Shown in pieces: positions 1-53,095 of a DNA stretch of 53,095 bases. This DNA is from Oscillospiraceae bacterium (GTDB lineage: Bacteria > Bacillota > Clostridia > Oscillospirales > Ruminococcaceae), in contig JAGAJF010000151.1 of NCBI GenBank assembly GCA_017829005.1, positions 1-53,095 of the forward strand, written 5' to 3'. The notes under the pieces are model-generated. The model ran no database searches. It was not told the DNA's origin and saw nothing but the letters and a program-made list of their open reading frames with translations. Position numbers and translations under genes: made by a program. How positions within the stretch are numbered: the first letter of the stretch is position 1; each line of letters starts with the position of its first letter.

Positions 1-1
1 G

Positions 2-709
2 TTACCGGAATACAGAGATATATACACCACACGAGAACTTTCTGCTGAGGGTTGGACTATGCTTCTGGAAGAAGTTTTTTCTCCTTTGATAGAAAAAGAA
101 CTCGGAATGAGATATATCGGCAATCGTGTTTGGGCAGATGATTATTCCAACCACCGCCGAAGAGTGCTGAGCTTATTTCTGCATTCGCGCCTTGCAGGAA
201 GCTTTATGTGGGGATGGAATTACGATTTTATACCGAGAGCTTCCGGCGGAAAAGCAGTATATGCGAGAACAGACAAAACTATTTTCACACATTTTTATGA
301 GAATTGTCACTATAATCATAACAGATCGATAGTTAATAAATCAGGAATGTTTTTCGATCGCTGCGCTGTTGATATAGCTGATTATGAAAAGTCTATGCAG
401 AAAAAAGCAGATCAGCATATAAATGCATTCTATACTACACTACCTCTGATAAAGACATTTTATAGCGAAACAAAAACCTATGAACAAACTATCGAAATGA
501 TAGATACCTTATTGGGAAACAGTTATTATGGACTTATTCAGGGAAGTCAGTTATATCTTGCATATTTATTTTTACAACAATATGTTGGTGCCGGAGAAGA
601 TAATGAAAAGCATTTATGCGAAATGTTTGAAAACGAACGCACAAGAGAAAGCTTTCTTAAAAAGTTTTCCAAGATACCAAACGATTATAATTTATGCAAT
701 ATATGCTGA
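2..709 (+). CDS. hypothetical protein, 5'-truncated by window edge
   Basis: The frame is already open at base 2 and runs to a TGA at 707-709, so the gene begins upstream. The first ATG in the window, at 59, has no ribosome binding site and is probably internal. The visible 235 residues are rich in aromatics and Tyr/Asn, with no signal peptide or membrane segment. The stretch WGWNYDFIPRASGGK (about residues 69-83) loosely recalls DUF4304-type proteins, but I cannot confirm that. It ends about 60 bases before the ppk start, with no clear terminator between. Function unknown. Confidence 0.6.
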   Translation, partial: LPEYRDIYTTRELSAEGWTMLLEEVFSPLIEKELGMRYIGNRVWADDYSNHRRRVLSLFLHSRLAGSFMWGWNYDFIPRASGGKAVYARTDKTIFTHFYENCHYNHNRSIVNKSGMFFDRCAVDIADYEKSMQKKADQHINAFYTTLPLIKTFYSETKTYEQTIEMIDTLLGNSYYGLIQGSQLYLAYLFLQQYVGAGEDNEKHLCEMFENERTRESFLKKFSKIPNDYNLCNIC

Positions 710-769
710 TTTGGAAAATACAAATTCCAATTTTTAGTGAAGAAAAATAAAAAAGTGAGGTTAAACAAA

Positions 770-2881
770 ATGACAAGCTGCTACGATAACAGAGAGCTTA
801 GCTGGCTCAAATTCAACGTCAGAGTGCTTGAGGAGGCAAGGGATAAGTCTGTCCCTCTCTGCGAAAGGCTTCTGTTTTCACAGATATTCCAGTCTAATTT
901 AGACGAATTTTTTATGATAAGAGTAGGCTCCCTCTGCGACAGAGTCCTCGTTGACGACAACAAGGAGGACAATAAAACGGGTATGACTCCCGAGGAGCAG
1001 CTCAAAGCCATCTACAAGCGTGTTAAGGAGCTTGTTCCCGTAAAGGACGAGGCATATTTTAATACCATAAAGGAGCTTGAGAAAATTGGCATCGAGCACG
1101 TGAAAATATCCTCCCTCACCGCCGAGGAGGAAGGGTATCTCAGAGCCTATTTCAATTCCGAGATACGTCCCCTTATCTCCCCCCAGGTGGTGGATAAGCG
1201 TCACCCATTCCCGTTTCTCAAAAATAAGGAAATTTACGCCGTTACCCACCTTGAGTCCAAAAACTCCGTCAAGCTGGGAATAATCCCCGCAGGCGGCAGC
1301 TTCCCCCGAATAATCCCCCTGCCCGACAAGAGTCGTTTCAGATTTTTGCTTGCGGAAGATGTGATACTCCACTACTGCGGCAGCGTTTTTGAGAATTACC
1401 GTCTGCTTGACAAGGCACTTATCCGCATAACCCGAAATGCGGATATCAATATGGAAGAGGGGCTTTACGACCACGAGGTAGACCTGAGACAGGTCATGGA
1501 GGAGCTTCTCAAAAAGCGCAAAAAGCTTGCTCCCGTCCGTCTTGAGATATCGGGAGATCTGGGAAAGGAAGCGACGGAATTTCTCTGCCGTCAGCTGGAG
1601 CTTGACAGTCATCAGATATGCGGCTGCACCGCTCCCCTTGATATGAGCTTTGTATTCTCCCTCCGAAACAGGATAGAAAAGGCTCACCCCGAGATGTTCT
1701 TTGAGCCTGTTTCACCCCGTCACAGCGCTTCCATATCACGCAATGTGCCTATGATAAGCCAGATTCTCCGAAGGGATATCCTGCTTTCCTACCCCTATGA
1801 GAGCATACGCCCCTTCATTCAGCTGCTTATCGAAGCAGGAAACGACCCCGATGTAATCTCCATAAAAATAACCCTCTACCGTGTGGCATCAAACTCCAAG
1901 ATAGTTGAGGCTCTCATAAACGCCGCGGAAAACGGCAAGGAGGTTTTCGTCCTTGTGGAGCTGAGAGCCAGATTTGACGAGGAAAATAACATTGAATGGT
2001 CGAAACGTCTCGAAAGAGCGGGCTGTAAGGTAATGTACGGTCCCGAAAATCTGAAGGTGCATTCCAAGCTTATGCTCATCACCCGTAAAAACGGCTCCGA
2101 GCTGCAGCACATCACCCAGATAGGAACAGGCAACTACAATGAAAAGACCTCCGAGCTGTACACCGACCTTTCCCTTATGACCGCCGACCCCGAGATCGGC
2201 GAAGAAGCGGGAACGGTATTCAATGCCCTGTCTATCGGAAATCTTGTGGAAAACACCTCGCATCTTTTAGTGGCACCCCTTTCCCTCCAGAACAAGATAA
2301 TCGACTTTATTGACGTGGAAATTGCCGCTGCAAGGAGCGGAGAAGGTGGATACATCGGCTTAAAGCTCAACTCCCTTACAGATAAGATACTTATCGACAA
2401 GCTTATCGAAGCAAGCTGTGCAGGCGTTAAGATAGAAATGGTTATCCGAGGAATATGCTGTCTTGTTGCAGGCGTTCCGGGTATGACGGAAAATATCACC
2501 GTCAGAAGCATTGTGGGCAGATATCTTGAGCATTCGAGGATATACATATTCGGTAAGGACAACAAGCAGCGGATATATATTTCCTCTGCAGACTTTATGA
2601 CCCGAAACACCCTGAGACGTGTAGAGGTAGCCGCACCCGTAAATTCTCCCGAGCTTAGAAAAAGGGTACTCCACATATTTGATATAATGCTTCGTGACAA
2701 CGTCAAGGCAAGGATACAGCTTCCCGACGGAAGCTACGAGAGGATATCTCCTGCCGAGGGAGAAGAACCTCTTACCGCCCAGCAGTATTTCATTGACGAG
2801 GCAGCCGAAGCTGCAGCTTCGGCTGCTCTGAAAAAGCCTGTTAAGGTGAAGGTGAGACGGCGTAAGAAGGTCGGAAGGTAA
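770..2881 (+). CDS. ppk1: polyphosphate kinase 1
   Basis: Transfers the gamma-phosphate of ATP to inorganic polyphosphate. The 703-residue length and order match PPK1: an N-terminal helical domain (LLFSQIFQSNLDEFF), a head domain with HPFPFLKNK, then two phospholipase-D-like C domains. His431 (in KVHSKL) and His588 (in YLEHSRIYIF) are spaced exactly like E. coli His435 and His592, the phosphorylated and general acid/base histidines. I chose ATG 770 over the upstream in-frame GTG 737 because GTGAGG at 755-760 lies 9 bases before 770 and the extra residues are only lysine-rich. The tail is basic (KVKVRRRKK). Apparently monocistronic, with a terminator 50 bases downstream. Confidence 0.95.
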   Translation: MTSCYDNRELSWLKFNVRVLEEARDKSVPLCERLLFSQIFQSNLDEFFMIRVGSLCDRVLVDDNKEDNKTGMTPEEQLKAIYKRVKELVPVKDEAYFNTIKELEKIGIEHVKISSLTAEEEGYLRAYFNSEIRPLISPQVVDKRHPFPFLKNKEIYAVTHLESKNSVKLGIIPAGGSFPRIIPLPDKSRFRFLLAEDVILHYCGSVFENYRLLDKALIRITRNADINMEEGLYDHEVDLRQVMEELLKKRKKLAPVRLEISGDLGKEATEFLCRQLELDSHQICGCTAPLDMSFVFSLRNRIEKAHPEMFFEPVSPRHSASISRNVPMISQILRRDILLSYPYESIRPFIQLLIEAGNDPDVISIKITLYRVASNSKIVEALINAAENGKEVFVLVELRARFDEENNIEWSKRLERAGCKVMYGPENLKVHSKLMLITRKNGSELQHITQIGTGNYNEKTSELYTDLSLMTADPEIGEEAGTVFNALSIGNLVENTSHLLVAPLSLQNKIIDFIDVEIAAARSGEGGYIGLKLNSLTDKILIDKLIEASCAGVKIEMVIRGICCLVAGVPGMTENITVRSIVGRYLEHSRIYIFGKDNKQRIYISSADFMTRNTLRRVEVAAPVNSPELRKRVLHIFDIMLRDNVKARIQLPDGSYERISPAEGEEPLTAQQYFIDEAAEAAASAALKKPVKVKVRRRKKVGR

Positions 2882-2932
2882 TTTTGATTTTCAGTTCCAA
2901 TTGAAATAATGCACGTTTTAAAAGTATGACAT

Positions 2933-2964
2933 AAAAAAGCACCCTGTTCCCAAGGTGCTTTTTT
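2933..2964. terminator. bidirectional intrinsic terminator
   Basis: Perfect 11-bp inverted repeat (2933-2943 with 2954-2964; AAAAAAGCACC/GGTGCTTTTTT) around a 10-base loop. The A tract on one side and T tract on the other let it serve both ppk1 and the leftward gene ending at 2967. Confidence 0.9.
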
Positions 2965-2966
2965 AT

Positions 2967-3221
2967 TCAGCTTTCAAAAACGATAGTATTTCCTTTTGCT
3001 TTAAAATTAACCGGAATGTCACCGTGTATCATTATCCAGGGCATTCCGCCATTTCCGAAACAATTACGTGTCTTTTCAACCACAAAGTCAGAGGTGGAAA
3101 AAAGCCTCTGCTCCGAATCGATTATTTTCAGTATTTTTGAATCAAGGAAGTTTCCGTTATATTCGGAACAATCTAATACAGTATCGTTTCCGATTTTTGT
3201 TGCATTAAGTATCATACACAT
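2967..3221 (-). CDS. small hypothetical protein, second gene of cassette
   Basis: An 84-residue protein of unknown function, rich in Ile, Asn and Asp, with no membrane segment. An AAGGAG element 8 bases upstream favours ATG at 3221 over the overlapping GTG/ATG codons at 3230 and 3227. It follows the gene at 3227-3688 with only 5 bases between stop and start, so the two are probably co-transcribed from the promoter at 3708-3736. A toxin-immunity or enzyme-inhibitor pairing is a guess from layout only. Confidence 0.6.
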   Translation of the reverse strand: MCMILNATKIGNDTVLDCSEYNGNFLDSKILKIIDSEQRLFSTSDFVVEKTRNCFGNGGMPWIMIHGDIPVNFKAKGNTIVFES

Positions 3222-3226
3222 GATCA

Positions 3227-3688
3227 TCACTCCTTGAAAATATATAGATCATTTTTTACATCTTTAAGCTTAATGTCATTATTTTTAAGTCTGGAAACTG
3301 CGTCACGGTATAAGGTCATTCGTTCGGAATAACTCAGACCCGAAGTGAATTTTGCTGCTCTGATGCTGGCTTGTGCTTCTTCAAGCACTTCGTCAGGGTG
3401 TGTTTTCCCGGCTAATGCAGCCTTTCGGTGTCCGATCAGCTCATGAGCTATTGCTCCGTGCATTGAAATATTGCTGTTTGCATTTTTCTGACGTTCGCTT
3501 GACGGAAAAACATCAGTACCTATCCTGAGCAGATCAAAAGAACAGCCATAGCCTGTGCAGTCATAATCAACATAATAAATTCTCTCCTCGGGCATACCCA
3601 AAGAAACTGCATATTGTTTTACTTCAGCAAATTGCTCTTCTGTCAGCGGCACTTCATTTCTTCTCCCGCCGGTGTTTACTTTCAGCAT
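3227..3688 (-). CDS. hypothetical protein with HELIGH motif
   Basis: A 153-residue soluble protein, start chosen at ATG 3688 because an AAAGGTGG element lies upstream; an in-frame ATG further up would lie on the -10 box. The centre carries HGAIAHELIGHRKA, with two histidines and a glutamate as in metal-dependent hydrolases, but the spacing is H-E-x3-H, not the classic H-E-x2-H. The C-terminus is helical and charged. I do not recognise the family. It is the first gene of a two-gene cassette between ppk1 and the rRNA methyltransferase, pointing away from the latter. A toxin-like enzyme is possible but unproven. Confidence 0.6.
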   Translation of the reverse strand: MLKVNTGGRRNEVPLTEEQFAEVKQYAVSLGMPEERIYYVDYDCTGYGCSFDLLRIGTDVFPSSERQKNANSNISMHGAIAHELIGHRKAALAGKTHPDEVLEEAQASIRAAKFTSGLSYSERMTLYRDAVSRLKNNDIKLKDVKNDLYIFKE

Positions 3689-3707
3689 TCTGTCACTTCC
3701 CACCTTT

Positions 3708-3736
3708 ATCATACCACTCCCGCCGCCGTTTGTCAA
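3708..3736 (-). promoter_or_regulatory. sigma-70-type promoter of the HELIGH cassette
   Basis: On the minus strand: TTGACA (3731-3736), a 17-base spacer, TATGAT (3708-3713) with an extended TGG. About 45 bases including the ribosome binding site resemble the promoter at 13658-13685. Confidence 0.85.
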
Positions 3737-3814
3737 GCCCTGCCGCTACAGCTTTTGCGTTATATTGCCATACAATCGCCCCCGTGATAAGCGGTATTTT
3801 TGTTAATATCCCTA

Positions 3815-3843
3815 TTGAAAAACCACAGCGTATGATGTATAAT
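3815..3843 (+). promoter_or_regulatory. promoter of rlmB-like gene
   Basis: TTGAAA (3815-3820), 17-base spacer, TATAAT (3838-3843), 64 bases before the start codon. Confidence 0.8.
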
Positions 3844-3906
3844 ATATTAGTATAGGAAAATATGCTTATTTGCCGCAGACTTCCTGCGGCGGATCGGAGA
3901 TAATTT

Positions 3907-4785
3907 ATGGCATATCAGCGTTTTGATAAAAATAAAGGAAGAAGCGGCGGCAGGAAGGACTTTTCCAAGCCCAAAAGCTTCACAAAGCCCGAAAGGAGCT
4001 TTGACACACCCGAAAGAAACCTTCCCGACGCTGCCGACAGAGAAGAGACTGCAGGTCTTATTGTTGGCAGGAACCCCGTTATGGAGGCTCTCAAATCGGG
4101 CAAGGCTATCGACACCATCTATGTCAACAGCGAGGCAGGGGGCAGCATTGGTGCTATCACCCGTATCGCCAGAGAAAAGGGCATTGTTATAAAAAATGTC
4201 AGCGATCAGAAGCTCACTCAGATGTGCGCAGGAGCATCTCATCAGGGCATAATCGCCTCGGGAGCCTGTGCGGAGTACGTTTCCGTTGAGGACATTCTGA
4301 ACATTTCAAAGAAAAAGGGCAAGGCTCCCTTTATCATAATCTGCGACGAGATCGAGGACCCTCACAATCTTGGCGCAATAATCCGTACCGCCGAGACCGC
4401 AGGCGCAGACGGGGTGATAATTCCCAAGCGCAGGAGTGCGTCACTTAACGCAACCGTTTACAAGACCTCCGCAGGAGCCGCCAGCTGGCTCCCCGTTGCG
4501 AGGGTGGCAAATCTGGGTGCGGCAATGGACGAGCTCAAGAAAAACGGCGTGTGGATATACGGCACCGATGCGTCGGGCAGCGACTACACCGAGGCTGACT
4601 TTACGGGTCCTGCCGCATTCGTCATCGGCTCTGAAGGCTTCGGCATAGGCAGGCTTGTAAAGGACAAGTGCGATTTTCTTGTAAGGCTCCCTATGTTTGG
4701 AAAGATAACATCTCTCAACGCCTCTGTTGCCGCAGGAATTTTTATGTACGAAGCGGTAAGGCAGAGAACGGCGGCAGGAAAGTAA
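3907..4785 (+). CDS. rlmB: TrmH/SpoU-family 23S rRNA (guanosine-2'-O)-methyltransferase
   Basis: Uses S-adenosylmethionine to methylate a ribose 2'-OH, in the RlmB family on the 23S rRNA G2251 equivalent. Residues 1-45 are a basic, glycine-rich tail. The substrate-binding domain starts at IVGRNPVMEAL. The SPOUT catalytic domain shows motif 1 DPHNLGAIIRTAETAG (about 151-166, with its Asn and Arg), motif 2 FVIGSEGFGIG (about 238-248) and motif 3 ITSLNASVAAGIF (about 267-279). The GGAGAT site before ATG 3907 fixes the start. The exact rRNA target is inferred from the family. Confidence 0.9.
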   Translation: MAYQRFDKNKGRSGGRKDFSKPKSFTKPERSFDTPERNLPDAADREETAGLIVGRNPVMEALKSGKAIDTIYVNSEAGGSIGAITRIAREKGIVIKNVSDQKLTQMCAGASHQGIIASGACAEYVSVEDILNISKKKGKAPFIIICDEIEDPHNLGAIIRTAETAGADGVIIPKRRSASLNATVYKTSAGAASWLPVARVANLGAAMDELKKNGVWIYGTDASGSDYTEADFTGPAAFVIGSEGFGIGRLVKDKCDFLVRLPMFGKITSLNASVAAGIFMYEAVRQRTAAGK

Positions 4786-4867
4786 GCCGTCACGCCGAAA
4801 ACGAACAGAGCTTTGTTAAAATAACACTTGCACCGGCAAAGCTCCCGAGAAAGGCAGGGTAATAAAT

Positions 4868-7864
4868 TTGTCTGATAAATTTTCCCTTGACGAAATACTG
4901 AACGAATACTCGGGCAGCGGCAGCGGTTCATCGGGTCAGTCCTTAGACGATATCCTGAACAGCTATCCCGCTACCAAAAATTACGAGGATTCGGGGCTTG
5001 CAGAGATCTTTGACAGCAGAAGCTCCACAACCGATATAGATCTGAGCGGAATAAACATCTCAATGCCGGGAGACTACCCCTCTCCCGAGGAGATAAGAAA
5101 GAAAAACGCTCCCGTATCCGTCCACGATATCCCCGAGGAACAGCTCACCGAGGAAGAACGGATAAAGAAAAGCAAGCAGATAGACTATGAGATCATAAGC
5201 GGCGATTACGACCGCAAATATATGCCCGACGAGCTTAAAACCGAAGCGGAGCTGAAAGCGGAGGGAAAGGTCTCTGCCGATGAAGAGCGCTCCGAAAAGG
5301 ACAGGGCTTCAAAGAAAAAGGTGAAGGTAAAGCCTGCAAAGAAGAAATTCGGGCTTGACCTTGCCGACGGTCTCAAGGGAGTACATTCCTTTGAGGACGA
5401 TGATTTCGATAAAAAATACGGCAGCGCTCCCTTGTTCACCGCCGCCGACCGCGACGAGCTTATCGGCGAAGAGGAGCATGAAATACCCTTTGAAATTAAG
5501 CCTCCTGTGGGCTCCAGCTTGTCGGAAAAGCTTGAAAGAGAAGCGGAATTTGCCGAGAAATACAATGACGTACCCTCTTCTGCTCCGAAGCACGAGCATA
5601 AGGTCAGACCCGAAAAGGTAACGCCAAAGCGTGAGGGCGGGGCATATCCTCTTCCCGAGCATAAAAACGACCCATTTGACAAATACGCTGCAATAGACGA
5701 CCTTGACAGTATTCTCGGTCAGTACGAAAAGATAGAGCAGCCTATGACCCTGAAACGTTCGGATACCTCTCCCCTTAAAGGCTTTACGGATATTTTCAAC
5801 AAGCTTATGGCAAAGGAAGAGGCAAACGGCGAAGGCTCCGAGCTTCTTGAGGACAGCAGGAAGATAAAGCGCTCCGAGGGGGCTATCGAGAGGAAAAAGA
5901 TATCCGATATCGGTCTTGATCTTTCCGACAAGATGATACAGGACACCTCTCAGATAAACACCGACAAAACAAGCGCAGAGCTTGAAAAGCTGAACGCTCT
6001 CAAGGAGCGCAGAAGCAAGAAGATAAAGGATTTCGTCCTTGTGGGGGACGAGGAGGAAAATACTCCCGACGAAGCGGCTCAGTCTGAAGAAGCCGAGGAG
6101 CTTGAGGACTTTGAGAGCCTTGAGGACGCTCCCGATATCCAGAACCACATTGCAGGGCAGAAAAGCAAGCTTGTTTTCAGACTGATAATACTTTTCGCCT
6201 GCTTTGCAGTCACCACATATATGGCTGTGGCAAATGATTTCAAGCTGCCCATTCTCGACTCCTTATCCCTTATCGACAAGAGGAGCCAGACCGATGTTTT
6301 CCTGTTCATAAACAGCGTTATCGGCGTGGTTGCGGGCTTTGTGGCATCCCAGACCATCTCCGGGGGAATATCAAAGCTGCTGTCCGGCAAGGCTGACTGC
6401 GATTCCCTGTCGGCAATGGCGCTGATATCAAGCCTTCTTACATCAATGATATCCCTTGCGGACTCAAATATGGTGCGCGGCAGCTTTGTATATATCTACA
6501 CCCCCGTTGCCATCGGCGCACTTATATTCAACACCATAGGCAAGCTGCTGATAATTAACCGTACACAGCGAAGCTTTTCCTTCATTTCGGGAGATAATGA
6601 CAGGTATGCCCTGTTTGTATTGAACGATGAGGAAAAGGCTCAGAATTTCACCCGCGGCTCCCTGTCGGATTTTCCCGTTCTTGCAGGTATGCAGAAGACC
6701 GAGGTCATCACCGATTTCCTCAAGACCTCCTATGCAGGGGACAGCACCGACCGCTTCTGCAAAATGGTCTCACCCATTATCGCCATAGCGGGACTTGTCC
6801 TCGGAGTTCTGGCAGGACTGCTCTCAAGAGCCGAGCATGGCACAATGGGCGCATTCTGCGTGGGACTTTCCACATTTTCCGCCTGCGCCTCCATCTGCTC
6901 CTGCTTCGGAATGATGCTGGTGGTAAATCTGCCCATGGAGAAGGCTTCGGCAAAGTACGGCGCAAAGCAGGGCGCCATAATCGGATTTGACAGCATTGAC
7001 GAATTCGGCGACGTAAACAGCGTAATGATAGACGCCGCTGCCCTCTTCCCTCCGGGAAGCATTATCCTGAGAAACATCAAGTCCTTCCCCGACTCAAGCA
7101 TTGACGAGGCGATAGTTGAGGCAGCAAGCCTTACCAGCCAGTCGGGAAGCATTCTCAGGAATATGTTCTACGATATAATCGTGGGCAAAACGGAAATGCT
7201 GGAGCCTGTGGAAAGCTACATTTACGAGGACTCAATGGGTCTTTGCGGCTGGATAAACAACAAGCGAGTGCTTCTCGGAAACAGAGAGCTTATGCAGAAC
7301 CACAGCATCGAGGGACTGCCCTCCATCGCCAAGGAAAGCGAATATACCGACGGTGACAAGATAGCGGTCTATCTCTCCATTTCGGGACAGCTTTCGGCAA
7401 TGTTCATCATTGAGCTTACCCCCTCTTATCAGATAAAATCCGCACTCAAGGAGCTTGAGAAAGGTGGCGTGGCAGTAATGCTCCGCTCGGTGGACTCAAT
7501 GCTCTCGGTAAGCAGGCTTTCGGAAATGTTCGAGGTAACTCCTGCACTTTTCAAGCTTATCCCATTCAGACTTCACCCCGATTTTGAAAAGACCACCGAG
7601 TACGCCGCAAGACGGCCTGCCACTCTTGTATGCTCGGGAAGATTTGCCTCCTTTGCCCAGCTTATTTTAGGCGCAAACAGGCTGAGGGGCACCATTTCCG
7701 CGGGCATTGCAATGCAGGCGGCGGAGATACTTCTCGGAATACTTCTCACCCTTGCTCTTGTGCTGCTGCGCTCAATGGCAGAGCTTACGGTAACGAATAT
7801 CCTGCTTTACAATTTTGTTTTCGTAATGCTTTATTTTCTTTTCCAGGCATTCAGAAAGGTATAA
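4868..7864 (+). CDS. large membrane protein resembling a catalytically dead P-type ATPase
   Basis: A 998-residue protein from a TTG start at 4868 after AGGCAGGG. Residues 1-430 are charged and probably disordered, with two SLDEILN/SLDDILN repeats near the start and KKKVKVKPAKKK-type basic clusters. About eight hydrophobic segments follow in a 6+2 pattern (near 435-456, 470-495, 505-525, 535-560, 633-655, 660-690, then 946-967 and 977-995), matching P1B-type ATPase topology. The soluble part between looks like P and N domains (for example WINNKRVLLGNRELM). Where the DKTGT phosphorylation motif belongs, the sequence reads DAAAL, starting at Asp722. No cysteine metal motif (CPC) is seen. Probably a non-transporting structural or regulatory protein; role unknown. 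Confidence 0.7.
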   Translation: MSDKFSLDEILNEYSGSGSGSSGQSLDDILNSYPATKNYEDSGLAEIFDSRSSTTDIDLSGINISMPGDYPSPEEIRKKNAPVSVHDIPEEQLTEEERIKKSKQIDYEIISGDYDRKYMPDELKTEAELKAEGKVSADEERSEKDRASKKKVKVKPAKKKFGLDLADGLKGVHSFEDDDFDKKYGSAPLFTAADRDELIGEEEHEIPFEIKPPVGSSLSEKLEREAEFAEKYNDVPSSAPKHEHKVRPEKVTPKREGGAYPLPEHKNDPFDKYAAIDDLDSILGQYEKIEQPMTLKRSDTSPLKGFTDIFNKLMAKEEANGEGSELLEDSRKIKRSEGAIERKKISDIGLDLSDKMIQDTSQINTDKTSAELEKLNALKERRSKKIKDFVLVGDEEENTPDEAAQSEEAEELEDFESLEDAPDIQNHIAGQKSKLVFRLIILFACFAVTTYMAVANDFKLPILDSLSLIDKRSQTDVFLFINSVIGVVAGFVASQTISGGISKLLSGKADCDSLSAMALISSLLTSMISLADSNMVRGSFVYIYTPVAIGALIFNTIGKLLIINRTQRSFSFISGDNDRYALFVLNDEEKAQNFTRGSLSDFPVLAGMQKTEVITDFLKTSYAGDSTDRFCKMVSPIIAIAGLVLGVLAGLLSRAEHGTMGAFCVGLSTFSACASICSCFGMMLVVNLPMEKASAKYGAKQGAIIGFDSIDEFGDVNSVMIDAAALFPPGSIILRNIKSFPDSSIDEAIVEAASLTSQSGSILRNMFYDIIVGKTEMLEPVESYIYEDSMGLCGWINNKRVLLGNRELMQNHSIEGLPSIAKESEYTDGDKIAVYLSISGQLSAMFIIELTPSYQIKSALKELEKGGVAVMLRSVDSMLSVSRLSEMFEVTPALFKLIPFRLHPDFEKTTEYAARRPATLVCSGRFASFAQLILGANRLRGTISAGIAMQAAEILLGILLTLALVLLRSMAELTVTNILLYNFVFVMLYFLFQAFRKV

Positions 7865-7869
7865 TTATA

Positions 7870-7902
7870 ACGGAGCTGCTTTGATTCGGCAGCTCCGTTT
7901 TT
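7870..7902 (+). terminator. intrinsic terminator
   Basis: Perfect 10-bp stem (7870-7879 with 7889-7898, ACGGAGCTGC/GCAGCTCCGT) followed by a T run, just after the preceding stop codon. Confidence 0.9.
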
Positions 7903-7940
7903 GAATTTAAAACCATTTTCTTAATAAAATATTTTTTCTC

Positions 7941-7969
7941 TTGCCGAGAGCCCTGAAATGTGATATAAT
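7941..7969 (+). promoter_or_regulatory. promoter of hisC
   Basis: TTGCCG (7941-7946), 17-base spacer, TATAAT (7964-7969), 34 bases before the hisC start. Confidence 0.85.
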
Positions 7970-8002
7970 ATTTACAGTTTTTTCTGAAAGGAAGTTTACT
8001 TT

Positions 8003-9058
8003 ATGGGTAACTGGAAAGATAATCTTATTGACATAGCCCCCTATGTGGCAGGGGAGCAGCCTAAAAAGGCGGATTTTATAAAGCTCAATGCCAACGAAAA
8101 TCCCTATCCCCCATCTCCTAAGGTAATTGAGGCAATCAACAGCTTTAAGGCTGCGGGGCTGAACAAATACCCCGACGCAGACGCAACGCCCCTTGTGAGA
8201 GCAGTTGCGGAGAGGGCAGGACTTTCCGAGGAAAATGTTTTCATCGGAAACGGCTCGGACGATGTGCTTGCTCTTTGTTTCAGAGCCTTTTTCAATTCGG
8301 GCAAGCCTGTGATTTATCCCGATATCACATATTCATTTTATCCCGTATGGTGTAGTATGCTGAAAATCCCCTATGAGCTTATTCCAGTTGACGAGGATTT
8401 TAACATCAGAGCCGAGGACTACAAGCGTGAAAATGGCGGCGTTATCATCTGCAACCCCAATGCTCCCACAAGCATCGGCAGAGACCTTGACTTTATGCGC
8501 GAGATACTTGACGCAAATCCTGACAGCGTTGTTATCTCCGACGAGGCATATGTGGATTTCGGCGGCGTTTCCGCACTTCCTCTTTTAAAGGAATATCCCA
8601 ATCTTGCGGTGGTGCAGACCTTCTCCAAATCACGCTCTATGGCGGGTATGAGAATTGGCTGCTGCTTCGGCGGAAAGGACATTATCGGCGCTCTCAGGGC
8701 GGCTAAGGACTCCTACAATTCTTATCCCGTTGACAGCGTTGCCATTGCCGCAGGCTGTGCTTCAATTGCGGACGAGGAGTATTTCAAGGAAACCATCGGC
8801 AGGATAATCAAAACCAGAGACAGACTTACCGCCGAGCTTCGGAAAATGGGCTTTGATGTCAAGGACAGCAGCACCAATTTCCTTTTTTCCTCTCACCCTA
8901 AATACAGGGCGGCGGATATCAGCGCATTCCTTAAAACCAAGGACATTTACGTGCGATTTTTCAACAAGCCCAGAATAGACGATCATCTGAGGATAACTAT
9001 CGGTACAGAAGAGGAGATAGACGCTCTTATCGGGGCTTTGAAGGAGTACATAAAATAA
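8003..9058 (+). CDS. hisC: histidinol-phosphate aminotransferase
   Basis: PLP-dependent class I/II aminotransferase of 351 residues converting imidazole-acetol phosphate to histidinol phosphate. Family marks: NANENPYPPSP near the N-terminus, GNGSDDVL (cofactor phosphate contact), CNPNAPTS, DEAYVDF, and the Schiff-base lysine Lys209 in TFSKSRSMAGMR. AAAGGAAG before ATG 8003 sets the start. No other his genes are near, so a related aminotransferase role (such as CobD-like or aromatic) cannot be excluded from sequence alone. Its last 19 codons are repeated at 9903-9964 beyond an inserted segment. Confidence 0.88.
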   Translation: MGNWKDNLIDIAPYVAGEQPKKADFIKLNANENPYPPSPKVIEAINSFKAAGLNKYPDADATPLVRAVAERAGLSEENVFIGNGSDDVLALCFRAFFNSGKPVIYPDITYSFYPVWCSMLKIPYELIPVDEDFNIRAEDYKRENGGVIICNPNAPTSIGRDLDFMREILDANPDSVVISDEAYVDFGGVSALPLLKEYPNLAVVQTFSKSRSMAGMRIGCCFGGKDIIGALRAAKDSYNSYPVDSVAIAAGCASIADEEYFKETIGRIIKTRDRLTAELRKMGFDVKDSSTNFLFSSHPKYRAADISAFLKTKDIYVRFFNKPRIDDHLRITIGTEEEIDALIGALKEYIK

Positions 9059-9063
9059 AAATG
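9002..9063 (+). repeat. direct repeat copy 1: hisC 3' end
   Basis: 62 bases covering the last hisC codons, the stop and the following AAAAATG. It matches 9903-9964 with 5 mismatches; together the copies bracket an 839-base insert. Confidence 0.9.
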
Positions 9064-9232
9064 GCAGCTATATTTATGTGTAGTATGCATTGATATAGTG
9101 ATAGAGATAAAAAAACAAAATTCTAAAAATGAGACGATTGCAATTATTTTAGATTTTTCCTGTTCGTTAACAGATGAAAACAAAGCATCATGTATGAAAG
9201 GAAGTCGGACAAATTGTCTGATGGAATAATGT

Positions 9233-9697
9233 ATGAATAAGATGATATATAGTGATCCTGATAATAATGAATTTGTTATTTCATGTGAAGATATTCCCGA
9301 CTTGTATAAAAAACTTATCGGGAAATTCCCCGAATATTGGAAGCAGGGCAATTGTTCCGGAGTTTTTGAAATATTTATAGACAATGTTATACAGAAAAGG
9401 CTGTCTATAGGCTTTTTTGAGGAGCTTGGACTATGCTTGACTTACGAGGATTTCTATGATAAAGTAATTAAGAATAGGGTGCTTAGACAAAGCAAAGCTT
9501 CTTTAGCAGTTTACGATGAATCAACACTTGGTGAAGTGGTGGATATCTATTGTGAGCTGTACGTATCCAAAGGGCTGCTTATGCCGCCTGCGCTTGCCTG
9601 GAAGGGTATAGAATACTTTATACGAAATGGTGAAAAAAGTGATGAATTGAAGTGGATCACTCCTTATGATCTTCCTGAAGAAGGAAATTGGTGCTGA
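9233..9697 (+). CDS. hypothetical protein inside the hisC-flanked insert
   Basis: A 154-residue acidic soluble protein. I see no known motif; small, acidic and aromatic-rich proteins of this type are often immunity or antitoxin-like, but that is only a resemblance in composition. The start at ATG 9233 lacks a strong ribosome binding site; an AAAGGAAG at 9197-9204 is too far away. The whole ORF lies in the segment bounded by two copies of the hisC 3' end, with lower GC than hisC, which suggests acquisition by transfer. Confidence 0.55.
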   Translation: MNKMIYSDPDNNEFVISCEDIPDLYKKLIGKFPEYWKQGNCSGVFEIFIDNVIQKRLSIGFFEELGLCLTYEDFYDKVIKNRVLRQSKASLAVYDESTLGEVVDIYCELYVSKGLLMPPALAWKGIEYFIRNGEKSDELKWITPYDLPEEGNWC

Positions 9698-9902
9698 AAT
9701 TTATTGAATAATTTTGTCATTATAGCGTATAAAATACGTAATAGCTGCAAGTTTTGTATAACAGGCAGTCTGAGTGACATTTCAATAATATATTCAACTC
9801 AATTTAACAAGTAAACTGCCTATTTCCTGAGATCAAAATGATATATGTGTGTTCTTGCCGCACTGCCGGATCTTGTCCCCACAAAATCAATGCTTGCTAA
9901 AA
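9698..9902. other. non-coding part of the insert
   Basis: No ORF with a ribosome binding site, RNA gene or clear terminator seen on either strand. AT-rich; ends where the second hisC-end copy begins. Confidence 0.5.
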
Positions 9903-9964
9903 GGCACAGATGAGGAGATAGATGCGCTTATCGGAGCTTTGAAGGAGTACATAAAATAAAAATG
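9903..9964 (+). repeat. direct repeat copy 2: orphan hisC 3' end
   Basis: Encodes GTDEEIDALIGALKEYIK and a stop, i.e. the hisC C-terminus with one conservative change (Glu to Asp); most substitutions are silent. No upstream hisC sequence accompanies it. Confidence 0.9.
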
Positions 9965-9977
9965 CCCGAAATGGGTA

Positions 9978-10006
9978 TTGACATTTCGGAAATTTGAGTG
10001 TATAAT
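9978..10006 (+). promoter_or_regulatory. promoter facing the small-toxin gene
   Basis: TTGACA (9978-9983), 17-base spacer, TATAAT (10001-10006). No ORF follows; the transcript would run into the hairpin at 10048-10079 and converge on the toxin gene at 10125-10211. Confidence 0.85.
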
Positions 10007-10012
10007 ATAAGC

Positions 10013-10085
10013 ATAACGAACTATGCACATTGCATACACAAAAAACGAACCCCCTCGGAAAGCCACTTTCGAGGGGGTTATGCCT
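10013..10085 (+). ncRNA. candidate antisense RNA antitoxin (type I)
   Basis: Predicted RNA of about 70 bases from the promoter at 9978-10006 to the hairpin at 10048-10079. It would be complementary to the 3' end of the convergent toxin mRNA, as RatA is to TxpA in Bacillus subtilis. Inferred from promoter and terminator positions only. Confidence 0.5.
10048..10079. terminator. shared terminator of the convergent pair
   Basis: AACCCCCTCG (10048-10057) pairs with CGAGGGGGTT (10070-10079), extended by AAAG/CTTT. On the minus strand it is followed by CGTTTTTT, a good terminator for the toxin; the plus side has a weaker T tract. Confidence 0.85.
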
Positions 10086-10124
10086 TTTATTTAAAAGGGG
10101 GCTGACCCTTCAGGCTGGTGACTG

Positions 10125-10211
10125 TCACTTCTTGTCACCGTCCAGCCATTTGCATATGTAGTAAGCCACTACACTTGCCAATACGGATAACACAAACGAT
10201 ACTATACACAC
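10125..10211 (-). CDS. putative holin-like small toxin peptide
   Basis: A 28-residue peptide starting with GTG at 10211, with AGGGGGTG 7-8 bases upstream. One hydrophobic helix (MCIVSFVLSVLASVVAYYIC) is followed by a charged tail KWLDGDKK. This plan (single membrane span, then KWLDGD-type tail) is that of the putative holin-like toxins common in clostridia, which act at the membrane and are held back by antisense RNA. It has its own promoter (10249-10277) and terminator (10048-10079). Toxicity is inferred. Confidence 0.75.
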   Translation of the reverse strand: MCIVSFVLSVLASVVAYYICKWLDGDKK

Positions 10212-10248
10212 AGCGATACACCCCCTTTCGGGGCTGACAGCCGATTTA

Positions 10249-10277
10249 ATGATATCACATACGGCAAATTTTGTCAA
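10249..10277 (-). promoter_or_regulatory. promoter of the small toxin
   Basis: Minus strand: TTGACA (10272-10277), 17-base spacer, TATCAT (10249-10254). Confidence 0.8.
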
Positions 10278-10292
10278 ACAAGATAAAAAGAT

Positions 10293-10325
10293 CCGCAGAC
10301 CGTTTTAACACAGTCTGCGGTTTTT
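10293..10325. terminator. terminator downstream of tRNA-Leu
   Basis: CCGCAGAC (10293-10300) pairs with GTCTGCGG (10313-10320). T tracts lie on both sides; the leftward one serves the tRNA. Confidence 0.85.
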
Positions 10326-10330
10326 AAGCT

Positions 10331-10414
10331 TGGTGCGAGAGATGGGACTTGAACCCACACGTCAAAGACACACGCACCTCAAACGTGCCTGTCTGCCTAT
10401 TCCAGCACTCTCGC
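10331..10414 (-). tRNA. tRNA-Leu (anticodon GAG)
   Basis: Acceptor GCGAGAG/CTCTCGC, discriminator A and encoded CCA. The anticodon stem CACGT/GCGTG encloses loop TTGAGGT, giving anticodon GAG (codons CUC/CUU). A long variable arm, as in class II tRNAs, and T loop TTCAAGT are present. Length 84 bases. Confidence 0.95.
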
Positions 10415-10445
10415 ATATTTCCTCGGTTCATCAACCGACTATGCT

Positions 10446-10474
10446 ATTATATCACATATAGATCTGCTTGTCAA
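10446..10474 (-). promoter_or_regulatory. promoter of tRNA-Leu
   Basis: Minus strand: TTGACA (10469-10474), 17-base spacer, TATAAT (10446-10451), about 30 bases before the tRNA. The rest of the gap up to 10688 is AT-rich, with no other gene seen. Confidence 0.9.
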
Positions 10475-10688
10475 GAGTTTTTTTGAAATTTCTCAAAAAA
10501 ATTTTCCAAAGGTCAAAACGGCAAAAAAATATAGCGAAATTTTACGCCTTTACCCAAAGAAAAATATTGCAAATTTCACGGAAATATATTATAATAAAAA
10601 GGAATAATGTTTTATGCGGCGGAAGAGTACGGAATTTGCCGCAGAATAATATACGATCAAACAATTTTTACATAAAGGAATGATAAAA

Positions 10689-12857
10689 ATGCCTAAAAGC
10701 AAAGCTCAGGGCGCTTCGGTGATACGCAAGGCGCAGAAATCCCCTCAGGGCGAGAACGATATCTTCGCCCTTGACATAGGCACCCGAAATGTGGTGGGTG
10801 TTATCGGACATATGGAGGACGGCGTTTTTACTGTAAGCGAGGCTGTATCCGTTCCTCACAAGCGGCGTGCTATGCTGGACGGTCAGATCGAGGATATCGT
10901 GGAGACCTCGAGAATAGTAAGTCAGGTAAAGACTGCCCTTGAGGAAAAGGCGGAAATGACCCTTTCAAGAGTCGCTATCGCCGCTGCGGGACGTGCACTT
11001 AAAACCAAGCGTGCCATGGTGGAGACCGAGCTTGACGGCAGGGAGAGCATTACTGAGAATATGCTCAAATCCCTTGAGCTTGAAGCGGTGGCAAAGGCTC
11101 AGTCCGAGCTTGACACAGACAGCACCACCGATGGTATGACCTTTTACTGCGTGGGTCACACGGTTATCAAGTACGCTCTGGACGACTATCCCATAAAGAG
11201 CCTTCTGGGTCACAAGGGCAAAAAGGTTGAGGTGGAACTTATCGCCGCATTTCTGCCGAGCCTTGTGGTGGAGAGCCTTTACACCGTTATGGATATGAAC
11301 GGGCTGGACGTATGCAGCCTGACCCTTGAGCCTATTGCCGCTATGAATGTGATAATCCCTCCGGAGGTAAGGCTCATAAACATCGCTCTTGTGGATATCG
11401 GCGCGGGTACTACGGATATCGCCATTTCCCGCAACGGCAGCATTGTGGCATATGCAATGGCTACCATTGCAGGCGACGAGATAACCGAGGATAACATTCA
11501 GAAATATCTTGTGGATTTCGAGACAGCCGAAAATATGAAGCTCACCCCTCCCGGCGAGGATGTATGCTTTACGGATATTTTAGGCTTTGAGCATACCGTC
11601 AAGTCGGACGAATTTTTCTCGGGGCTTTTCCCTGCTGTTGACCAGCTTGCGGACACCATTGCGGATAATGTTCTTACAGCCAACGGCACCGCTCCTGCGG
11701 CTGTGTTCCTTGTGGGCGGCGGAAGCCTTATCCCCGAGCTTACCAATCTCGTTGCGGAAAAGCTTGAGATACCCGAGAACAGAGTGGCTATCGGCGGTCA
11801 GAATTACCGCAAGAATATAAATCTGGGTAAGGTAAAGCTTATAGGTCCCGAGTTTGTAACTCCCATCGGAATTGGCATTACCGCCACTCTTCAGAAGGGA
11901 TATGAGTTCTCTCAGGTCACCCTTAACGGCGGAAAATTCCGCATTTTCGACACCAAGACCGTGACCGCTGCCGACCTGCTTATGAATGCAGGCTTCCAGA
12001 CACCTCAGATAATCGGAAAATCGGGCAGGGGACTTATTTTCACATTAAACGGAGAAAAGCAGAGCCTCAGAGGCGAGACCTCAACTCCCGCACAGATAAT
12101 GGTAAACGGTCTCCCCGCAACCCTTGAGTACACCGTAAGACCCGGGGACGTTATCGACTTCACCCCTGCCACAGTAGGCGCAAATGCGGCTGTTACCGTT
12201 AGCGACATTGCAGGCGAGGTATTTACCAAGAAGATAATCATTGACGGCGAGGAATACACCTTCGGAAGGACTGTCCGCGTCAACGGAGCAGTTGTTACGG
12301 GCAATTACAGCGTTCAGAATTACGATAATATCGAGATAGAGTCCATCGAGACCCTTGGCGACCTTATAATGTCCCTGCCCTTTGACTGCTCGGGAATTGC
12401 CTTTTTCAAGAACGACAGGCTTGTGCGATTGGATTATATCCTTGAGGAAAATGATGCCTTTGTTACAAAGGACAAGCATACAGTCACCGAAAATCTCCCC
12501 AATGCCGCAAGGGATATCGCTCTCAAGGACGAAAAGGCAAGCCGCACCGTTCAGACCCTTTCGGGAATAACTATGCCTCCTCCGGAGCCTGCACCTGTGC
12601 CTGCAGAACCCGCTCCCGAAGCGGACATCGGCACATCTGACAGCATTACCGTTACCCTTAACGGCAGACTTACCCGTCTTGAAGCACGTACCGACAATTC
12701 TCCCCACGAGTTCATCGAGCTTATGGCTCTTGCGGATATCGACATCAGCGACCCTCCACCAAGCGGCAATATGATACTTACCTTGAACGGTCAGAACGCA
12801 AGCTTTATGGACATTCTCCATGAGGGTGACAGTATTGTTATCAAGTGGGATACATAA
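10689..12857 (+). CDS. FtsA-related actin-fold protein
   Basis: A 722-residue cytoplasmic protein. The N-terminal 380 residues have the FtsA/MreB fold: phosphate-1 motif IFALDIGTRNVVGVIG, a 1C-like subdomain, phosphate-2 ALVDIGAGTTDIA and the adenosine motif VFLVGGGSLIPEL. The remaining 340 residues are beta-rich with repeated LNG turns and a Pro/Ala linker (near 625-650), with no FtsA C-terminal amphipathic helix visible. This is the long FtsA-domain protein of clostridia rather than canonical ftsA, and no ftsZ lies next to it. AAAGGA 9 bases before ATG 10689 favours that start over 10680. Likely role in division or envelope; exact function unknown. Confidence 0.8.
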   Translation: MPKSKAQGASVIRKAQKSPQGENDIFALDIGTRNVVGVIGHMEDGVFTVSEAVSVPHKRRAMLDGQIEDIVETSRIVSQVKTALEEKAEMTLSRVAIAAAGRALKTKRAMVETELDGRESITENMLKSLELEAVAKAQSELDTDSTTDGMTFYCVGHTVIKYALDDYPIKSLLGHKGKKVEVELIAAFLPSLVVESLYTVMDMNGLDVCSLTLEPIAAMNVIIPPEVRLINIALVDIGAGTTDIAISRNGSIVAYAMATIAGDEITEDNIQKYLVDFETAENMKLTPPGEDVCFTDILGFEHTVKSDEFFSGLFPAVDQLADTIADNVLTANGTAPAAVFLVGGGSLIPELTNLVAEKLEIPENRVAIGGQNYRKNINLGKVKLIGPEFVTPIGIGITATLQKGYEFSQVTLNGGKFRIFDTKTVTAADLLMNAGFQTPQIIGKSGRGLIFTLNGEKQSLRGETSTPAQIMVNGLPATLEYTVRPGDVIDFTPATVGANAAVTVSDIAGEVFTKKIIIDGEEYTFGRTVRVNGAVVTGNYSVQNYDNIEIESIETLGDLIMSLPFDCSGIAFFKNDRLVRLDYILEENDAFVTKDKHTVTENLPNAARDIALKDEKASRTVQTLSGITMPPPEPAPVPAEPAPEADIGTSDSITVTLNGRLTRLEARTDNSPHEFIELMALADIDISDPPPSGNMILTLNGQNASFMDILHEGDSIVIKWDT

Positions 12858-12871
12858 GGATATGAAAAAAT

Positions 12872-12903
12872 GCCCCTCACCGTATGTTGGTGGGGGCGTT
12901 TTG
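12872..12903 (+). terminator. intrinsic terminator
   Basis: GCCCCTCACC (12872-12881) pairs with GGTGGGGGC (12889-12897), followed by GTTTTG. Confidence 0.85.
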
Positions 12904-12920
12904 TTTATCGGTATAATAAA

Positions 12921-13067
12921 TTATTTTTTCTTGAGGATTTTTTCTTTTTCTGCTTTTGCGAGATTTTCAAGTCGGGCTATTTCAGCACGTCTTTCGTCAC
13001 GGGTCATATTCCTGACATTCTCGGGAATAATAACACGATCATCAATGAAATATTCCTTTTCAGCCAT
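12921..13067 (-). CDS. 48-residue basic helical protein
   Basis: Starts at ATG 13067 with an ideal GAGGAGG site 8-9 bases upstream and ends with TAA at 12921. A short N-terminal segment is followed by a highly charged helix (TRDERRAEIARLENLAKAEK) and a lysine tail. It begins 5 bases after the stop of the JAB-domain gene, so it is the second gene of the same cassette. Function unknown; a small partner or inhibitor of the upstream protein is a guess from layout. Confidence 0.7.
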   Translation of the reverse strand: MAEKEYFIDDRVIIPENVRNMTRDERRAEIARLENLAKAEKEKILKKK

Positions 13068-13071
13068 AATG

Positions 13072-13638
13072 TTACACCTCCTCAAAGTGTATCAAATGAT
13101 TCTCTCTTAGCTTTTCAAGTGTTTTGAGCTGTGCATCAAATTCAATGAAGCCGTCATCAAGATATTCACCTATATAAAGCTCATAAAGTGCTTTACTGAC
13201 AAATTGTTCTGACGAATACTTGAATACACGTCCATCGTGGCAGGCGATAATGCCAATTTCGTATCCGTTTTTAAAGCAGGAATTAAAATCATCAATACTT
13301 GGCGGCATACTGCTCGGGTGGGTGTGTAATGTTATTATTCTTGTGTTCGCTCTGATAGTATTGCGAATTTTATCGGTATACACAATAGCTCTTTCATCTG
13401 TGCTGTCAGTAACTGAAAGAAGAACTTTTCCGCTTATACTGTCAAGCCAATACATATCTTCAAGTACGGTGCCGCTTCTGTGTTTAAGCGCTTTTTTGGC
13501 ACTATCATAAATTGCTTTATTAACAGCGGGATTGTCTGTCAAGTTATCAAATTTTCTGCGATACTCACCGCTGTCAATATATGTTTTGTCCACAAGTGTG
13601 TCCTTGTTTCGTCCATAACGTTGATATTCAAGAGCCAC
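13072..13638 (-). CDS. JAB/MPN-like metalloprotease-domain protein
   Basis: A 188-residue protein beginning with GTG 13638 after GGGAG. Residues about 100-140 carry the JAMM signature: an HTHP box (ITLHTHPSSMPPSIDDFN), where His-x-His and the following Ser-x7-Asp-type spacing form the zinc site. The N-terminus (about 1-60) looks like a separate helical module. RadC-like and toxin-associated JAB domains share this layout; a peptidase or deubiquitinase-like activity is inferred from the family. It sits alone with a 48-residue partner between two terminators, under a promoter almost identical to that of the cassette at 2967-3736. Confidence 0.75.
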   Translation of the reverse strand: MALEYQRYGRNKDTLVDKTYIDSGEYRRKFDNLTDNPAVNKAIYDSAKKALKHRSGTVLEDMYWLDSISGKVLLSVTDSTDERAIVYTDKIRNTIRANTRIITLHTHPSSMPPSIDDFNSCFKNGYEIGIIACHDGRVFKYSSEQFVSKALYELYIGEYLDDGFIEFDAQLKTLEKLRENHLIHFEEV

Positions 13639-13657
13639 ATTCTCACTCCCTGCCTTT

Positions 13658-13685
13658 ATTATACCACATCCGCCCGAATTGTCAA
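13658..13685 (-). promoter_or_regulatory. promoter of the JAB cassette
   Basis: Minus strand: TTGACA (13680-13685), 16-base spacer, TATAAT (13658-13663), extended TGG. Confidence 0.85.
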
Positions 13686-13704
13686 GCCCCTTCGCACCAA
13701 ACCA

Positions 13705-13737
13705 AAACGCCCCTCACCACACCGGTGAAGGGCGTTT
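13705..13737 (-). terminator. terminator of the 2-oxoacid oxidoreductase operon
   Basis: AAACGCCCCTCACC (13705-13718) pairs with GGTGAAGGGCGTTT (13724-13737) with one mismatch, followed on the minus strand by TGGTTTGG. Confidence 0.8.
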
Positions 13738-13754
13738 AAATTTAATGATACATC

Positions 13755-14291
13755 TTATTCCGTATAATCATATCCAAGCTTGATAGCTCTCAGATTATTC
13801 TCAATAAGCTGAGCCTTTTTAGCAGGAACTATCTTTCTGATAGCCGCCTCGATATCGTCCATAGAAATAACGCCCGTCTCCTTGATGAGCTTTCCTATGA
13901 GGATAATGTTAGCGCCGCCTTTAAGCTCGTTTTCGTCCGCAAGCCTTGTTGCGGGAACTCTGAACTCGTGGATATCGTCTCGTGCATTGGCGGAGTCCAC
14001 AAGTGTGCTGTCAATGAAGGCATAGCCTCCTGCCTTAACAGCGCCTATAAACTTCGTATATGAAGGCTCGTTCATAGCAATAAGCAGGTCGGGGTCGTTA
14101 ACAACGGGGGAGCCGATAGGCTCATCGGAAAGGCATACCGAGCAGTTGCAGGTGCCGCCTCTCATTTCGGGACCGTAGCAGGGAAGCCAGGAAACCTCTC
14201 TGTCAGCCAGCATACCGCAGTATGCAAGCACCTTTCCCGCAAAAAGAATACCCTGTCCGCCGAAGCCCGCAAGCTGAATTTCACTGGTCAT
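13755..14291 (-). CDS. korC: 2-oxoacid:ferredoxin oxidoreductase, gamma subunit
   Basis: 178-residue gamma subunit of a pyruvate/ketoisovalerate-type oxidoreductase, identified by FGGQGILFAGKVLA at the N-terminus and the NDPDLLIAMNEPSY segment. With alpha, beta and the ferredoxin subunit it oxidatively decarboxylates a 2-oxoacid to an acyl-CoA, reducing ferredoxin. ATG 14291 is preferred over GTG 14294 because it lies 8 bases from AAGGAG. Last gene of the leftward operon, 18 bases after korB. Confidence 0.9.
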   Translation of the reverse strand: MTSEIQLAGFGGQGILFAGKVLAYCGMLADREVSWLPCYGPEMRGGTCNCSVCLSDEPIGSPVVNDPDLLIAMNEPSYTKFIGAVKAGGYAFIDSTLVDSANARDDIHEFRVPATRLADENELKGGANIILIGKLIKETGVISMDDIEAAIRKIVPAKKAQLIENNLRAIKLGYDYTE

Positions 14292-14309
14292 CACGTATTC
14301 TCCTTTCCC

Positions 14310-15056
14310 TTACTTGTTTTCTGCGGTGATGTCCTTGTAAACGCCGAGAGGATAGTAAGGTATCATTTCCGTCCTTACTCTTTCCATAGACTCCTGGGGA
14401 GTCATACCCCAGTTTGTGGGGCAGGTGGACAGCACCTCGATAATTGAGAAGCCCTGCTTGTTCTTCTGGACCTCGAAGCCCTTGCGAATAGCCTTTTTCG
14501 CCGCATTTATATGCGCAGGGGAGTCAACGGAAACTCTTTCCGCATAGGCAGTACCCGTAAGCTGTGAAAGCATTTCGCATACCATTACAGGATATCCCGC
14601 AACCTTGGGGTCACGTCCGAAGGGAGTGGTCTGAGTTACCTGACCGGGGAGAGTGGTGGGAGCCATCTGACCGCCTGTCATACCGTAAATGGTGTTGTTG
14701 ATAAAGATTATGGTGATGTTCTCACCACGTGTTGCGGCGTGAACGGTCTCGCAGGTTCCGATTGCGGCAAGGTCGCCGTCGCCCTGATATGTAAATACGA
14801 ACTTGTCGGGTCTTGAACGCTTAACGCCTGTTGCAACAGCAGGAGCACGTCCGTGAGCCGCCTCTATCATATCGCAGGCAAAGTAATCGTAGGAAACTAC
14901 CGAGCAGCCAACGGGACAAATTCCGATAGTGTCGCCCTCAATGCCCATTTCGTCAATTACCTCGCATACAAGACGGTGAACGATACCGTGAGTGCAGCCT
15001 GGGCAGAAGTGCATACTTATATCCTCGAGAGCGTGAGGCTTCTGATAAATAGCCAT
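14310..15056 (-). CDS. korB: 2-oxoacid:ferredoxin oxidoreductase, beta subunit (TPP-binding)
   Basis: 248-residue subunit carrying thiamine pyrophosphate. It shows CPGCTHG and CPVGCS cysteine motifs at the N-terminus and the TPP motif GDGDLAAIG followed by NNTIYGMTGGQ. The start codon overlaps the alpha-subunit stop (TAATG), with AAGGAGG upstream, indicating translational coupling. The substrate is probably branched-chain 2-oxoacids or 2-oxoglutarate; sequence alone does not separate them. Confidence 0.92.
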   Translation of the reverse strand: MAIYQKPHALEDISMHFCPGCTHGIVHRLVCEVIDEMGIEGDTIGICPVGCSVVSYDYFACDMIEAAHGRAPAVATGVKRSRPDKFVFTYQGDGDLAAIGTCETVHAATRGENITIIFINNTIYGMTGGQMAPTTLPGQVTQTTPFGRDPKVAGYPVMVCEMLSQLTGTAYAERVSVDSPAHINAAKKAIRKGFEVQKNKQGFSIIEVLSTCPTNWGMTPQESMERVRTEMIPYYPLGVYKDITAENK

Positions 15057-16123
15057 TATTTCAGTTCCTCCTTAGCTATAAGCTTTATCTGAGCGAGTAT
15101 CTCGGCAGGAGTGTGGATAACTCCGCCTGTTCTTCCGAAGAAGCGGACGGGACGTTTGCAGCTTGTGGCAAGCCTTACATCGTCCACCATCTGACCCATT
15201 GAAAGCTCAACAACAAGGTAAGCCTTTGCGGTCTCCACGGTCTCTGCATATGCCTTTTCGGGGAAGGGCCACAGGGTGATAGGTCTTATCATACCTGCCT
15301 TAATACCCTCTGCTCTTGCGGCATTTACAGCGGAGCGGACAATTCTTGCGGAAGCGCCGTAGCCTGTAACTACGATCTCAGCGTCCTCAGTGAGATATGT
15401 TTCAACCTCGGGAAGCTCAGCCTTTTCGATCTCATACTTCTTGAAACGCTCTCTGTTGGACTCTTCAAGCTCTTCGGGCTTGAGATAAAGGGAGTTGATG
15501 ATGTTGTGGCGTCTCTTGTTGCCGTGACCTGTGCAAGCCCAGTCCTTTTCGGGCTCATTGTCGGTTATCTCGGGGAATACAACAGGCTCCATCATCTGAC
15601 CCAGGAGTCCGTCGGAGAGTATCATAACGGGTGTGCGGAACTTATCCGCCATATCAAATGCCTTAACGGCATAGTCAGCCATTTCCTGAACAGAGCAGGG
15701 CGCATAAACGGGTATGTAAAAATCTCCGTGACCGCCTGCCTTAGTGGCAAGGTAGTAATCCGATTGAGCAGGCTGTATGCCGCCCAGACCGGGGCCGCCT
15801 CTCTGAACGTTTACCACAACGCAGGGCAGGTCGCAGCCTGCCGCATAGGAGATACCCTCGGATTTAAGGGAAATTCCGGGGGAAGAGGAGGAGGTCATAG
15901 CACGCACGCCTGTTGCAGCAGCGCCGTAGACCATATTGATAGCGGCGATCTCGCTCTCCGCCTGTAAAAACACGCCGCCGCACTTTGGCATACGCTTTGA
16001 CATATAAGCGGCGATCTCCGTCTGGGGAGTGATGGGGTAACCGAAGTAGCATTTGCAGCCTGCCCGCACAGCCGCTTCGGCAAGGGCTTCATTGCCCTTC
16101 ATAAGCATTCTTTCGTTAGCCAT
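15056..16123 (-). CDS. vorB: 2-oxoacid:ferredoxin oxidoreductase, alpha subunit (VorB-type)
   Basis: 355-residue alpha subunit containing the pyrimidine-binding and transketolase C-like domains. Marks are KGNEALAEAAVRAGC, FGYPITPQTEI, the glutamate in QAESEIAAINM that activates TPP, and RGGPGLGGIQPAQSD. It resembles the 3-methyl-2-oxobutanoate (ketoisovalerate) type annotated as VorB in clostridia; 2-oxoglutarate specificity is the alternative. Second catalytic gene after the ferredoxin subunit in a delta-alpha-beta-gamma order. Confidence 0.9.
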   Translation of the reverse strand: MANERMLMKGNEALAEAAVRAGCKCYFGYPITPQTEIAAYMSKRMPKCGGVFLQAESEIAAINMVYGAAATGVRAMTSSSSPGISLKSEGISYAAGCDLPCVVVNVQRGGPGLGGIQPAQSDYYLATKAGGHGDFYIPVYAPCSVQEMADYAVKAFDMADKFRTPVMILSDGLLGQMMEPVVFPEITDNEPEKDWACTGHGNKRRHNIINSLYLKPEELEESNRERFKKYEIEKAELPEVETYLTEDAEIVVTGYGASARIVRSAVNAARAEGIKAGMIRPITLWPFPEKAYAETVETAKAYLVVELSMGQMVDDVRLATSCKRPVRFFGRTGGVIHTPAEILAQIKLIAKEELK

Positions 16124-16150
16124 TGGTTCTCATTCCTTTCAGGTATGATG

Positions 16151-16357
16151 TTATCTTTCAACGATAATAGCGCAGTCGGGGCACATTGTGTAGCAAACGG
16201 CGCAGCCTGTGCATTTGCTCTGGTCGGAGCATTCGGCAGGACAGTAGCCCTTGGGTGTGCGGATATCCTTGCGGATCTTGATGATCTGCTTCGGACAAGC
16301 GGAAACGCAGAGGCCGCAGCCCTTGCATCTGTCGTTCAGAACGGTCATCTTAGCCAT
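16151..16357 (-). CDS. 2x[4Fe-4S] ferredoxin subunit of the oxidoreductase
   Basis: 68-residue protein with two cluster motifs, CKGCGLCVSACP and CTGCAVCYTMCP, plus extra cysteines between them. It passes electrons from the TPP subunit to soluble ferredoxin. ATG 16357, 8 bases from AAAGGTGG, is chosen over a GTG at 16369 that lies on the ribosome binding site. First of the four oxidoreductase genes. Confidence 0.92.
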   Translation of the reverse strand: MAKMTVLNDRCKGCGLCVSACPKQIIKIRKDIRTPKGYCPAECSDQSKCTGCAVCYTMCPDCAIIVER

Positions 16358-16397
16358 ATTGCAAGCCACCTTTCATATGTAGGATAGGTGCGGAATA

Positions 16398-17057
16398 TCA
16401 GTTCCACACGTTTTTGATATATACTGTCAGCGGATAATAGCCCTCTCGGTCAATTCCCTCGCAGGAAGGGATATCGGGCAGAGTGTGGCAGAAGATCGGG
16501 AGACCCGTAAGAGCGGAAATTTTCTCCGCCTTGAGCCTGCCGCTTCCGATTATTTCGCTGTCGGTCTCGAAGCCTAAGTTTGAATTGTTTACAATGCCTG
16601 TGGCGGAAAGCCCGCAGGCACGTTCTATCTCACGGAGTATCTCCTCCGCCTCCTCGGCATTGTGAGTGAGGAAACGGCAGAAATTCACCACGTACAGGAT
16701 ATCGCATTCATTCTTGTGAAGCCCGATAAACTGCCTGAATTTACCTAAAGGATAAGCCCCGGCGTCATCTCCCCCAAGGTCGATAACAAGGTTTCTTCCC
16801 TCGGCATAAAGCCCGGGGATATCAAAATCAAGAATGGGTACATCGAGATTTGTTCCCGCATATCTGGGAGCGGCAAGCTTTACGCCGTTTTTTTCAAATA
16901 TATCCCCCAGATCGGCGGTGCGGTAATAGGGATTAACGGTGTCCATATCCACAACGGTGACCGCCTCGCCCCTTGCCGCCATATCAATTGCGTAATTTGC
17001 GGCAAATGTGGACTTGCCGCTGCCGTAATGACCTGCAATAACAGTAATTCTTTTCAT
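16398..17057 (-). CDS. MinD/CobQ-like P-loop ATPase
   Basis: 219-residue protein with a deviant Walker A (GHYGSGKST, residues 9-17), switch-like VVDMDTVNPYYRTADLG and a LVIDLGGDDAGA Walker B region. The fold is that of ParA/MinD/CobB nucleotide-binding proteins. It lies between the FakA-like gene and the oxidoreductase, 40 bases before the ferredoxin gene. A maturation or cofactor-insertion role for the oxidoreductase is plausible by analogy with other MinD-type ATPases but is not shown by the sequence. Confidence 0.8.
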   Translation of the reverse strand: MKRITVIAGHYGSGKSTFAANYAIDMAARGEAVTVVDMDTVNPYYRTADLGDIFEKNGVKLAAPRYAGTNLDVPILDFDIPGLYAEGRNLVIDLGGDDAGAYPLGKFRQFIGLHKNECDILYVVNFCRFLTHNAEEAEEILREIERACGLSATGIVNNSNLGFETDSEIIGSGRLKAEKISALTGLPIFCHTLPDIPSCEGIDREGYYPLTVYIKNVWN

Positions 17058-17072
17058 AAAATTCCTTTAAAA

Positions 17073-18725
17073 TCAGTTCGGCTCAACGGAAATGATGTAG
17101 TAATAAACGGGCTGACCGCCGCGTACAAAGTTGACATCAACAGAGCCCAGCTTTGAGCGCATAATATTTTCAAGCTCCGCTGCCTTGTCGGAGGACACGT
17201 CCGAGCCGTACATAACCGTAACAAAGCCTGCATTTTTCTTGAGATTTTTCATAAGCTTTCTTGTGAGCTTGTAGGCAGCTCGTGTAACGTCCCTGTCAAT
17301 AAATGACAGCCTGCCGTTTTCAAGAGCAAGGATATCGCCCGCCTTTATCTCATGACCGCTGAAGCTGCTGTCTCTTGCGGCAAATGTCACAAGACCCGAC
17401 TGCACCTTTTCTGCGGCAAGGGTCATATTCATACGGTTTGTATCAAAATCCGAGTCGGGGTCGAAATTCATCATAGCAGACATTCCCTGGGGAACAGAGG
17501 TCGTCCTCAGAACGCAGATGGTCTTTTCGGAGAGCTTCATTGCCTGCTCCGCCGCCATAATGATGTTTTTGTTGTTGGGAAGTATAAAAACAGTCTCCGC
17601 CGGAACGGAATACACTGCTCTCAGAATATCATCTGCGGAGGGGTTCATAGTCTGACCGCCCCTTACGATGGCATCTGCCCCAAGGTCTGTAAACATAGCC
17701 TCAACGCCGCTGCCATTAGCCACAGCCACAAAGCCGAACTGCTTTTCGGGAGCTGCGGGAACGGGCTTTTCATTCGACACCTTCACAGCCGCAGCCTTTT
17801 TCTCACGCTGGAGACGCATATTGTCCACCTTCATATTGCAGAGAGAACCGAATTCCAGTCCCTTCTCAAAGGCAAGACCGGGGTGATCTGTGTGAACGTG
17901 TACCTTGATTATATCCTCATCGTCCACCACCACAACGCAGTCGCCGATAGACTCAAGATATTCTCTCAGCTCCGCAGGCTTTTTTGCGGTGTCCGTTACA
18001 TTAACGATAAATTCGGTGCAGTAGCCGAAGGTTATCTCAAGAGTTTCATCGTCCTCAACGGAGAAGGAATATTTTCCGTCGGAAACTATCTTAGGCTCTG
18101 CGGAAACCGTCCTCGGCTCGCCCCTGAAAGCTTTGAGCATTTCGTTAAATATGATAACAAGACCCTTTCCGCCTGCGTCCACAACTCCCGCCTTTTTGAG
18201 AATGGGGAGCTGCTCGGGGGTCTTTGCAAGAGCGTCCTCGGCGGCAATGCAGACATCGTTCCACAGAGAAACAGGGTCATTTGTCATAAATGAGCTTTCA
18301 CGAGCCTTTTCGGCAGACACTCTCGCAACTGTGAGGATAGTGCCCTCCGCAGGCTTCATAACGGACTTGTAAGCCGCTTCAACGCCTATCTCAAGAGCGC
18401 TTGCCACATCATCGCAGCCTGCTTCCTTCTTCCCCGAAAGCCCCTTTGAGAAGCCGCGGAAAAGCAGAGATGTGATAACGCCCGAGTTTCCTCTTGCGCC
18501 CCTGAGCATTGCGGAAGCCGCAGCGGAAGCCACCTCGGAAACGTCTGCTTCGTCGGGAACGGAGGTAAGTGCGTTCATGGCGTTTGCAAGGGTGAGGGAC
18601 ATATTTGTACCCGTATCTCCGTCGGGAACGGGATAAACATTCAGCTCATCGACCTGTTTTTTCATCTCAGACAGGGTCAGAGCCGCTGATATAAGAGCAT
18701 CTTTAAGCATTTTTCCGCTGATCAC
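17073..18725 (-). CDS. DAK2-domain protein, FakA/YloV-like fatty acid kinase
   Basis: 550-residue protein. The N-terminal DAK2 (DhaL-like) domain has the metal/ATP motif NVYPVPDGDTGTNMSLTL and GARGNSGVI; the middle and C-terminal domains match the FakA/YloV layout. FakA phosphorylates fatty acids bound to FakB (DegV-type) proteins; no fakB is in the window. I prefer GTG 18725 (GGGAG 8 bases upstream) to the in-frame GTG 18764, which has no ribosome binding site. First gene of the leftward operon ending at 13755. Confidence 0.85.
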   Translation of the reverse strand: MISGKMLKDALISAALTLSEMKKQVDELNVYPVPDGDTGTNMSLTLANAMNALTSVPDEADVSEVASAAASAMLRGARGNSGVITSLLFRGFSKGLSGKKEAGCDDVASALEIGVEAAYKSVMKPAEGTILTVARVSAEKARESSFMTNDPVSLWNDVCIAAEDALAKTPEQLPILKKAGVVDAGGKGLVIIFNEMLKAFRGEPRTVSAEPKIVSDGKYSFSVEDDETLEITFGYCTEFIVNVTDTAKKPAELREYLESIGDCVVVVDDEDIIKVHVHTDHPGLAFEKGLEFGSLCNMKVDNMRLQREKKAAAVKVSNEKPVPAAPEKQFGFVAVANGSGVEAMFTDLGADAIVRGGQTMNPSADDILRAVYSVPAETVFILPNNKNIIMAAEQAMKLSEKTICVLRTTSVPQGMSAMMNFDPDSDFDTNRMNMTLAAEKVQSGLVTFAARDSSFSGHEIKAGDILALENGRLSFIDRDVTRAAYKLTRKLMKNLKKNAGFVTVMYGSDVSSDKAAELENIMRSKLGSVDVNFVRGGQPVYYYIISVEPN

Positions 18726-18811
18726 GAAATCATCTCCCGGTTTTTTGTTTATCATAAACAGCACAGCTGTAATTATCGGTACAATAGTAAAAGTCTACTC
18801 AGATAAATTTA

Positions 18812-18840
18812 ATTATACCACACAGCTCTCAAAATTTCTA
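18812..18840 (-). promoter_or_regulatory. extended -10 promoter of the FakA-oxidoreductase operon
   Basis: Minus strand: TGG-TATAAT (-10 at 18812-18817) with a weak TAGAAA at the -35 position (18835-18840). Confidence 0.65.
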
Positions 18841-18964
18841 TAATAAATTGTGAATAAGGATAGACACAAATATTATTTTAAGGAATATTTTATTAAAAAT
18901 ATTAGGAATAAAAAGATAAATCGTGTCATATACATATACGAATAAATCTTACGAGGTGTTCATA

Positions 18965-19249
18965 ATGGAAAACAAGCAGAATAAGCCCCGTCAGAACCAT
19001 ACGGTAAATATGGAAAACCGCAGCAAGGTGGTGATAACGGGAGTTACCGATACGGATAAATTCACCGAGAATTCGGTGCTTCTTTACACCTGTATGGGGG
19101 AGCTTATCATAAAGGGGAAGGGACTTCGGGTAACTCTTCTGTCGGTGGAAAGCGGCGATATGGCGGTGGAGGGGGATATTGACAGCATAATTTACGGAGA
19201 CAGTCAGGTGAAGTCGCCCCTCGGTTTTATGGGCAGACTTCTCAAATAA
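18965..19249 (+). CDS. yabP: sporulation protein YabP
   Basis: 94-residue YabP/YqfC-family protein, with LLYTCMGELIIKGKGLRV typical of the family. It is needed for spore cortex formation, in the mother cell, in Bacillus subtilis. ATG 18965 follows ACGAGGTG; an upstream ATG at 18923 has no binding site. The order yabP-yabQ-divIC-S1 gene is the conserved Bacillus/Clostridium arrangement, which supports the call. Confidence 0.88.
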   Translation: MENKQNKPRQNHTVNMENRSKVVITGVTDTDKFTENSVLLYTCMGELIIKGKGLRVTLLSVESGDMAVEGDIDSIIYGDSQVKSPLGFMGRLLK

Positions 19250-19300
19250 AAGGAGGGAAAAGCTACGGAACTGCTTGCAAAGATAGAGCCTGAGACCTTT

Positions 19301-19804
19301 ATGCCCGTATGCCGCCAGACAGAATTGTTTTTATTGTCGGTGCTGCTGGGAGGAGGTCTGGGGGTGCTGTGGGACGTTTTCAGAGCATTAAGAGCCATAT
19401 TTCCCGTGATGGGCAAAGCTGTTCCCACAGCGGTGTGCGACGGGCTTTACCTTATCCTCTGCGGAATTGGGATATACATTTTCTCGCTTATTATGGGGGA
19501 CGGGCAGGTGAGGGGATATTACTGGCTGGGGGCGTTTCTGGGAGCGGTCATCTATATCCTCACCGCGGGAACGGTGGTCATCGGCATAATACGGAGCATT
19601 TTCGGCACTGTTTACAGGGTTCTTGGGAACATTATCGGGAAAATGTCAAAGCCCTTTGCCAAAATGTTTCAAAAAATTGGCACAAAAAAAGGTTACAAAT
19701 TTGTGACAAACGCCAAAAAAATGTTCCATAAATGTAAATATTATCAAAAAGACTTGAAAAGCAAGGGGCAGATGGTGTATAATAAAACAGCTAAGATGAA
19801 ATAA
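19301..19804 (+). CDS. yabQ: sporulation membrane protein YabQ
   Basis: At least 167 residues with three or four hydrophobic segments in the first 110 (for example TELFLLSVLLGGGLGVLWDV) and a basic, lysine-rich tail. YabQ is an outer-forespore-membrane protein required for cortex assembly. The first canonical start is ATG 19301, which has no ribosome binding site. The strong AGGAGG at 19251-19256 lies 8 bases from an in-frame ACG (19265), giving 12 more residues (TELLAKIEPETF) before Met19301. Translation probably starts upstream of the coordinate given here. Confidence 0.85.
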   Translation: MPVCRQTELFLLSVLLGGGLGVLWDVFRALRAIFPVMGKAVPTAVCDGLYLILCGIGIYIFSLIMGDGQVRGYYWLGAFLGAVIYILTAGTVVIGIIRSIFGTVYRVLGNIIGKMSKPFAKMFQKIGTKKGYKFVTNAKKMFHKCKYYQKDLKSKGQMVYNKTAKMK

Positions 19805-19834
19805 GAGCAGGCATTGTCAAGGACGGTGATTTTT

Positions 19835-20200
19835 ATGTATGCACAGAAGGATACAAGCGCAAAAGACCGCAAAGCGGCTCGTGCCGTGCTTAAAAAGGCA
19901 TATAATAAAAAGTACCGTCAGAACCACGCTTTGCTTAAATTTGTGGGAACTACGGTTTCTTTGCTGCTTATCGCAGCCTGCGGAGCGTCAATTTTCAGCG
20001 ATATGCTGGAATATAACGAGAAGCAGGCTGAGCTTGAGGAATTAAAGCTCAGAGCCGAGCAGCTTGAGGCTGAAAATGCCGAGTATGAAAGCATTCTGAA
20101 CGAAGAGGACGAGCGCACATATATGGAGCGTCTGGCAATAGAAAAGCTGGGCTATGCATATCCCGACGAGCGCCGCTTCTATGACACCACCAGAAGCTGA
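19835..20200 (+). CDS. divIC: DivIC/FtsB-type septum formation initiator
   Basis: 121-residue bitopic protein: a basic N-terminus (residues 1-35), one membrane span (LLKFVGTTVSLLLIAACGAS), then a leucine/glutamate coiled coil (EKQAELEELKLRAEQLEAEN) and a short C-terminal domain with MERLAIEKLGYAYPDE, typical of DivIC. It acts in the divisome with FtsL and DivIB. ATG 19835 after AAGGA is preferred to TTG 19814. Third gene of the yabP block. Confidence 0.88.
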   Translation: MYAQKDTSAKDRKAARAVLKKAYNKKYRQNHALLKFVGTTVSLLLIAACGASIFSDMLEYNEKQAELEELKLRAEQLEAENAEYESILNEEDERTYMERLAIEKLGYAYPDERRFYDTTRS

Positions 20201-20235
20201 TACATAAAAATTTAAGGAAGGATAATATTCTATTT

Positions 20236-20721
20236 ATGCAGCCGGATGTAGGAAAAATTTATGAGGGCAAGGTCACAGGCATAACCAAGTTCGGAGCGTT
20301 CGTTGAGATCGAGCCGGGGGTAACGGGAATGGTGCACATTTCCGAGGTCGCCAACACATTTGTAAACGAGATCAAGGATCATCTTACAGAGGGTCAGCAG
20401 GTCAAGGTAAAGGTGCTTTCCGTATCCGAGGAGGGCAAAATTTCCCTTTCCATAAAGAAGGCTCTTCCCGCACCTCCCAAGAAGGAATTCAGAGGACCGA
20501 GAGAGGGCGGCGGCAGACCAAACGGAAATACAGGCAAGCCGAACGGTGCTGCAGGTAAACCGAGACAGGACAGAGTCGTTCCCAAGGAGCCTCAGACACC
20601 TGAGTCTGCATTTGAGGATATGCTCAATAAATTCAAGGCAAGCTCCGATGAAAGGATAGGAGATATCCGCAAGAATATGGACAATAAGCGCAGAAACACC
20701 TCAAGAAGAAGAGGCGGTTAA
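20236..20721 (+). CDS. yabR: S1-domain RNA-binding protein (YabR-like)
   Basis: 161 residues. Residues 3-75 form an S1 domain (GKIYEGKVTGITKFGAFVEI, then HISEV and KVLSVSEEGKISLSIK). The remainder is a low-complexity Pro/Gly/Asn/Arg tail ending in RRNTSRRRGG, probably an additional RNA-binding region. In Bacillus the YabR gene follows divIC, as here. Function likely in RNA metabolism or translation; not defined. Confidence 0.85.
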   Translation: MQPDVGKIYEGKVTGITKFGAFVEIEPGVTGMVHISEVANTFVNEIKDHLTEGQQVKVKVLSVSEEGKISLSIKKALPAPPKKEFRGPREGGGRPNGNTGKPNGAAGKPRQDRVVPKEPQTPESAFEDMLNKFKASSDERIGDIRKNMDNKRRNTSRRRGG

Positions 20722-20735
20722 CAGCGTTTTCATTG

Positions 20736-20768
20736 CCGCCGCAGCTTTTTCCTGCGGCGGTTTATTTT
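20736..20768 (+). terminator. intrinsic terminator of the yabP block
   Basis: CCGCCGCAG (20736-20744) pairs with CTGCGGCGG (20752-20760), followed by TTTATTTTT. Confidence 0.92.
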
Positions 20769-20806
20769 TAAAAAAATCTGCATATCAAATATACGGGAGA
20801 ATAGCT

Positions 20807-22243
20807 ATGAAACACAGTTCATTATTAAAGAAAGCAATATCAGCCTTTATCGCCGCAGTAATTCTAATTACAGTACTGGCAGTACCCGCAGAAGCGGCAG
20901 AACCGATAGAAGCGGCGGAAAAAGCTGTGGAAGCTATCAATGCAGGCTGGAATTTAGGCAATACCCTTGACAGCTGCGGTGAATGGATAGGTCTCTATAC
21001 CGACGGCAAGCCTTCAAGCTATGAAACTGCCTGGGGCAATCCGACAGCGTCCAAAAAGCTGATTACAGCCGTAAAAAAGGCAGGCTTCAATGCGGTAAGA
21101 GTTCCTGTGACATGGGCTGAGCATATTGATGACAGCGGCAATATCGACAAGGAATGGCTTGACCGTGTGCAGGAGGTGGTGGACTATGTACTCTCACAGG
21201 ATATGTACTGTATACTTAACGTTCACCACGACGCAGGAGCGGACGGCTGGCTTGAGGCGTCCGGGGAATGTTATAAAAATAATTCAAAGAAATTTGCCGG
21301 ATTGTGGAAAAATATTGCCCTCCGTTTCAGAGACTGCGGCGGCAAGCTTATTTTTGAAGGCTTCAATGAAATGCTTGACAGCAATAACAGCTGGACCGAT
21401 GCCAAGGTAAACGACGCATATAAAGCGTTAAACGATTTTAATCAGCTTTTTGTTGACACGGTAAGAAAAACAGGCGGAAACAATGCAGAACGTAATCTTA
21501 TGGTGCAGGTCTATTCGGGAAGCTGTTCAGAGAAGGCACTGGCAGGATTTGTGCTTCCCGCTGATACCGCAAAAAACCATCTGATTATACAGACTCATAA
21601 TTACGACCCCCAGGGCTTTACCGCCTCCGATGCAACGTGGACAACAATGACGGATAAATGGGGTTCTGCTTCCGAAAAGGCATATTTTGACAAGCTGTTT
21701 TCAAGGCTCGGAAGCTTTTCCCAAAAACAGGGCGCACCGCTTGTCATAGGAGAATTCGGCGCCGAATTCAAGGATAATAACAGCTCACGAAAGCTTTATG
21801 CGGAATATTTTGTAAACGCCGCAGCAAAGCAGGGAATAAAATGCTTCTGGTGGGATACGGGAAAAATGGCGCTCTTTGACCGAGAGAAATGTACCGTTAC
21901 CCACCCGGAAATAGTAAAGGCGCTGACGGGATATTCTTCAAAAAAGGATAACGGAAAAAGCTCTGCAGATATAACCGAAAAGCTTTCCCGTCCCGATGTC
22001 ACAGCCAAAATAAACGGCAGTAGGATAACCTTGAAATGGAACAGCATAGAAGGTGCATACTGCTACAGAGTTTATGAATATAACTCCGAAAAAGGAAAGT
22101 ATGTGAGGATAAAAACCGTCAAGAATACCTCCTGCACGATAAAATTATCCGAAGCGTCAAGCCGCAGGTTCATTGTCTGTGCCGTTTCAAAAACCGACAG
22201 CGGCTATAAAAACGGTGAGCTTTCCAAGGCAGTGAAGGTCTGA
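20807..22243 (+). CDS. secreted GH5 endoglucanase (GH5_4-like) with C-terminal FN3-like domain
   Basis: 478 residues. A signal peptide (basic KHSSLLKKA, hydrophobic core, cut near AEAAEP) exports it. The GH5 barrel shows NAGWNLGNTLDS, ETAWGNP, VRVPVTW and NVHHDA; the acid/base is Glu188 (FEGFNEM) and the nucleophile Glu316 (VIGEFGA). Motif wording points to subfamily 4, which cleaves beta-1,4-glucan or xyloglucan. Residues about 395-478 resemble a fibronectin-III fold. No dockerin or carbohydrate-binding module is visible, so it is probably a free enzyme. GGGAG precedes the ATG. It overlaps the next stretch by a TGATG junction. Confidence 0.92.
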   Translation: MKHSSLLKKAISAFIAAVILITVLAVPAEAAEPIEAAEKAVEAINAGWNLGNTLDSCGEWIGLYTDGKPSSYETAWGNPTASKKLITAVKKAGFNAVRVPVTWAEHIDDSGNIDKEWLDRVQEVVDYVLSQDMYCILNVHHDAGADGWLEASGECYKNNSKKFAGLWKNIALRFRDCGGKLIFEGFNEMLDSNNSWTDAKVNDAYKALNDFNQLFVDTVRKTGGNNAERNLMVQVYSGSCSEKALAGFVLPADTAKNHLIIQTHNYDPQGFTASDATWTTMTDKWGSASEKAYFDKLFSRLGSFSQKQGAPLVIGEFGAEFKDNNSSRKLYAEYFVNAAAKQGIKCFWWDTGKMALFDREKCTVTHPEIVKALTGYSSKKDNGKSSADITEKLSRPDVTAKINGSRITLKWNSIEGAYCYRVYEYNSEKGKYVRIKTVKNTSCTIKLSEASSRRFIVCAVSKTDSGYKNGELSKAVKV

Positions 22244-22278
22244 TGATAAAGACAAAGCCAAAAAGAGGAGGCGAGCCG

Positions 22279-22782
22279 ATGTATATGGAAGTATGCAGAG
22301 ACCTGCTTGAGCGAACTCTTGCAATGAACCTGAAAAACAGCAGCATTGCAGCGGAAATATTGTATGAGCCTTCATTTGTAAGTCAGGGGAAAACCGTCTA
22401 TTGTCAGGTGAGAAAACAAAACAGTGAAATGTTTATTTGCTATGAGCATTTCAGCCGCTATGATGCAAGGCTCTTGAAATGTACCGAAATATCCGCAGAT
22501 TTCGGGGACGATTTTTTTACCGATAATTTCTGCGGAATAAAATTGCTTGATAATGATGGACAACAGAGCATAGAAAAACGTATTGACGAGATAAGCACAA
22601 TAAAATGCAGGAAAATAAAATCTTCATTGGGGCTTGACGGCTATAGCCATACGGTGGTAATAAACGGGCGCAGCTTTTTTTGGTGGTGTGAACCTGTTTC
22701 AAATAATGCCAAGCTTTTAAACGAACCGGTGTCTGCAGTCTTTTCATTTCTGCCCGAGGATCTCAGAAGGACTGAGCAATAG
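22279..22782 (+). CDS. hypothetical protein downstream of cellulase
   Basis: 167-residue soluble protein with several Cys, Trp and Phe residues; no motif recognised. ATG 22279 lies 7 bases after a perfect AGGAGG, which decides against the ATG at 22243 that overlaps the cellulase stop. It is likely co-transcribed with the cellulase, but nothing in its sequence links it to polysaccharide use. The gene ends about 40 bases before the thiC promoter. Confidence 0.6.
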   Translation: MYMEVCRDLLERTLAMNLKNSSIAAEILYEPSFVSQGKTVYCQVRKQNSEMFICYEHFSRYDARLLKCTEISADFGDDFFTDNFCGIKLLDNDGQQSIEKRIDEISTIKCRKIKSSLGLDGYSHTVVINGRSFFWWCEPVSNNAKLLNEPVSAVFSFLPEDLRRTEQ

Positions 22783-22822
22783 TCCTTTTTGCTATAGCCT
22801 GCGGTTTATTATTATTTTCCCC

Positions 22823-22851
22823 TTGACTAATCCCAAAACAGATGATATAAT
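22823..22851 (+). promoter_or_regulatory. promoter of thiC
   Basis: TTGACT (22823-22828), 17-base spacer, TATAAT (22846-22851), just before the TPP aptamer. Confidence 0.9.
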
Positions 22852-22860
22852 ATAAAAAGT

Positions 22861-22934
22861 AATGCAGGGGCACTGCGAAAGCGGTTGAGAAGCACCCTTT
22901 GAACCTGTCGGTCAATACCGTGGGAGGGAGCATA
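22861..22934 (+). promoter_or_regulatory. TPP riboswitch aptamer (THI element)
   Basis: Contains the conserved TTGAGAAGCACCCTTTGAAC core with CTGTCGG, followed by GGGAGG. P1 is formed by ATGC (22862-22865) and GCAT (22930-22933). It binds thiamine pyrophosphate and controls thiC. Confidence 0.95.
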
Positions 22935-23001
22935 CAAAGAAACTTATGCCTTGTATGTATATTCTCCCCGCAGAGAGGATATATTTATCAAGGCTTTTTT
23001 T
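22931..23001 (+). terminator. riboswitch expression platform (terminator/antiterminator)
   Basis: Terminator: GCCTTG (22948-22953) with CAAGGC (22989-22994) around an inner stem TATATTCTCC/GAGGATATA, then seven T. Alternative: CATACAA (22931-22937, overlapping P1) with TTGTATG (22951-22957), which breaks the terminator base. Confidence 0.8.
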
Positions 23002-23033
23002 ATTTAGTAAATAGCTGAAAGGAACGAGTATAT

Positions 23034-24347
23034 ATGAGAGCATACAAGACCCAGATGGAAGCGGCGAAAAAGGGTATCGTCACCCCCGAGATGGAGATAG
23101 TGGCAAAAAAGGAATACACCTCCCCCGAGGAAATAATGAAAAAGGTAGCGGAAGGCTCTGTGGCTATCCCTGCAAATATAAACCATAAGTCCCTGTCCCC
23201 CGAGGGAATAGGCGCAGGGCTTCGCACAAAGATAAACGTAAATCTGGGCATTTCGGGCGACTGCAAGGATTACGAAAGAGAGCTTGAAAAGGTGAAAATG
23301 TCCATACATTTCGGCGCAGAAGCAATAATGGATCTTTCAAACTACGGCAAGACCAACAAATTCCGCACAAAGCTTATCGAGATGTCTCCTGCAATGATAG
23401 GCACCGTGCCAATGTATGACGCTATCGGCTATCTCGATAAGGATCTCCTGGATATTACCGCAAAGGACTTTCTGAAAGTAGTCGAGGCTCACGCAAAGGA
23501 AGGCGTGGACTTTATGACTATCCACGCAGGCATAAACAAGCGGGCTGTTGAAGCCTTCAGACGTGAGGGCAGAAAGATGAATATCGTTTCCCGAGGCGGC
23601 TCACTTCTCTTTGCATGGATGGCTATGACAGGGAATGAAAACCCGTTTTTTGAGTATTATGACGATGTTCTCGAGATCCTCCGAGAGTACGACGTGACCA
23701 TAAGTCTGGGAGACGCTCTCCGTCCGGGCTGTATCGACGACGCCACCGACGCGGGACAGATAAGCGAGCTTATTGAGCTTGGCAATCTGACCCTGAGAGC
23801 CTGGGAAAAGGACGTTCAGGTAATGGTGGAAGGTCCCGGACATATGGCAATGAACGAGATAGCCGCAAATATGACCCTCCAGAAGCGGATATGCCATAAC
23901 GCACCATTCTACGTTTTAGGTCCTCTTGTAACGGATATCTTCCCGGGCTATGACCATATCACAAGCGCCATAGGCGGAGCAATTGCAGCCGCAAACGGAG
24001 CGGATTTCCTCTGCTATGTCACCCCCGCCGAGCATCTTCGTCTCCCCGATGTAAACGATGTGAAGGAGGGCATTATAGCAAGCAAGATCGCTGCCCATGC
24101 CGCCGACATTGCCAAGGGCATACCCCACGCAAGGGACATGGACAACAAAATGGCAGAAGCACGCCACAAGGTGGACTGGGAGGAAATGTTTAAGTATGCC
24201 GCCGACCCCGAAAAGGCAAGAGCATACTTTGAAAGCACTCCCCCCGCCGACCGCCACACCTGTTCAATGTGCGGCAAAATGTGCGCCGTGAGAACAACAA
24301 ATATGATACTTGAGGGCAAAGAGGTAAAATTCTGCTCGGAGAAGTAA
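23034..24347 (+). CDS. thiC: phosphomethylpyrimidine synthase ThiC
   Basis: 437-residue radical-SAM enzyme that rearranges aminoimidazole ribotide to hydroxymethylpyrimidine phosphate in thiamine synthesis. Conserved stretches include [40 protein letters not shown] and [20 protein letters not shown]. The C-terminal cluster motif reads CSMCGKMC, i.e. C-x2-C-x3-C, one residue shorter than the E. coli CSMCGPKFC. AAAGGAA precedes the start. No other thi gene is in the window. Controlled by the TPP riboswitch immediately upstream. Confidence 0.95.
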
Positions 24348-24353
24348 GCATTT

Positions 24354-24386
24354 ACGGGACTTTCCAAATTTCGGAAGCCCCGTTTT
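24354..24386 (+). terminator. terminator of thiC
   Basis: Imperfect stem ACGGG..TTTCC with GGAA..CCCGT, followed by TTTTG. The next 200 bases (to 24594) are AT-rich and hold no gene that I can see. Confidence 0.75.
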
Positions 24387-24594
24387 GCTTTGATAAGATT
24401 ATAGCACAAAAGTGCCAATTTGTCAATAGACAGAGTGAACAAATTTTCTGCGGTATTATTTCCATTTCAGATTATATTACGAAAATATGCAAGTTTATAA
24501 ACTGAATAATTCATATTTATATGAAAATATATTATTTTAGTCGAATTATACCACATAAATGAAATTGTAAATGAAAAATCCGTCATTTTTGTGA

Positions 24595-24623
24595 TTGACA
24601 TATCCGCAAAAAGGTGGTATCAT
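24595..24623 (+). promoter_or_regulatory. promoter before the ATP-grasp operon
   Basis: TTGACA (24595-24600), 17-base spacer, TGG-TATCAT (24618-24623). Confidence 0.85.
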
Positions 24624-24640
24624 TTGTATATAGAGAAACA

Positions 24641-24673
24641 AAGGCGTTTCCGGACTTTTGGAAACGCCTTTTT
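24641..24673 (+). terminator. terminator-like hairpin in the operon leader
   Basis: Perfect 11-bp stem AAGGCGTTTCC (24641-24651) with GGAAACGCCTT (24660-24670), followed by TTTATTTT. It lies between the promoter and the first gene, so it acts as an attenuator or ends a short RNA of about 45 bases. Confidence 0.85.
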
Positions 24674-24695
24674 ATTTTGAAAAGAGATGAATGTT

Positions 24696-26012
24696 ATGAA
24701 CACACCTGTTGCAGATGCAAGAGAGATAAATGAGCTTCTTGCACGATACGGAGTAAAATTCGGAATTTACAAGCACGGCACCTTCAAGGAGCAGCTTTTT
24801 CCCTTTGACGCCATTCCCAGAATTATCACCGCCGAGGATTTTGCGGACATTGAAAAGGGTCTTGTCCAGAGGGTAGACGCTCTTAATATGTTCCTTAAAG
24901 ATATCTATTCCGAGGGAAAGATAATCAAGGACGGAATTGTCCCCGAGGATTTTGTTTATATCTCAAAGGGGTATCTTGCACCCTGTGCGGGATTTGTGCC
25001 GCCGAAGGGTATCTACAGCCACATTTCGGGCATTGACCTTGTTCAGGCAAAGGACGGCACATGGTACATACTTGAGGACAACCTGCGTATTCCCTCGGGA
25101 GCAAGCTATCCTCTTATCGCAAGAGAGCTTTGCCGAATGACCAGCCCCGATGTGTTCGAGAACAGCCGCATTGCGGACAACCGCAACTATGCGTCCCTCC
25201 TCAGAAGCACCATGGACTATGTAAACTGCGGCGGAATAAACGTTATCCTCACCCCGGGCAGATATAATGCCGCATACTTCGAGCACAGCTATCTTGCGGA
25301 AAAAACGGGTGCTGTTCTTGTTCAGAACACCGATCTGTTCGTGGAGGACAATATCCTTTATATGAAGGATTACCGTGGCGGAAAAACAAGAGTGGGAGCG
25401 GTCTACCGCCGCATTTCCGACGAGTATCTCGACCCCCTCACCTTCCTGCCCGAGTCCCTTATCGGCGTTGCTCATATCATGGACGCATACCGTGCGGGCA
25501 ATGTGGCGATAATAAACGCTCCGGGAAACGGCGTTGCGGACGACAAGGGCATTTACTATTTCGTTCCGAAAATGATAAAGTATTATCTGGGCGAAGAGCC
25601 TATCCTGAAAAATGCTCCCACATATCTTCCCTTCTACGAGGAGGACAGGAAATATGTGCTTGACAATCTTGAAAAGCTGGTGGTCAAGGACGTTTCCGAG
25701 GCAGGGGGCTACGGCGTTGTATTCGGCAGGGATATGACAAAGCAGGAGCTTTCGGACTGGAGAAAGCTCATTACCGAGCAGTCAAGGCGGTTCATTGCTC
25801 AGGAGGTCATTGATTTTATTGACCTTGAAGTTGCCGAAAACGGCGAGACCGTAATGCGCAAGGCTGATCTCAGAGCCTTTGTGCTCAGCGGAGACAAAAC
25901 AAGAGTATGGGCAAGCGGTCTGACCCGTTTCTCAAGGCAGGCAGATTCGTTTGTTGTAAATTCATCACAGGGCGGAGGTTTTAAAGACACATGGGTGCTA
26001 TTACCAGAATAA
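24696..26012 (+). CDS. circularly permuted ATP-grasp protein (amidoligase-type)
   Basis: 438-residue protein of the circularly permuted ATP-grasp family (DUF404/DUF407 type), seen in IVPEDFVYISKGYLAP, the ILEDNLRIPSG metal/ATP-binding segment and VYRRISDEYLDPL. Such proteins are predicted to form amide bonds and are usually coded next to an alpha-E protein and a transglutaminase-like peptidase, exactly as here. ATG 24696 is preferred to 24687, which abuts the GAAAAGAG site. The next gene overlaps its end by 22 bases. The substrate is not known. Confidence 0.88.
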   Translation: MNTPVADAREINELLARYGVKFGIYKHGTFKEQLFPFDAIPRIITAEDFADIEKGLVQRVDALNMFLKDIYSEGKIIKDGIVPEDFVYISKGYLAPCAGFVPPKGIYSHISGIDLVQAKDGTWYILEDNLRIPSGASYPLIARELCRMTSPDVFENSRIADNRNYASLLRSTMDYVNCGGINVILTPGRYNAAYFEHSYLAEKTGAVLVQNTDLFVEDNILYMKDYRGGKTRVGAVYRRISDEYLDPLTFLPESLIGVAHIMDAYRAGNVAIINAPGNGVADDKGIYYFVPKMIKYYLGEEPILKNAPTYLPFYEEDRKYVLDNLEKLVVKDVSEAGGYGVVFGRDMTKQELSDWRKLITEQSRRFIAQEVIDFIDLEVAENGETVMRKADLRAFVLSGDKTRVWASGLTRFSRQADSFVVNSSQGGGFKDTWVLLPE

Positions 26013-26698
26013 ATATAAACAATCTCTTCTGGCTGGGAAGATATGTTGAGAGAGTATTCACTACCTTGAACAGCTTTTTCAAATACGCCGACAGGTTTAT
26101 CGAGGGCGGTCAGGAAGCATATGAAAAATATCTTGCGGATATAAATGTTCCCGATATCTACAAAAGCTCGGAGGACTTTTTCCACCGCTATGTTTTCGAT
26201 ATGTCCGACCCCAACTCCATAATCTCAAATCTTGACAGGGCGCTGGGCAACGGCATTGTCCTCAGAGAGGAGATAAAAACGCCCTCTCTCTCATATTTGC
26301 AGATGGCTATGGACAAGTTCAAGTCCTGCGAGGGAACGGACAAGATACGCTATGATATGCTCCCCGTAAGAGACGCAATTTACGCCTTCTGGGGCAGCGT
26401 TGACAATAATATGACCAATGCCGAGGCTTTACGTGTTATCCATCTGGGAAAATCGGTGGAGCGTGCGGATATGTTTCTCCGTCTGGGCTACCCTTCGGAG
26501 GATATTTCAGCCGAGCTTGACAATCTTATAAAGCACGTTTCAAGGTACGGCGGCGAAACCGGCATTATCAGCGCCGATGCTTTTGATGCTCTGAAAGCGG
26601 CGGCTCAGAGCCGTGATTACAGAGGTAAAAAGGCAGAGCTTATTGACAATATTGAAAGACTTGTTGAGGTGAACTTCCTTGAAACGGCTTCGGTTTGA
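25991..26698 (+). CDS. alpha-E domain protein (DUF403)
   Basis: 235-residue all-helical protein with the family opening INNLFWLGRYVERVFTTLNSFF and a second helical repeat VIHLGKSVERADMFLRLGY carrying conserved Arg/Glu. It partners the ATP-grasp protein in predicted peptide-tagging or amide-forming systems. It overlaps the ATP-grasp gene by 22 bases and the transglutaminase gene by 20, so the three are translationally coupled. Confidence 0.88.
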   Translation: MGAITRININNLFWLGRYVERVFTTLNSFFKYADRFIEGGQEAYEKYLADINVPDIYKSSEDFFHRYVFDMSDPNSIISNLDRALGNGIVLREEIKTPSLSYLQMAMDKFKSCEGTDKIRYDMLPVRDAIYAFWGSVDNNMTNAEALRVIHLGKSVERADMFLRLGYPSEDISAELDNLIKHVSRYGGETGIISADAFDALKAAAQSRDYRGKKAELIDNIERLVEVNFLETASV

Positions 26699-27455
26699 AT
26701 ATGAAACAAAGCTTGAATTTACACGCAGCGTAACGTCACATTCCTTTACTCTGCGCTGCGTGCCCTTTTCGGACGGCAGACAGGTGATAACGGAGCCTGT
26801 CTGCGATATACTGCCGAAAACGGGCAGCATATGGCGCAGCCGTGACAGCTTCGGCAATATGCTTATCTGCGGACGAATGGACGAGCCTCATGCTGAATTT
26901 GCCTTCAAGGTAACGGGTGAGGCGCAGATACTTAATTCCTGCGAAAGCTATGGAACGGCTCCGGAATTTTACCGCTTCAGCTCGCCCTTGACTGTCCCCG
27001 GTGAAAACATCGCCGCATTTTACAAGGAGAATGCTTCCGAAAGTGCCGATCTGCTCACAAGGGCTGTAGGGCTTTCGGAAAGCGTGTATAAGGCTATGAC
27101 CTATGAGAGGGGAGTTACCCGTGTGGGTACAACGGCGGAGGAGGCAATGGAAGGCAGGGTCGGCGTATGTCAGGACTATGCCCATATCCTCCTTGCGCTC
27201 CTGCGAATGGACGGAATACGGAGCCGCTATGTGTCGGGACTGGCATTCGAGTGCGGGGAGACCCATGCATGGGTGGAGGTAAACGACGGCTCACGGTGGA
27301 TAGGAATTGACCCCACCCATAACCGTCTTATCGGAGACTGCTACATTAAGCTGTGTCACGGCAGGGATTACTCCGACTGCCCCATTGAACGGGGAATTTA
27401 CCTGGGAAATGCAGGCAGCGTTCAGACTATTTCTTCAAGAGTAACAGACAGCTAA
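26679..27455 (+). CDS. transglutaminase-like cysteine protease
   Basis: 258-residue protein with an N-terminal beta domain and a transglutaminase core. The triad is Cys164 (GVCQDYAH), His196 (ETHAWVEV) and Asp211 (GIDPTHN). A TTG start after GAGGTG fits the overlap with the preceding gene. No signal peptide, so it acts in the cytoplasm, probably cutting or forming peptide or isopeptide bonds on the product of the ATP-grasp system. Function inferred from family context. Confidence 0.88.
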   Translation: MKRLRFEYETKLEFTRSVTSHSFTLRCVPFSDGRQVITEPVCDILPKTGSIWRSRDSFGNMLICGRMDEPHAEFAFKVTGEAQILNSCESYGTAPEFYRFSSPLTVPGENIAAFYKENASESADLLTRAVGLSESVYKAMTYERGVTRVGTTAEEAMEGRVGVCQDYAHILLALLRMDGIRSRYVSGLAFECGETHAWVEVNDGSRWIGIDPTHNRLIGDCYIKLCHGRDYSDCPIERGIYLGNAGSVQTISSRVTDS

Positions 27456-27491
27456 TTTTTCAAAATTTCAGGGAAAGGAAAATTCAGATTT

Positions 27492-28433
27492 ATGACAACG
27501 GTTATAGCAAGCGCAGGTCTTGCGGTCAACGAACGTATTGAGATACGCAGGAACAGAATTACGGGAGAGGGAGAAAATAACGGCAAAAGGGTCTGCATAG
27601 TAACAGGCACTCACGGCGATGAGCTGGAGGGTCAGTATGTCTGTGCAGAAATAGCACGTGTGCTTTCGGAAAATCTTTCAAAGCTTTGCGGCGTGGTGGA
27701 TATCTACCCCGCCCTCAATCCTCTGGGAGTGGACAGCATCACAAGAGGCATACCCCTTTTCGACCTTGATATGAACAGGATATTCCCGGGCACCGCCGAT
27801 GGAACTATGGCTGAGTGCCTTGCCGCCGATATCATAAAGGATATAAGCGGGGCGGATATCTGTATAGATATCCATTCCAGCAATATCTATCTCAAGGAGA
27901 TACCTCAGATACGGATAAACGAGCTGAGCGCAGAGGAGCTTCTGCCCTATGCAAAAATGCTTGGCTGCGATTTTATATGGATACATTCCTCGGCAACTGT
28001 GCTTGAAAGCACCCTTGCCTACAGCCTTAACACCACAGGCACAAAGACCCTTGTGGTGGAAATGGGCGTGGGAATGAGAATAACAAGAGAATACTGCCGT
28101 CAGCTTACCGCAGGAATTTTTAATCTGCTTAAAAATCTCGGAATGTGGTCGGGCGCAACAGAGCCTGTGAGAGATCCTATCGTTTCGGGAGAAAGAGCGG
28201 TGGAATTTGTAAACAGCGGCGCAGACGGCATTTTTGTGCCCTGCGTGGAGCATTGGGTGGATATAGAGAAGGGCGAACATATCGGAGATGTCCTTGACCC
28301 CGCAACGGGCAGGCTTGAGGAATATGTGACCGCCCCCTGCAGCGGCAGGATATTTACTTTAAGAGAATTTCCCATAGTCTACGGCGGCTCGCTTATTGCC
28401 CGTATTTTGGTGGGAGGTGAAGACAATGCGTAA
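27492..28433 (+). CDS. AstE/AspA-family zinc deacylase (intact)
   Basis: 313-residue succinylglutamate desuccinylase/aspartoacylase-family protein, a carboxypeptidase-like zinc fold. Metal ligands are His41 and Glu44 in GTHGDELEG and His128 in DIHSS; the general base is Glu190 in LVVEMGVG; DLDMNRIFPG binds substrate. A beta-barrel C-terminal domain follows (TAPCSGRIFTLREFP). It would remove an acyl group from an amino acid or amino-terminated product. AAAGGAAAA precedes ATG 27492. Start of a tandem pair; the next gene overlaps its end by 8 bases. Confidence 0.85.
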   Translation: MTTVIASAGLAVNERIEIRRNRITGEGENNGKRVCIVTGTHGDELEGQYVCAEIARVLSENLSKLCGVVDIYPALNPLGVDSITRGIPLFDLDMNRIFPGTADGTMAECLAADIIKDISGADICIDIHSSNIYLKEIPQIRINELSAEELLPYAKMLGCDFIWIHSSATVLESTLAYSLNTTGTKTLVVEMGVGMRITREYCRQLTAGIFNLLKNLGMWSGATEPVRDPIVSGERAVEFVNSGADGIFVPCVEHWVDIEKGEHIGDVLDPATGRLEEYVTAPCSGRIFTLREFPIVYGGSLIARILVGGEDNA

Positions 28434-29352
28434 GCAGGTATTATACTCCATTCGTTCCCCCTACCGTCAGCCTATGGAGGTAACGGGATTTAAATTCGGC
28501 AGCGGCGAAAAGGCAATTTGCATCGTAGGCGCAATGAGAGGAAACGAGATACAGCAGATGTATGTCTGCTCCCAGCTTGTAAAGAGACTTAAAGAGCTTG
28601 AGCGTGAGGGCAGTATATGCAGCGGCAAGGAAATAATGATAGTTCCCTGTGTGAATTATTATTCCATGAACATTGGCAAGCGCTTCTGGACAATGGACAA
28701 CACGGACATTAACCGAATGTTCCCGGGATATGACTTAGGCGAGACCACCCAGCGAATTGCCGACGGACTTTTCAAGGAGATACAGGGCTATGCCTACGGC
28801 GTTCAGATGGCAAGCTTCTATCAGCAGGGAGATTTTCTCCCTCACGTTAAGCTTATGGAAACGGGCTTCACCGACCATAAGGATATGATAGATTTCGGGC
28901 TGCCATATGCTTTTGTAAGAACGCCCCGCCCCTACGACACCACCACCCTCAACTACAACTGGCAGGTGTGGGAGACAAAGGCATTTTCCGTTTACACAAA
29001 TGCCACCGACCACATTGACGAGGCTTCCGCAAAAATTGCGGTGGACGCAGTTATCAGGTTTATGGTGAAGCGGGGCATAATAACGACAAAGGTGACGGGA
29101 GGCAGCGTTACCGAGATAGTGGACGAAAGGGGACTTATCCAGATACATTCCCCCTGTGCAGGTATCTGCAAAAGCCACGTGCGCCCCGGTGACGAGATAC
29201 GCAAGGGCGATCTGCTCTGCGAGATAATCGACCCTCTTGAGGGCGAGGTCATTTCCCGTATCTTCGCACCCGTAAACGGCATAGTATTTTTCAACTATAA
29301 CCGTCCCCTTGAATTTGAAAAAAGCGTGCTTTACAAGATAATCAGCATATGA
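28426..29352 (+). CDS. AstE/AspA-family paralogue lacking zinc ligands
   Basis: 308-residue paralogue of the preceding protein with the same fold marks (NTDINRMFPG; C-terminal HSPCAGICKSHVRPG). At the metal site the histidines are replaced: Arg38 for the first His, Met128 for the last, and Tyr190 where the general base Glu belongs; only Glu41 remains. It therefore cannot use the usual mechanism and may be a regulatory or scaffolding partner of the intact copy. ATG 28426 follows GGGAGGTG and overlaps the previous stop. Confidence 0.82.
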   Translation: MRKQVLYSIRSPYRQPMEVTGFKFGSGEKAICIVGAMRGNEIQQMYVCSQLVKRLKELEREGSICSGKEIMIVPCVNYYSMNIGKRFWTMDNTDINRMFPGYDLGETTQRIADGLFKEIQGYAYGVQMASFYQQGDFLPHVKLMETGFTDHKDMIDFGLPYAFVRTPRPYDTTTLNYNWQVWETKAFSVYTNATDHIDEASAKIAVDAVIRFMVKRGIITTKVTGGSVTEIVDERGLIQIHSPCAGICKSHVRPGDEIRKGDLLCEIIDPLEGEVISRIFAPVNGIVFFNYNRPLEFEKSVLYKIISI

Positions 29353-30605
29353 AAAAAATATCTCTGCCCCCTGTGGGAAACCGCATACTAAAATCCGCCG
29401 CAGGAGTTTTTATCTGCGGTCTGGTATATTTTCTGCGCGGAAGGGGCGGCATACCCTTTTATTCAATGCTTGCTGTGCTGTGGTGCATACAGCCCTATTC
29501 GGAAAGCACCCTGAAAATGGCGGCACAGCGCACCGCAGGCACCTTTGTGGGTGCGCTGTTCGGGCTTATCACCATAGTTATTGAGATATACGCTGTTCCC
29601 ATTTATGACACGCTTTGGGGATATGCGTTCATAGCCTTGATGATAATTCCCGTCATATACACCACGGTGCTGCTTGACAAAAAGAACGCAAGCTATTTCT
29701 CCTGCGTGGTTTTCCTGTCAATAACTGTAATTCATATGACGGACAATGATCCTTTTCTGTTTGTTTTGAACAGAGTGCTTGACACCTTTATCGGCATAGG
29801 CGCAGGCATTGCGGTCAATTCCGTCCGTCTGCCGAGAAAGCGGATAAGGGACACCCTTTTTGCTGCCGAGCTTGACGATATGCTCTCCCCCGTAAACGAG
29901 CGGCTCACGCCCTACTCAAAGGTGGAGATAAACCGTATGCTCTCCGACGGCGCAAATTTCACCCTTGCCACAATGCGCACTCCCGGTGCCATAACCGAGA
30001 TACTTGCAGACGTGAAAATGAAGCTGCCCGTTATCGTGATGAACGGCGCAGCACTTTACGATATGAGGGAAAACAGCTATGTTATGGCATATATCATTTC
30101 CCACAGCACCTGTGAAAAAATACGAGGGATAGTAAAGAGCTATGATATGAATATGTTTACAAATGCGCTGTGCGGCGATAATCTGATGATATATTACGAC
30201 GAGCTGAAAAATGAGGCGGAAAAATCAATTTACACATCGTTGAAAAAGTCTCCCTACCGAAACTATGTAAACCGCCTGCCTTCCTCCGAGGACAGGGTAA
30301 TATATCTGATGATAGTTGACAGGTCGGATAAAATTTCCGCTCTTTATGAACAGCTTTCGGCAAGTATGGGGGAGCAGCTTAATATAATAACCTACCCCTC
30401 CGACGATTACAAGGGCTATTCCTACATCAAGATATACAACAAAAATGCAGGCAAGCGGAAGATGATAGAATACATATGTGAAAGCTATGGCATTGAAAAA
30501 TTCGTTACCCTGAGCATTGACGGCGAAAAGTCCGCACGAAGCATAAACAAAATTGCCCACGAGCTTAAAAAGAGCTTTGAGCCGCTTTATTTCGGAAAAA
30601 AATAA
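29349..30605 (+). CDS. FUSC-type membrane protein fused to a degenerate HAD domain
   Basis: 418 residues. Residues 1-165 hold about five to six hydrophobic segments in the style of aromatic-acid exporter/FUSC proteins (CIQPYSESTLKMAAQRTAGTF, then a RLPRKRIRD turn). The rest resembles a Cof-type HAD phosphatase, with TLATMRTPGAI like the TGR motif II and PVIVMNGAALYD. Motif I reads ELDDM (Glu174-Met178) instead of DxDGT and the distal GDxxND motif is absent, so phosphatase activity is unlikely. Start overlaps the previous stop (ATGA). Probable exporter or membrane sensor of this operon's product. Confidence 0.75.
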   Translation: MKKISLPPVGNRILKSAAGVFICGLVYFLRGRGGIPFYSMLAVLWCIQPYSESTLKMAAQRTAGTFVGALFGLITIVIEIYAVPIYDTLWGYAFIALMIIPVIYTTVLLDKKNASYFSCVVFLSITVIHMTDNDPFLFVLNRVLDTFIGIGAGIAVNSVRLPRKRIRDTLFAAELDDMLSPVNERLTPYSKVEINRMLSDGANFTLATMRTPGAITEILADVKMKLPVIVMNGAALYDMRENSYVMAYIISHSTCEKIRGIVKSYDMNMFTNALCGDNLMIYYDELKNEAEKSIYTSLKKSPYRNYVNRLPSSEDRVIYLMIVDRSDKISALYEQLSASMGEQLNIITYPSDDYKGYSYIKIYNKNAGKRKMIEYICESYGIEKFVTLSIDGEKSARSINKIAHELKKSFEPLYFGKK

Positions 30606-30607
30606 AA

Positions 30608-30651
30608 ATGTGTATCTCCCTTATGCGAGAAGGGGAGATACACATTTTTTT
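30608..30651. terminator. bidirectional terminator
   Basis: Perfect 13-bp stem ATGTGTATCTCCC (30608-30620) with GGGAGATACACAT (30633-30645) and T tract; A tract on the other side. Serves the ATP-grasp operon and the leftward transaldolase gene. Confidence 0.92.
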
Positions 30652-30666
30652 GCATATGTATGCAGC

Positions 30667-31311
30667 TTATTTCTTTGCATTCTTCCAGTCGTCAAGAAAT
30701 CTTGCGATACCGATATCGGTGAGAGGGTGCTTTATCATCTGTCTGATAACGTTCATGGGAACTGTGGCAATATGGCAGCCTGCTCTTGCGGCAGCTGTTA
30801 CGTGAATGGGGTTTCTTACAGAAGCTGCGATAATCTCTGTCTTGATTCCCTGAACATCGAAGATATCGGCAATTTCTCTGATAAGCTCCATTCCCTCCAT
30901 ACCGATGTCGTCAAGCCTTCCCAGGAAAGGGGAGACATATGACGCACCTGCATTTGCGGCGAGGATAGCCTGTGCGGCGGAGAAAATAAGGGTTACATTG
31001 GTCTTTATGCCCTGTGCGGTAAGTCTCTTGCAGGCTTTGAGTCCCTCGGCGCACATAGGCAACTTGATAACGATATTTTTGTGGATCTTAGCCAGCTCCA
31101 GCGCCTCTTCAACCATTTTGTCAGCCTCGAGAGAGATGACCTCGGCAGAGATGGGACCGTCAACTATCTGAGAGATCTCGGTCACTACCTCCTCGAAAAC
31201 TCTTCCCTCCTTGGCGATAAGTGAGGGGTTTGTGGTCACGCCGCATATAACTCCCAGACTTTCAGCCTCTCTGATATCATCGGTGTTTGCGGTGTCGATA
31301 AAAAGCTTCAT
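30667..31311 (-). CDS. transaldolase / fructose-6-phosphate aldolase family
   Basis: 214-residue short transaldolase. [13 protein letters not shown] opens the barrel, [13 protein letters not shown] follows, and the Schiff-base lysine is Lys83 in NIVIKLPM. Short members are either transaldolases in the pentose phosphate pathway or fructose-6-phosphate aldolases; the sequence alone does not decide. ATG 31311 follows AAAGGACAGG, so the 28-residue upstream extension is not used. Confidence 0.9.
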
Positions 31312-31444
31312 AATTATCCTGTCCTTTCCCGGTAATTTTGTATCAAATGCACTTTTACAGTACCTGTTTACAGTTTTATTATATAACATTCTCAATGATT
31401 TTGCCTGCCAATTATTGTGCAGTTTAACCTATATTTTGTGCAAA

Positions 31445-31514
31445 AAAAGGTCAGCCCAAGGGAATTACCGATAACGCTTCTTTATCGGTAATTCCCTGAT
31501 CGGACTGACCTTTT
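31445..31514 (-). terminator. nested-stem terminator after secF
   Basis: Outer stem AAAAGGTCAG (31445-31454) with CTGACCTTTT (31505-31514); inner perfect 15-bp stem 31460-31474 with 31482-31496 (GGGAATTACCGATAA). Located just after the secF stop. Confidence 0.88.
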
Positions 31515-31526
31515 GATATTATTTGG

Positions 31527-32501
31527 TTATGCTTCAACAGATTTTTCGGGAGCAGCCTTTTTCTTGCCGCCCTTGCCCGATTTTTTCTCCTCAAGCCATA
31601 CCCACAGGGGACCTGCAATGCAGGTGGAGGAGTATGCGCCCGAGATAAGACCCATTGTCATGGGGAATGCAAAGGAGATGATGGAGTTTACACCGTAGAT
31701 GACCGCAACAACGGAAATTACTATCATTGCCGAAACTGTTGTAACGGTAGTATTGATGGAACGTGTCATAGACTGGTTTATGCTGAGGCTTGTAAGCTCA
31801 CCGAGAGAACACTTGTTCTTGTAGAGCTTCTTGTTTTCACGGATACGGTCGTAAATAACGATGGTGCTGTTGATGGAGTAACCGAAAATTGTGAGGATTA
31901 CTGCCATAAAGTTTGCGTCGATCTCCATACCGAATACGATGAAGGTTCCGTAAACCACGATGATATCGTGAAGAAGAGCTGCAACGGCACACACACCTGC
32001 CAGCCAGCCGCCGATGTTTTTAAATCTTACGGCGATATAGATGATAAGCACGATCGCCGCAAATACTGCCGCAACAAGGCACTTGCTGAAAAATTCCTTA
32101 CCTGCGGAGGGGGATACATCTGTGGACTCTACAAGCTCAAGGTTATTTGCCGCATATTTTTCCTCAAGGGTGTTGGTGAGGACGATCTGCTTGTCAGCGG
32201 TAAGTCCCGAGTTTGAAAGCATTGAGAGCTGAACGTTGTTCTTTCCTGTGTTGAAGTCGGTTCCGGTGGTTGCCTTTACGCCAATGCCCTCAAGAGCTGC
32301 GGAAGCGTCCTCTTGGAATGTGTTAAGGTCGATCTCACCCTCATAGAGATAGGTGATAAGGGTACCGCCCTTGAACTGGATATCAAGCTTTGCTCCGAAA
32401 ATGAATGAGGATAAAATGCAGAACGCAACTAAAATAATTGAAACAGTGAAATATATCTTTCTGTTTTTGATAAAATCTATATGGAATTTGCAGTCGCTCA
32501 T
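31527..32501 (-). CDS. secF: protein-export membrane protein SecF
   Basis: 324 residues with six membrane spans and a periplasmic-side loop after the first; DIQFKGGTLITYLYEGEID marks the family and YDRIRENKKLYK the cytoplasmic loop. With SecD it uses the proton gradient to aid late steps of SecYEG export. The ATGA overlap with secD couples their translation. The C-terminus is lysine-rich. Confidence 0.95.
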   Translation of the reverse strand: MSDCKFHIDFIKNRKIYFTVSIILVAFCILSSFIFGAKLDIQFKGGTLITYLYEGEIDLNTFQEDASAALEGIGVKATTGTDFNTGKNNVQLSMLSNSGLTADKQIVLTNTLEEKYAANNLELVESTDVSPSAGKEFFSKCLVAAVFAAIVLIIYIAVRFKNIGGWLAGVCAVAALLHDIIVVYGTFIVFGMEIDANFMAVILTIFGYSINSTIVIYDRIRENKKLYKNKCSLGELTSLSINQSMTRSINTTVTTVSAMIVISVVAVIYGVNSIISFAFPMTMGLISGAYSSTCIAGPLWVWLEEKKSGKGGKKKAAPEKSVEA

Positions 32502-33916
32502 TTCTTAGCACCTCCGTAAAGCTTGGGATTTCTGAACGCCTTGAAGCCCGAGAGGGACATAGTCATAAGTCTGGAGCAGAGAACTCCGAAGAAGAGGTTC
32601 AGTATGGTACCTGTCAGCAGGGTGAAGCCGAAGGAATAAATGGTTCCTGCGGTGGAGGGACCGAACATAAAGAATACGAAGTGGAGAGCCTTGGCAAAGA
32701 TACTGTCGGGAGTTCCGAATGCGCCCATAAGGATAACGGCAACGAGTATCATTGTGATGTTTCCGTCCATAATGGCGGAAAGAGCACGCTGATAGCCGCT
32801 GATAAGGGCACCGTCAAGGGTCTTGCCGTTGTTCAGCTCTTCCTTTATTCTCTCGGCGGTGATAACATTGGCGTCAACGCCCATTCCGACTGCAAGGATA
32901 ATACCTGCGATACCGGGAATGGTGAGAATGCCGCTGGCGTTAAAGCCGAAGTAACCCGAAACAAATGCGAGAGTTCCCGCAACCTGTCCGATAAGCGCGA
33001 TAACAGCGATAAATCCGGGGAGTCTGTATACGGCTATCATAAATACAGCGATGCAGGCAAATGCTATAATTCCTGCGACCACCATTGCCTCAAGAGCGCC
33101 CATACCGAGGCTGGGGGAGATGGTGGAGAAGCTTGCGGTAACAAGCTTGAAGGGGAGTGCGCCGGAATTTATCTGATCGGCAAGCTTCTTTGAGCTTTCA
33201 GCGTCGAAGTTGCCGCTGATGGTAGCCTTGCCGTCGGTGATAACGGCGCTTACTCTGGGGTAGGAGATGCAGGTATCGTCCATCCAGATGGAGATAACGC
33301 CGCCCTCGTTGTAAAGCTTTTCGGTAGCTTCTGCGAACTTCTTTGCACCCTCGTCGGTGAGGTTAAGAGCAACAAGCCACTGGCTGCCTGCATTTGCGCT
33401 CTGGTCGTATGCGGCATAAGCCTCGGCAACGTCCTTACCCTCGAGGATAATGTTTTCGGCGGTAACGCCAGTGGGCTTGTTCATACTGTCAAGCTCTATG
33501 CCCTCACGGAAGGTAAGCTGTGCAGTCTCGCCCAGCTCCTTAACGGCAGCCTCGGGGTCGAACTCAGCCTCGCCCTCCTTCCAGGGGAAACGTACTATTA
33601 TACGGTCGTTGCTGTAATCAATGTATGCCTCGTAATCGGTGATGTTCAGGTTTATCATACGCTGAACGATGACCTCCTTGGCGGAATCCAGCTGTTCGTC
33701 TGTGGCGTCGAAGCCCTCGGGAGGTGTAAATGTAACATCAACGCCGCCCTTGATGTCGATACCGAATCTGATATCGTCAACGCCTTTTACGTAAACTGTT
33801 TCAATATCGCCGTAGTAGCTGCTGATGCCGAAGAGCACCGAAGCTGCAAATGCCGCTATCAGCAGGAAAACGACAAAGAATACAGGTTTTTTGACCCTTT
33901 TCACTTTTATGACCAT
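32498..33916 (-). CDS. secD: protein-export membrane protein SecD
   Basis: About 472 residues: one N-terminal span, a large extracytoplasmic domain opening with RFGIDIKGGVDVTFTP, then five spans with GMGVDANVITAERIKEEL. Separate SecD and SecF genes, as here, are the common arrangement outside the Bacillus fusion. The start is ambiguous: ATG 33916 (GGGA 5 bases upstream) or GTG 33904 (12 bases from AAAGGA); the in-frame ATG at 33964 is too far from any site. Promoter at 33985-34013. Confidence 0.92.
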   Translation of the reverse strand: MVIKVKRVKKPVFFVVFLLIAAFAASVLFGISSYYGDIETVYVKGVDDIRFGIDIKGGVDVTFTPPEGFDATDEQLDSAKEVIVQRMINLNITDYEAYIDYSNDRIIVRFPWKEGEAEFDPEAAVKELGETAQLTFREGIELDSMNKPTGVTAENIILEGKDVAEAYAAYDQSANAGSQWLVALNLTDEGAKKFAEATEKLYNEGGVISIWMDDTCISYPRVSAVITDGKATISGNFDAESSKKLADQINSGALPFKLVTASFSTISPSLGMGALEAMVVAGIIAFACIAVFMIAVYRLPGFIAVIALIGQVAGTLAFVSGYFGFNASGILTIPGIAGIILAVGMGVDANVITAERIKEELNNGKTLDGALISGYQRALSAIMDGNITMILVAVILMGAFGTPDSIFAKALHFVFFMFGPSTAGTIYSFGFTLLTGTILNLFFGVLCSRLMTMSLSGFKAFRNPKLYGGAKK

Positions 33917-33984
33917 TCCTTTCCCGATGTCATATAAAACATCTGTGTTGAGCCGTTTCTGCATACGGCCGCAATTATCGTTTA

Positions 33985-34013
33985 ATTATAACATTTATTT
34001 GCACGCTTGTCAA
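33985..34013 (-). promoter_or_regulatory. promoter of secDF
   Basis: Minus strand: TTGACA (34008-34013), 17-base spacer, TATAAT (33985-33990). Confidence 0.9.
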
Positions 34014-34066
34014 TAGGTCAAAACTTAACTTTTACGAAATTTCCTGCCCTTTTTTCATATACCGAT

Positions 34067-34098
34067 AAAAAAGGCGCTGTCCTTACGGTCAGCACCAA
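34067..34098 (-). terminator. terminator of the GGDEF-like gene
   Basis: Minus strand stem GGTGCTG/CAGCGCC (34090-34096 with 34073-34079) followed by TTTTTT. Confidence 0.88.
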
Positions 34099-34101
34099 TT
34101 T

Positions 34102-35388
34102 TTAATATTCGTCATCGTCCCATAGGGATTCGTCACGGGAGGCGTATTCCCTGCATATCTTCATTAACGCCCTTATGCTTTCTGCCGCTTCGTCTCTGAA
34201 AAAGCCTGTCATTGCCCTCTGACTCACGCTCTGACTGTACTGAGAACAGAAATTGGCAGCTCTTCGCCTGAAGCTTTCACCGTCTCCGCCGAATGAGACC
34301 ACCGCAAATTCGTTTTCGCCTATTCTGAAAGACTTTTCCCTGCCGAAGGTATCCATCAGGATAAGGGCAAATATACGCAGGTTTTCTCTTATGGTATCGC
34401 TGTCCTTACAGTCGTGGCACAGCTTCGCATACAGCACTCCCACAGGCTTTTTTCTGCCTGCTTCCTCGTATTCCCTGCACAGCTCGTCATAGCAGCTTTT
34501 GTTGCGGATACCCGTCATAATGTCGGAAAAGCCGAAATACTTCATTACGGCTTCACGCTCCGTGCGGTATTTATCCTCGGGGTCCTCCTCATATATGTAG
34601 ATAAGTGCCCATGGCGTTTCGGGGGTGTAGTCGGGACTGCGGACTATTTTCATACATACGGGTCGGTATTCCCCGTTTACTCTGCGGCGGTAGGAAAGCA
34701 CCGCTTCCTCGTCCTCGGCAAGACGGCGGCAGAGGTAGTCGGTATCAATAAAATGCAGGAATTTTTCCCTGTCCTCCTCATGGACATTTCCTGCCGCTGC
34801 AAAGCCTGCAAACCAGTTTACTATCCCGGGAGCCAGACTTTCCTCGGCGCTTATCTCGCTGTCGGTCATATAGACAGGCTCGTAATATCCGTCCGAGAGC
34901 CTTACGTGAACTATCTTACAGTACGCCTTGTCAAGCATTGCTCCGATATCGGAGCGAAGCTTATCCGGATAGGATATGCACATTATTGCCCATGGCTTTT
35001 CACGTGAAAAATTCTTTGAAGCGATCAGCTCCATAGTCACATTCTTGTATTCGTTGAAAACGCGAAATCTGAGACCGTGTAGCATGATATGCTTGCCGCC
35101 TGTACCGCCCGGGAGTCTGCCTGCAAGATAATCCGAGTCCAGATATCTTAGAAAAATACTGCTGTCGTCCTTATGCACAGCCCCTTCTCTTATCGAAATT
35201 TTTGCATATTCAAAAAAGGAGCCCGAAGCCTCAGCCTCTTTATCGCGATGATCGCGGTAGGTCTTTATCAGACGGAACTGTCCTGTGAAAACGTTGAGCT
35301 TTACAACCTTCAGATAATTTTCGAACACTGTGGAAAGTACGGCAGCGTTTTCCTTTCCGCCTGTCGCCCTACTCGGTAAAACGGACAT
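34102..35388 (-). CDS. PAS-like/degenerate GGDEF signalling protein
   Basis: 428-residue soluble protein. Two similar PAS-like segments (about 20-150 and 160-275) share the pattern KIVHVRLSDGYYEPVY / VVKLNVFTGQFRLIK and FLRYLDSDYL / FLHFIDTDYL. The C-terminal 140 residues follow the GGDEF fold (SDIMTGIRNKSCYDEL like DxLTGLxNR), but the active-site loop reads IGENEF, so cyclic-di-GMP synthesis is doubtful. ATG 35388 after GAGGAG is preferred to GTG 35403. Monocistronic, between its own promoter and terminator. Confidence 0.8.
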   Translation of the reverse strand: MSVLPSRATGGKENAAVLSTVFENYLKVVKLNVFTGQFRLIKTYRDHRDKEAEASGSFFEYAKISIREGAVHKDDSSIFLRYLDSDYLAGRLPGGTGGKHIMLHGLRFRVFNEYKNVTMELIASKNFSREKPWAIMCISYPDKLRSDIGAMLDKAYCKIVHVRLSDGYYEPVYMTDSEISAEESLAPGIVNWFAGFAAAGNVHEEDREKFLHFIDTDYLCRRLAEDEEAVLSYRRRVNGEYRPVCMKIVRSPDYTPETPWALIYIYEEDPEDKYRTEREAVMKYFGFSDIMTGIRNKSCYDELCREYEEAGRKKPVGVLYAKLCHDCKDSDTIRENLRIFALILMDTFGREKSFRIGENEFAVVSFGGDGESFRRRAANFCSQYSQSVSQRAMTGFFRDEAAESIRALMKICREYASRDESLWDDDEY

Positions 35389-35435
35389 AAGTATTCTCCT
35401 CACTCAAATTCATAAATTGTTAGTATCTGAAATAT

Positions 35436-35464
35436 ATTATACTCACTTGTTCATATTTTGTCAA
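35436..35464 (-). promoter_or_regulatory. promoter of the GGDEF-like gene
   Basis: Minus strand: TTGACA (35459-35464), 17-base spacer, TATAAT (35436-35441). Confidence 0.9.
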
Positions 35465-35605
35465 ATTACAATTTGTTATAAAATGTCAACAAGTGCAGTT
35501 CTTTTTTTGATACATTTTCATTTTGGGAAGGTTATTTTGTAAAGCTTTGACAGCTTTGATAAATCAAAATATATGTGCATTTTTACTGAATTTAAATAAT
35601 ATGTA

Positions 35606-35634
35606 TTTACAAACTTGTTTCTTTATGTTATAAT
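35606..35634 (+). promoter_or_regulatory. promoter of tRNA-Pro
   Basis: TTTACA (35606-35611), 17-base spacer, TATAAT (35629-35634), 9 bases before the tRNA. The gap 35465-35605 is AT-rich with nothing else seen. Confidence 0.85.
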
Positions 35635-35643
35635 AGAATTTAT

Positions 35644-35720
35644 CGAGGTGTGGCTCAGTTTGGTAGAGCGCTTCGTTCGGGACGAAGAGGCCGCGTGTTC
35701 AAGTCACGTCACCTCGACCA
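35644..35720 (+). tRNA. tRNA-Pro (anticodon CGG)
   Basis: Acceptor CGAGGTG/CACCTCG, D arm GGCTCAGTTTGGTAGAGC, anticodon stem CTTCG/CGAAG with loop TTCGGGA giving CGG, T loop TTCAAGT and encoded CCA. A tyrosine recombinase lies directly downstream, so its 3' end is the likely attachment site. Confidence 0.95.
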
Positions 35721-35736
35721 TAAAAAACGACGCAGC

Positions 35737-35775
35737 AAAAGGGTTTGCGGGGTTTTATGCTCCGCAGACCCTTTT
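35737..35775 (+). terminator. terminator of tRNA-Pro
   Basis: AAAAGGGTTTGCGG (35737-35750) pairs with CCGCAGACCCTTTT (35762-35775), one T-G pair. Confidence 0.85.
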
Positions 35776-35837
35776 GTGATATATGGGCTTTGCCGACTAT
35801 TTGCCGACTACTGAAATTATTTTGGTTTTCTGAAAAG

Positions 35838-35897
35838 AAAAAACAGGCAGTTATTTTCTAACTTTTTGAGTCAGAAAAAATAGCTGTCTGTTTTTTT
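35838..35897 (-). terminator. terminator of the integrase gene
   Basis: Long imperfect inverted repeat, AAACAGGCAGTTATTTTCT against AGAAAAAATAGCTGTCTGTTT, with a T tract on the minus strand. Confidence 0.75.
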
Positions 35898-35928
35898 ACA
35901 TTATCATTTGTAAAAGTATTGTGAATAG

Positions 35929-37182
35929 TCAACCTACACTCTTGGAAGCTTTTTTACTGTTTTCGGTTTCATTTTTGTTTTTATGCTTACTGAGAAATGT
36001 ATCAAGAACGGTAGCAGCATTGGTGTCAATATCCTGAATGTAATGCAGATATCTCTGAGTTGTTTTGATATCAGAATGTCCGAGACGTTCCTGAACGTGT
36101 TTGATGTTTATTCCACCGTACAATAATAACGTTGCATTACTGTGACGGAGAGAATGAAAAACATGATGCTGGATGGAATATTTCTTCAAAAACTTCTTAA
36201 ACTGTTTGGATGGAGTGTCAGGATGCATTATCTTTCCATTATACTGTGTAAACAACCAGTCTTCATCGCCTCCCAGCCACTTATCCCCCAATCTCGCAGC
36301 TTCTTTTTCTTTTTCAGCCTTCAGCATTGCAAGAAGTTCAAAAAATTCGGGATTAAGTTTGATGATTCTATGTTCATAATCCTTGGGTGGTTTGGTTTTT
36401 GTGGGTTCACCGGTTAATTTATACGCAGATCGCATTATAGTGACATTCAATGTTTCTTCATTAAAATCAGAAAACTTTAATCCAACGATCTCACCTTCTC
36501 TGCAGCCGCTATGAAGTGCAAACTGTATCATAGTCTGGAACTGAATGCTCTCCTGTTCAAGACATTCAAGAATATGATTGGCTTCGTTGATTGTAACAAT
36601 GTCAATATTCTTCTTTACTGCCTTCGGCATGGTCAGATTGGCTTTATCAGCTGGTGTTTCAGCAATATATTTAAGCTTTACTGCATATTTGAGAACCGAC
36701 TTGAGCACATCAAGATACCTGTCTACCGACGAAACGGATAATTTCTTTGTGGTGATAACCTCTTTTCCCTTAACCTTCTTTACTATTTTCTTTTCAATTA
36801 ACAATTCATTGATGAAATTCTGTACATTGTCCGGTTGAATATCTTTAAGCTTCATATGTCCCAGACTTGGTATAATATAATTTTTTATTGTGGCTGAATA
36901 CATGGCATAGCAATCGGGCGAAAGAAACTCTTTGTGAGCCGGAAGATAAACATCGTTGCAGAATGAATCCAGCTTAATCGAAGAATTCATAGCGATTTTT
37001 CCACCTTTTAATATGGTTTCAAATCTTATTATTTCAGCATCAATAGACTTCTGTCTTTTCTTTTCAGATAATCCGGGGGGAGGAGTATAAGTTTCGGTTT
37101 TTCTGATTTTTTTGCCGTTGCTGTCATAGCCTAAACAAACGGTTATTTCTACCGAGTCGCCTCTATTCCTTGTTGATGCCAT
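35929..37182 (-). CDS. tyrosine recombinase (integrase) of the tRNA-Pro element
   Basis: 417 residues. N-terminal arm-type DNA-binding region (about 10-60), SAM-like core-binding domain (about 75-180), and catalytic domain with Arg228 (GCREGE), His343 and Arg346 (HSLRH), His369 (LGHS) and the nucleophile Tyr378 (TTQRYLHY). It integrates and, with an accessory protein, excises an element at the adjacent tRNA-Pro. GGAGGAG precedes ATG 37182. The gene overlaps the upstream one by 20 bases. Confidence 0.95.
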   Translation of the reverse strand: MASTRNRGDSVEITVCLGYDSNGKKIRKTETYTPPPGLSEKKRQKSIDAEIIRFETILKGGKIAMNSSIKLDSFCNDVYLPAHKEFLSPDCYAMYSATIKNYIIPSLGHMKLKDIQPDNVQNFINELLIEKKIVKKVKGKEVITTKKLSVSSVDRYLDVLKSVLKYAVKLKYIAETPADKANLTMPKAVKKNIDIVTINEANHILECLEQESIQFQTMIQFALHSGCREGEIVGLKFSDFNEETLNVTIMRSAYKLTGEPTKTKPPKDYEHRIIKLNPEFFELLAMLKAEKEKEAARLGDKWLGGDEDWLFTQYNGKIMHPDTPSKQFKKFLKKYSIQHHVFHSLRHSNATLLLYGGINIKHVQERLGHSDIKTTQRYLHYIQDIDTNAATVLDTFLSKHKNKNETENSKKASKSVG

Positions 37183-38182
37183 TTTTTATCTCCTCCAATA
37201 ATTCATAATTTTTTTGATTAATCTCCTCTAGCGAATATTCTAACCTTTCATCCCAAGCAGGCTTTTCAATTCTTCCCGCAGAAACAAGTTCTTTTATCTC
37301 TTTTAATTCTTTTTTTCGTGTATCAACAAGACTCATGAATTCGTCCAACGAATCATTATATCCTGATAATTTTGTACGCAAGTATTGAATTCGATCACTG
37401 AATCTTTTGTATTCGTCAGAAAGCTCATCTTTTAGGAGTTTATTGTAACTTGCTTTATATTCGCCGTTTACCCTACAAGAATCACAACAATATTTTCTAT
37501 TGTTATCTTTTGTTAAAATATAATGACGACCACAAGATTCACATTTCTTAATGATATATTTCCCCTGAGCAAGCCTGGTCCCTAAAATCATATGTAATGG
37601 TATTAACGATTCGGATAAAACAAAATAACAGCTTCCATTATTTGTAATTATATCAAGTTTATCAGCGCAGAGATGATTTTTTACTATCATGTCACAATTA
37701 TCAACTTGAAAAATTATTTTGGGCTTCGTTCTGTCTAAAAGAGTGTTCAAAGAGTCACACATTCTAGTAATATTCTTTTTTTGATGAGATAAAGCAAAAA
37801 TATATGGCACATAAAACCGATAGTATTTTTTGTAGATTTTGTGTTTTTCATCAGTTGCTACTTCCAGAATCTCAATAGTTTTTTTAATAGTATATTCAAT
37901 TAACGGGTTTTTTACTGGCAACTGACAAATTATGTCATTAAGCTTTTGGATAATCAAGTTAACCTCAACATCCGAACTTAATTTCAAAAATCGTTTTGGA
38001 ATACTATCAATAATTTGCATTAATTGATCTATTTCTATGGTCAAGTCTTCGAACATTAAAAGCATTTCATTATATGAATAATGTGAAAATACTGCATCTC
38101 TAAATGCTTCAGATATCTCATTCCCATTAGAAATAGCAATACCAATTGAAGAACCAAAATCTTGAAAAAATAAATAATTCAT
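37163..38182 (-). CDS. DUF6076-like zinc-finger protein of the mobile element
   Basis: 339-residue protein, helical throughout, with a central zinc ribbon/knuckle (CESCGRHYIL and YCCDSCR, four or five cysteines) and a coiled-coil C-terminus. It resembles DUF6076-type proteins that lie beside integrases in clostridial elements; the function of those is not known. ATG 38182 follows AAGGAGG at 7 bases and is preferred to 38206. Transcribed leftward from the operator region at 38283-38359 together with the integrase. Confidence 0.75.
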   Translation of the reverse strand: MNYLFFQDFGSSIGIAISNGNEISEAFRDAVFSHYSYNEMLLMFEDLTIEIDQLMQIIDSIPKRFLKLSSDVEVNLIIQKLNDIICQLPVKNPLIEYTIKKTIEILEVATDEKHKIYKKYYRFYVPYIFALSHQKKNITRMCDSLNTLLDRTKPKIIFQVDNCDMIVKNHLCADKLDIITNNGSCYFVLSESLIPLHMILGTRLAQGKYIIKKCESCGRHYILTKDNNRKYCCDSCRVNGEYKASYNKLLKDELSDEYKRFSDRIQYLRTKLSGYNDSLDEFMSLVDTRKKELKEIKELVSAGRIEKPAWDERLEYSLEEINQKNYELLEEIKNGINKE

Positions 38183-38282
38183 AACAACCTCCTTATAATA
38201 TAGCAAGTCTAACTTTACTGTAAAATATGATTATTTGGATAAAATCGACATAATATGATTTTTCGTATAGTTTTTAGATAAA

Positions 38283-38342
38283 TTGCTATAGTAAATTTTA
38301 AGTTACTATATTTATTATACTACATTACTATAGCAAAATCAA
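38283..38342 (-). promoter_or_regulatory. leftward promoter with TTGCTATAGTAA operator
   Basis: Perfect 12-bp inverted repeat TTGCTATAGTAA (38283-38294) and TTACTATAGCAA (38325-38336), plus a third TTACTATA at 38303-38310. The leftward promoter TTGATT (38337-38342) / TATAAT (38314-38319), 17-base spacer, lies within it. Confidence 0.75.
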
Positions 38343-38353
38343 GCATCAGATGA

Positions 38354-38359
38354 TATAAT
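38354..38359 (+). promoter_or_regulatory. rightward -10 element
   Basis: TATAAT preceded by TGA at the normal distance from the operator edge (38325-38336), which overlaps the -35 position; no consensus -35 is present. Would drive the HTH/primase genes. Confidence 0.55.
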
Positions 38360-38424
38360 TTTTATTGAAAGGAGTTGGTAAGAATTAATAAAAAGCAACC
38401 AAATATGAAAGGAGGTGAACGATT

Positions 38425-38619
38425 ATGAAAATAAAACTCAGAACAGTAGCAGAGATGGTCGCAGAGATTAAGCAGTCGGATCCTGAGTCCCCTATCAGTG
38501 AATGCTATCTCAGGAGGTTACTGAAGCAGAAGGAAATTAAAATGTATACTTCCGGAAGACGAATTTTTGTCAATGCATCCGAAGTGTATTCATATTTCGG
38601 CGAGGAGGTAGAAAGGTGA
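38425..38619 (+). CDS. small HTH/excisionase-like protein
   Basis: 64 residues with a winged or MerR-like helix-turn-helix (ECYLRRLLKQKEIKMYTSGRRIFVN), typical of Xis-type and regulatory proteins of mobile elements. The ribosome binding site AAAGGAGGTGA is near perfect. It ends by a GTGA overlap with the primase gene. It may bind the operator upstream or assist excision; neither is shown. Confidence 0.75.
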   Translation: MKIKLRTVAEMVAEIKQSDPESPISECYLRRLLKQKEIKMYTSGRRIFVNASEVYSYFGEEVER

Positions 38620-39965
38620 GTCAGGACTATTTATTCGAAGATAAAAACGGGAATGTCAGAATAAATCGCGCTGTTCTTGCACAGGAAATAATCAGGACTC
38701 ACCATATTCTCGGATTTCGCTCCTCGGAACGCAGCGGATTGAGTATTTACACGTATGGAAATGGTGTCTATATTTTGACAGACGCTACAGCAATTAAAGG
38801 GATGATCCAGGATGCAGTTAAGGACTCAGCACCTCAGTTGCTGACCATAGGGTTGCTGAAAGAGGTACTCGAGTTCATCAAGATCAATATGGAAATAAAA
38901 AATCTTGAACTAATGGATTCAGATGAGGATATTATCAATTTCCGGAATGGATTATATCACATTAGCAGCGGATGTCTGACTCCTCATACTCCCAATGTTC
39001 TCTCCTCCATACAGATCCCATGCAACTATAATGGTAGCGCATCGCCACCAGAGACATTTAACTCTTATCTTACTACTCTCTCTTCAAGAAACGCTGATAC
39101 TCAGCGGGTTATCCGTCAATTTTTGGCAGCCTCTATATCCAATATTTATGGGTACCGGTTCAAAAAGGCTTTATTTTTGATTGGCCCTGGTAATACTGGA
39201 AAATCACAAATTCGGCAGTTGGCAAACTACTTAATTGGCGAACGAAACTGCTCATCTCAGGACATATTCCAGATGGAATCACGGTTCGGACCAGCTGGCT
39301 TGTATGGAAAGCGGCTTGCAGGAAGCGCTGACATGTCATATTCATCCATAAGGGCGCTTGATATATTTAAAAAACTCACCGGTGGAGATAGCATCTTTGC
39401 CGAATATAAAGGTATCAACGGCTTCGATTTCATTTACAGAGGACTGATTTGGTCTTGCGGAAATGCAATGCCTGAGTTCGGCGGTGATCATGGCGAATGG
39501 GTTTATAATCGCATGATCATCATCGAATGTAACAATGTTATTCCTGCCGATAAGCAGGACAAGCGGCTGCTGGAAAAACTCAAGACTGAAAGCGAAGGGA
39601 TTGTGGCTCAGTGCATGGCAGAACTGCGAGGACTAACTGCTCATTATTCCTTTCATCTAACTTCCGAAATGAATAGGAAACTCGAGGAATATCGAGGCTG
39701 CAACGATCCAGTTGTTGATTTTTTTCAGAGATGCTGTGAAATGCGATCTGCGCTTTCTACAAAATTCAGCGGTAATACTTCAAAAGAAATATATGATTTT
39801 TTCCTTATTTGGTGCGAGGAAAATTATTCCGGTGCTAAGATCAAAAAATCCGATTTTCGCTCAAGAATAGCTGGTTATCTGAAAATGAGGAGGGATGATA
39901 TTATAAAAAAGGAATGTGACAATACATATTTCATATTTGACCTTCGAAAAGATCTCGATATTTGA
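38616..39965 (+). CDS. phage/plasmid primase-helicase (P4/D5 type)
   Basis: 449 residues from a GTG start overlapping the HTH gene. The D5-like N-terminal region precedes a superfamily 3 helicase: Walker A GPGNTGKSQI (about residues 191-200), then GKRLAGSADMSYSS and a C motif SCGNAMPEF. The C-terminus holds a winged-helix-like segment (DFFQRCCEM). It would open and unwind the element's origin during autonomous replication. Followed at 39972 by a 16-bp inverted repeat. Confidence 0.88.
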   Translation: MSQDYLFEDKNGNVRINRAVLAQEIIRTHHILGFRSSERSGLSIYTYGNGVYILTDATAIKGMIQDAVKDSAPQLLTIGLLKEVLEFIKINMEIKNLELMDSDEDIINFRNGLYHISSGCLTPHTPNVLSSIQIPCNYNGSASPPETFNSYLTTLSSRNADTQRVIRQFLAASISNIYGYRFKKALFLIGPGNTGKSQIRQLANYLIGERNCSSQDIFQMESRFGPAGLYGKRLAGSADMSYSSIRALDIFKKLTGGDSIFAEYKGINGFDFIYRGLIWSCGNAMPEFGGDHGEWVYNRMIIIECNNVIPADKQDKRLLEKLKTESEGIVAQCMAELRGLTAHYSFHLTSEMNRKLEEYRGCNDPVVDFFQRCCEMRSALSTKFSGNTSKEIYDFFLIWCEENYSGAKIKKSDFRSRIAGYLKMRRDDIIKKECDNTYFIFDLRKDLDI

Positions 39966-39971
39966 TGGAAA

Positions 39972-40027
39972 AATGGAAAAAATGCATTTAATTTTTTGAG
40001 CAAAATAAAATATGCATTTTTTCCATT
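39972..40027. repeat. 16-bp perfect inverted repeat between primase and mob genes
   Basis: AATGGAAAAAATGCAT (39972-39987) and its exact complement at 40012-40027, with a 24-base AT-rich loop and no T tract after it, so not a normal terminator. Candidate origin of replication or transfer. Confidence 0.7.
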
Positions 40028-40126
40028 CCTTTCAAATGATTTCGTTGTATATGCTGCTTTATGGGCGTATATCATAATGTAAAAAATGCAAATTTGGGCA
40101 AAATTGTGAAAAAAAGGAGGATGAGC

Positions 40127-40720
40127 TTGAAAAAAACAATCTCTCATGTTCAAGGCAAAGGCTGCATATCTCATAACAACAGGGCTTTCATACCTAAGAA
40201 CGTTGATCCTTTAAGAACAAAGGAAAATATTACATATGTCAGCATGGAAATTGGCTCTGCGTATGATTTTCTTTTCAGCAAACCTGTGGAAGAGTATAAT
40301 TCCAAGCAAAAGCGCTCCGACAGGAAAATCAATGTTAGCTACTTTGAACATTTATTCAATCGAACTCCATGTAATACAGTGATAGAGTCTGCAAACGGAC
40401 AGAAAAGCTTCTATGAAGATGTTGTTCAGATTGGAACTAAAGACGATACCGGAATAGGTTCGTCAGATGCGGAAACAGCCAAATTATGCCTTGATGAGTA
40501 TATGAAAGGCTTTCAGCAACGAAATCCGTATTTTTATGTTTTCAATTCGGTTCTGCATATGGATGAAGCTACTCCCCATCTGCATATCGACTATATTCCC
40601 TTCGGACACTATTCAAGAGGTATTTCGGTGCAGAATGGCATTGCGCAGGCACTTGCAGAAATGGGCTTCGGTACTACCAGGGTTTGCCTTATATTGCTGA
40701 AGGAACACATTTACGCCTAA
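40127..40720 (+). CDS. truncated Mob/Pre-type relaxase
   Basis: 197 residues starting with TTG 40127, 6 bases after AGGAGG. The N-terminus KKTISHVQGKGCISHNNR and the metal-binding HLHIDYIP motif (about residue 160) match the Mob/Pre family of plasmid relaxases. Full proteins are roughly 400-500 residues; here the match stops near GISVQNGIAQALAEMGFG and the frame then ends in about 15 unrelated residues. Probably a 3'-deleted remnant; the metal site alone may be kept but the full nicking domain is doubtful. Confidence 0.75.
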   Translation: MKKTISHVQGKGCISHNNRAFIPKNVDPLRTKENITYVSMEIGSAYDFLFSKPVEEYNSKQKRSDRKINVSYFEHLFNRTPCNTVIESANGQKSFYEDVVQIGTKDDTGIGSSDAETAKLCLDEYMKGFQQRNPYFYVFNSVLHMDEATPHLHIDYIPFGHYSRGISVQNGIAQALAEMGFGTTRVCLILLKEHIYA

Positions 40721-41005
40721 AATATACTATATATAAAAGATATTGCCGCCTTGAATCAATTGAGATCATTGAGTAATGGCCAATCATAGCGACTTATCCT
40801 TGGCATAAACCAAAAGCCCTCCACCGAATACTGATCGGCGGAGGACTATTTTATCAACACATAATAATGATATTTCTCTGAAAACGAGCATTTTTGGAAA
40901 TTCTGGGTGAAATGGAATCATATGTCTCAATTTTTTACACGAAAAAATCGTCATTTGAAAATATAAATCAAATAAAATCAAACATATTTTTGTTGTGAGA
41001 AAGCC
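40721..41005. other. intergenic region downstream of the truncated relaxase
   Basis: AT-rich; an imperfect hairpin CCTCCACCGA/TCGGCGGAGG near 40817-40846 is the only structure seen. No gene with a ribosome binding site on either strand. Confidence 0.5.
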
Positions 41006-41034
41006 TTGACATATTTCAATAATAATGGTATAAT
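41006..41034 (+). promoter_or_regulatory. promoter of the RelB/PIN toxin-antitoxin pair
   Basis: TTGACA (41006-41011), 17-base spacer, TGG-TATAAT (41029-41034). Confidence 0.9.
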
Positions 41035-41039
41035 ATAGT

Positions 41040-41084
41040 CATACAAAAACATACAAATGAATGTATTTGTATAATATTTGTATG
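41040..41084 (+). promoter_or_regulatory. likely antitoxin operator
   Basis: Nested inverted repeats centred near 41062: ATACAAAT (41051-41058)/ATTTGTAT (41065-41072) and CATACAAA (41040-41047)/TTTGTATG (41077-41084). Position just downstream of the -10 suits autorepression by the antitoxin. Confidence 0.75.
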
Positions 41085-41105
41085 ACAAGATCAGGAGGTG
41101 GCTAT

Positions 41106-41411
41106 ATGTCAGAACAGACATTAGTACAGTTTAGAGTTGATAACGAATTAAAGCGTGATGTTACGGAAATTTATGAAGCGATGGGACTTGATCTTCCTAC
41201 TGCGCTCAGAATGTTTATGGCTCGCAGCAAAATGGTGAGAGGTATTCCTTTTGATACCACATTACCGGATAACATTCCTACTCGCACAGATGCTTTGAAA
41301 GCTTTTAATGATATGAGAAATTGCTGTTCACAGCTTCCGGAAATGACTCTTGACGAAATCAACGCTGAGATCTCGGCTGCAAGAGTTGAGAGAAAGGCGT
41401 GCTCAGAATGA
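41106..41411 (+). CDS. RelB/DinJ-family antitoxin
   Basis: 101 residues. The N-terminal ribbon-helix-helix (TLVQFRVDNELKRDVTEIYEAMGLDLPTALRMFM) is typical of RelB/DinJ proteins; the acidic C-terminus (DEINAEISAARVERKACSE) would wrap the toxin. ATG 41106 follows CAGGAGGTGG. It overlaps the PIN toxin start by 4 bases. DinJ-type antitoxins normally pair with RelE-like toxins, so pairing with a PIN toxin is less usual. Confidence 0.85.
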   Translation: MSEQTLVQFRVDNELKRDVTEIYEAMGLDLPTALRMFMARSKMVRGIPFDTTLPDNIPTRTDALKAFNDMRNCCSQLPEMTLDEINAEISAARVERKACSE

Positions 41412-41827
41412 AGTGTTGTGCAGTAATTGACACAAATGTTGTTATTTCAGCTATCCTTACCAAAAGAGAGGATTCAGCTACCGTCAAAGTAATCAATGCT
41501 GTTCTTAGCGGAATGATCACTCCATTGTATCATAAAGATATCCTTGCTGAATATGAGGAAGTTATGCACAGACCAAAATTCCATTTACCCGAAGAAAAAA
41601 TTCAAATTATTATAAATTCTATTAAGGAATATGGTATTGAGGTCTTCCCTACCCCAACCGGAGAGATACTTATTGATATGGATGATTTGATTTTTTATGA
41701 AGTAGCTATGGAAAAGCGTGACAGCGGAGCATATTTGGTTACCGGAAATCAAAAGCACTATCCAATCAGAGATTTTATAGTAACACCTTCGGAGATGATG
41801 GAAATACTTGGAAACATGAAGCTTTAG
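41408..41827 (+). CDS. PIN-domain toxin
   Basis: 139 residues of the PIN-family putative toxin group. Acidic residues that would bind Mg are Asp8 (VIDTNVVISAIL), the glutamate in EYEEVMHRPKF, and the aspartates in DMDDLIFYE and RDSGAYLVTGNQKHYP. Such proteins cut RNA when free of antitoxin. ATG 41408 is chosen over GTG 41399, which sits on the AGAAAGG site. Second gene of the operon, overlapping the antitoxin. Confidence 0.85.
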   Translation: MKCCAVIDTNVVISAILTKREDSATVKVINAVLSGMITPLYHKDILAEYEEVMHRPKFHLPEEKIQIIINSIKEYGIEVFPTPTGEILIDMDDLIFYEVAMEKRDSGAYLVTGNQKHYPIRDFIVTPSEMMEILGNMKL

Positions 41828-41921
41828 AACAAATATTATCAATTATTAATCCTTTGATTGATGCTCAAAAGCTGAGAAACCAACATATTATTCCTAAAAT
41901 ACTTTTTAATCAGTTATTATG

Positions 41922-41976
41922 AATACAAATAAACTTCTCATATTCACATGTATGTGGGGAGTTTATTTGTATTTTT
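41922..41976 (+). terminator. terminator of the toxin-antitoxin operon
   Basis: Perfect 14-bp stem AATACAAATAAACT (41922-41935) with AGTTTATTTGTATT (41960-41973), followed by TTTT. Confidence 0.85.
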
Positions 41977-41984
41977 GGTTCTGC

Positions 41985-42380
41985 AAAAAAATTTAAAAGG
42001 GAGAAGCTTTGCCGCAGCGAAAGTCATCTCCCTTTAGTGATTGATTTTTCCGTTGTCCGCCAACTTTCCGTCCCACAAGTACGGCATTAGTATCTTGTCA
42101 CCTTGCGGATCCTCGCATACAAGCCTGCCAGCTGCGTTCACGCTGTTCGCAGCGAGCGTCGGATTTTTATCGTGTCAACCTCACGTTTTAAAGCATATTT
42201 TCTTTTCAGCATTTCTGCCTATTCAGGATTTGGCTCATATGCAAACCATACGATAAGCTCCATCTTGCCGTTGCCTGACCAGCCTCAAGACTTCATCACT
42301 TAGTAAACTGCTACGACTGTTAAGTTTCGTCAGCTTACCCGGCAGCTCCTGCTGCCTGCTCAACACTATTCGTGCTGCTG
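41985..42380 (-). ncRNA. structured RNA unit A
   Basis: Leftward transcript of about 390 bases from promoter 42386-42414 to the terminator hairpin AAAGGGAGA/TCTCCCTTT (41996-42004 with 42027-42035) and its T tract. The first 150 bases match unit B (43428-43640) and share hairpins: CAGCAC/GTGTTG (42372-42377 with 42361-42366), GGCAGC/GCTGCC (42351-42356 with 42341-42346), GTAA..CTG/CAG..TTAC (42338-42331 with 42310-42303) and TCTTG/CAAGA (42290-42286 with 42267-42263). A possible 35-codon ORF (42141 to 42034, GTG start, no ribosome binding site) and further hairpins lie in the 3' half. Family not recognised. Confidence 0.65.
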
Positions 42381-42385
42381 TTATT

Positions 42386-42414
42386 ATTATAAACCCCAAA
42401 ATCATAAATGTCAA
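42386..42414 (-). promoter_or_regulatory. promoter of RNA unit A
   Basis: Minus strand: TTGACA (42409-42414), 17-base spacer, TATAAT (42386-42391). Confidence 0.9.
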
Positions 42415-42460
42415 GTAAAATACAAAAAATATATACCTAAACTACGTATTATTAACAGGT

Positions 42461-43385
42461 CTATTGTGCTAAAGGCATTAAAAGCATTTCAAAGCTATTC
42501 TTCATTTGTTTCAGAATAGCTTCTTTTCTAATATCTGAAATGATAAATATTTCGACTGAATTGCTATTGATAATTTTCTCCGGAGTTTCCATAATAAGTT
42601 TTGTTATTTCCTGCATTTTCTCATTCATCAAGGGAATATTATTTTCTATTGCGCTAATAAAGCACTTATCCTTCGAAAATTTTTCAATAAACTCTTCAGC
42701 AGATAATGCTTTGCCGTTTGAAGTGTATGCAGTCATTATTCCGATAGAAAGATCAGTAAATTCAGACTTGGTAATTATTTCTCTTATTTGTTCATCAGAC
42801 ATACGAAGTTCAAAGCAATTACCGTTGCTGTAAATTGGGGGCAGAAACAGCTGCATTATCCTTTTGACGAATTATTCCCCAGTTATCATTATATCTGCAA
42901 GCATTACCAATAAAAATATCAACAATAGCCTGTTCAAAAAATTGCCTTTTTATGTTCGGAATTTCTTGAAGAACGGGGTTGTTATCAAAATGAAACATAA
43001 GCTCATCGACATCATTTCCCGAATAATTCCTCAAAGACAAATCTATATCCGCTGTTTCGATATGAACATTCTTGATAGTTTTCATTTCCATAAGAATCCT
43101 GCCATTTGTGGCAAAATCCTCACAGCCAACCACTAAAGTGTTGTTTCTGATACCTAAAATCGTATTCTGAACATCATATCCCAATATATCATAAATATGA
43201 CTTCCTATATACTCGGATACCTGATAAGAGGAGTAAGCTTTAGCAGAATTTTCAAGTTTTCTATGCGGATATTTGACCAGCCATTCTTTATTATTGAATA
43301 TAATTCCTTCTTTTTTTCTTGAGCCGCCGTATGAAGCATTTTTATAACTTAACATACATTCATCTAAATCATAAATGGGTGTCAA
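42461..43385 (-). pseudogene. HipA-like kinase, frameshifted and active-site degenerate
   Basis: Two overlapping frames (43385-42819 and on to 42461) join into one HipA/CtkA-like kinase if one base is removed from the G5 run at 42837-42841 (C5 in the coding strand); the joined reading gives SAPIYSNGNCFEL. A TTG start at 43385 follows AAAGGAGG at 8 bases. Besides the frameshift, the catalytic loop reads GNACRYNDNWG, with Cys163 where DRH-type kinases have the catalytic Asp, and SNG where the metal-binding Asp (APIYDNG) belongs. So even a repaired protein would probably not phosphorylate. Lies between the two RNA units. Confidence 0.75.
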
Positions 43386-43427
43386 TTTCCATTCCTCCTT
43401 TGAGATATTCTTTATATTATAAATAAA

Positions 43428-43456
43428 AAAGCCCTTGTGTATTCCACAGGAGCTTT
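43428..43456 (-). terminator. terminator of RNA unit B
   Basis: Imperfect stem AAAGC..TTGTG with CACA..GCTTT; on the minus strand followed by TTTTTTATTT. Lies 43 bases before the kinase start. Confidence 0.75.
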
Positions 43457-43640
43457 ACGCATATTTTTGTTCGGAGGATACTCCTATTCGTGCCATGGCT
43501 CATATGCAACCATCAGATAAGCTCCATGTGCGGTCGCACGAATAAGCGCACACTTCATCACTTAGCAGTCCGCTACGACTGTAAAGTTTCGTCGTTCTGC
43601 TCGGCAGCTCCTGCCGCCTGCTCAACACTTTGTGTTGCTG
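43428..43640 (-). ncRNA. structured RNA unit B
   Basis: Leftward transcript of about 210 bases from promoter 43646-43674. Hairpins: CAACAC/GTGTTG (43637-43632 with 43628-43623), GGCGGC/GCTGCC (43618-43613 with 43608-43603), ACGAC/GTCGT (43595-43591 with 43579-43575) inside AGCAG/CTGCT (43601-43597 with 43568-43564), and TGTGCG/CGCACA (43552-43547 with 43532-43527). Highly conserved with unit A between hairpins (GAAACTT.ACAGTCGTAGC; TGGAGCTTATC; GCATATGAGCCA). A 25-codon ORF (43563 to 43486, GTG-ATG start, ending EPWHE) lies inside but has no good ribosome binding site. The RNA ends directly before the HipA-like pseudogene, so it could be its leader or independent. Confidence 0.65.
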
Positions 43641-43645
43641 ATATT

Positions 43646-43674
43646 ATTATATCGGATCATCTTGAGAAAGTCAA
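43646..43674 (-). promoter_or_regulatory. promoter of RNA unit B
   Basis: Minus strand: TTGACT (43669-43674), 17-base spacer, TATAAT (43646-43651). Confidence 0.9.
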
Positions 43675-43705
43675 TAGAAAAACGGATAAATATAGAATAT
43701 TATTG

Positions 43706-44407
43706 TCATGTATTTATAAGATAATCATACATAACAAAATTCATCTTGTCGATAGTCTTGTCAATATGCCAATGACCGCAAAACCATTCGGAATACTGTA
43801 GCCTGTCCTCAATAGAGTCAAGAAATTCTTCTGTACTGTTATCAACAGTGCTTTGATCTACGCCTGAAATAAAAGCCTCCATAGGAATATATTTTTTCGG
43901 GCAGGTGTGAGAAAGCACCTGATCTACCTTCCAGCCTTCCCATTCAAGAATCCGTTCAATATGACGCTTAGTATCCACTGAAGGCTGTTCATCGGAGAAC
44001 CATTTATACCCGTGTTCAAGCCTGTAATACTTATCAACTGAATATGCTCCGCCTATTACAAGAGATTTCTGACCGTCAAGATCGTATATTTCGCCATCTC
44101 TTGCAAACAGAAGGTATGGAAATTCCGGCTCATAATAAACAATTCCGCCTTTCCATTCTCTGAGCGTATATGACGGGATCTTTTCAGGACGCATCTCATG
44201 ATTTCCGTGTATGCACAGTATTTCGATTTTTGCATTATTAAGTTTTTTCTTTCTGTCACGATCAATTTCTATATTATCATCTCCAAAATAGTTCAGTCCG
44301 ACATCACCGAGGATCACTATAGTATCATCAGCTGATATACCGACTGCAGAAATACTGTTAAGCACTCTTGTCACATCACCGTGTATATCTCCCGTATAAT
44401 AAATCAT
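43706..44407 (-). CDS. calcineurin-like metallophosphoesterase
   Basis: 233 residues with the full metal set of the family: GDIHG (residues 6-10), GDVGLN, GNHE, SHTCP and GHWH near the C-terminus. It would hydrolyse a phosphomonoester or diester with two metal ions; substrate unknown. ATG 44407 follows GGAGGTGG at about 10 bases. It lies upstream of RNA unit B on the same strand, with no clear terminator between. Confidence 0.88.
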   Translation of the reverse strand: MIYYTGDIHGDVTRVLNSISAVGISADDTIVILGDVGLNYFGDDNIEIDRDRKKKLNNAKIEILCIHGNHEMRPEKIPSYTLREWKGGIVYYEPEFPYLLFARDGEIYDLDGQKSLVIGGAYSVDKYYRLEHGYKWFSDEQPSVDTKRHIERILEWEGWKVDQVLSHTCPKKYIPMEAFISGVDQSTVDNSTEEFLDSIEDRLQYSEWFCGHWHIDKTIDKMNFVMYDYLINT

Positions 44408-44493
44408 TACTTGTGTCCACCTCCATCTTTAATCATTTTCTTGTTTATTCGTCAATCAAAAATATTTTATATTTCCCGACTATGATCTCATGA

Positions 44494-44916
44494 TCAGTCG
44501 GGGAATTTCTTTTCTGTCAGCATACCGAATATTTTGGCAGCCGCCAGCCATTCCATAAACAGCTCATCATTATACGGATCTTTTGCGCATACCCATCTGT
44601 TGCCAATTCTGTTTTCCTCTGCATCAATGCGTGGCTCGGCTATCTCACTGAAAGCCCTGCTGTACCCCTCTTTCAGTGACATTTTTTTGTATTCATCGGA
44701 AGCCATTACCTTTTGTGTATATTCATTCATATATGATTCCATAACAAGCTGAATATCCTCAAGGTGTTCTTTAAGTCTTCCCGATTCATACATTCTGTCA
44801 AAAAGGTCGGGGAAACTGAATGCAAGCACCTTGTGGCGGTAGTTTGCATATGGACCGATAATCACTGCCATTCGCTCTGTGCGATCAAATCTTATTTTGT
44901 TTTCCTTGTAGCTCAT
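44494..44916 (-). CDS. hypothetical protein
   Basis: 140 residues, mostly helical and charged, with a central ESYMNEYTQKVMASDEYK segment; no motif recognised and no membrane span. ATG 44916 lies 6-7 bases after AGGAGG, which excludes the TTG at 44931. Eleven bases follow the previous gene's stop, so it is part of the leftward run starting at 47894 or 46877. Confidence 0.6.
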   Translation of the reverse strand: MSYKENKIRFDRTERMAVIIGPYANYRHKVLAFSFPDLFDRMYESGRLKEHLEDIQLVMESYMNEYTQKVMASDEYKKMSLKEGYSRAFSEIAEPRIDAEENRIGNRWVCAKDPYNDELFMEWLAAAKIFGMLTEKKFPD

Positions 44917-44927
44917 AATAACCCTCC

Positions 44928-45398
44928 TCAATTTTTGTATAACACCCAGAAATCAGCTGCCGAAACAAAGCTGTATTCCTTTTTTCTGAACCCGTCCATC
45001 ACCTTACAAAGCTTATCCTGCAGGTCGGTAAATCTGTCATTGTATGCCGCTTCTATGTATCTGAGCTTCTCCGAATTGCTGAGTATAGCAATGCACATGG
45101 CATTGAACTGATTTCTGTTTAACATTATCCTTGCAAAGTTACCTTGATATGTTACTTCGAGATCTTCTTCGGCAAACTGCCTGTCTGACTTGACCTCAAA
45201 GCCCGCACTTGCCGCATTTATGAGCCTTGACATATGACCGTACTCCTCTTCGGAGCAGTCAAGGTGTCGCCTTATTGCAAGTTTCAGCATGATAAGCTCT
45301 TCTCTTGAGAACTGTACGACAGCATATTCATCGGCATATTTCAGCGGTGCTTTCAGATGTATTGGTCTTTTTATCCTTACTATCATTTCATCTGTCAT
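44928..45398 (-). CDS. hypothetical protein
   Basis: 156 residues, soluble, helical; no known motif. ATG 45398 follows GAAAGGAAG; the overlapping GTG 45407 is within that site. It overlaps the gene upstream by 11 bases. Leftward run of small genes in an accessory region. Confidence 0.6.
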   Translation of the reverse strand: MTDEMIVRIKRPIHLKAPLKYADEYAVVQFSREELIMLKLAIRRHLDCSEEEYGHMSRLINAASAGFEVKSDRQFAEEDLEVTYQGNFARIMLNRNQFNAMCIAILSNSEKLRYIEAAYNDRFTDLQDKLCKVMDGFRKKEYSFVSAADFWVLYKN

Positions 45399-46080
45399 TT
45401 GATTCACTTCCTTTCAAATATTCAAACGCAGCAAGAATTTTATTTTTGTCAAACAGCACAATAGCACCGTTTTCACAATAGCGGATACTATGATATTTTT
45501 CAACGTAATACTTATTATAATCAGACTTAAAGCCTTCTGCCGTAATTCGAGCAATACGAATAATATAGTTTAGTTCTTTTGGATAACTGCCCATTTCAGC
45601 GTTCATAGCCTGCAAAAATAAGCCGATCTCTTCTTCTGAAAGAAAAACGCTGACATAATCGGTACTATGGTCGATCATATTGGTTTTACGCTTATATCTG
45701 ATCCAATCTTCAAAATATTCATTCAGCATAAACCTGTCTATCATTTTCCAATTTGGGCTGTCAAAAAGCATACTTACCTTTTCAAGTATTTCTTTGGTAT
45801 ATTCTTCACAACATATGAAATCTTCTCTCATTCCCTGTGCATTTGAAAAATCCAAATCTCCAATCATATCAAGCAAAGCCCTTATATGGTTTGCGACGTT
45901 GTACATTCCGTTATGCTCAGGTATTTTCTTATTTTGTTCTATGCCATATTCTCTCCAAATGCTGTTTTCGCTTTCTTTAAGCTTCACCTTTTCCCAGTTC
46001 AATGCCGAGCAGTGCCAGTCACCACAGGTTTTAAGGTCACAACATAAATTTAGTGCATAGATTTTTGATACATATTTCAT
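45388..46080 (-). CDS. conserved hypothetical protein with CGDWHCSALNW motif
   Basis: 230 residues. The opening MKYVSKIYALNLCCDLKTCGDWHCSALNW is Cys/Trp-rich (four cysteines in the first 24 residues) and recurs, as I recall it, in uncharacterised Firmicutes proteins. The rest is helical. Its ATG overlaps the stop of the repaired leucine-rich-variant reading frame (ATGA at 46077-46080), so it was probably translationally coupled to that gene. Function unknown. Confidence 0.65.
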   Translation of the reverse strand: MKYVSKIYALNLCCDLKTCGDWHCSALNWEKVKLKESENSIWREYGIEQNKKIPEHNGMYNVANHIRALLDMIGDLDFSNAQGMREDFICCEEYTKEILEKVSMLFDSPNWKMIDRFMLNEYFEDWIRYKRKTNMIDHSTDYVSVFLSEEEIGLFLQAMNAEMGSYPKELNYIIRIARITAEGFKSDYNKYYVEKYHSIRYCENGAIVLFDKNKILAAFEYLKGSESNDR

Positions 46081-46483
46081 TCATATCGCCTTATTTCATT
46101 GATATATTTTCTCCTTGACCTATACCGGCCTGCTGATCTGCGTTTCCTTTGTTCACGCATCATTTGGGTCGCACTTTTTCTGACATGTTTGTTTTTGTCT
46201 TTCATCAGTATCGCAAGAATTTTAAAGGGTGTGTTCGGATTCAAAGCAACCGATTCACGAACCGATACATTTCATCTTTCGACAGTTCAGATAATATCTG
46301 TACCGAAGAAGACCTGTTCCCGGCTACCTGCTCTCTTACAGTCCAGCTGTCATCCTTTGAAAGCCTTTCAAGTTCTTCCACGGAAGTAAGGTCACTTAGT
46401 GCTGCATACCATTTTTCATCTTCTTCCCACTCACGCACAAGTTCATCAATAAGCCTACGGAACAGCATTTCATTATCATTCAT
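46077..46483 (-). pseudogene. leucine-rich-repeat-variant protein, frameshifted
   Basis: The intact part (46483-46241, 80 residues, GAGGAGG upstream of ATG 46483) contains LRV-type repeats (LERLSKDDSWTVREQVAGNR, then SSSVQILSELSKDE). After Met at 46268-46270 the frame shifts: the next frame continues the repeat SVRESVALNPNTPFKILAIL and a basic tail to a TGA at 46077-46079, exactly overlapping the next start codon. One base appears missing near 46266. LRV proteins are helical binding scaffolds; here either a pseudogene or a sequencing/slippage error. Confidence 0.7.
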
Positions 46484-46877
46484 ACTTATTCCTCCTCTTG
46501 GTATGTTTACTTTCATTCCCCACTGGGGAATGGCTATTGAATGCTCCATATTTATCACGTTTCATAGACTCAAGCCAGTTTTCAACGTTCCAATTATCAG
46601 TATCATAAATCCCATCATTGTCATACCACATAATCTTTTTGACACAAGCAGCAAACCAGTCACGTTTAGCAAATTCTAGAACAAGGCTTCCCATTACCCC
46701 ATAATCATCTTCCTCATTTCCGCTGTCACGATACACTCTCCTGAACTCGTCTGCTTCAAGTATGGGGAAATTACCCTTTGAAAAAGTCGAATCAAGGCAA
46801 TTCATCATACTTTCGGGAGTGTACTGACATTCTTTTCGAGCCTTTTCGGCATCAATCTCTATTTCAATCTTTATCAT
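46476..46877 (-). CDS. hypothetical protein, tandem paralogue 1
   Basis: 133 residues. The first 110 are about 60-70% like the neighbour at 46984-47328 by eye (both open MIKIEIEID and share TPESMMNCLDSTF and LEADEFRRVYRDSGN). The last 20 residues are encoded by a 19-bp palindrome and the ribosome binding site of the next gene, and are absent from the paralogue. GAGAGGAAA precedes ATG 46877. No family recognised; an acidic, immunity-like composition is noted. Confidence 0.65.
   Translation of the reverse strand: MIKIEIEIDAEKARKECQYTPESMMNCLDSTFSKGNFPILEADEFRRVYRDSGNEEDDYGVMGSLVLEFAKRDWFAACVKKIMWYDNDGIYDTDNWNVENWLESMKRDKYGAFNSHSPVGNESKHTKRRNKYE
46514..46532. repeat. palindrome CATTCCCCA-C-TGGGGAATG, copy 1
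   Basis: Perfect 9-bp arms around one C. Same palindrome at 47350-47368 and a decayed one at 46894-46911. Confidence 0.85.
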
Positions 46878-46893
46878 AGATTTCCTCTCTTTC

Positions 46894-46911
46894 TATCCCC
46901 CACGGGGAATG
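46894..46911. repeat. palindrome, decayed copy 2
   Basis: TATCCCCCACGGGGAATG, an imperfect version of the 19-bp palindrome, just upstream of the gene at 46877. Confidence 0.7.
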
Positions 46912-46983
46912 AGAATGACTTTATACTGTTGCATAGCCTTAGTATCAAGGTCAAAATTGATAGCTTTATAACAATATTCCTCG

Positions 46984-47328
46984 TCAAGCATAACAACCGA
47001 TCCTTTTTTCTCGTAGAATTTTCAGGCAGTCCTCAATGTTCCATACATTTGGATCATTGCTATCATCATTATCATACCATATTATTTTTTTGGCACTTTT
47101 TGCAAACCAATCACATTCAGCAAACTTGAACACAAGTCCCGTCATTACACCAAAATCCTCACTTACATTTCCGCTGTCACGATAAACACGCCTGAACTCG
47201 TCCGCTTCAAGTATGGGGAAATCAGCCTTTGCAAAAGTTGAATCAAGGCAGTTCATCATACTTTCGGGAGTGTATTTGCACTCTCTTCGAGCCTTTTCAG
47301 GGTCAATCTCTATTTCGATCTTTATCAT
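46984..47328 (-). CDS. hypothetical protein, tandem paralogue 2
   Basis: 114 residues, paralogue of the protein at 46476-46877 (see shared TPESMMNCLDSTF and LEADEFRRVYRDSGN). It lacks the palindrome-coded tail. ATG 47328 follows GAGGTG; the ATG 24 bases further up has no site. Between the copies, about 100 bases hold no gene. Function unknown. Confidence 0.65.
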   Translation of the reverse strand: MIKIEIEIDPEKARRECKYTPESMMNCLDSTFAKADFPILEADEFRRVYRDSGNVSEDFGVMTGLVFKFAECDWFAKSAKKIIWYDNDDSNDPNVWNIEDCLKILREKRIGCYA

Positions 47329-47349
47329 ATTCCACACCTCGCTTACGCT

Positions 47350-47368
47350 CATTCCCCAGTGGGGAATG
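47350..47368. repeat. palindrome CATTCCCCA-G-TGGGGAATG, copy 3
   Basis: Perfect 9-bp arms around one G, between the coiled-coil gene and paralogue 2. Confidence 0.85.
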
Positions 47369-47378
47369 ACCTTTTTGC

Positions 47379-47894
47379 CTAATCAATAACGCCTATCCTT
47401 CTAAGATATGCTTCGTGTTCTGCCTTTTTCTTCTTGAGCATTTCCTCACGTTCTGCCCTGAGAATAGCAAATTCTTCTTCCTGCTTCTTCTTATATTCCG
47501 CAACTGCTTCGGGACTTCCCAGCTTTTCAAGAAGCTTTCTGTCACGCTCACGCTGCATTTCTTCCACTTCCTGTCGGCACTTTTCCTTTCTTGCATCAAG
47601 CTCTTCGGGAGTCATATTTTCATACCTGAGCCTCTCTGCCCTTTCAGCCTCATTCTGCTTCCTGCGATACTCAGCCGCCTCCACAGCCTTTGCATATTCG
47701 GCAGCCTTTGCCTCCTCATGCTTCTTTCGAGATTCTTCAATAGTTTTCAGCCACATCTGAGAGATCTCATAGTCTCTTTCTGCCTTTGCAAGCTTTGCTT
47801 CTGCTGCCTCTGCCCTCGCAAGTGCTTCAGATTCCATCTGCTTTGCAGCACGGATTTTTTCTTCGAGTTCATTGAGCTTTTCTTTTGGTGTCAT
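47379..47894 (-). CDS. coiled-coil protein
   Basis: 171 residues, almost one continuous charged helix (Ala, Glu, Lys, Arg rich; for example KQMESEALARAEAAEAKLAK), ending RRIGVID. No catalytic motif. Likely a structural or scaffold protein; it is the first gene of a leftward cluster and is expressed from the operator-promoter at 47976-48004. A GAAGGAGAA site precedes ATG 47894. Confidence 0.7.
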   Translation of the reverse strand: MTPKEKLNELEEKIRAAKQMESEALARAEAAEAKLAKAERDYEISQMWLKTIEESRKKHEEAKAAEYAKAVEAAEYRRKQNEAERAERLRYENMTPEELDARKEKCRQEVEEMQRERDRKLLEKLGSPEAVAEYKKKQEEEFAILRAEREEMLKKKKAEHEAYLRRIGVID

Positions 47895-47975
47895 AAAAAT
47901 TCTCCTTCAAAAAAATATCTACAGTTTCTTAATATATCCAAATAATTTTCTGATATTATTTTTCTCGGCGATTCT

Positions 47976-48004
47976 ATTATAACACTGTCGACAGTGCTTT
48001 GCAA
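47976..48004 (-). promoter_or_regulatory. promoter with operator 1 in its spacer
   Basis: Minus strand: TTGCAA (47999-48004), 17-base spacer, TATAAT (47976-47981). The spacer contains the perfect 14-bp palindrome CACTGTCGACAGTG (47983-47996). Confidence 0.85.
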
Positions 48005-48050
48005 GAGTAATTATTGCCATATTTATCTGACAAATTTTGTACATTATTAC

Positions 48051-48081
48051 ACTGTCAACAGTATTGTGGATATGATATAAT
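48051..48081 (+). promoter_or_regulatory. promoter with operator 2 at the -35 position
   Basis: Extended -10 TGA-TATAAT (TATAAT 48076-48081); ACTGTCAACAGT (48051-48062) covers the -35 region. Same ACTGTNNACAGT operator as the divergent promoter. Confidence 0.75.
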
Positions 48082-48143
48082 TATTATATTACTATTTGAA
48101 GTAAGCATTTCTGCTTTGATACTGCATTAAGGAGATGATACTT

Positions 48144-48383
48144 TTGGAAAACAATTCACAGAAAAAACCTGCTCGCAAGGTTAGTGAAAAGCACAGGGCC
48201 TCAAATTTAAAATGGGATCTTGAAAATATGCGTACTGTCAGCTGCCGCCTTCGCAAAGAGGATGCTGAGCTTTTTAAGGAGTATTGCGCTGTGAACCACA
48301 CCAATCCCGGCGCTTATCTAAAAAATCATATTCATGAAATACTGGATAAGTATTGCATGGAAAAATATTCAAAGAATAATTGA
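48144..48383 (+). CDS. small ribbon-helix-helix-like DNA-binding protein
   Basis: 79 residues; a basic N-terminus (KKPARKVSEKHRASNLKW) precedes a likely ribbon-helix-helix (RTVSCRLRKEDAELFKEYC, then NPGAYLKNHIHEIL). TTG 48144 lies 9 bases after AAGGAG and is preferred to ATG 48135, which abuts it. Its promoter carries the same operator as the divergent coiled-coil gene, so it is a candidate repressor of both. No toxin partner is adjacent. Confidence 0.7.
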   Translation: MENNSQKKPARKVSEKHRASNLKWDLENMRTVSCRLRKEDAELFKEYCAVNHTNPGAYLKNHIHEILDKYCMEKYSKNN

Positions 48384-48436
48384 TTTATCATGTTTATATT
48401 TACATCGTAAAAAAAGCGTTCCGCAATATTAAATAT

Positions 48437-48494
48437 TTATCTGAAAGAAAAACAGGTTTTCACATATCGAAAACCTGTTTTTTCTTTCAGATAA
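48437..48494. terminator. long bidirectional hairpin
   Basis: Nearly perfect 25-bp stem (48437-48461 with 48469-48494; TTATCTGAAAG.. / ..CTTTCAGATAA), one extra T. Ends the RHH gene's transcript and faces the hsdR side. Confidence 0.85.
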
Positions 48495-48694
48495 CATTAA
48501 GGGAGTGCAGAGGGAACGTTTGCTCGCTGTCCGCAGACAGCGAAATCCCCCTCGGAGAGCCCCGTGTTCTTTTGATGAGGTCTTGTGCCTTGTCAAAAGT
48601 ACTAAGGGTTACTTTTGACAATATCAAAAGTAATTGCGGCTGCGCCGCTTGTTTCTACAAAGCCTTACATTATAAGATGGAATACTCAAATTTT
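48495..48694. other. non-coding region with hairpins between RHH gene and hsdR
   Basis: Contains CGCTGTC/GACAGCG (about 48524-48542) and a perfect 12-bp stem TTGTCAAAAGTA (48590-48601) with TACTTTTGACAA (48610-48621), and a CTCGGAGAGCCCCGTG stretch. A long ORF on the plus strand here has no ribosome binding site and runs into antisense hsdR. Confidence 0.55.
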
Positions 48695-51600
48695 TTACTC
48701 CATCACATTATCCGTCCACAGCTCACACTGCGTCATAACAGTCTTAACCGCATCTTCCATACCCTCAGGTGGATACTTATGCTTTTTCAGCAGCTTTTTT
48801 ATGAGCATTCTCATTTTAGCTCTTGCATCATCACGCTTCTGCCAATCTATCGTCTTGTTACGACGAAGAGTTTCGGTGAGTTCCTTTGTAAGTGCGATAA
48901 GCTCATCATTTTCATAGAAATCCTTAATTGCTTCGGGTCTTGTAAGAGCATCATAGAAAGCCATTTCATCAGAGGTCAGTCCCATATCCGTGCCTTCCTG
49001 CTGTGCATCACGCATCTGCTTTGCAATGTTAAGAAGTTCTTCAATGATTTCCTCATTAGTCAGCATTCCGTTGAGGTAGCTGTTCATTGCCTTCTGAATG
49101 ATCTCGCTGAATTTTTCCGACTTTACAACATTGGTCTTTTTATACACCTTGACCTGCTCCGCTATCAGCTTTTTTAGCAGCTCGATAGCAAGATTTTTAT
49201 GCTTCATTTTAGAGATTTCATCAAGAAATTTTGGATCAAACAGAGAAAATTCTTCCTTAACATCGGAGAAAAGATTTATAACGCCCTCACTCTTTATGCT
49301 CTGCTTTAAAAGTTCATTTATCCTCTCATTCATTTCTTTCAAACTAATAACCTTGCCGCCGCCATTGTTAAGTAAACGCATAATAAGCACCCTTACTGCC
49401 TCAAAGAAAGCAGCTTCTATTCTGTCCTCTTTGCTTACCATTGAAGAACATAGCGAAAGCGACTGGTGCATCATCAGTGATTCTTTTGTATAGCTCTTGA
49501 CAAATTCGCTGTCGCTCCAGCTTTTACCGTCAGAAGAATTTTTCTGTATATCATTTGTGCCCTGTGAAATGATAAAGTTCACCGCACCGCTTATTGTTTG
49601 TGATCTTTCAAGGTCAGTTCCTGTCAAGAATTGTGTGTAATCATAACCATGCATAAGATCACGGCAAACAGACAGCTTTTCAAGGAATTTCGGATATGCC
49701 ACTTCCGCAACATTGGTGTTTCCGTAATTGTCATTATCTCTTGAAGTATATTCCTTCATCGCATTTTTAAGTGCAGACGCTATGCCTACATAATCAACGA
49801 CAAGTCCGCCCTCTTTGTCCCCAAACACCCTGTTTACTCTTGCAATAGCCTGCATAAGGTTGTGTCCCTTCATAGGCTTGTACACATACATTGTTGCAAG
49901 AGAAGGCACATCAAAACCTGTAAGCCACATATCCACAACAATTGCTATCTTCAAAGGACTGTCATTATCCTTGAACTGCTTTGCAAGCTCGTCCTTTTTC
50001 CTCTTATTGCCTATTATTTCATGCCATTCTTCGGGATCCTTGTTGCCTGAGGTCATAACAACAGCAACCTTTTCTGTCCAGTCGGGGTGAACAGCAAGGA
50101 TACGCTTGTATATCTTCATAGCAATAGGGCGTGAATAGGCAACAATCATTGCCTTACCTGTAAGCAGATTCGCTCTGTTATTTTCATAATGATCGAGAAT
50201 ATCATTTACAAGAGTTTCGATCGTTGTATCATTACCCAGAATAGCTTCCATCTGACCCATATCGTGCTTGCTCTTTTCAATTACGGCAGCATCGGCATTT
50301 TCAGCCATTTTATCATATTCGGCATCGATCAGCTTCATTGTTTCCTGATCAAGATGAAGATTCATTACTCGGCTTTCATAATATACGGGTCTTGTTGCAC
50401 CGTCCTCGACAGCCTGTGTCATGTCGTAAATATCTATGTAATTTCCGAAAACCTCTCTTGTGCTGCGGTCATCGGAGGAAATAGGCGTTCCCGTAAATCC
50501 AATAAAAGAAGCATTCGGAAGATTATTTCTGATAATTCTTGCAATACCGTATTTCAGCTTGCCTGTCTGAGTATCAACACTTTCTGCAAGTCCGTACTGC
50601 CCACGATGAGCTTCATCAGCCATAACAATAATGTTTCTGCGTTCGGACAAAGCATCTTCGGCTTCTTCAAATTTCTGCATAGTTGTAAAAATAATGCCGT
50701 TTGCCTTTCTGCCGTTGAGCAGTTCTTTCAGATTGGCTCTGCTTTCGGCATGAACAGGCTCCTGTCTGAGAAAATCCTTACACTTTGCAAACTGTCCGAA
50801 CAGCTGGTCGTCAAGATCGTTTCTGTCCGTGATAACAACAATAGTCGGGCTTTCCAGTGCAGATTGGAGCAAATGAGCATAGAACACCATAGACAAAGAT
50901 TTTCCGCTGCCTTGTGTATGCCAGAAAACGCCCGCTTTTCCGTCTGTTTCGGTTGCCTTTTTAGTTGACTGTACTGCCTTGTTTACGGCGAAATACTGAT
51001 GATATCCTGCAAGTATCTTATATGTCTTTATTCCTTCATTGGAAAAGCAAATAAAGTTTTTCAGAATATCAAGAAATCTTCTGCGTTCGAATATGCCCTC
51101 AAAAAATGTGTCGAACTGTGCAAACTGAGTGTTCTCATAGCTGCCGTCCTTGGTTTTCCATTCCATAAAACGGTCTTCACCGCTTGTAATAGTTCCTGCC
51201 TTGCTTGTAAGCTGATCGGACATAACACATATTGCATTGTAAATAAACATTGATGGGATCTCGTGCATATAATTGCGTATCTGCAAATATGCTTCCGAAG
51301 CATCTGTTTCGGAGCGTGACGGGGATTTAAGCTCGATAAGCACAACGGGCAGACCATTCAGAAACACAAGAACATCGGGTCTTTTATTGCTGTTCTCAAC
51401 ATATGTCCACTGATTTGCAACAAGAAAAGAGTTTTTATCAATATCCGAATAATCAACAAGATAAACTATAGCCGACTTTTCCTCGCCCTTATGCGTATAT
51501 CTCACAGGCACTCCATTTTGAAGATAGTCCATAAATACAGCATTTTTCTGCACAAGCTCGCCGTTTTCAAAGTTGCGGAGTCTATATAATGCCTCAGATA

Positions 51601-51781
51601 TCGCCTCGTGGGGCAATGAGGAATTAAGTGCGGTAACACGTTCTTCAAGCACTTCATCATACAAAGGGCTTCTGAAATCTCTTTCAATGTCGGGACCGTA
51701 AACGTGAGTATAGCCTAAATCATTTTTAAACAGCTCAATTATGGAATTCTCATAGTTGGCTTCGTTATAAATTGATGACAT
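48695..51781 (-). CDS. hsdR: type I restriction endonuclease subunit R (HsdR)
   Basis: 1028 residues. N-terminal nuclease with the PD-(D/E)xK pattern RPDVLVFLNG...VVLIELKSPS (about 137-160); SF2 motor with Walker A HTQGSGKSLSM (about 290), DEAH motif ADEAHRGQYG (about 395), TGTPIS and a C-terminal helicase lobe; a helical C-terminal domain for binding the methylase. It translocates and cuts unmodified DNA together with HsdM and HsdS. ATG 51781 follows GAAGTGA; GTG 51790 overlaps that site. Last gene of a leftward hsdS - HEPN - hsdR arrangement; hsdM must lie beyond the window. Confidence 0.95.
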   Translation of the reverse strand: MSSIYNEANYENSIIELFKNDLGYTHVYGPDIERDFRSPLYDEVLEERVTALNSSLPHEAISEALYRLRNFENGELVQKNAVFMDYLQNGVPVRYTHKGEEKSAIVYLVDYSDIDKNSFLVANQWTYVENSNKRPDVLVFLNGLPVVLIELKSPSRSETDASEAYLQIRNYMHEIPSMFIYNAICVMSDQLTSKAGTITSGEDRFMEWKTKDGSYENTQFAQFDTFFEGIFERRRFLDILKNFICFSNEGIKTYKILAGYHQYFAVNKAVQSTKKATETDGKAGVFWHTQGSGKSLSMVFYAHLLQSALESPTIVVITDRNDLDDQLFGQFAKCKDFLRQEPVHAESRANLKELLNGRKANGIIFTTMQKFEEAEDALSERRNIIVMADEAHRGQYGLAESVDTQTGKLKYGIARIIRNNLPNASFIGFTGTPISSDDRSTREVFGNYIDIYDMTQAVEDGATRPVYYESRVMNLHLDQETMKLIDAEYDKMAENADAAVIEKSKHDMGQMEAILGNDTTIETLVNDILDHYENNRANLLTGKAMIVAYSRPIAMKIYKRILAVHPDWTEKVAVVMTSGNKDPEEWHEIIGNKRKKDELAKQFKDNDSPLKIAIVVDMWLTGFDVPSLATMYVYKPMKGHNLMQAIARVNRVFGDKEGGLVVDYVGIASALKNAMKEYTSRDNDNYGNTNVAEVAYPKFLEKLSVCRDLMHGYDYTQFLTGTDLERSQTISGAVNFIISQGTNDIQKNSSDGKSWSDSEFVKSYTKESLMMHQSLSLCSSMVSKEDRIEAAFFEAVRVLIMRLLNNGGGKVISLKEMNERINELLKQSIKSEGVINLFSDVKEEFSLFDPKFLDEISKMKHKNLAIELLKKLIAEQVKVYKKTNVVKSEKFSEIIQKAMNSYLNGMLTNEEIIEELLNIAKQMRDAQQEGTDMGLTSDEMAFYDALTRPEAIKDFYENDELIALTKELTETLRRNKTIDWQKRDDARAKMRMLIKKLLKKHKYPPEGMEDAVKTVMTQCELWTDNVME

Positions 51782-51786
51782 ATATT

Positions 51787-52215
51787 TCACTTCTTTTCAT
51801 ATCTTTTTAGATGTTCGTCGGCAACAAAAAGTGCAAATTCTTTTAATTGTTCAATCTTAAATTCTATTATTGTATGGCACTTTTTTGAGTGGGGGTTTTT
51901 GTCACTAAAACAAATATGTGTAATTTCACGTTCTTGACTATGTGATTCAATATACATATGCGAAAGGGCGTTTTTTATTGTTCTAAACGTTTTTTTATCA
52001 TCTGTTGATTTATGAATTACACCAAGTTCATTTAGTTTTGCTATATAAAGGCTTATAAATTGTACATCATCAGGTGATGTGTGTTCTGTTGCATAGCTAA
52101 TTAATCCGATTAGGCAATTAATCAGTAAAGTTACATTATTCTCATAATAATATAGATCATTTATTATTTTAATGGTTCTTTTAACAAAATCAATTTCAAA
52201 TTTTTTATATTCCAT
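51787..52215 (-). CDS. HEPN-like protein inside the type I restriction locus
   Basis: 142 residues, all-helical. RTIKNALSHMYIE (about residues 83-95) resembles the HEPN RNase motif RNxxxH, with Lys in place of the Arg. This wording (NALSHMY) is close to the pEK499-p136-type HEPN family. ATG 52215 lies 6 bases after GAGGTG and excludes the upstream in-frame ATG at 52302, which would read through inverted hsdS sequence. Sits between hsdS and hsdR. Catalysis is uncertain because of the Lys. Confidence 0.7.
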   Translation of the reverse strand: MEYKKFEIDFVKRTIKIINDLYYYENNVTLLINCLIGLISYATEHTSPDDVQFISLYIAKLNELGVIHKSTDDKKTFRTIKNALSHMYIESHSQEREITHICFSDKNPHSKKCHTIIEFKIEQLKEFALFVADEHLKRYEKK

Positions 52216-52221
52216 AATAAC

Positions 52222-52876
52222 ACCTCGGATAAATGAAAATTTAGAGAAGCAACTGCATCTTATATTTGCCCAAATATTTAATGGCATTAGTACGGATGTC
52301 ATCCTTGGAGATGTAGTTGAAACTACATCTGGTGGTACTCCATCTCGAAAACATAGCGAATACTATGAAAATGGCACACTCTGTTGGGTGAAATCAAAAG
52401 AATTACTTTGCAGTTATATTCACGACACCGAGGAACATATCAATAACTTGGCTCTCTCTCAGTCATCTGCAAAAATGCTTCCTAAACATAGCGTTCTCAT
52501 TGCTATGTATGGTGCAACTGTTGGTGCATATGGTATCATTTCAAAACCGATGGCTTGTAATCAAGCAATTTGCGCCTTGTTAAGCAATGAAAGATATCCA
52601 TACACTTATTTGTTTCAGATTGCTCATGAGAAACAGCAGAAGTTAATCAATATGGCTGTTGGATCTGCCCAACAGAATATAAGCCAAGTACTGCTTAAGC
52701 AATTACCTCTTCATAGTGATGCTTCTGCTATTAAAAAGTTTCACGTATTAGCTCAACCATTACATAAACAGATTGAGCAACTGCAAGCAGAAAACAAAAC
52801 CCTTTCAGAAACACGAGACATTCTCCTCCCAAAACTAATGAACGGAGAAATAGACGTATCAAATATAAAAATCTAA
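52222..52876 (+). CDS. hsdS: inverted C-terminal half of hsdS (silent)
   Basis: Frame reads RINENLEKQLHLIFAQIF, then the second target-recognition domain (LGDVVETTSGGTPSRK, MYGATVGAYGI, NMAVGSAQQNISQ) and the terminal coiled coil ending DVSNIKI. It has no ribosome binding site or initiator in this orientation; the ATG at 52172 lies in antisense of the HEPN gene. Together with the leftward N-terminal half (52873-53095) it makes a complete HsdS if the segment between 52227 and 52907 is flipped. Confidence 0.85.
52227..52242 (+). repeat. hsdS inversion repeat, left arm
   Basis: GGATAAATGAAAATTT, identical in inverse orientation to 52892-52907; both copies are read in the same codon frame (R/I-N-E-N-L). 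Confidence 0.9.
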
Positions 52877-53095
52877 GCAGCGTTACACCGCAAATTTTCA
52901 TTTATCCTATTATTTAGCCCAATTTTATCATCTAAGGCAGAGAGTACGGAAGCAATTTTTTGCTGTTCTTCTATATCTATGGGTACATAAACACTAAGCA
53001 TATGAATATGGTTTCTATTTAGCGTTGGAACCGCACTTCCCCCAGCATAGTTACCTAAATCAAGCGTTTGCAAATAATAGTAAATAAATATCGGA
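52873..53095 (-). CDS. hsdS: HsdS specificity subunit, N-terminal portion (truncated by inversion and by window edge)
   Basis: Open to the right window edge; visible residues run from PIFIYYYL through the end of the first target-recognition domain (AGGSAVPTLNRNHIHMLSVYVP) and the central conserved helix (IEEQQKIASVLSALDDKIGL) to NNRINENL, then an abrupt RCNAA and stop. A normal HsdS would continue with EKQLHLIFAQIF, which is found inverted next to it. The single TRD protein could still dimerise, as some half-size HsdS do, but that is speculation. Confidence 0.85.
   Translation of the reverse strand, partial: PIFIYYYLQTLDLGNYAGGSAVPTLNRNHIHMLSVYVPIDIEEQQKIASVLSALDDKIGLNNRINENLRCNAA
52892..52907 (-). 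repeat. hsdS inversion repeat, right arm
   Basis: Reverse complement GGATAAATGAAAATTT, within the leftward hsdS half. Confidence 0.9.

Follow-up and report, generated by a model that had tools for sequence, protein, structure and literature searches.

Type III toxin–antitoxin systems are the closest described counterparts of the arrangement reported here. In ToxIN, CptIN and TenpIN, a single promoter is followed by a pseudoknotted RNA, a terminator and a toxin gene, as outlined for type III organisation in PMC5086642. The antitoxin RNA is given as a series of repeats of 34–50 nt (PMC12373285), and the toxin of ToxIN is ToxN. A comparable pair is the AbiF system of C. difficile, in which an Rfam motif, abiF RNA (RF03085), lies upstream of an abortive-infection protein that it is reported to neutralize (PMC12373285). 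Type III antitoxin RNAs can also travel without a toxin, as reported for the pseudo-ToxI of phage phiTE (PMC3475682). A term search of a microbiome survey of structured RNAs upstream of ToxN returned no mention of drum (PMC8040213).

The window analysed here, a 53,095-nt stretch of DNA from an Oscillospiraceae bacterium, carries two copies of drum, an RNA that is itself catalogued while its function is not. Drum was reportedly first described by Weinberg in 2017. Its Rfam entry (RF02958) lists it as an sRNA gene, and the literature consulted names no toxin partner. Additional covarying pairs and a predicted K-turn have been reported for it (PMC7657543, PMC11974997). What is new here is the apparent pairing of drum with PBECR4 (PF18813). 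In the literature searched, whose scope left out most subscription journals, PBECR4 was absent by name and no title or abstract paired it with drum. Drum was likewise absent there in connection with type III toxin–antitoxin systems and Rfam, the original description of drum being outside that scope.

Unlike the short repeats of type III antitoxins, drum mostly comes as a single unit of some 112 nt; a second RNA class described below (class II) has two repeats. In contrast to ToxN of ToxIN, the PBECR4 proteins gave no ToxN match here, and with respect to AbiF both the protein family and the RNA family are different. Drum and class II are also of other RNA classes than the phiTE pseudo-ToxI, and are known here from sequence alone.

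Two drum units on the minus strand

The original prediction placed two transcription units on the minus strand of the window, each with a consensus promoter (17-base spacer) and an intrinsic terminator, and both elements can indeed be read from the sequence of either unit. The features of units A and B, and of the kinase gene beside unit B, are as follows.

42386..42414, minus strand: unit A promoter, −35 TTGACA at 42414–42409, spacer of 17, −10 TATAAT at 42391–42386 (from sequence)
42302..42379, minus strand: unit A 5′ domain with short hairpins (alignment A7, pair checks)
42190..42301, minus strand: drum RNA A with pseudoknot TCAGG/CCTGA (Rfam RF02958, 61.0 bits)
42036..42183, minus strand: class II RNA, 3′ of drum A in the same unit and without a match in Rfam 15 (model R2, which has the window in its training set)
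about 41985..42033, minus strand: unit A terminator, GC-rich hairpin and T-run (from sequence)
43646..43674, minus strand: unit B promoter, TTGACT at 43674–43669, spacer of 17, TATAAT at 43651–43646 (from sequence)
43564..43639, minus strand: unit B 5′ domain (alignment A7)
43456..43563, minus strand: drum RNA B with pseudoknot TTCGTGC/GCACGAA (Rfam RF02958, 53.7 bits)
about 43420..43455, minus strand: unit B terminator, GC-rich hairpin and T-run (from sequence)
42819..43385, minus strand: CtkA-like kinase, first part, 91% identical to residues 1–184 of an intact 307-aa relative in genome G015
42461..42856, minus strand: CtkA-like kinase, second part in another frame, 87% identical to residues 182–307 of the G015 relative

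The RNA family had not been recognized in the original prediction. A cmscan search of the whole window matched both units to drum over the full model, with E values of 4.9e-09 (A) and 2.5e-07 (B) and scores above the gathering score of 43 bits. Our own model R1 gave 66.2 bits for drum A and 55.3 bits for drum B, both copies being part of its training set. The 5′ hairpin domain, which is common to unit A, unit B and same-genus units (alignment A7), lies outside the Rfam model. These two drums were the only ones found in the draft genome of the window (G000). At E ≤ 0.001, Rfam drum was retrieved from 3 of the 20 genomes in the genus sample, 8 of 295 in the order sample, 19 of 391 in the class sample and 3 of 398 in the phylum sample; these samples, all of which contain the genome of the window, overlap. 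Copies can cluster, two within about 1 kb in genome G012 and three within 2 kb in G015.

The base changes between A and B proved compensatory, as predicted. The helix GTAA/TTAC of unit A corresponds to GCAG/CTGC in B and to GTAG/CTAC in a third copy; across seven aligned same-genus units, four formed 4/4 pairs and three formed 3/4. The TCTTG/CAAGA helix of A was also kept, with 5/5 pairs in five units and 4/4 in two B copies from which one pair is deleted. The first helix, with G-U in A and A-U in B, is formed in five of the seven units and lacking in the two from G012. A pseudoknot, overlooked in the original prediction, showed 5/5 pairs in every one of the seven. These units are not independent, since A and B of the window and A and B of G015 are near copies. 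The further claim that reading frames are not conserved held in G012, where the frame is interrupted; however, the five units of the window lineage share a similar short 5′-domain frame, reading ..LSRxQEL..TKLxSRS..LLSDEV...

Across 35 drum cores, five named helices had 88.3% of their cells paired (68.1% when shuffled, at most 42.6% when slid), the helices having been chosen on the same alignment on which they were tested: RNAalifold returned the pseudoknot helix only, and the nested helices were therefore named by hand. The covariation score was 0.619 (shuffled 0.251, slid at most 0.159). Pairs with a two-sided change numbered 17 against 15.1 in shuffles, a value reached in 75 of 500 and the sole one of five measures that did not beat the shuffles. 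The pseudoknot, formed between the P2 loop and a 3′ strand, had 93.8% of its cells paired and two-sided changes in 6/6 pairs. A function at the RNA level, argued for in the original prediction, is thus supported by the Rfam matches, by covariation in 35 relatives and by the occurrence of additional copies close to mobile elements and to genes resembling toxins.

PBECR4 genes behind drum

In the downstream regions that were read, a small gene lies some 40–60 nt behind drum. Four of four such proteins matched Pfam PF18813 PBECR4, with E values from 1.6e-16 to 2.1e-31, and none of the four matched ToxN in Pfam. PBECR4 is a nuclease family by its Pfam name, from which a putative RNase activity is taken; a sequence search of the PDB gave no relative at E ≤ 0.5, the two matches beyond that (E of 0.59 and 0.71) being unrelated.

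Among 40 drums found by RNA alone, two of them below the gathering score, a PBECR4 gene or remnant was detected by HMM within 300 nt downstream in 21, so that drum may have other roles as well. Two of the 19 drums without an HMM match have a remnant recognizable by eye (L029) or only 64 nt of contig left (L040). The remaining 17 are solitary; five of them belong to the window lineage, and genome G927 contributes four that are nearly identical. Both window-type units of G012 have PBECR4 behind them according to the HMM, one as an intact frame and one broken.

Searches from the protein side gave 80 PBECR4 loci, 79 from a scan with six drum-linked proteins and one viral locus from a ten-protein set. 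Rfam drum was found at the gathering score in 69 of the 80, always on the plus strand and in 68 cases within 150 nt upstream; this count is free of training overlap but not of query bias, since drum-linked queries favour drum-linked relatives. Model R1, for which part of the 80 loci served as training set (both R1 and R2 were run partly on their own training loci), placed drum within 150 nt upstream in 72, at a distance of 2–119 nt and mostly of 43–60 nt. By R1, drum was absent from seven of the 80 loci, namely L107 and L126 at contig edges, L125, which lacks the N-terminal part, and L132, L152, L155 and L156, which appear, in part from reading by eye, to be truncated, rearranged or degenerate.

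When the frame was long (at least 160 codons), drum lay within 150 nt in 64 of 68 loci, compared with 8 of 12 loci with a short frame. The long-frame exceptions are four. In L094, drum is 1.5 kb away across an insert that by eye resembles an insertion sequence; the contig of L107 extends 57 nt upstream of the gene; L132 starts at residue 15; and L155 is degenerate upstream, with no start codon seen. The RNA is commonly seen without the toxin and a long toxin frame seldom lacks the RNA, which is the asymmetry expected of an antitoxin and its toxin.

A sample free of drum-linked query bias was provided by Pfam, which gave 30 PBECR4 matches in 28 of the 391 genomes. An adjacent drum reached the Rfam gathering score in 11 of the 30, and a twelfth (L069) stood exactly at the cut-off. 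With R1 at E ≤ 0.001 the number was 18, of which 13 belong to the R1 training set. Class II was found by R2 in six, of which five had served to train R2 and the remaining one is a near copy. The last six of the 30 are L055, truncated and with no RNA seen, L057 and L067, with repeat pseudoknots by eye, and L053, L068 and L070, which were left unassigned. Counted by genome, drum was present in 19 of 391, PBECR4 in 28 and both in 14, against an expectation of 1.4 (p = 2e-14). By the Rfam matches, one of which falls short of the cut-off, the two are neighbours in 12 of these 14 genomes; in G720 and G906 they are separated.

The modules have a uniform layout, in a set of 72 loci that includes many close relatives. 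In 71 of the 72, the 120 nt upstream of drum contain a sigma-70-like promoter with a score of at least 10 of 12 (mean 11.49, shuffled 8.31), and in 70 the stretch from drum to the PBECR4 gene contains a hairpin followed by a T-run (7.6 in shuffles). No promoter of at least 10/12 was found in the gap between drum and PBECR4 in any of 71 loci tested. Apart from PBECR4, any one protein family recurred in at most 4 of 43 neighbourhoods. As in type III systems, the sole promoter stands before the RNA, a rho-independent terminator follows, and a pseudoknot is indicated by covariation. Drum is single in all but three (L104, L110 and L123) of 76 matched loci, and the extra copies there are separate units; in L110 (3275–3767), two extra drum units with their own promoters and terminators by eye lie behind the drum–PBECR4 module. 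Type III toxins are ToxN-family endoribonucleases, whereas all four proteins above are PF18813 PBECR4. The window itself departs further from the type III plan, with no PBECR4 gene behind unit A and a broken kinase gene behind unit B.

Other RNAs may stand before PBECR4 as well. Loci L067, L057, L053, L068 and L070 have further candidate RNAs upstream of the gene, and in L067 two hairpins can be seen by eye, each with a loop complementary to bases 3′ of the hairpin.

Class II RNA and copies without a toxin

A second clade of PBECR4 is preceded by a different RNA, here called class II, which has a GTTG...CAAC hairpin in two repeats, the loop base-pairing with a strand that lies beyond the hairpin. 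The loci searched gave no Rfam 15 family for this RNA at E ≤ 0.5. Pairing words picked by hand were examined in 15 copies. The closing pairing was formed in 60/60 cases, a value that 8 of 10,000 shuffles attained (their mean being 54.7); the outer loop pairing was formed in 60/60 (shuffled mean 49.1) and the inner loop pairing in 59/60 (shuffled mean 27.8, highest 43). Further patterns added the full-length match L208, which was found afterwards and has by eye a new complementary inner word pair, and then another 28 loci. Among these 28, L213, L220 and L225 match the 3′ part of class II (23.2 bits) and three more do so weakly; all six were left out of the counts. In a PBECR4 tree of 68 rows, a single change is enough to separate drum from class II; the tree is a quick one with long branches, four rows with other RNAs were set aside, and L057 was labelled class II though it has no R2 match.

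Unit A contains both RNAs. A profile of 14 class II copies from outside the window matched 42094–42036 on the minus strand by nhmmer (E = 7.3e-10, next best 1.3), which makes unit A a drum followed by a class II RNA. The class II motif itself is at 42043–42064, with 0 matches in 100 shuffles. This second RNA (42183–42036) had escaped the original prediction, and no terminator between it and drum A was seen on reading the sequence. The same combination of drum and class II was found by R2 in two units of G015. An HMM search gave no PBECR4 behind the combined units of the window or of G015, and Pfam found none in the draft genome G000.

Both kinds of module occur on mobile elements. PBECR4 with drum is present on plasmids of Enterococcus and Streptococcus suis, with drum at E ≤ 0.001 in all four records examined among the 21 matched, and PBECR4 with class II is present in the Erysipelothrix phage phi1605. 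The class II motif was detected in ten viral contigs, five of which continue with PBECR4 and five of which lack it in the fetched flanks (about four and four distinct, respectively). L208, on a 137-kb viral contig, is a further class II RNA without PBECR4 in the fetched flanks. In L171, a 93-kb viral contig, class II without PBECR4 lies in a tRNA array together with ROOL and DUF3800-XI RNAs (1456–7393), and the DUF3800-XI RNA, too, may be a copy lacking its toxin. A strict drum pattern had 0 matches in viral contigs, and the viral PBECR4 locus L079 has a weak drum of 30.8 bits. Two solitary drums have phage-like surroundings: that of L204 lies about 20 nt behind an endolysin-like gene, and that of L205 lies beside a homing endonuclease gene with phage-like genes near. 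The pseudoknot is kept in solitary drums in 60 of 66 cells, compared with 137 of 144 in the others.

Possible roles and setting of the units

The structure of these RNAs is conserved, RNA and PBECR4 gene form a two-part module with a fixed order of promoter and terminator, the RNA class follows the toxin clade, and the modules are present on plasmids and phages. On this basis, drum and class II are probably type III-like RNA antitoxins of PBECR4, and the units of the window would be stand-alone copies that could protect their host element. Under the mechanism that we infer, one promoter would produce the drum or class II RNA in excess, the terminator would allow a small number of polymerases to continue into the PBECR4 gene, and the pseudoknotted RNA would bind the PBECR4 protein, presumably a toxic RNase, and hold it inactive. 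The window units could then serve as antitoxin RNAs of a mobile element against PBECR4 toxins of other elements, in anti-addiction or counter-defence; by analogy with the phage pseudo-ToxI acting against ToxIN, such a stand-alone decoy role seems the most likely for them. Whether the whole amounts to a new branch of toxin–antitoxin systems, in which PBECR4 is combined with at least two unrelated pseudoknot RNAs, toxin-free decoys are carried by mobile elements and phages, and unit A is bivalent against both clades, is a more tentative proposal, about which we are somewhat doubtful.

The units of the window might instead be remnants whose toxin was lost or replaced and which are still transcribed but functionless. 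The absence of a PBECR4 match from G000, the broken kinase frame and the DDE transposase gene behind the last unit of G015 would agree with this. We regard it as rather unlikely, given that the differences between A and B are compensated, that promoter, helices and pseudoknot are kept, and that G015 has three such units. The position of drum, 2–119 nt upstream of the gene with a terminator in between in 70 of 72 loci, is also what would be seen if it were a cis-acting leader, attenuator or riboswitch-like, controlling read-through into PBECR4. Yet class II occurs without PBECR4 in the fetched flanks of five of the ten viral loci and of L208, 17 of 40 drums are solitary, and these keep their pseudoknot; a leader role by itself thus appears distinctly unlikely. 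An RNA may combine leader and antitoxin roles, and abiF RNA is reported to do so (PMC12373285). Base pairing of drum with the toxin mRNA, as in type I systems, would fit an RNA that adjoins the toxin gene, but is hardly credible: over 39 loci the own mRNA had a mean rank of 0.50 and was the best target in two, and drum lies on the same strand as the toxin gene and is not antisense to it.

The neighbouring kinase deserves separate consideration. The original prediction described the pair of units as flanking a HipA-like kinase gene; a kinase gene does adjoin them, but its product is CtkA-like, and the gene is split over two overlapping frames. It starts 71 nt behind drum B and is broken, whereas G015 has an intact frame of 307 aa, 65 nt behind its drum B and with a terminator-like stretch in between. 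The G015 protein matches CtkA (3akj, 8.7e-25) and PADLOC PDC-M03A (1.6e-24). This order, the same in the window, would suit drum B as the RNA antitoxin of the kinase, in which case drum would serve two unrelated toxins. A kinase match was found in 31 of the 391 genomes, that of the window included, and in 30 other kinase loci (29 and L077) neither drum nor class II was detected at E ≤ 0.1, the best value being 0.2 (L188); the kinase was accordingly rejected as a general partner of drum, while PBECR4 loci mostly have it. The link of drum to the kinase is confined to one lineage. Relatives of these CtkA/HipA-like, PDC-M03A-type kinases have a similar small ORF directly upstream, rather than drum, in 12 of 19 cases (by eye, upstream side only), and of two such ORFs compared with Pfam one (L194) is an HTH protein and the other had no match. 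In the window and G015, drum B stands upstream of the kinase in place of the small ORF. With none of 30 loci having drum and 12 of 19 having the small ORF, drum is not claimed here as the antitoxin of the kinase, and we hold that role to be very unlikely.

Type III-like antitoxins of PBECR4 remain the reading that we prefer. It would offer a testable function for drum, an orphan among catalogued RNAs, and for PBECR4, a family of proteins known just by name. The type III plan would gain a toxin other than ToxN, served by at least two RNA classes, and phage-borne antidote RNAs would be pointed to as a means of counter-defence. It may be worth asking of other orphan RNAs that precede small genes whether they are antitoxins.

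Several further observations concern the surroundings of the units. The small ORFs upstream of the kinases in L177, L179–L181, L185, L186, L188 and L190–L194 share a C-terminal motif by eye and are candidate protein antitoxins of PDC-M03A-type kinases; no close relatives of the kinase were found in viral contigs. In G015 (locus L011, about 1930–2160), a promoter–hairpins–terminator unit can be seen by eye between two drum units, with no Rfam match at E ≤ 0.05. Weak Rfam matches in the window at 41919–41976 and 42465–42563 (mir-299, SNORA48 and others) are far below the family thresholds and were discarded. Directly beyond unit A, at 41106–41827 on the plus strand, a RelB antitoxin gene and a PIN-domain gene form a type II toxin–antitoxin pair; the pair and the drum units together have the appearance of a toxin–antitoxin cluster on a mobile element. 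Matches to D5-like/DUF5906 and Mob_Pre at 38616–40720 (plus strand) suggest an integrated mobilizable element. A long inverted repeat at 41920–41976 lies between the PIN gene and unit A.
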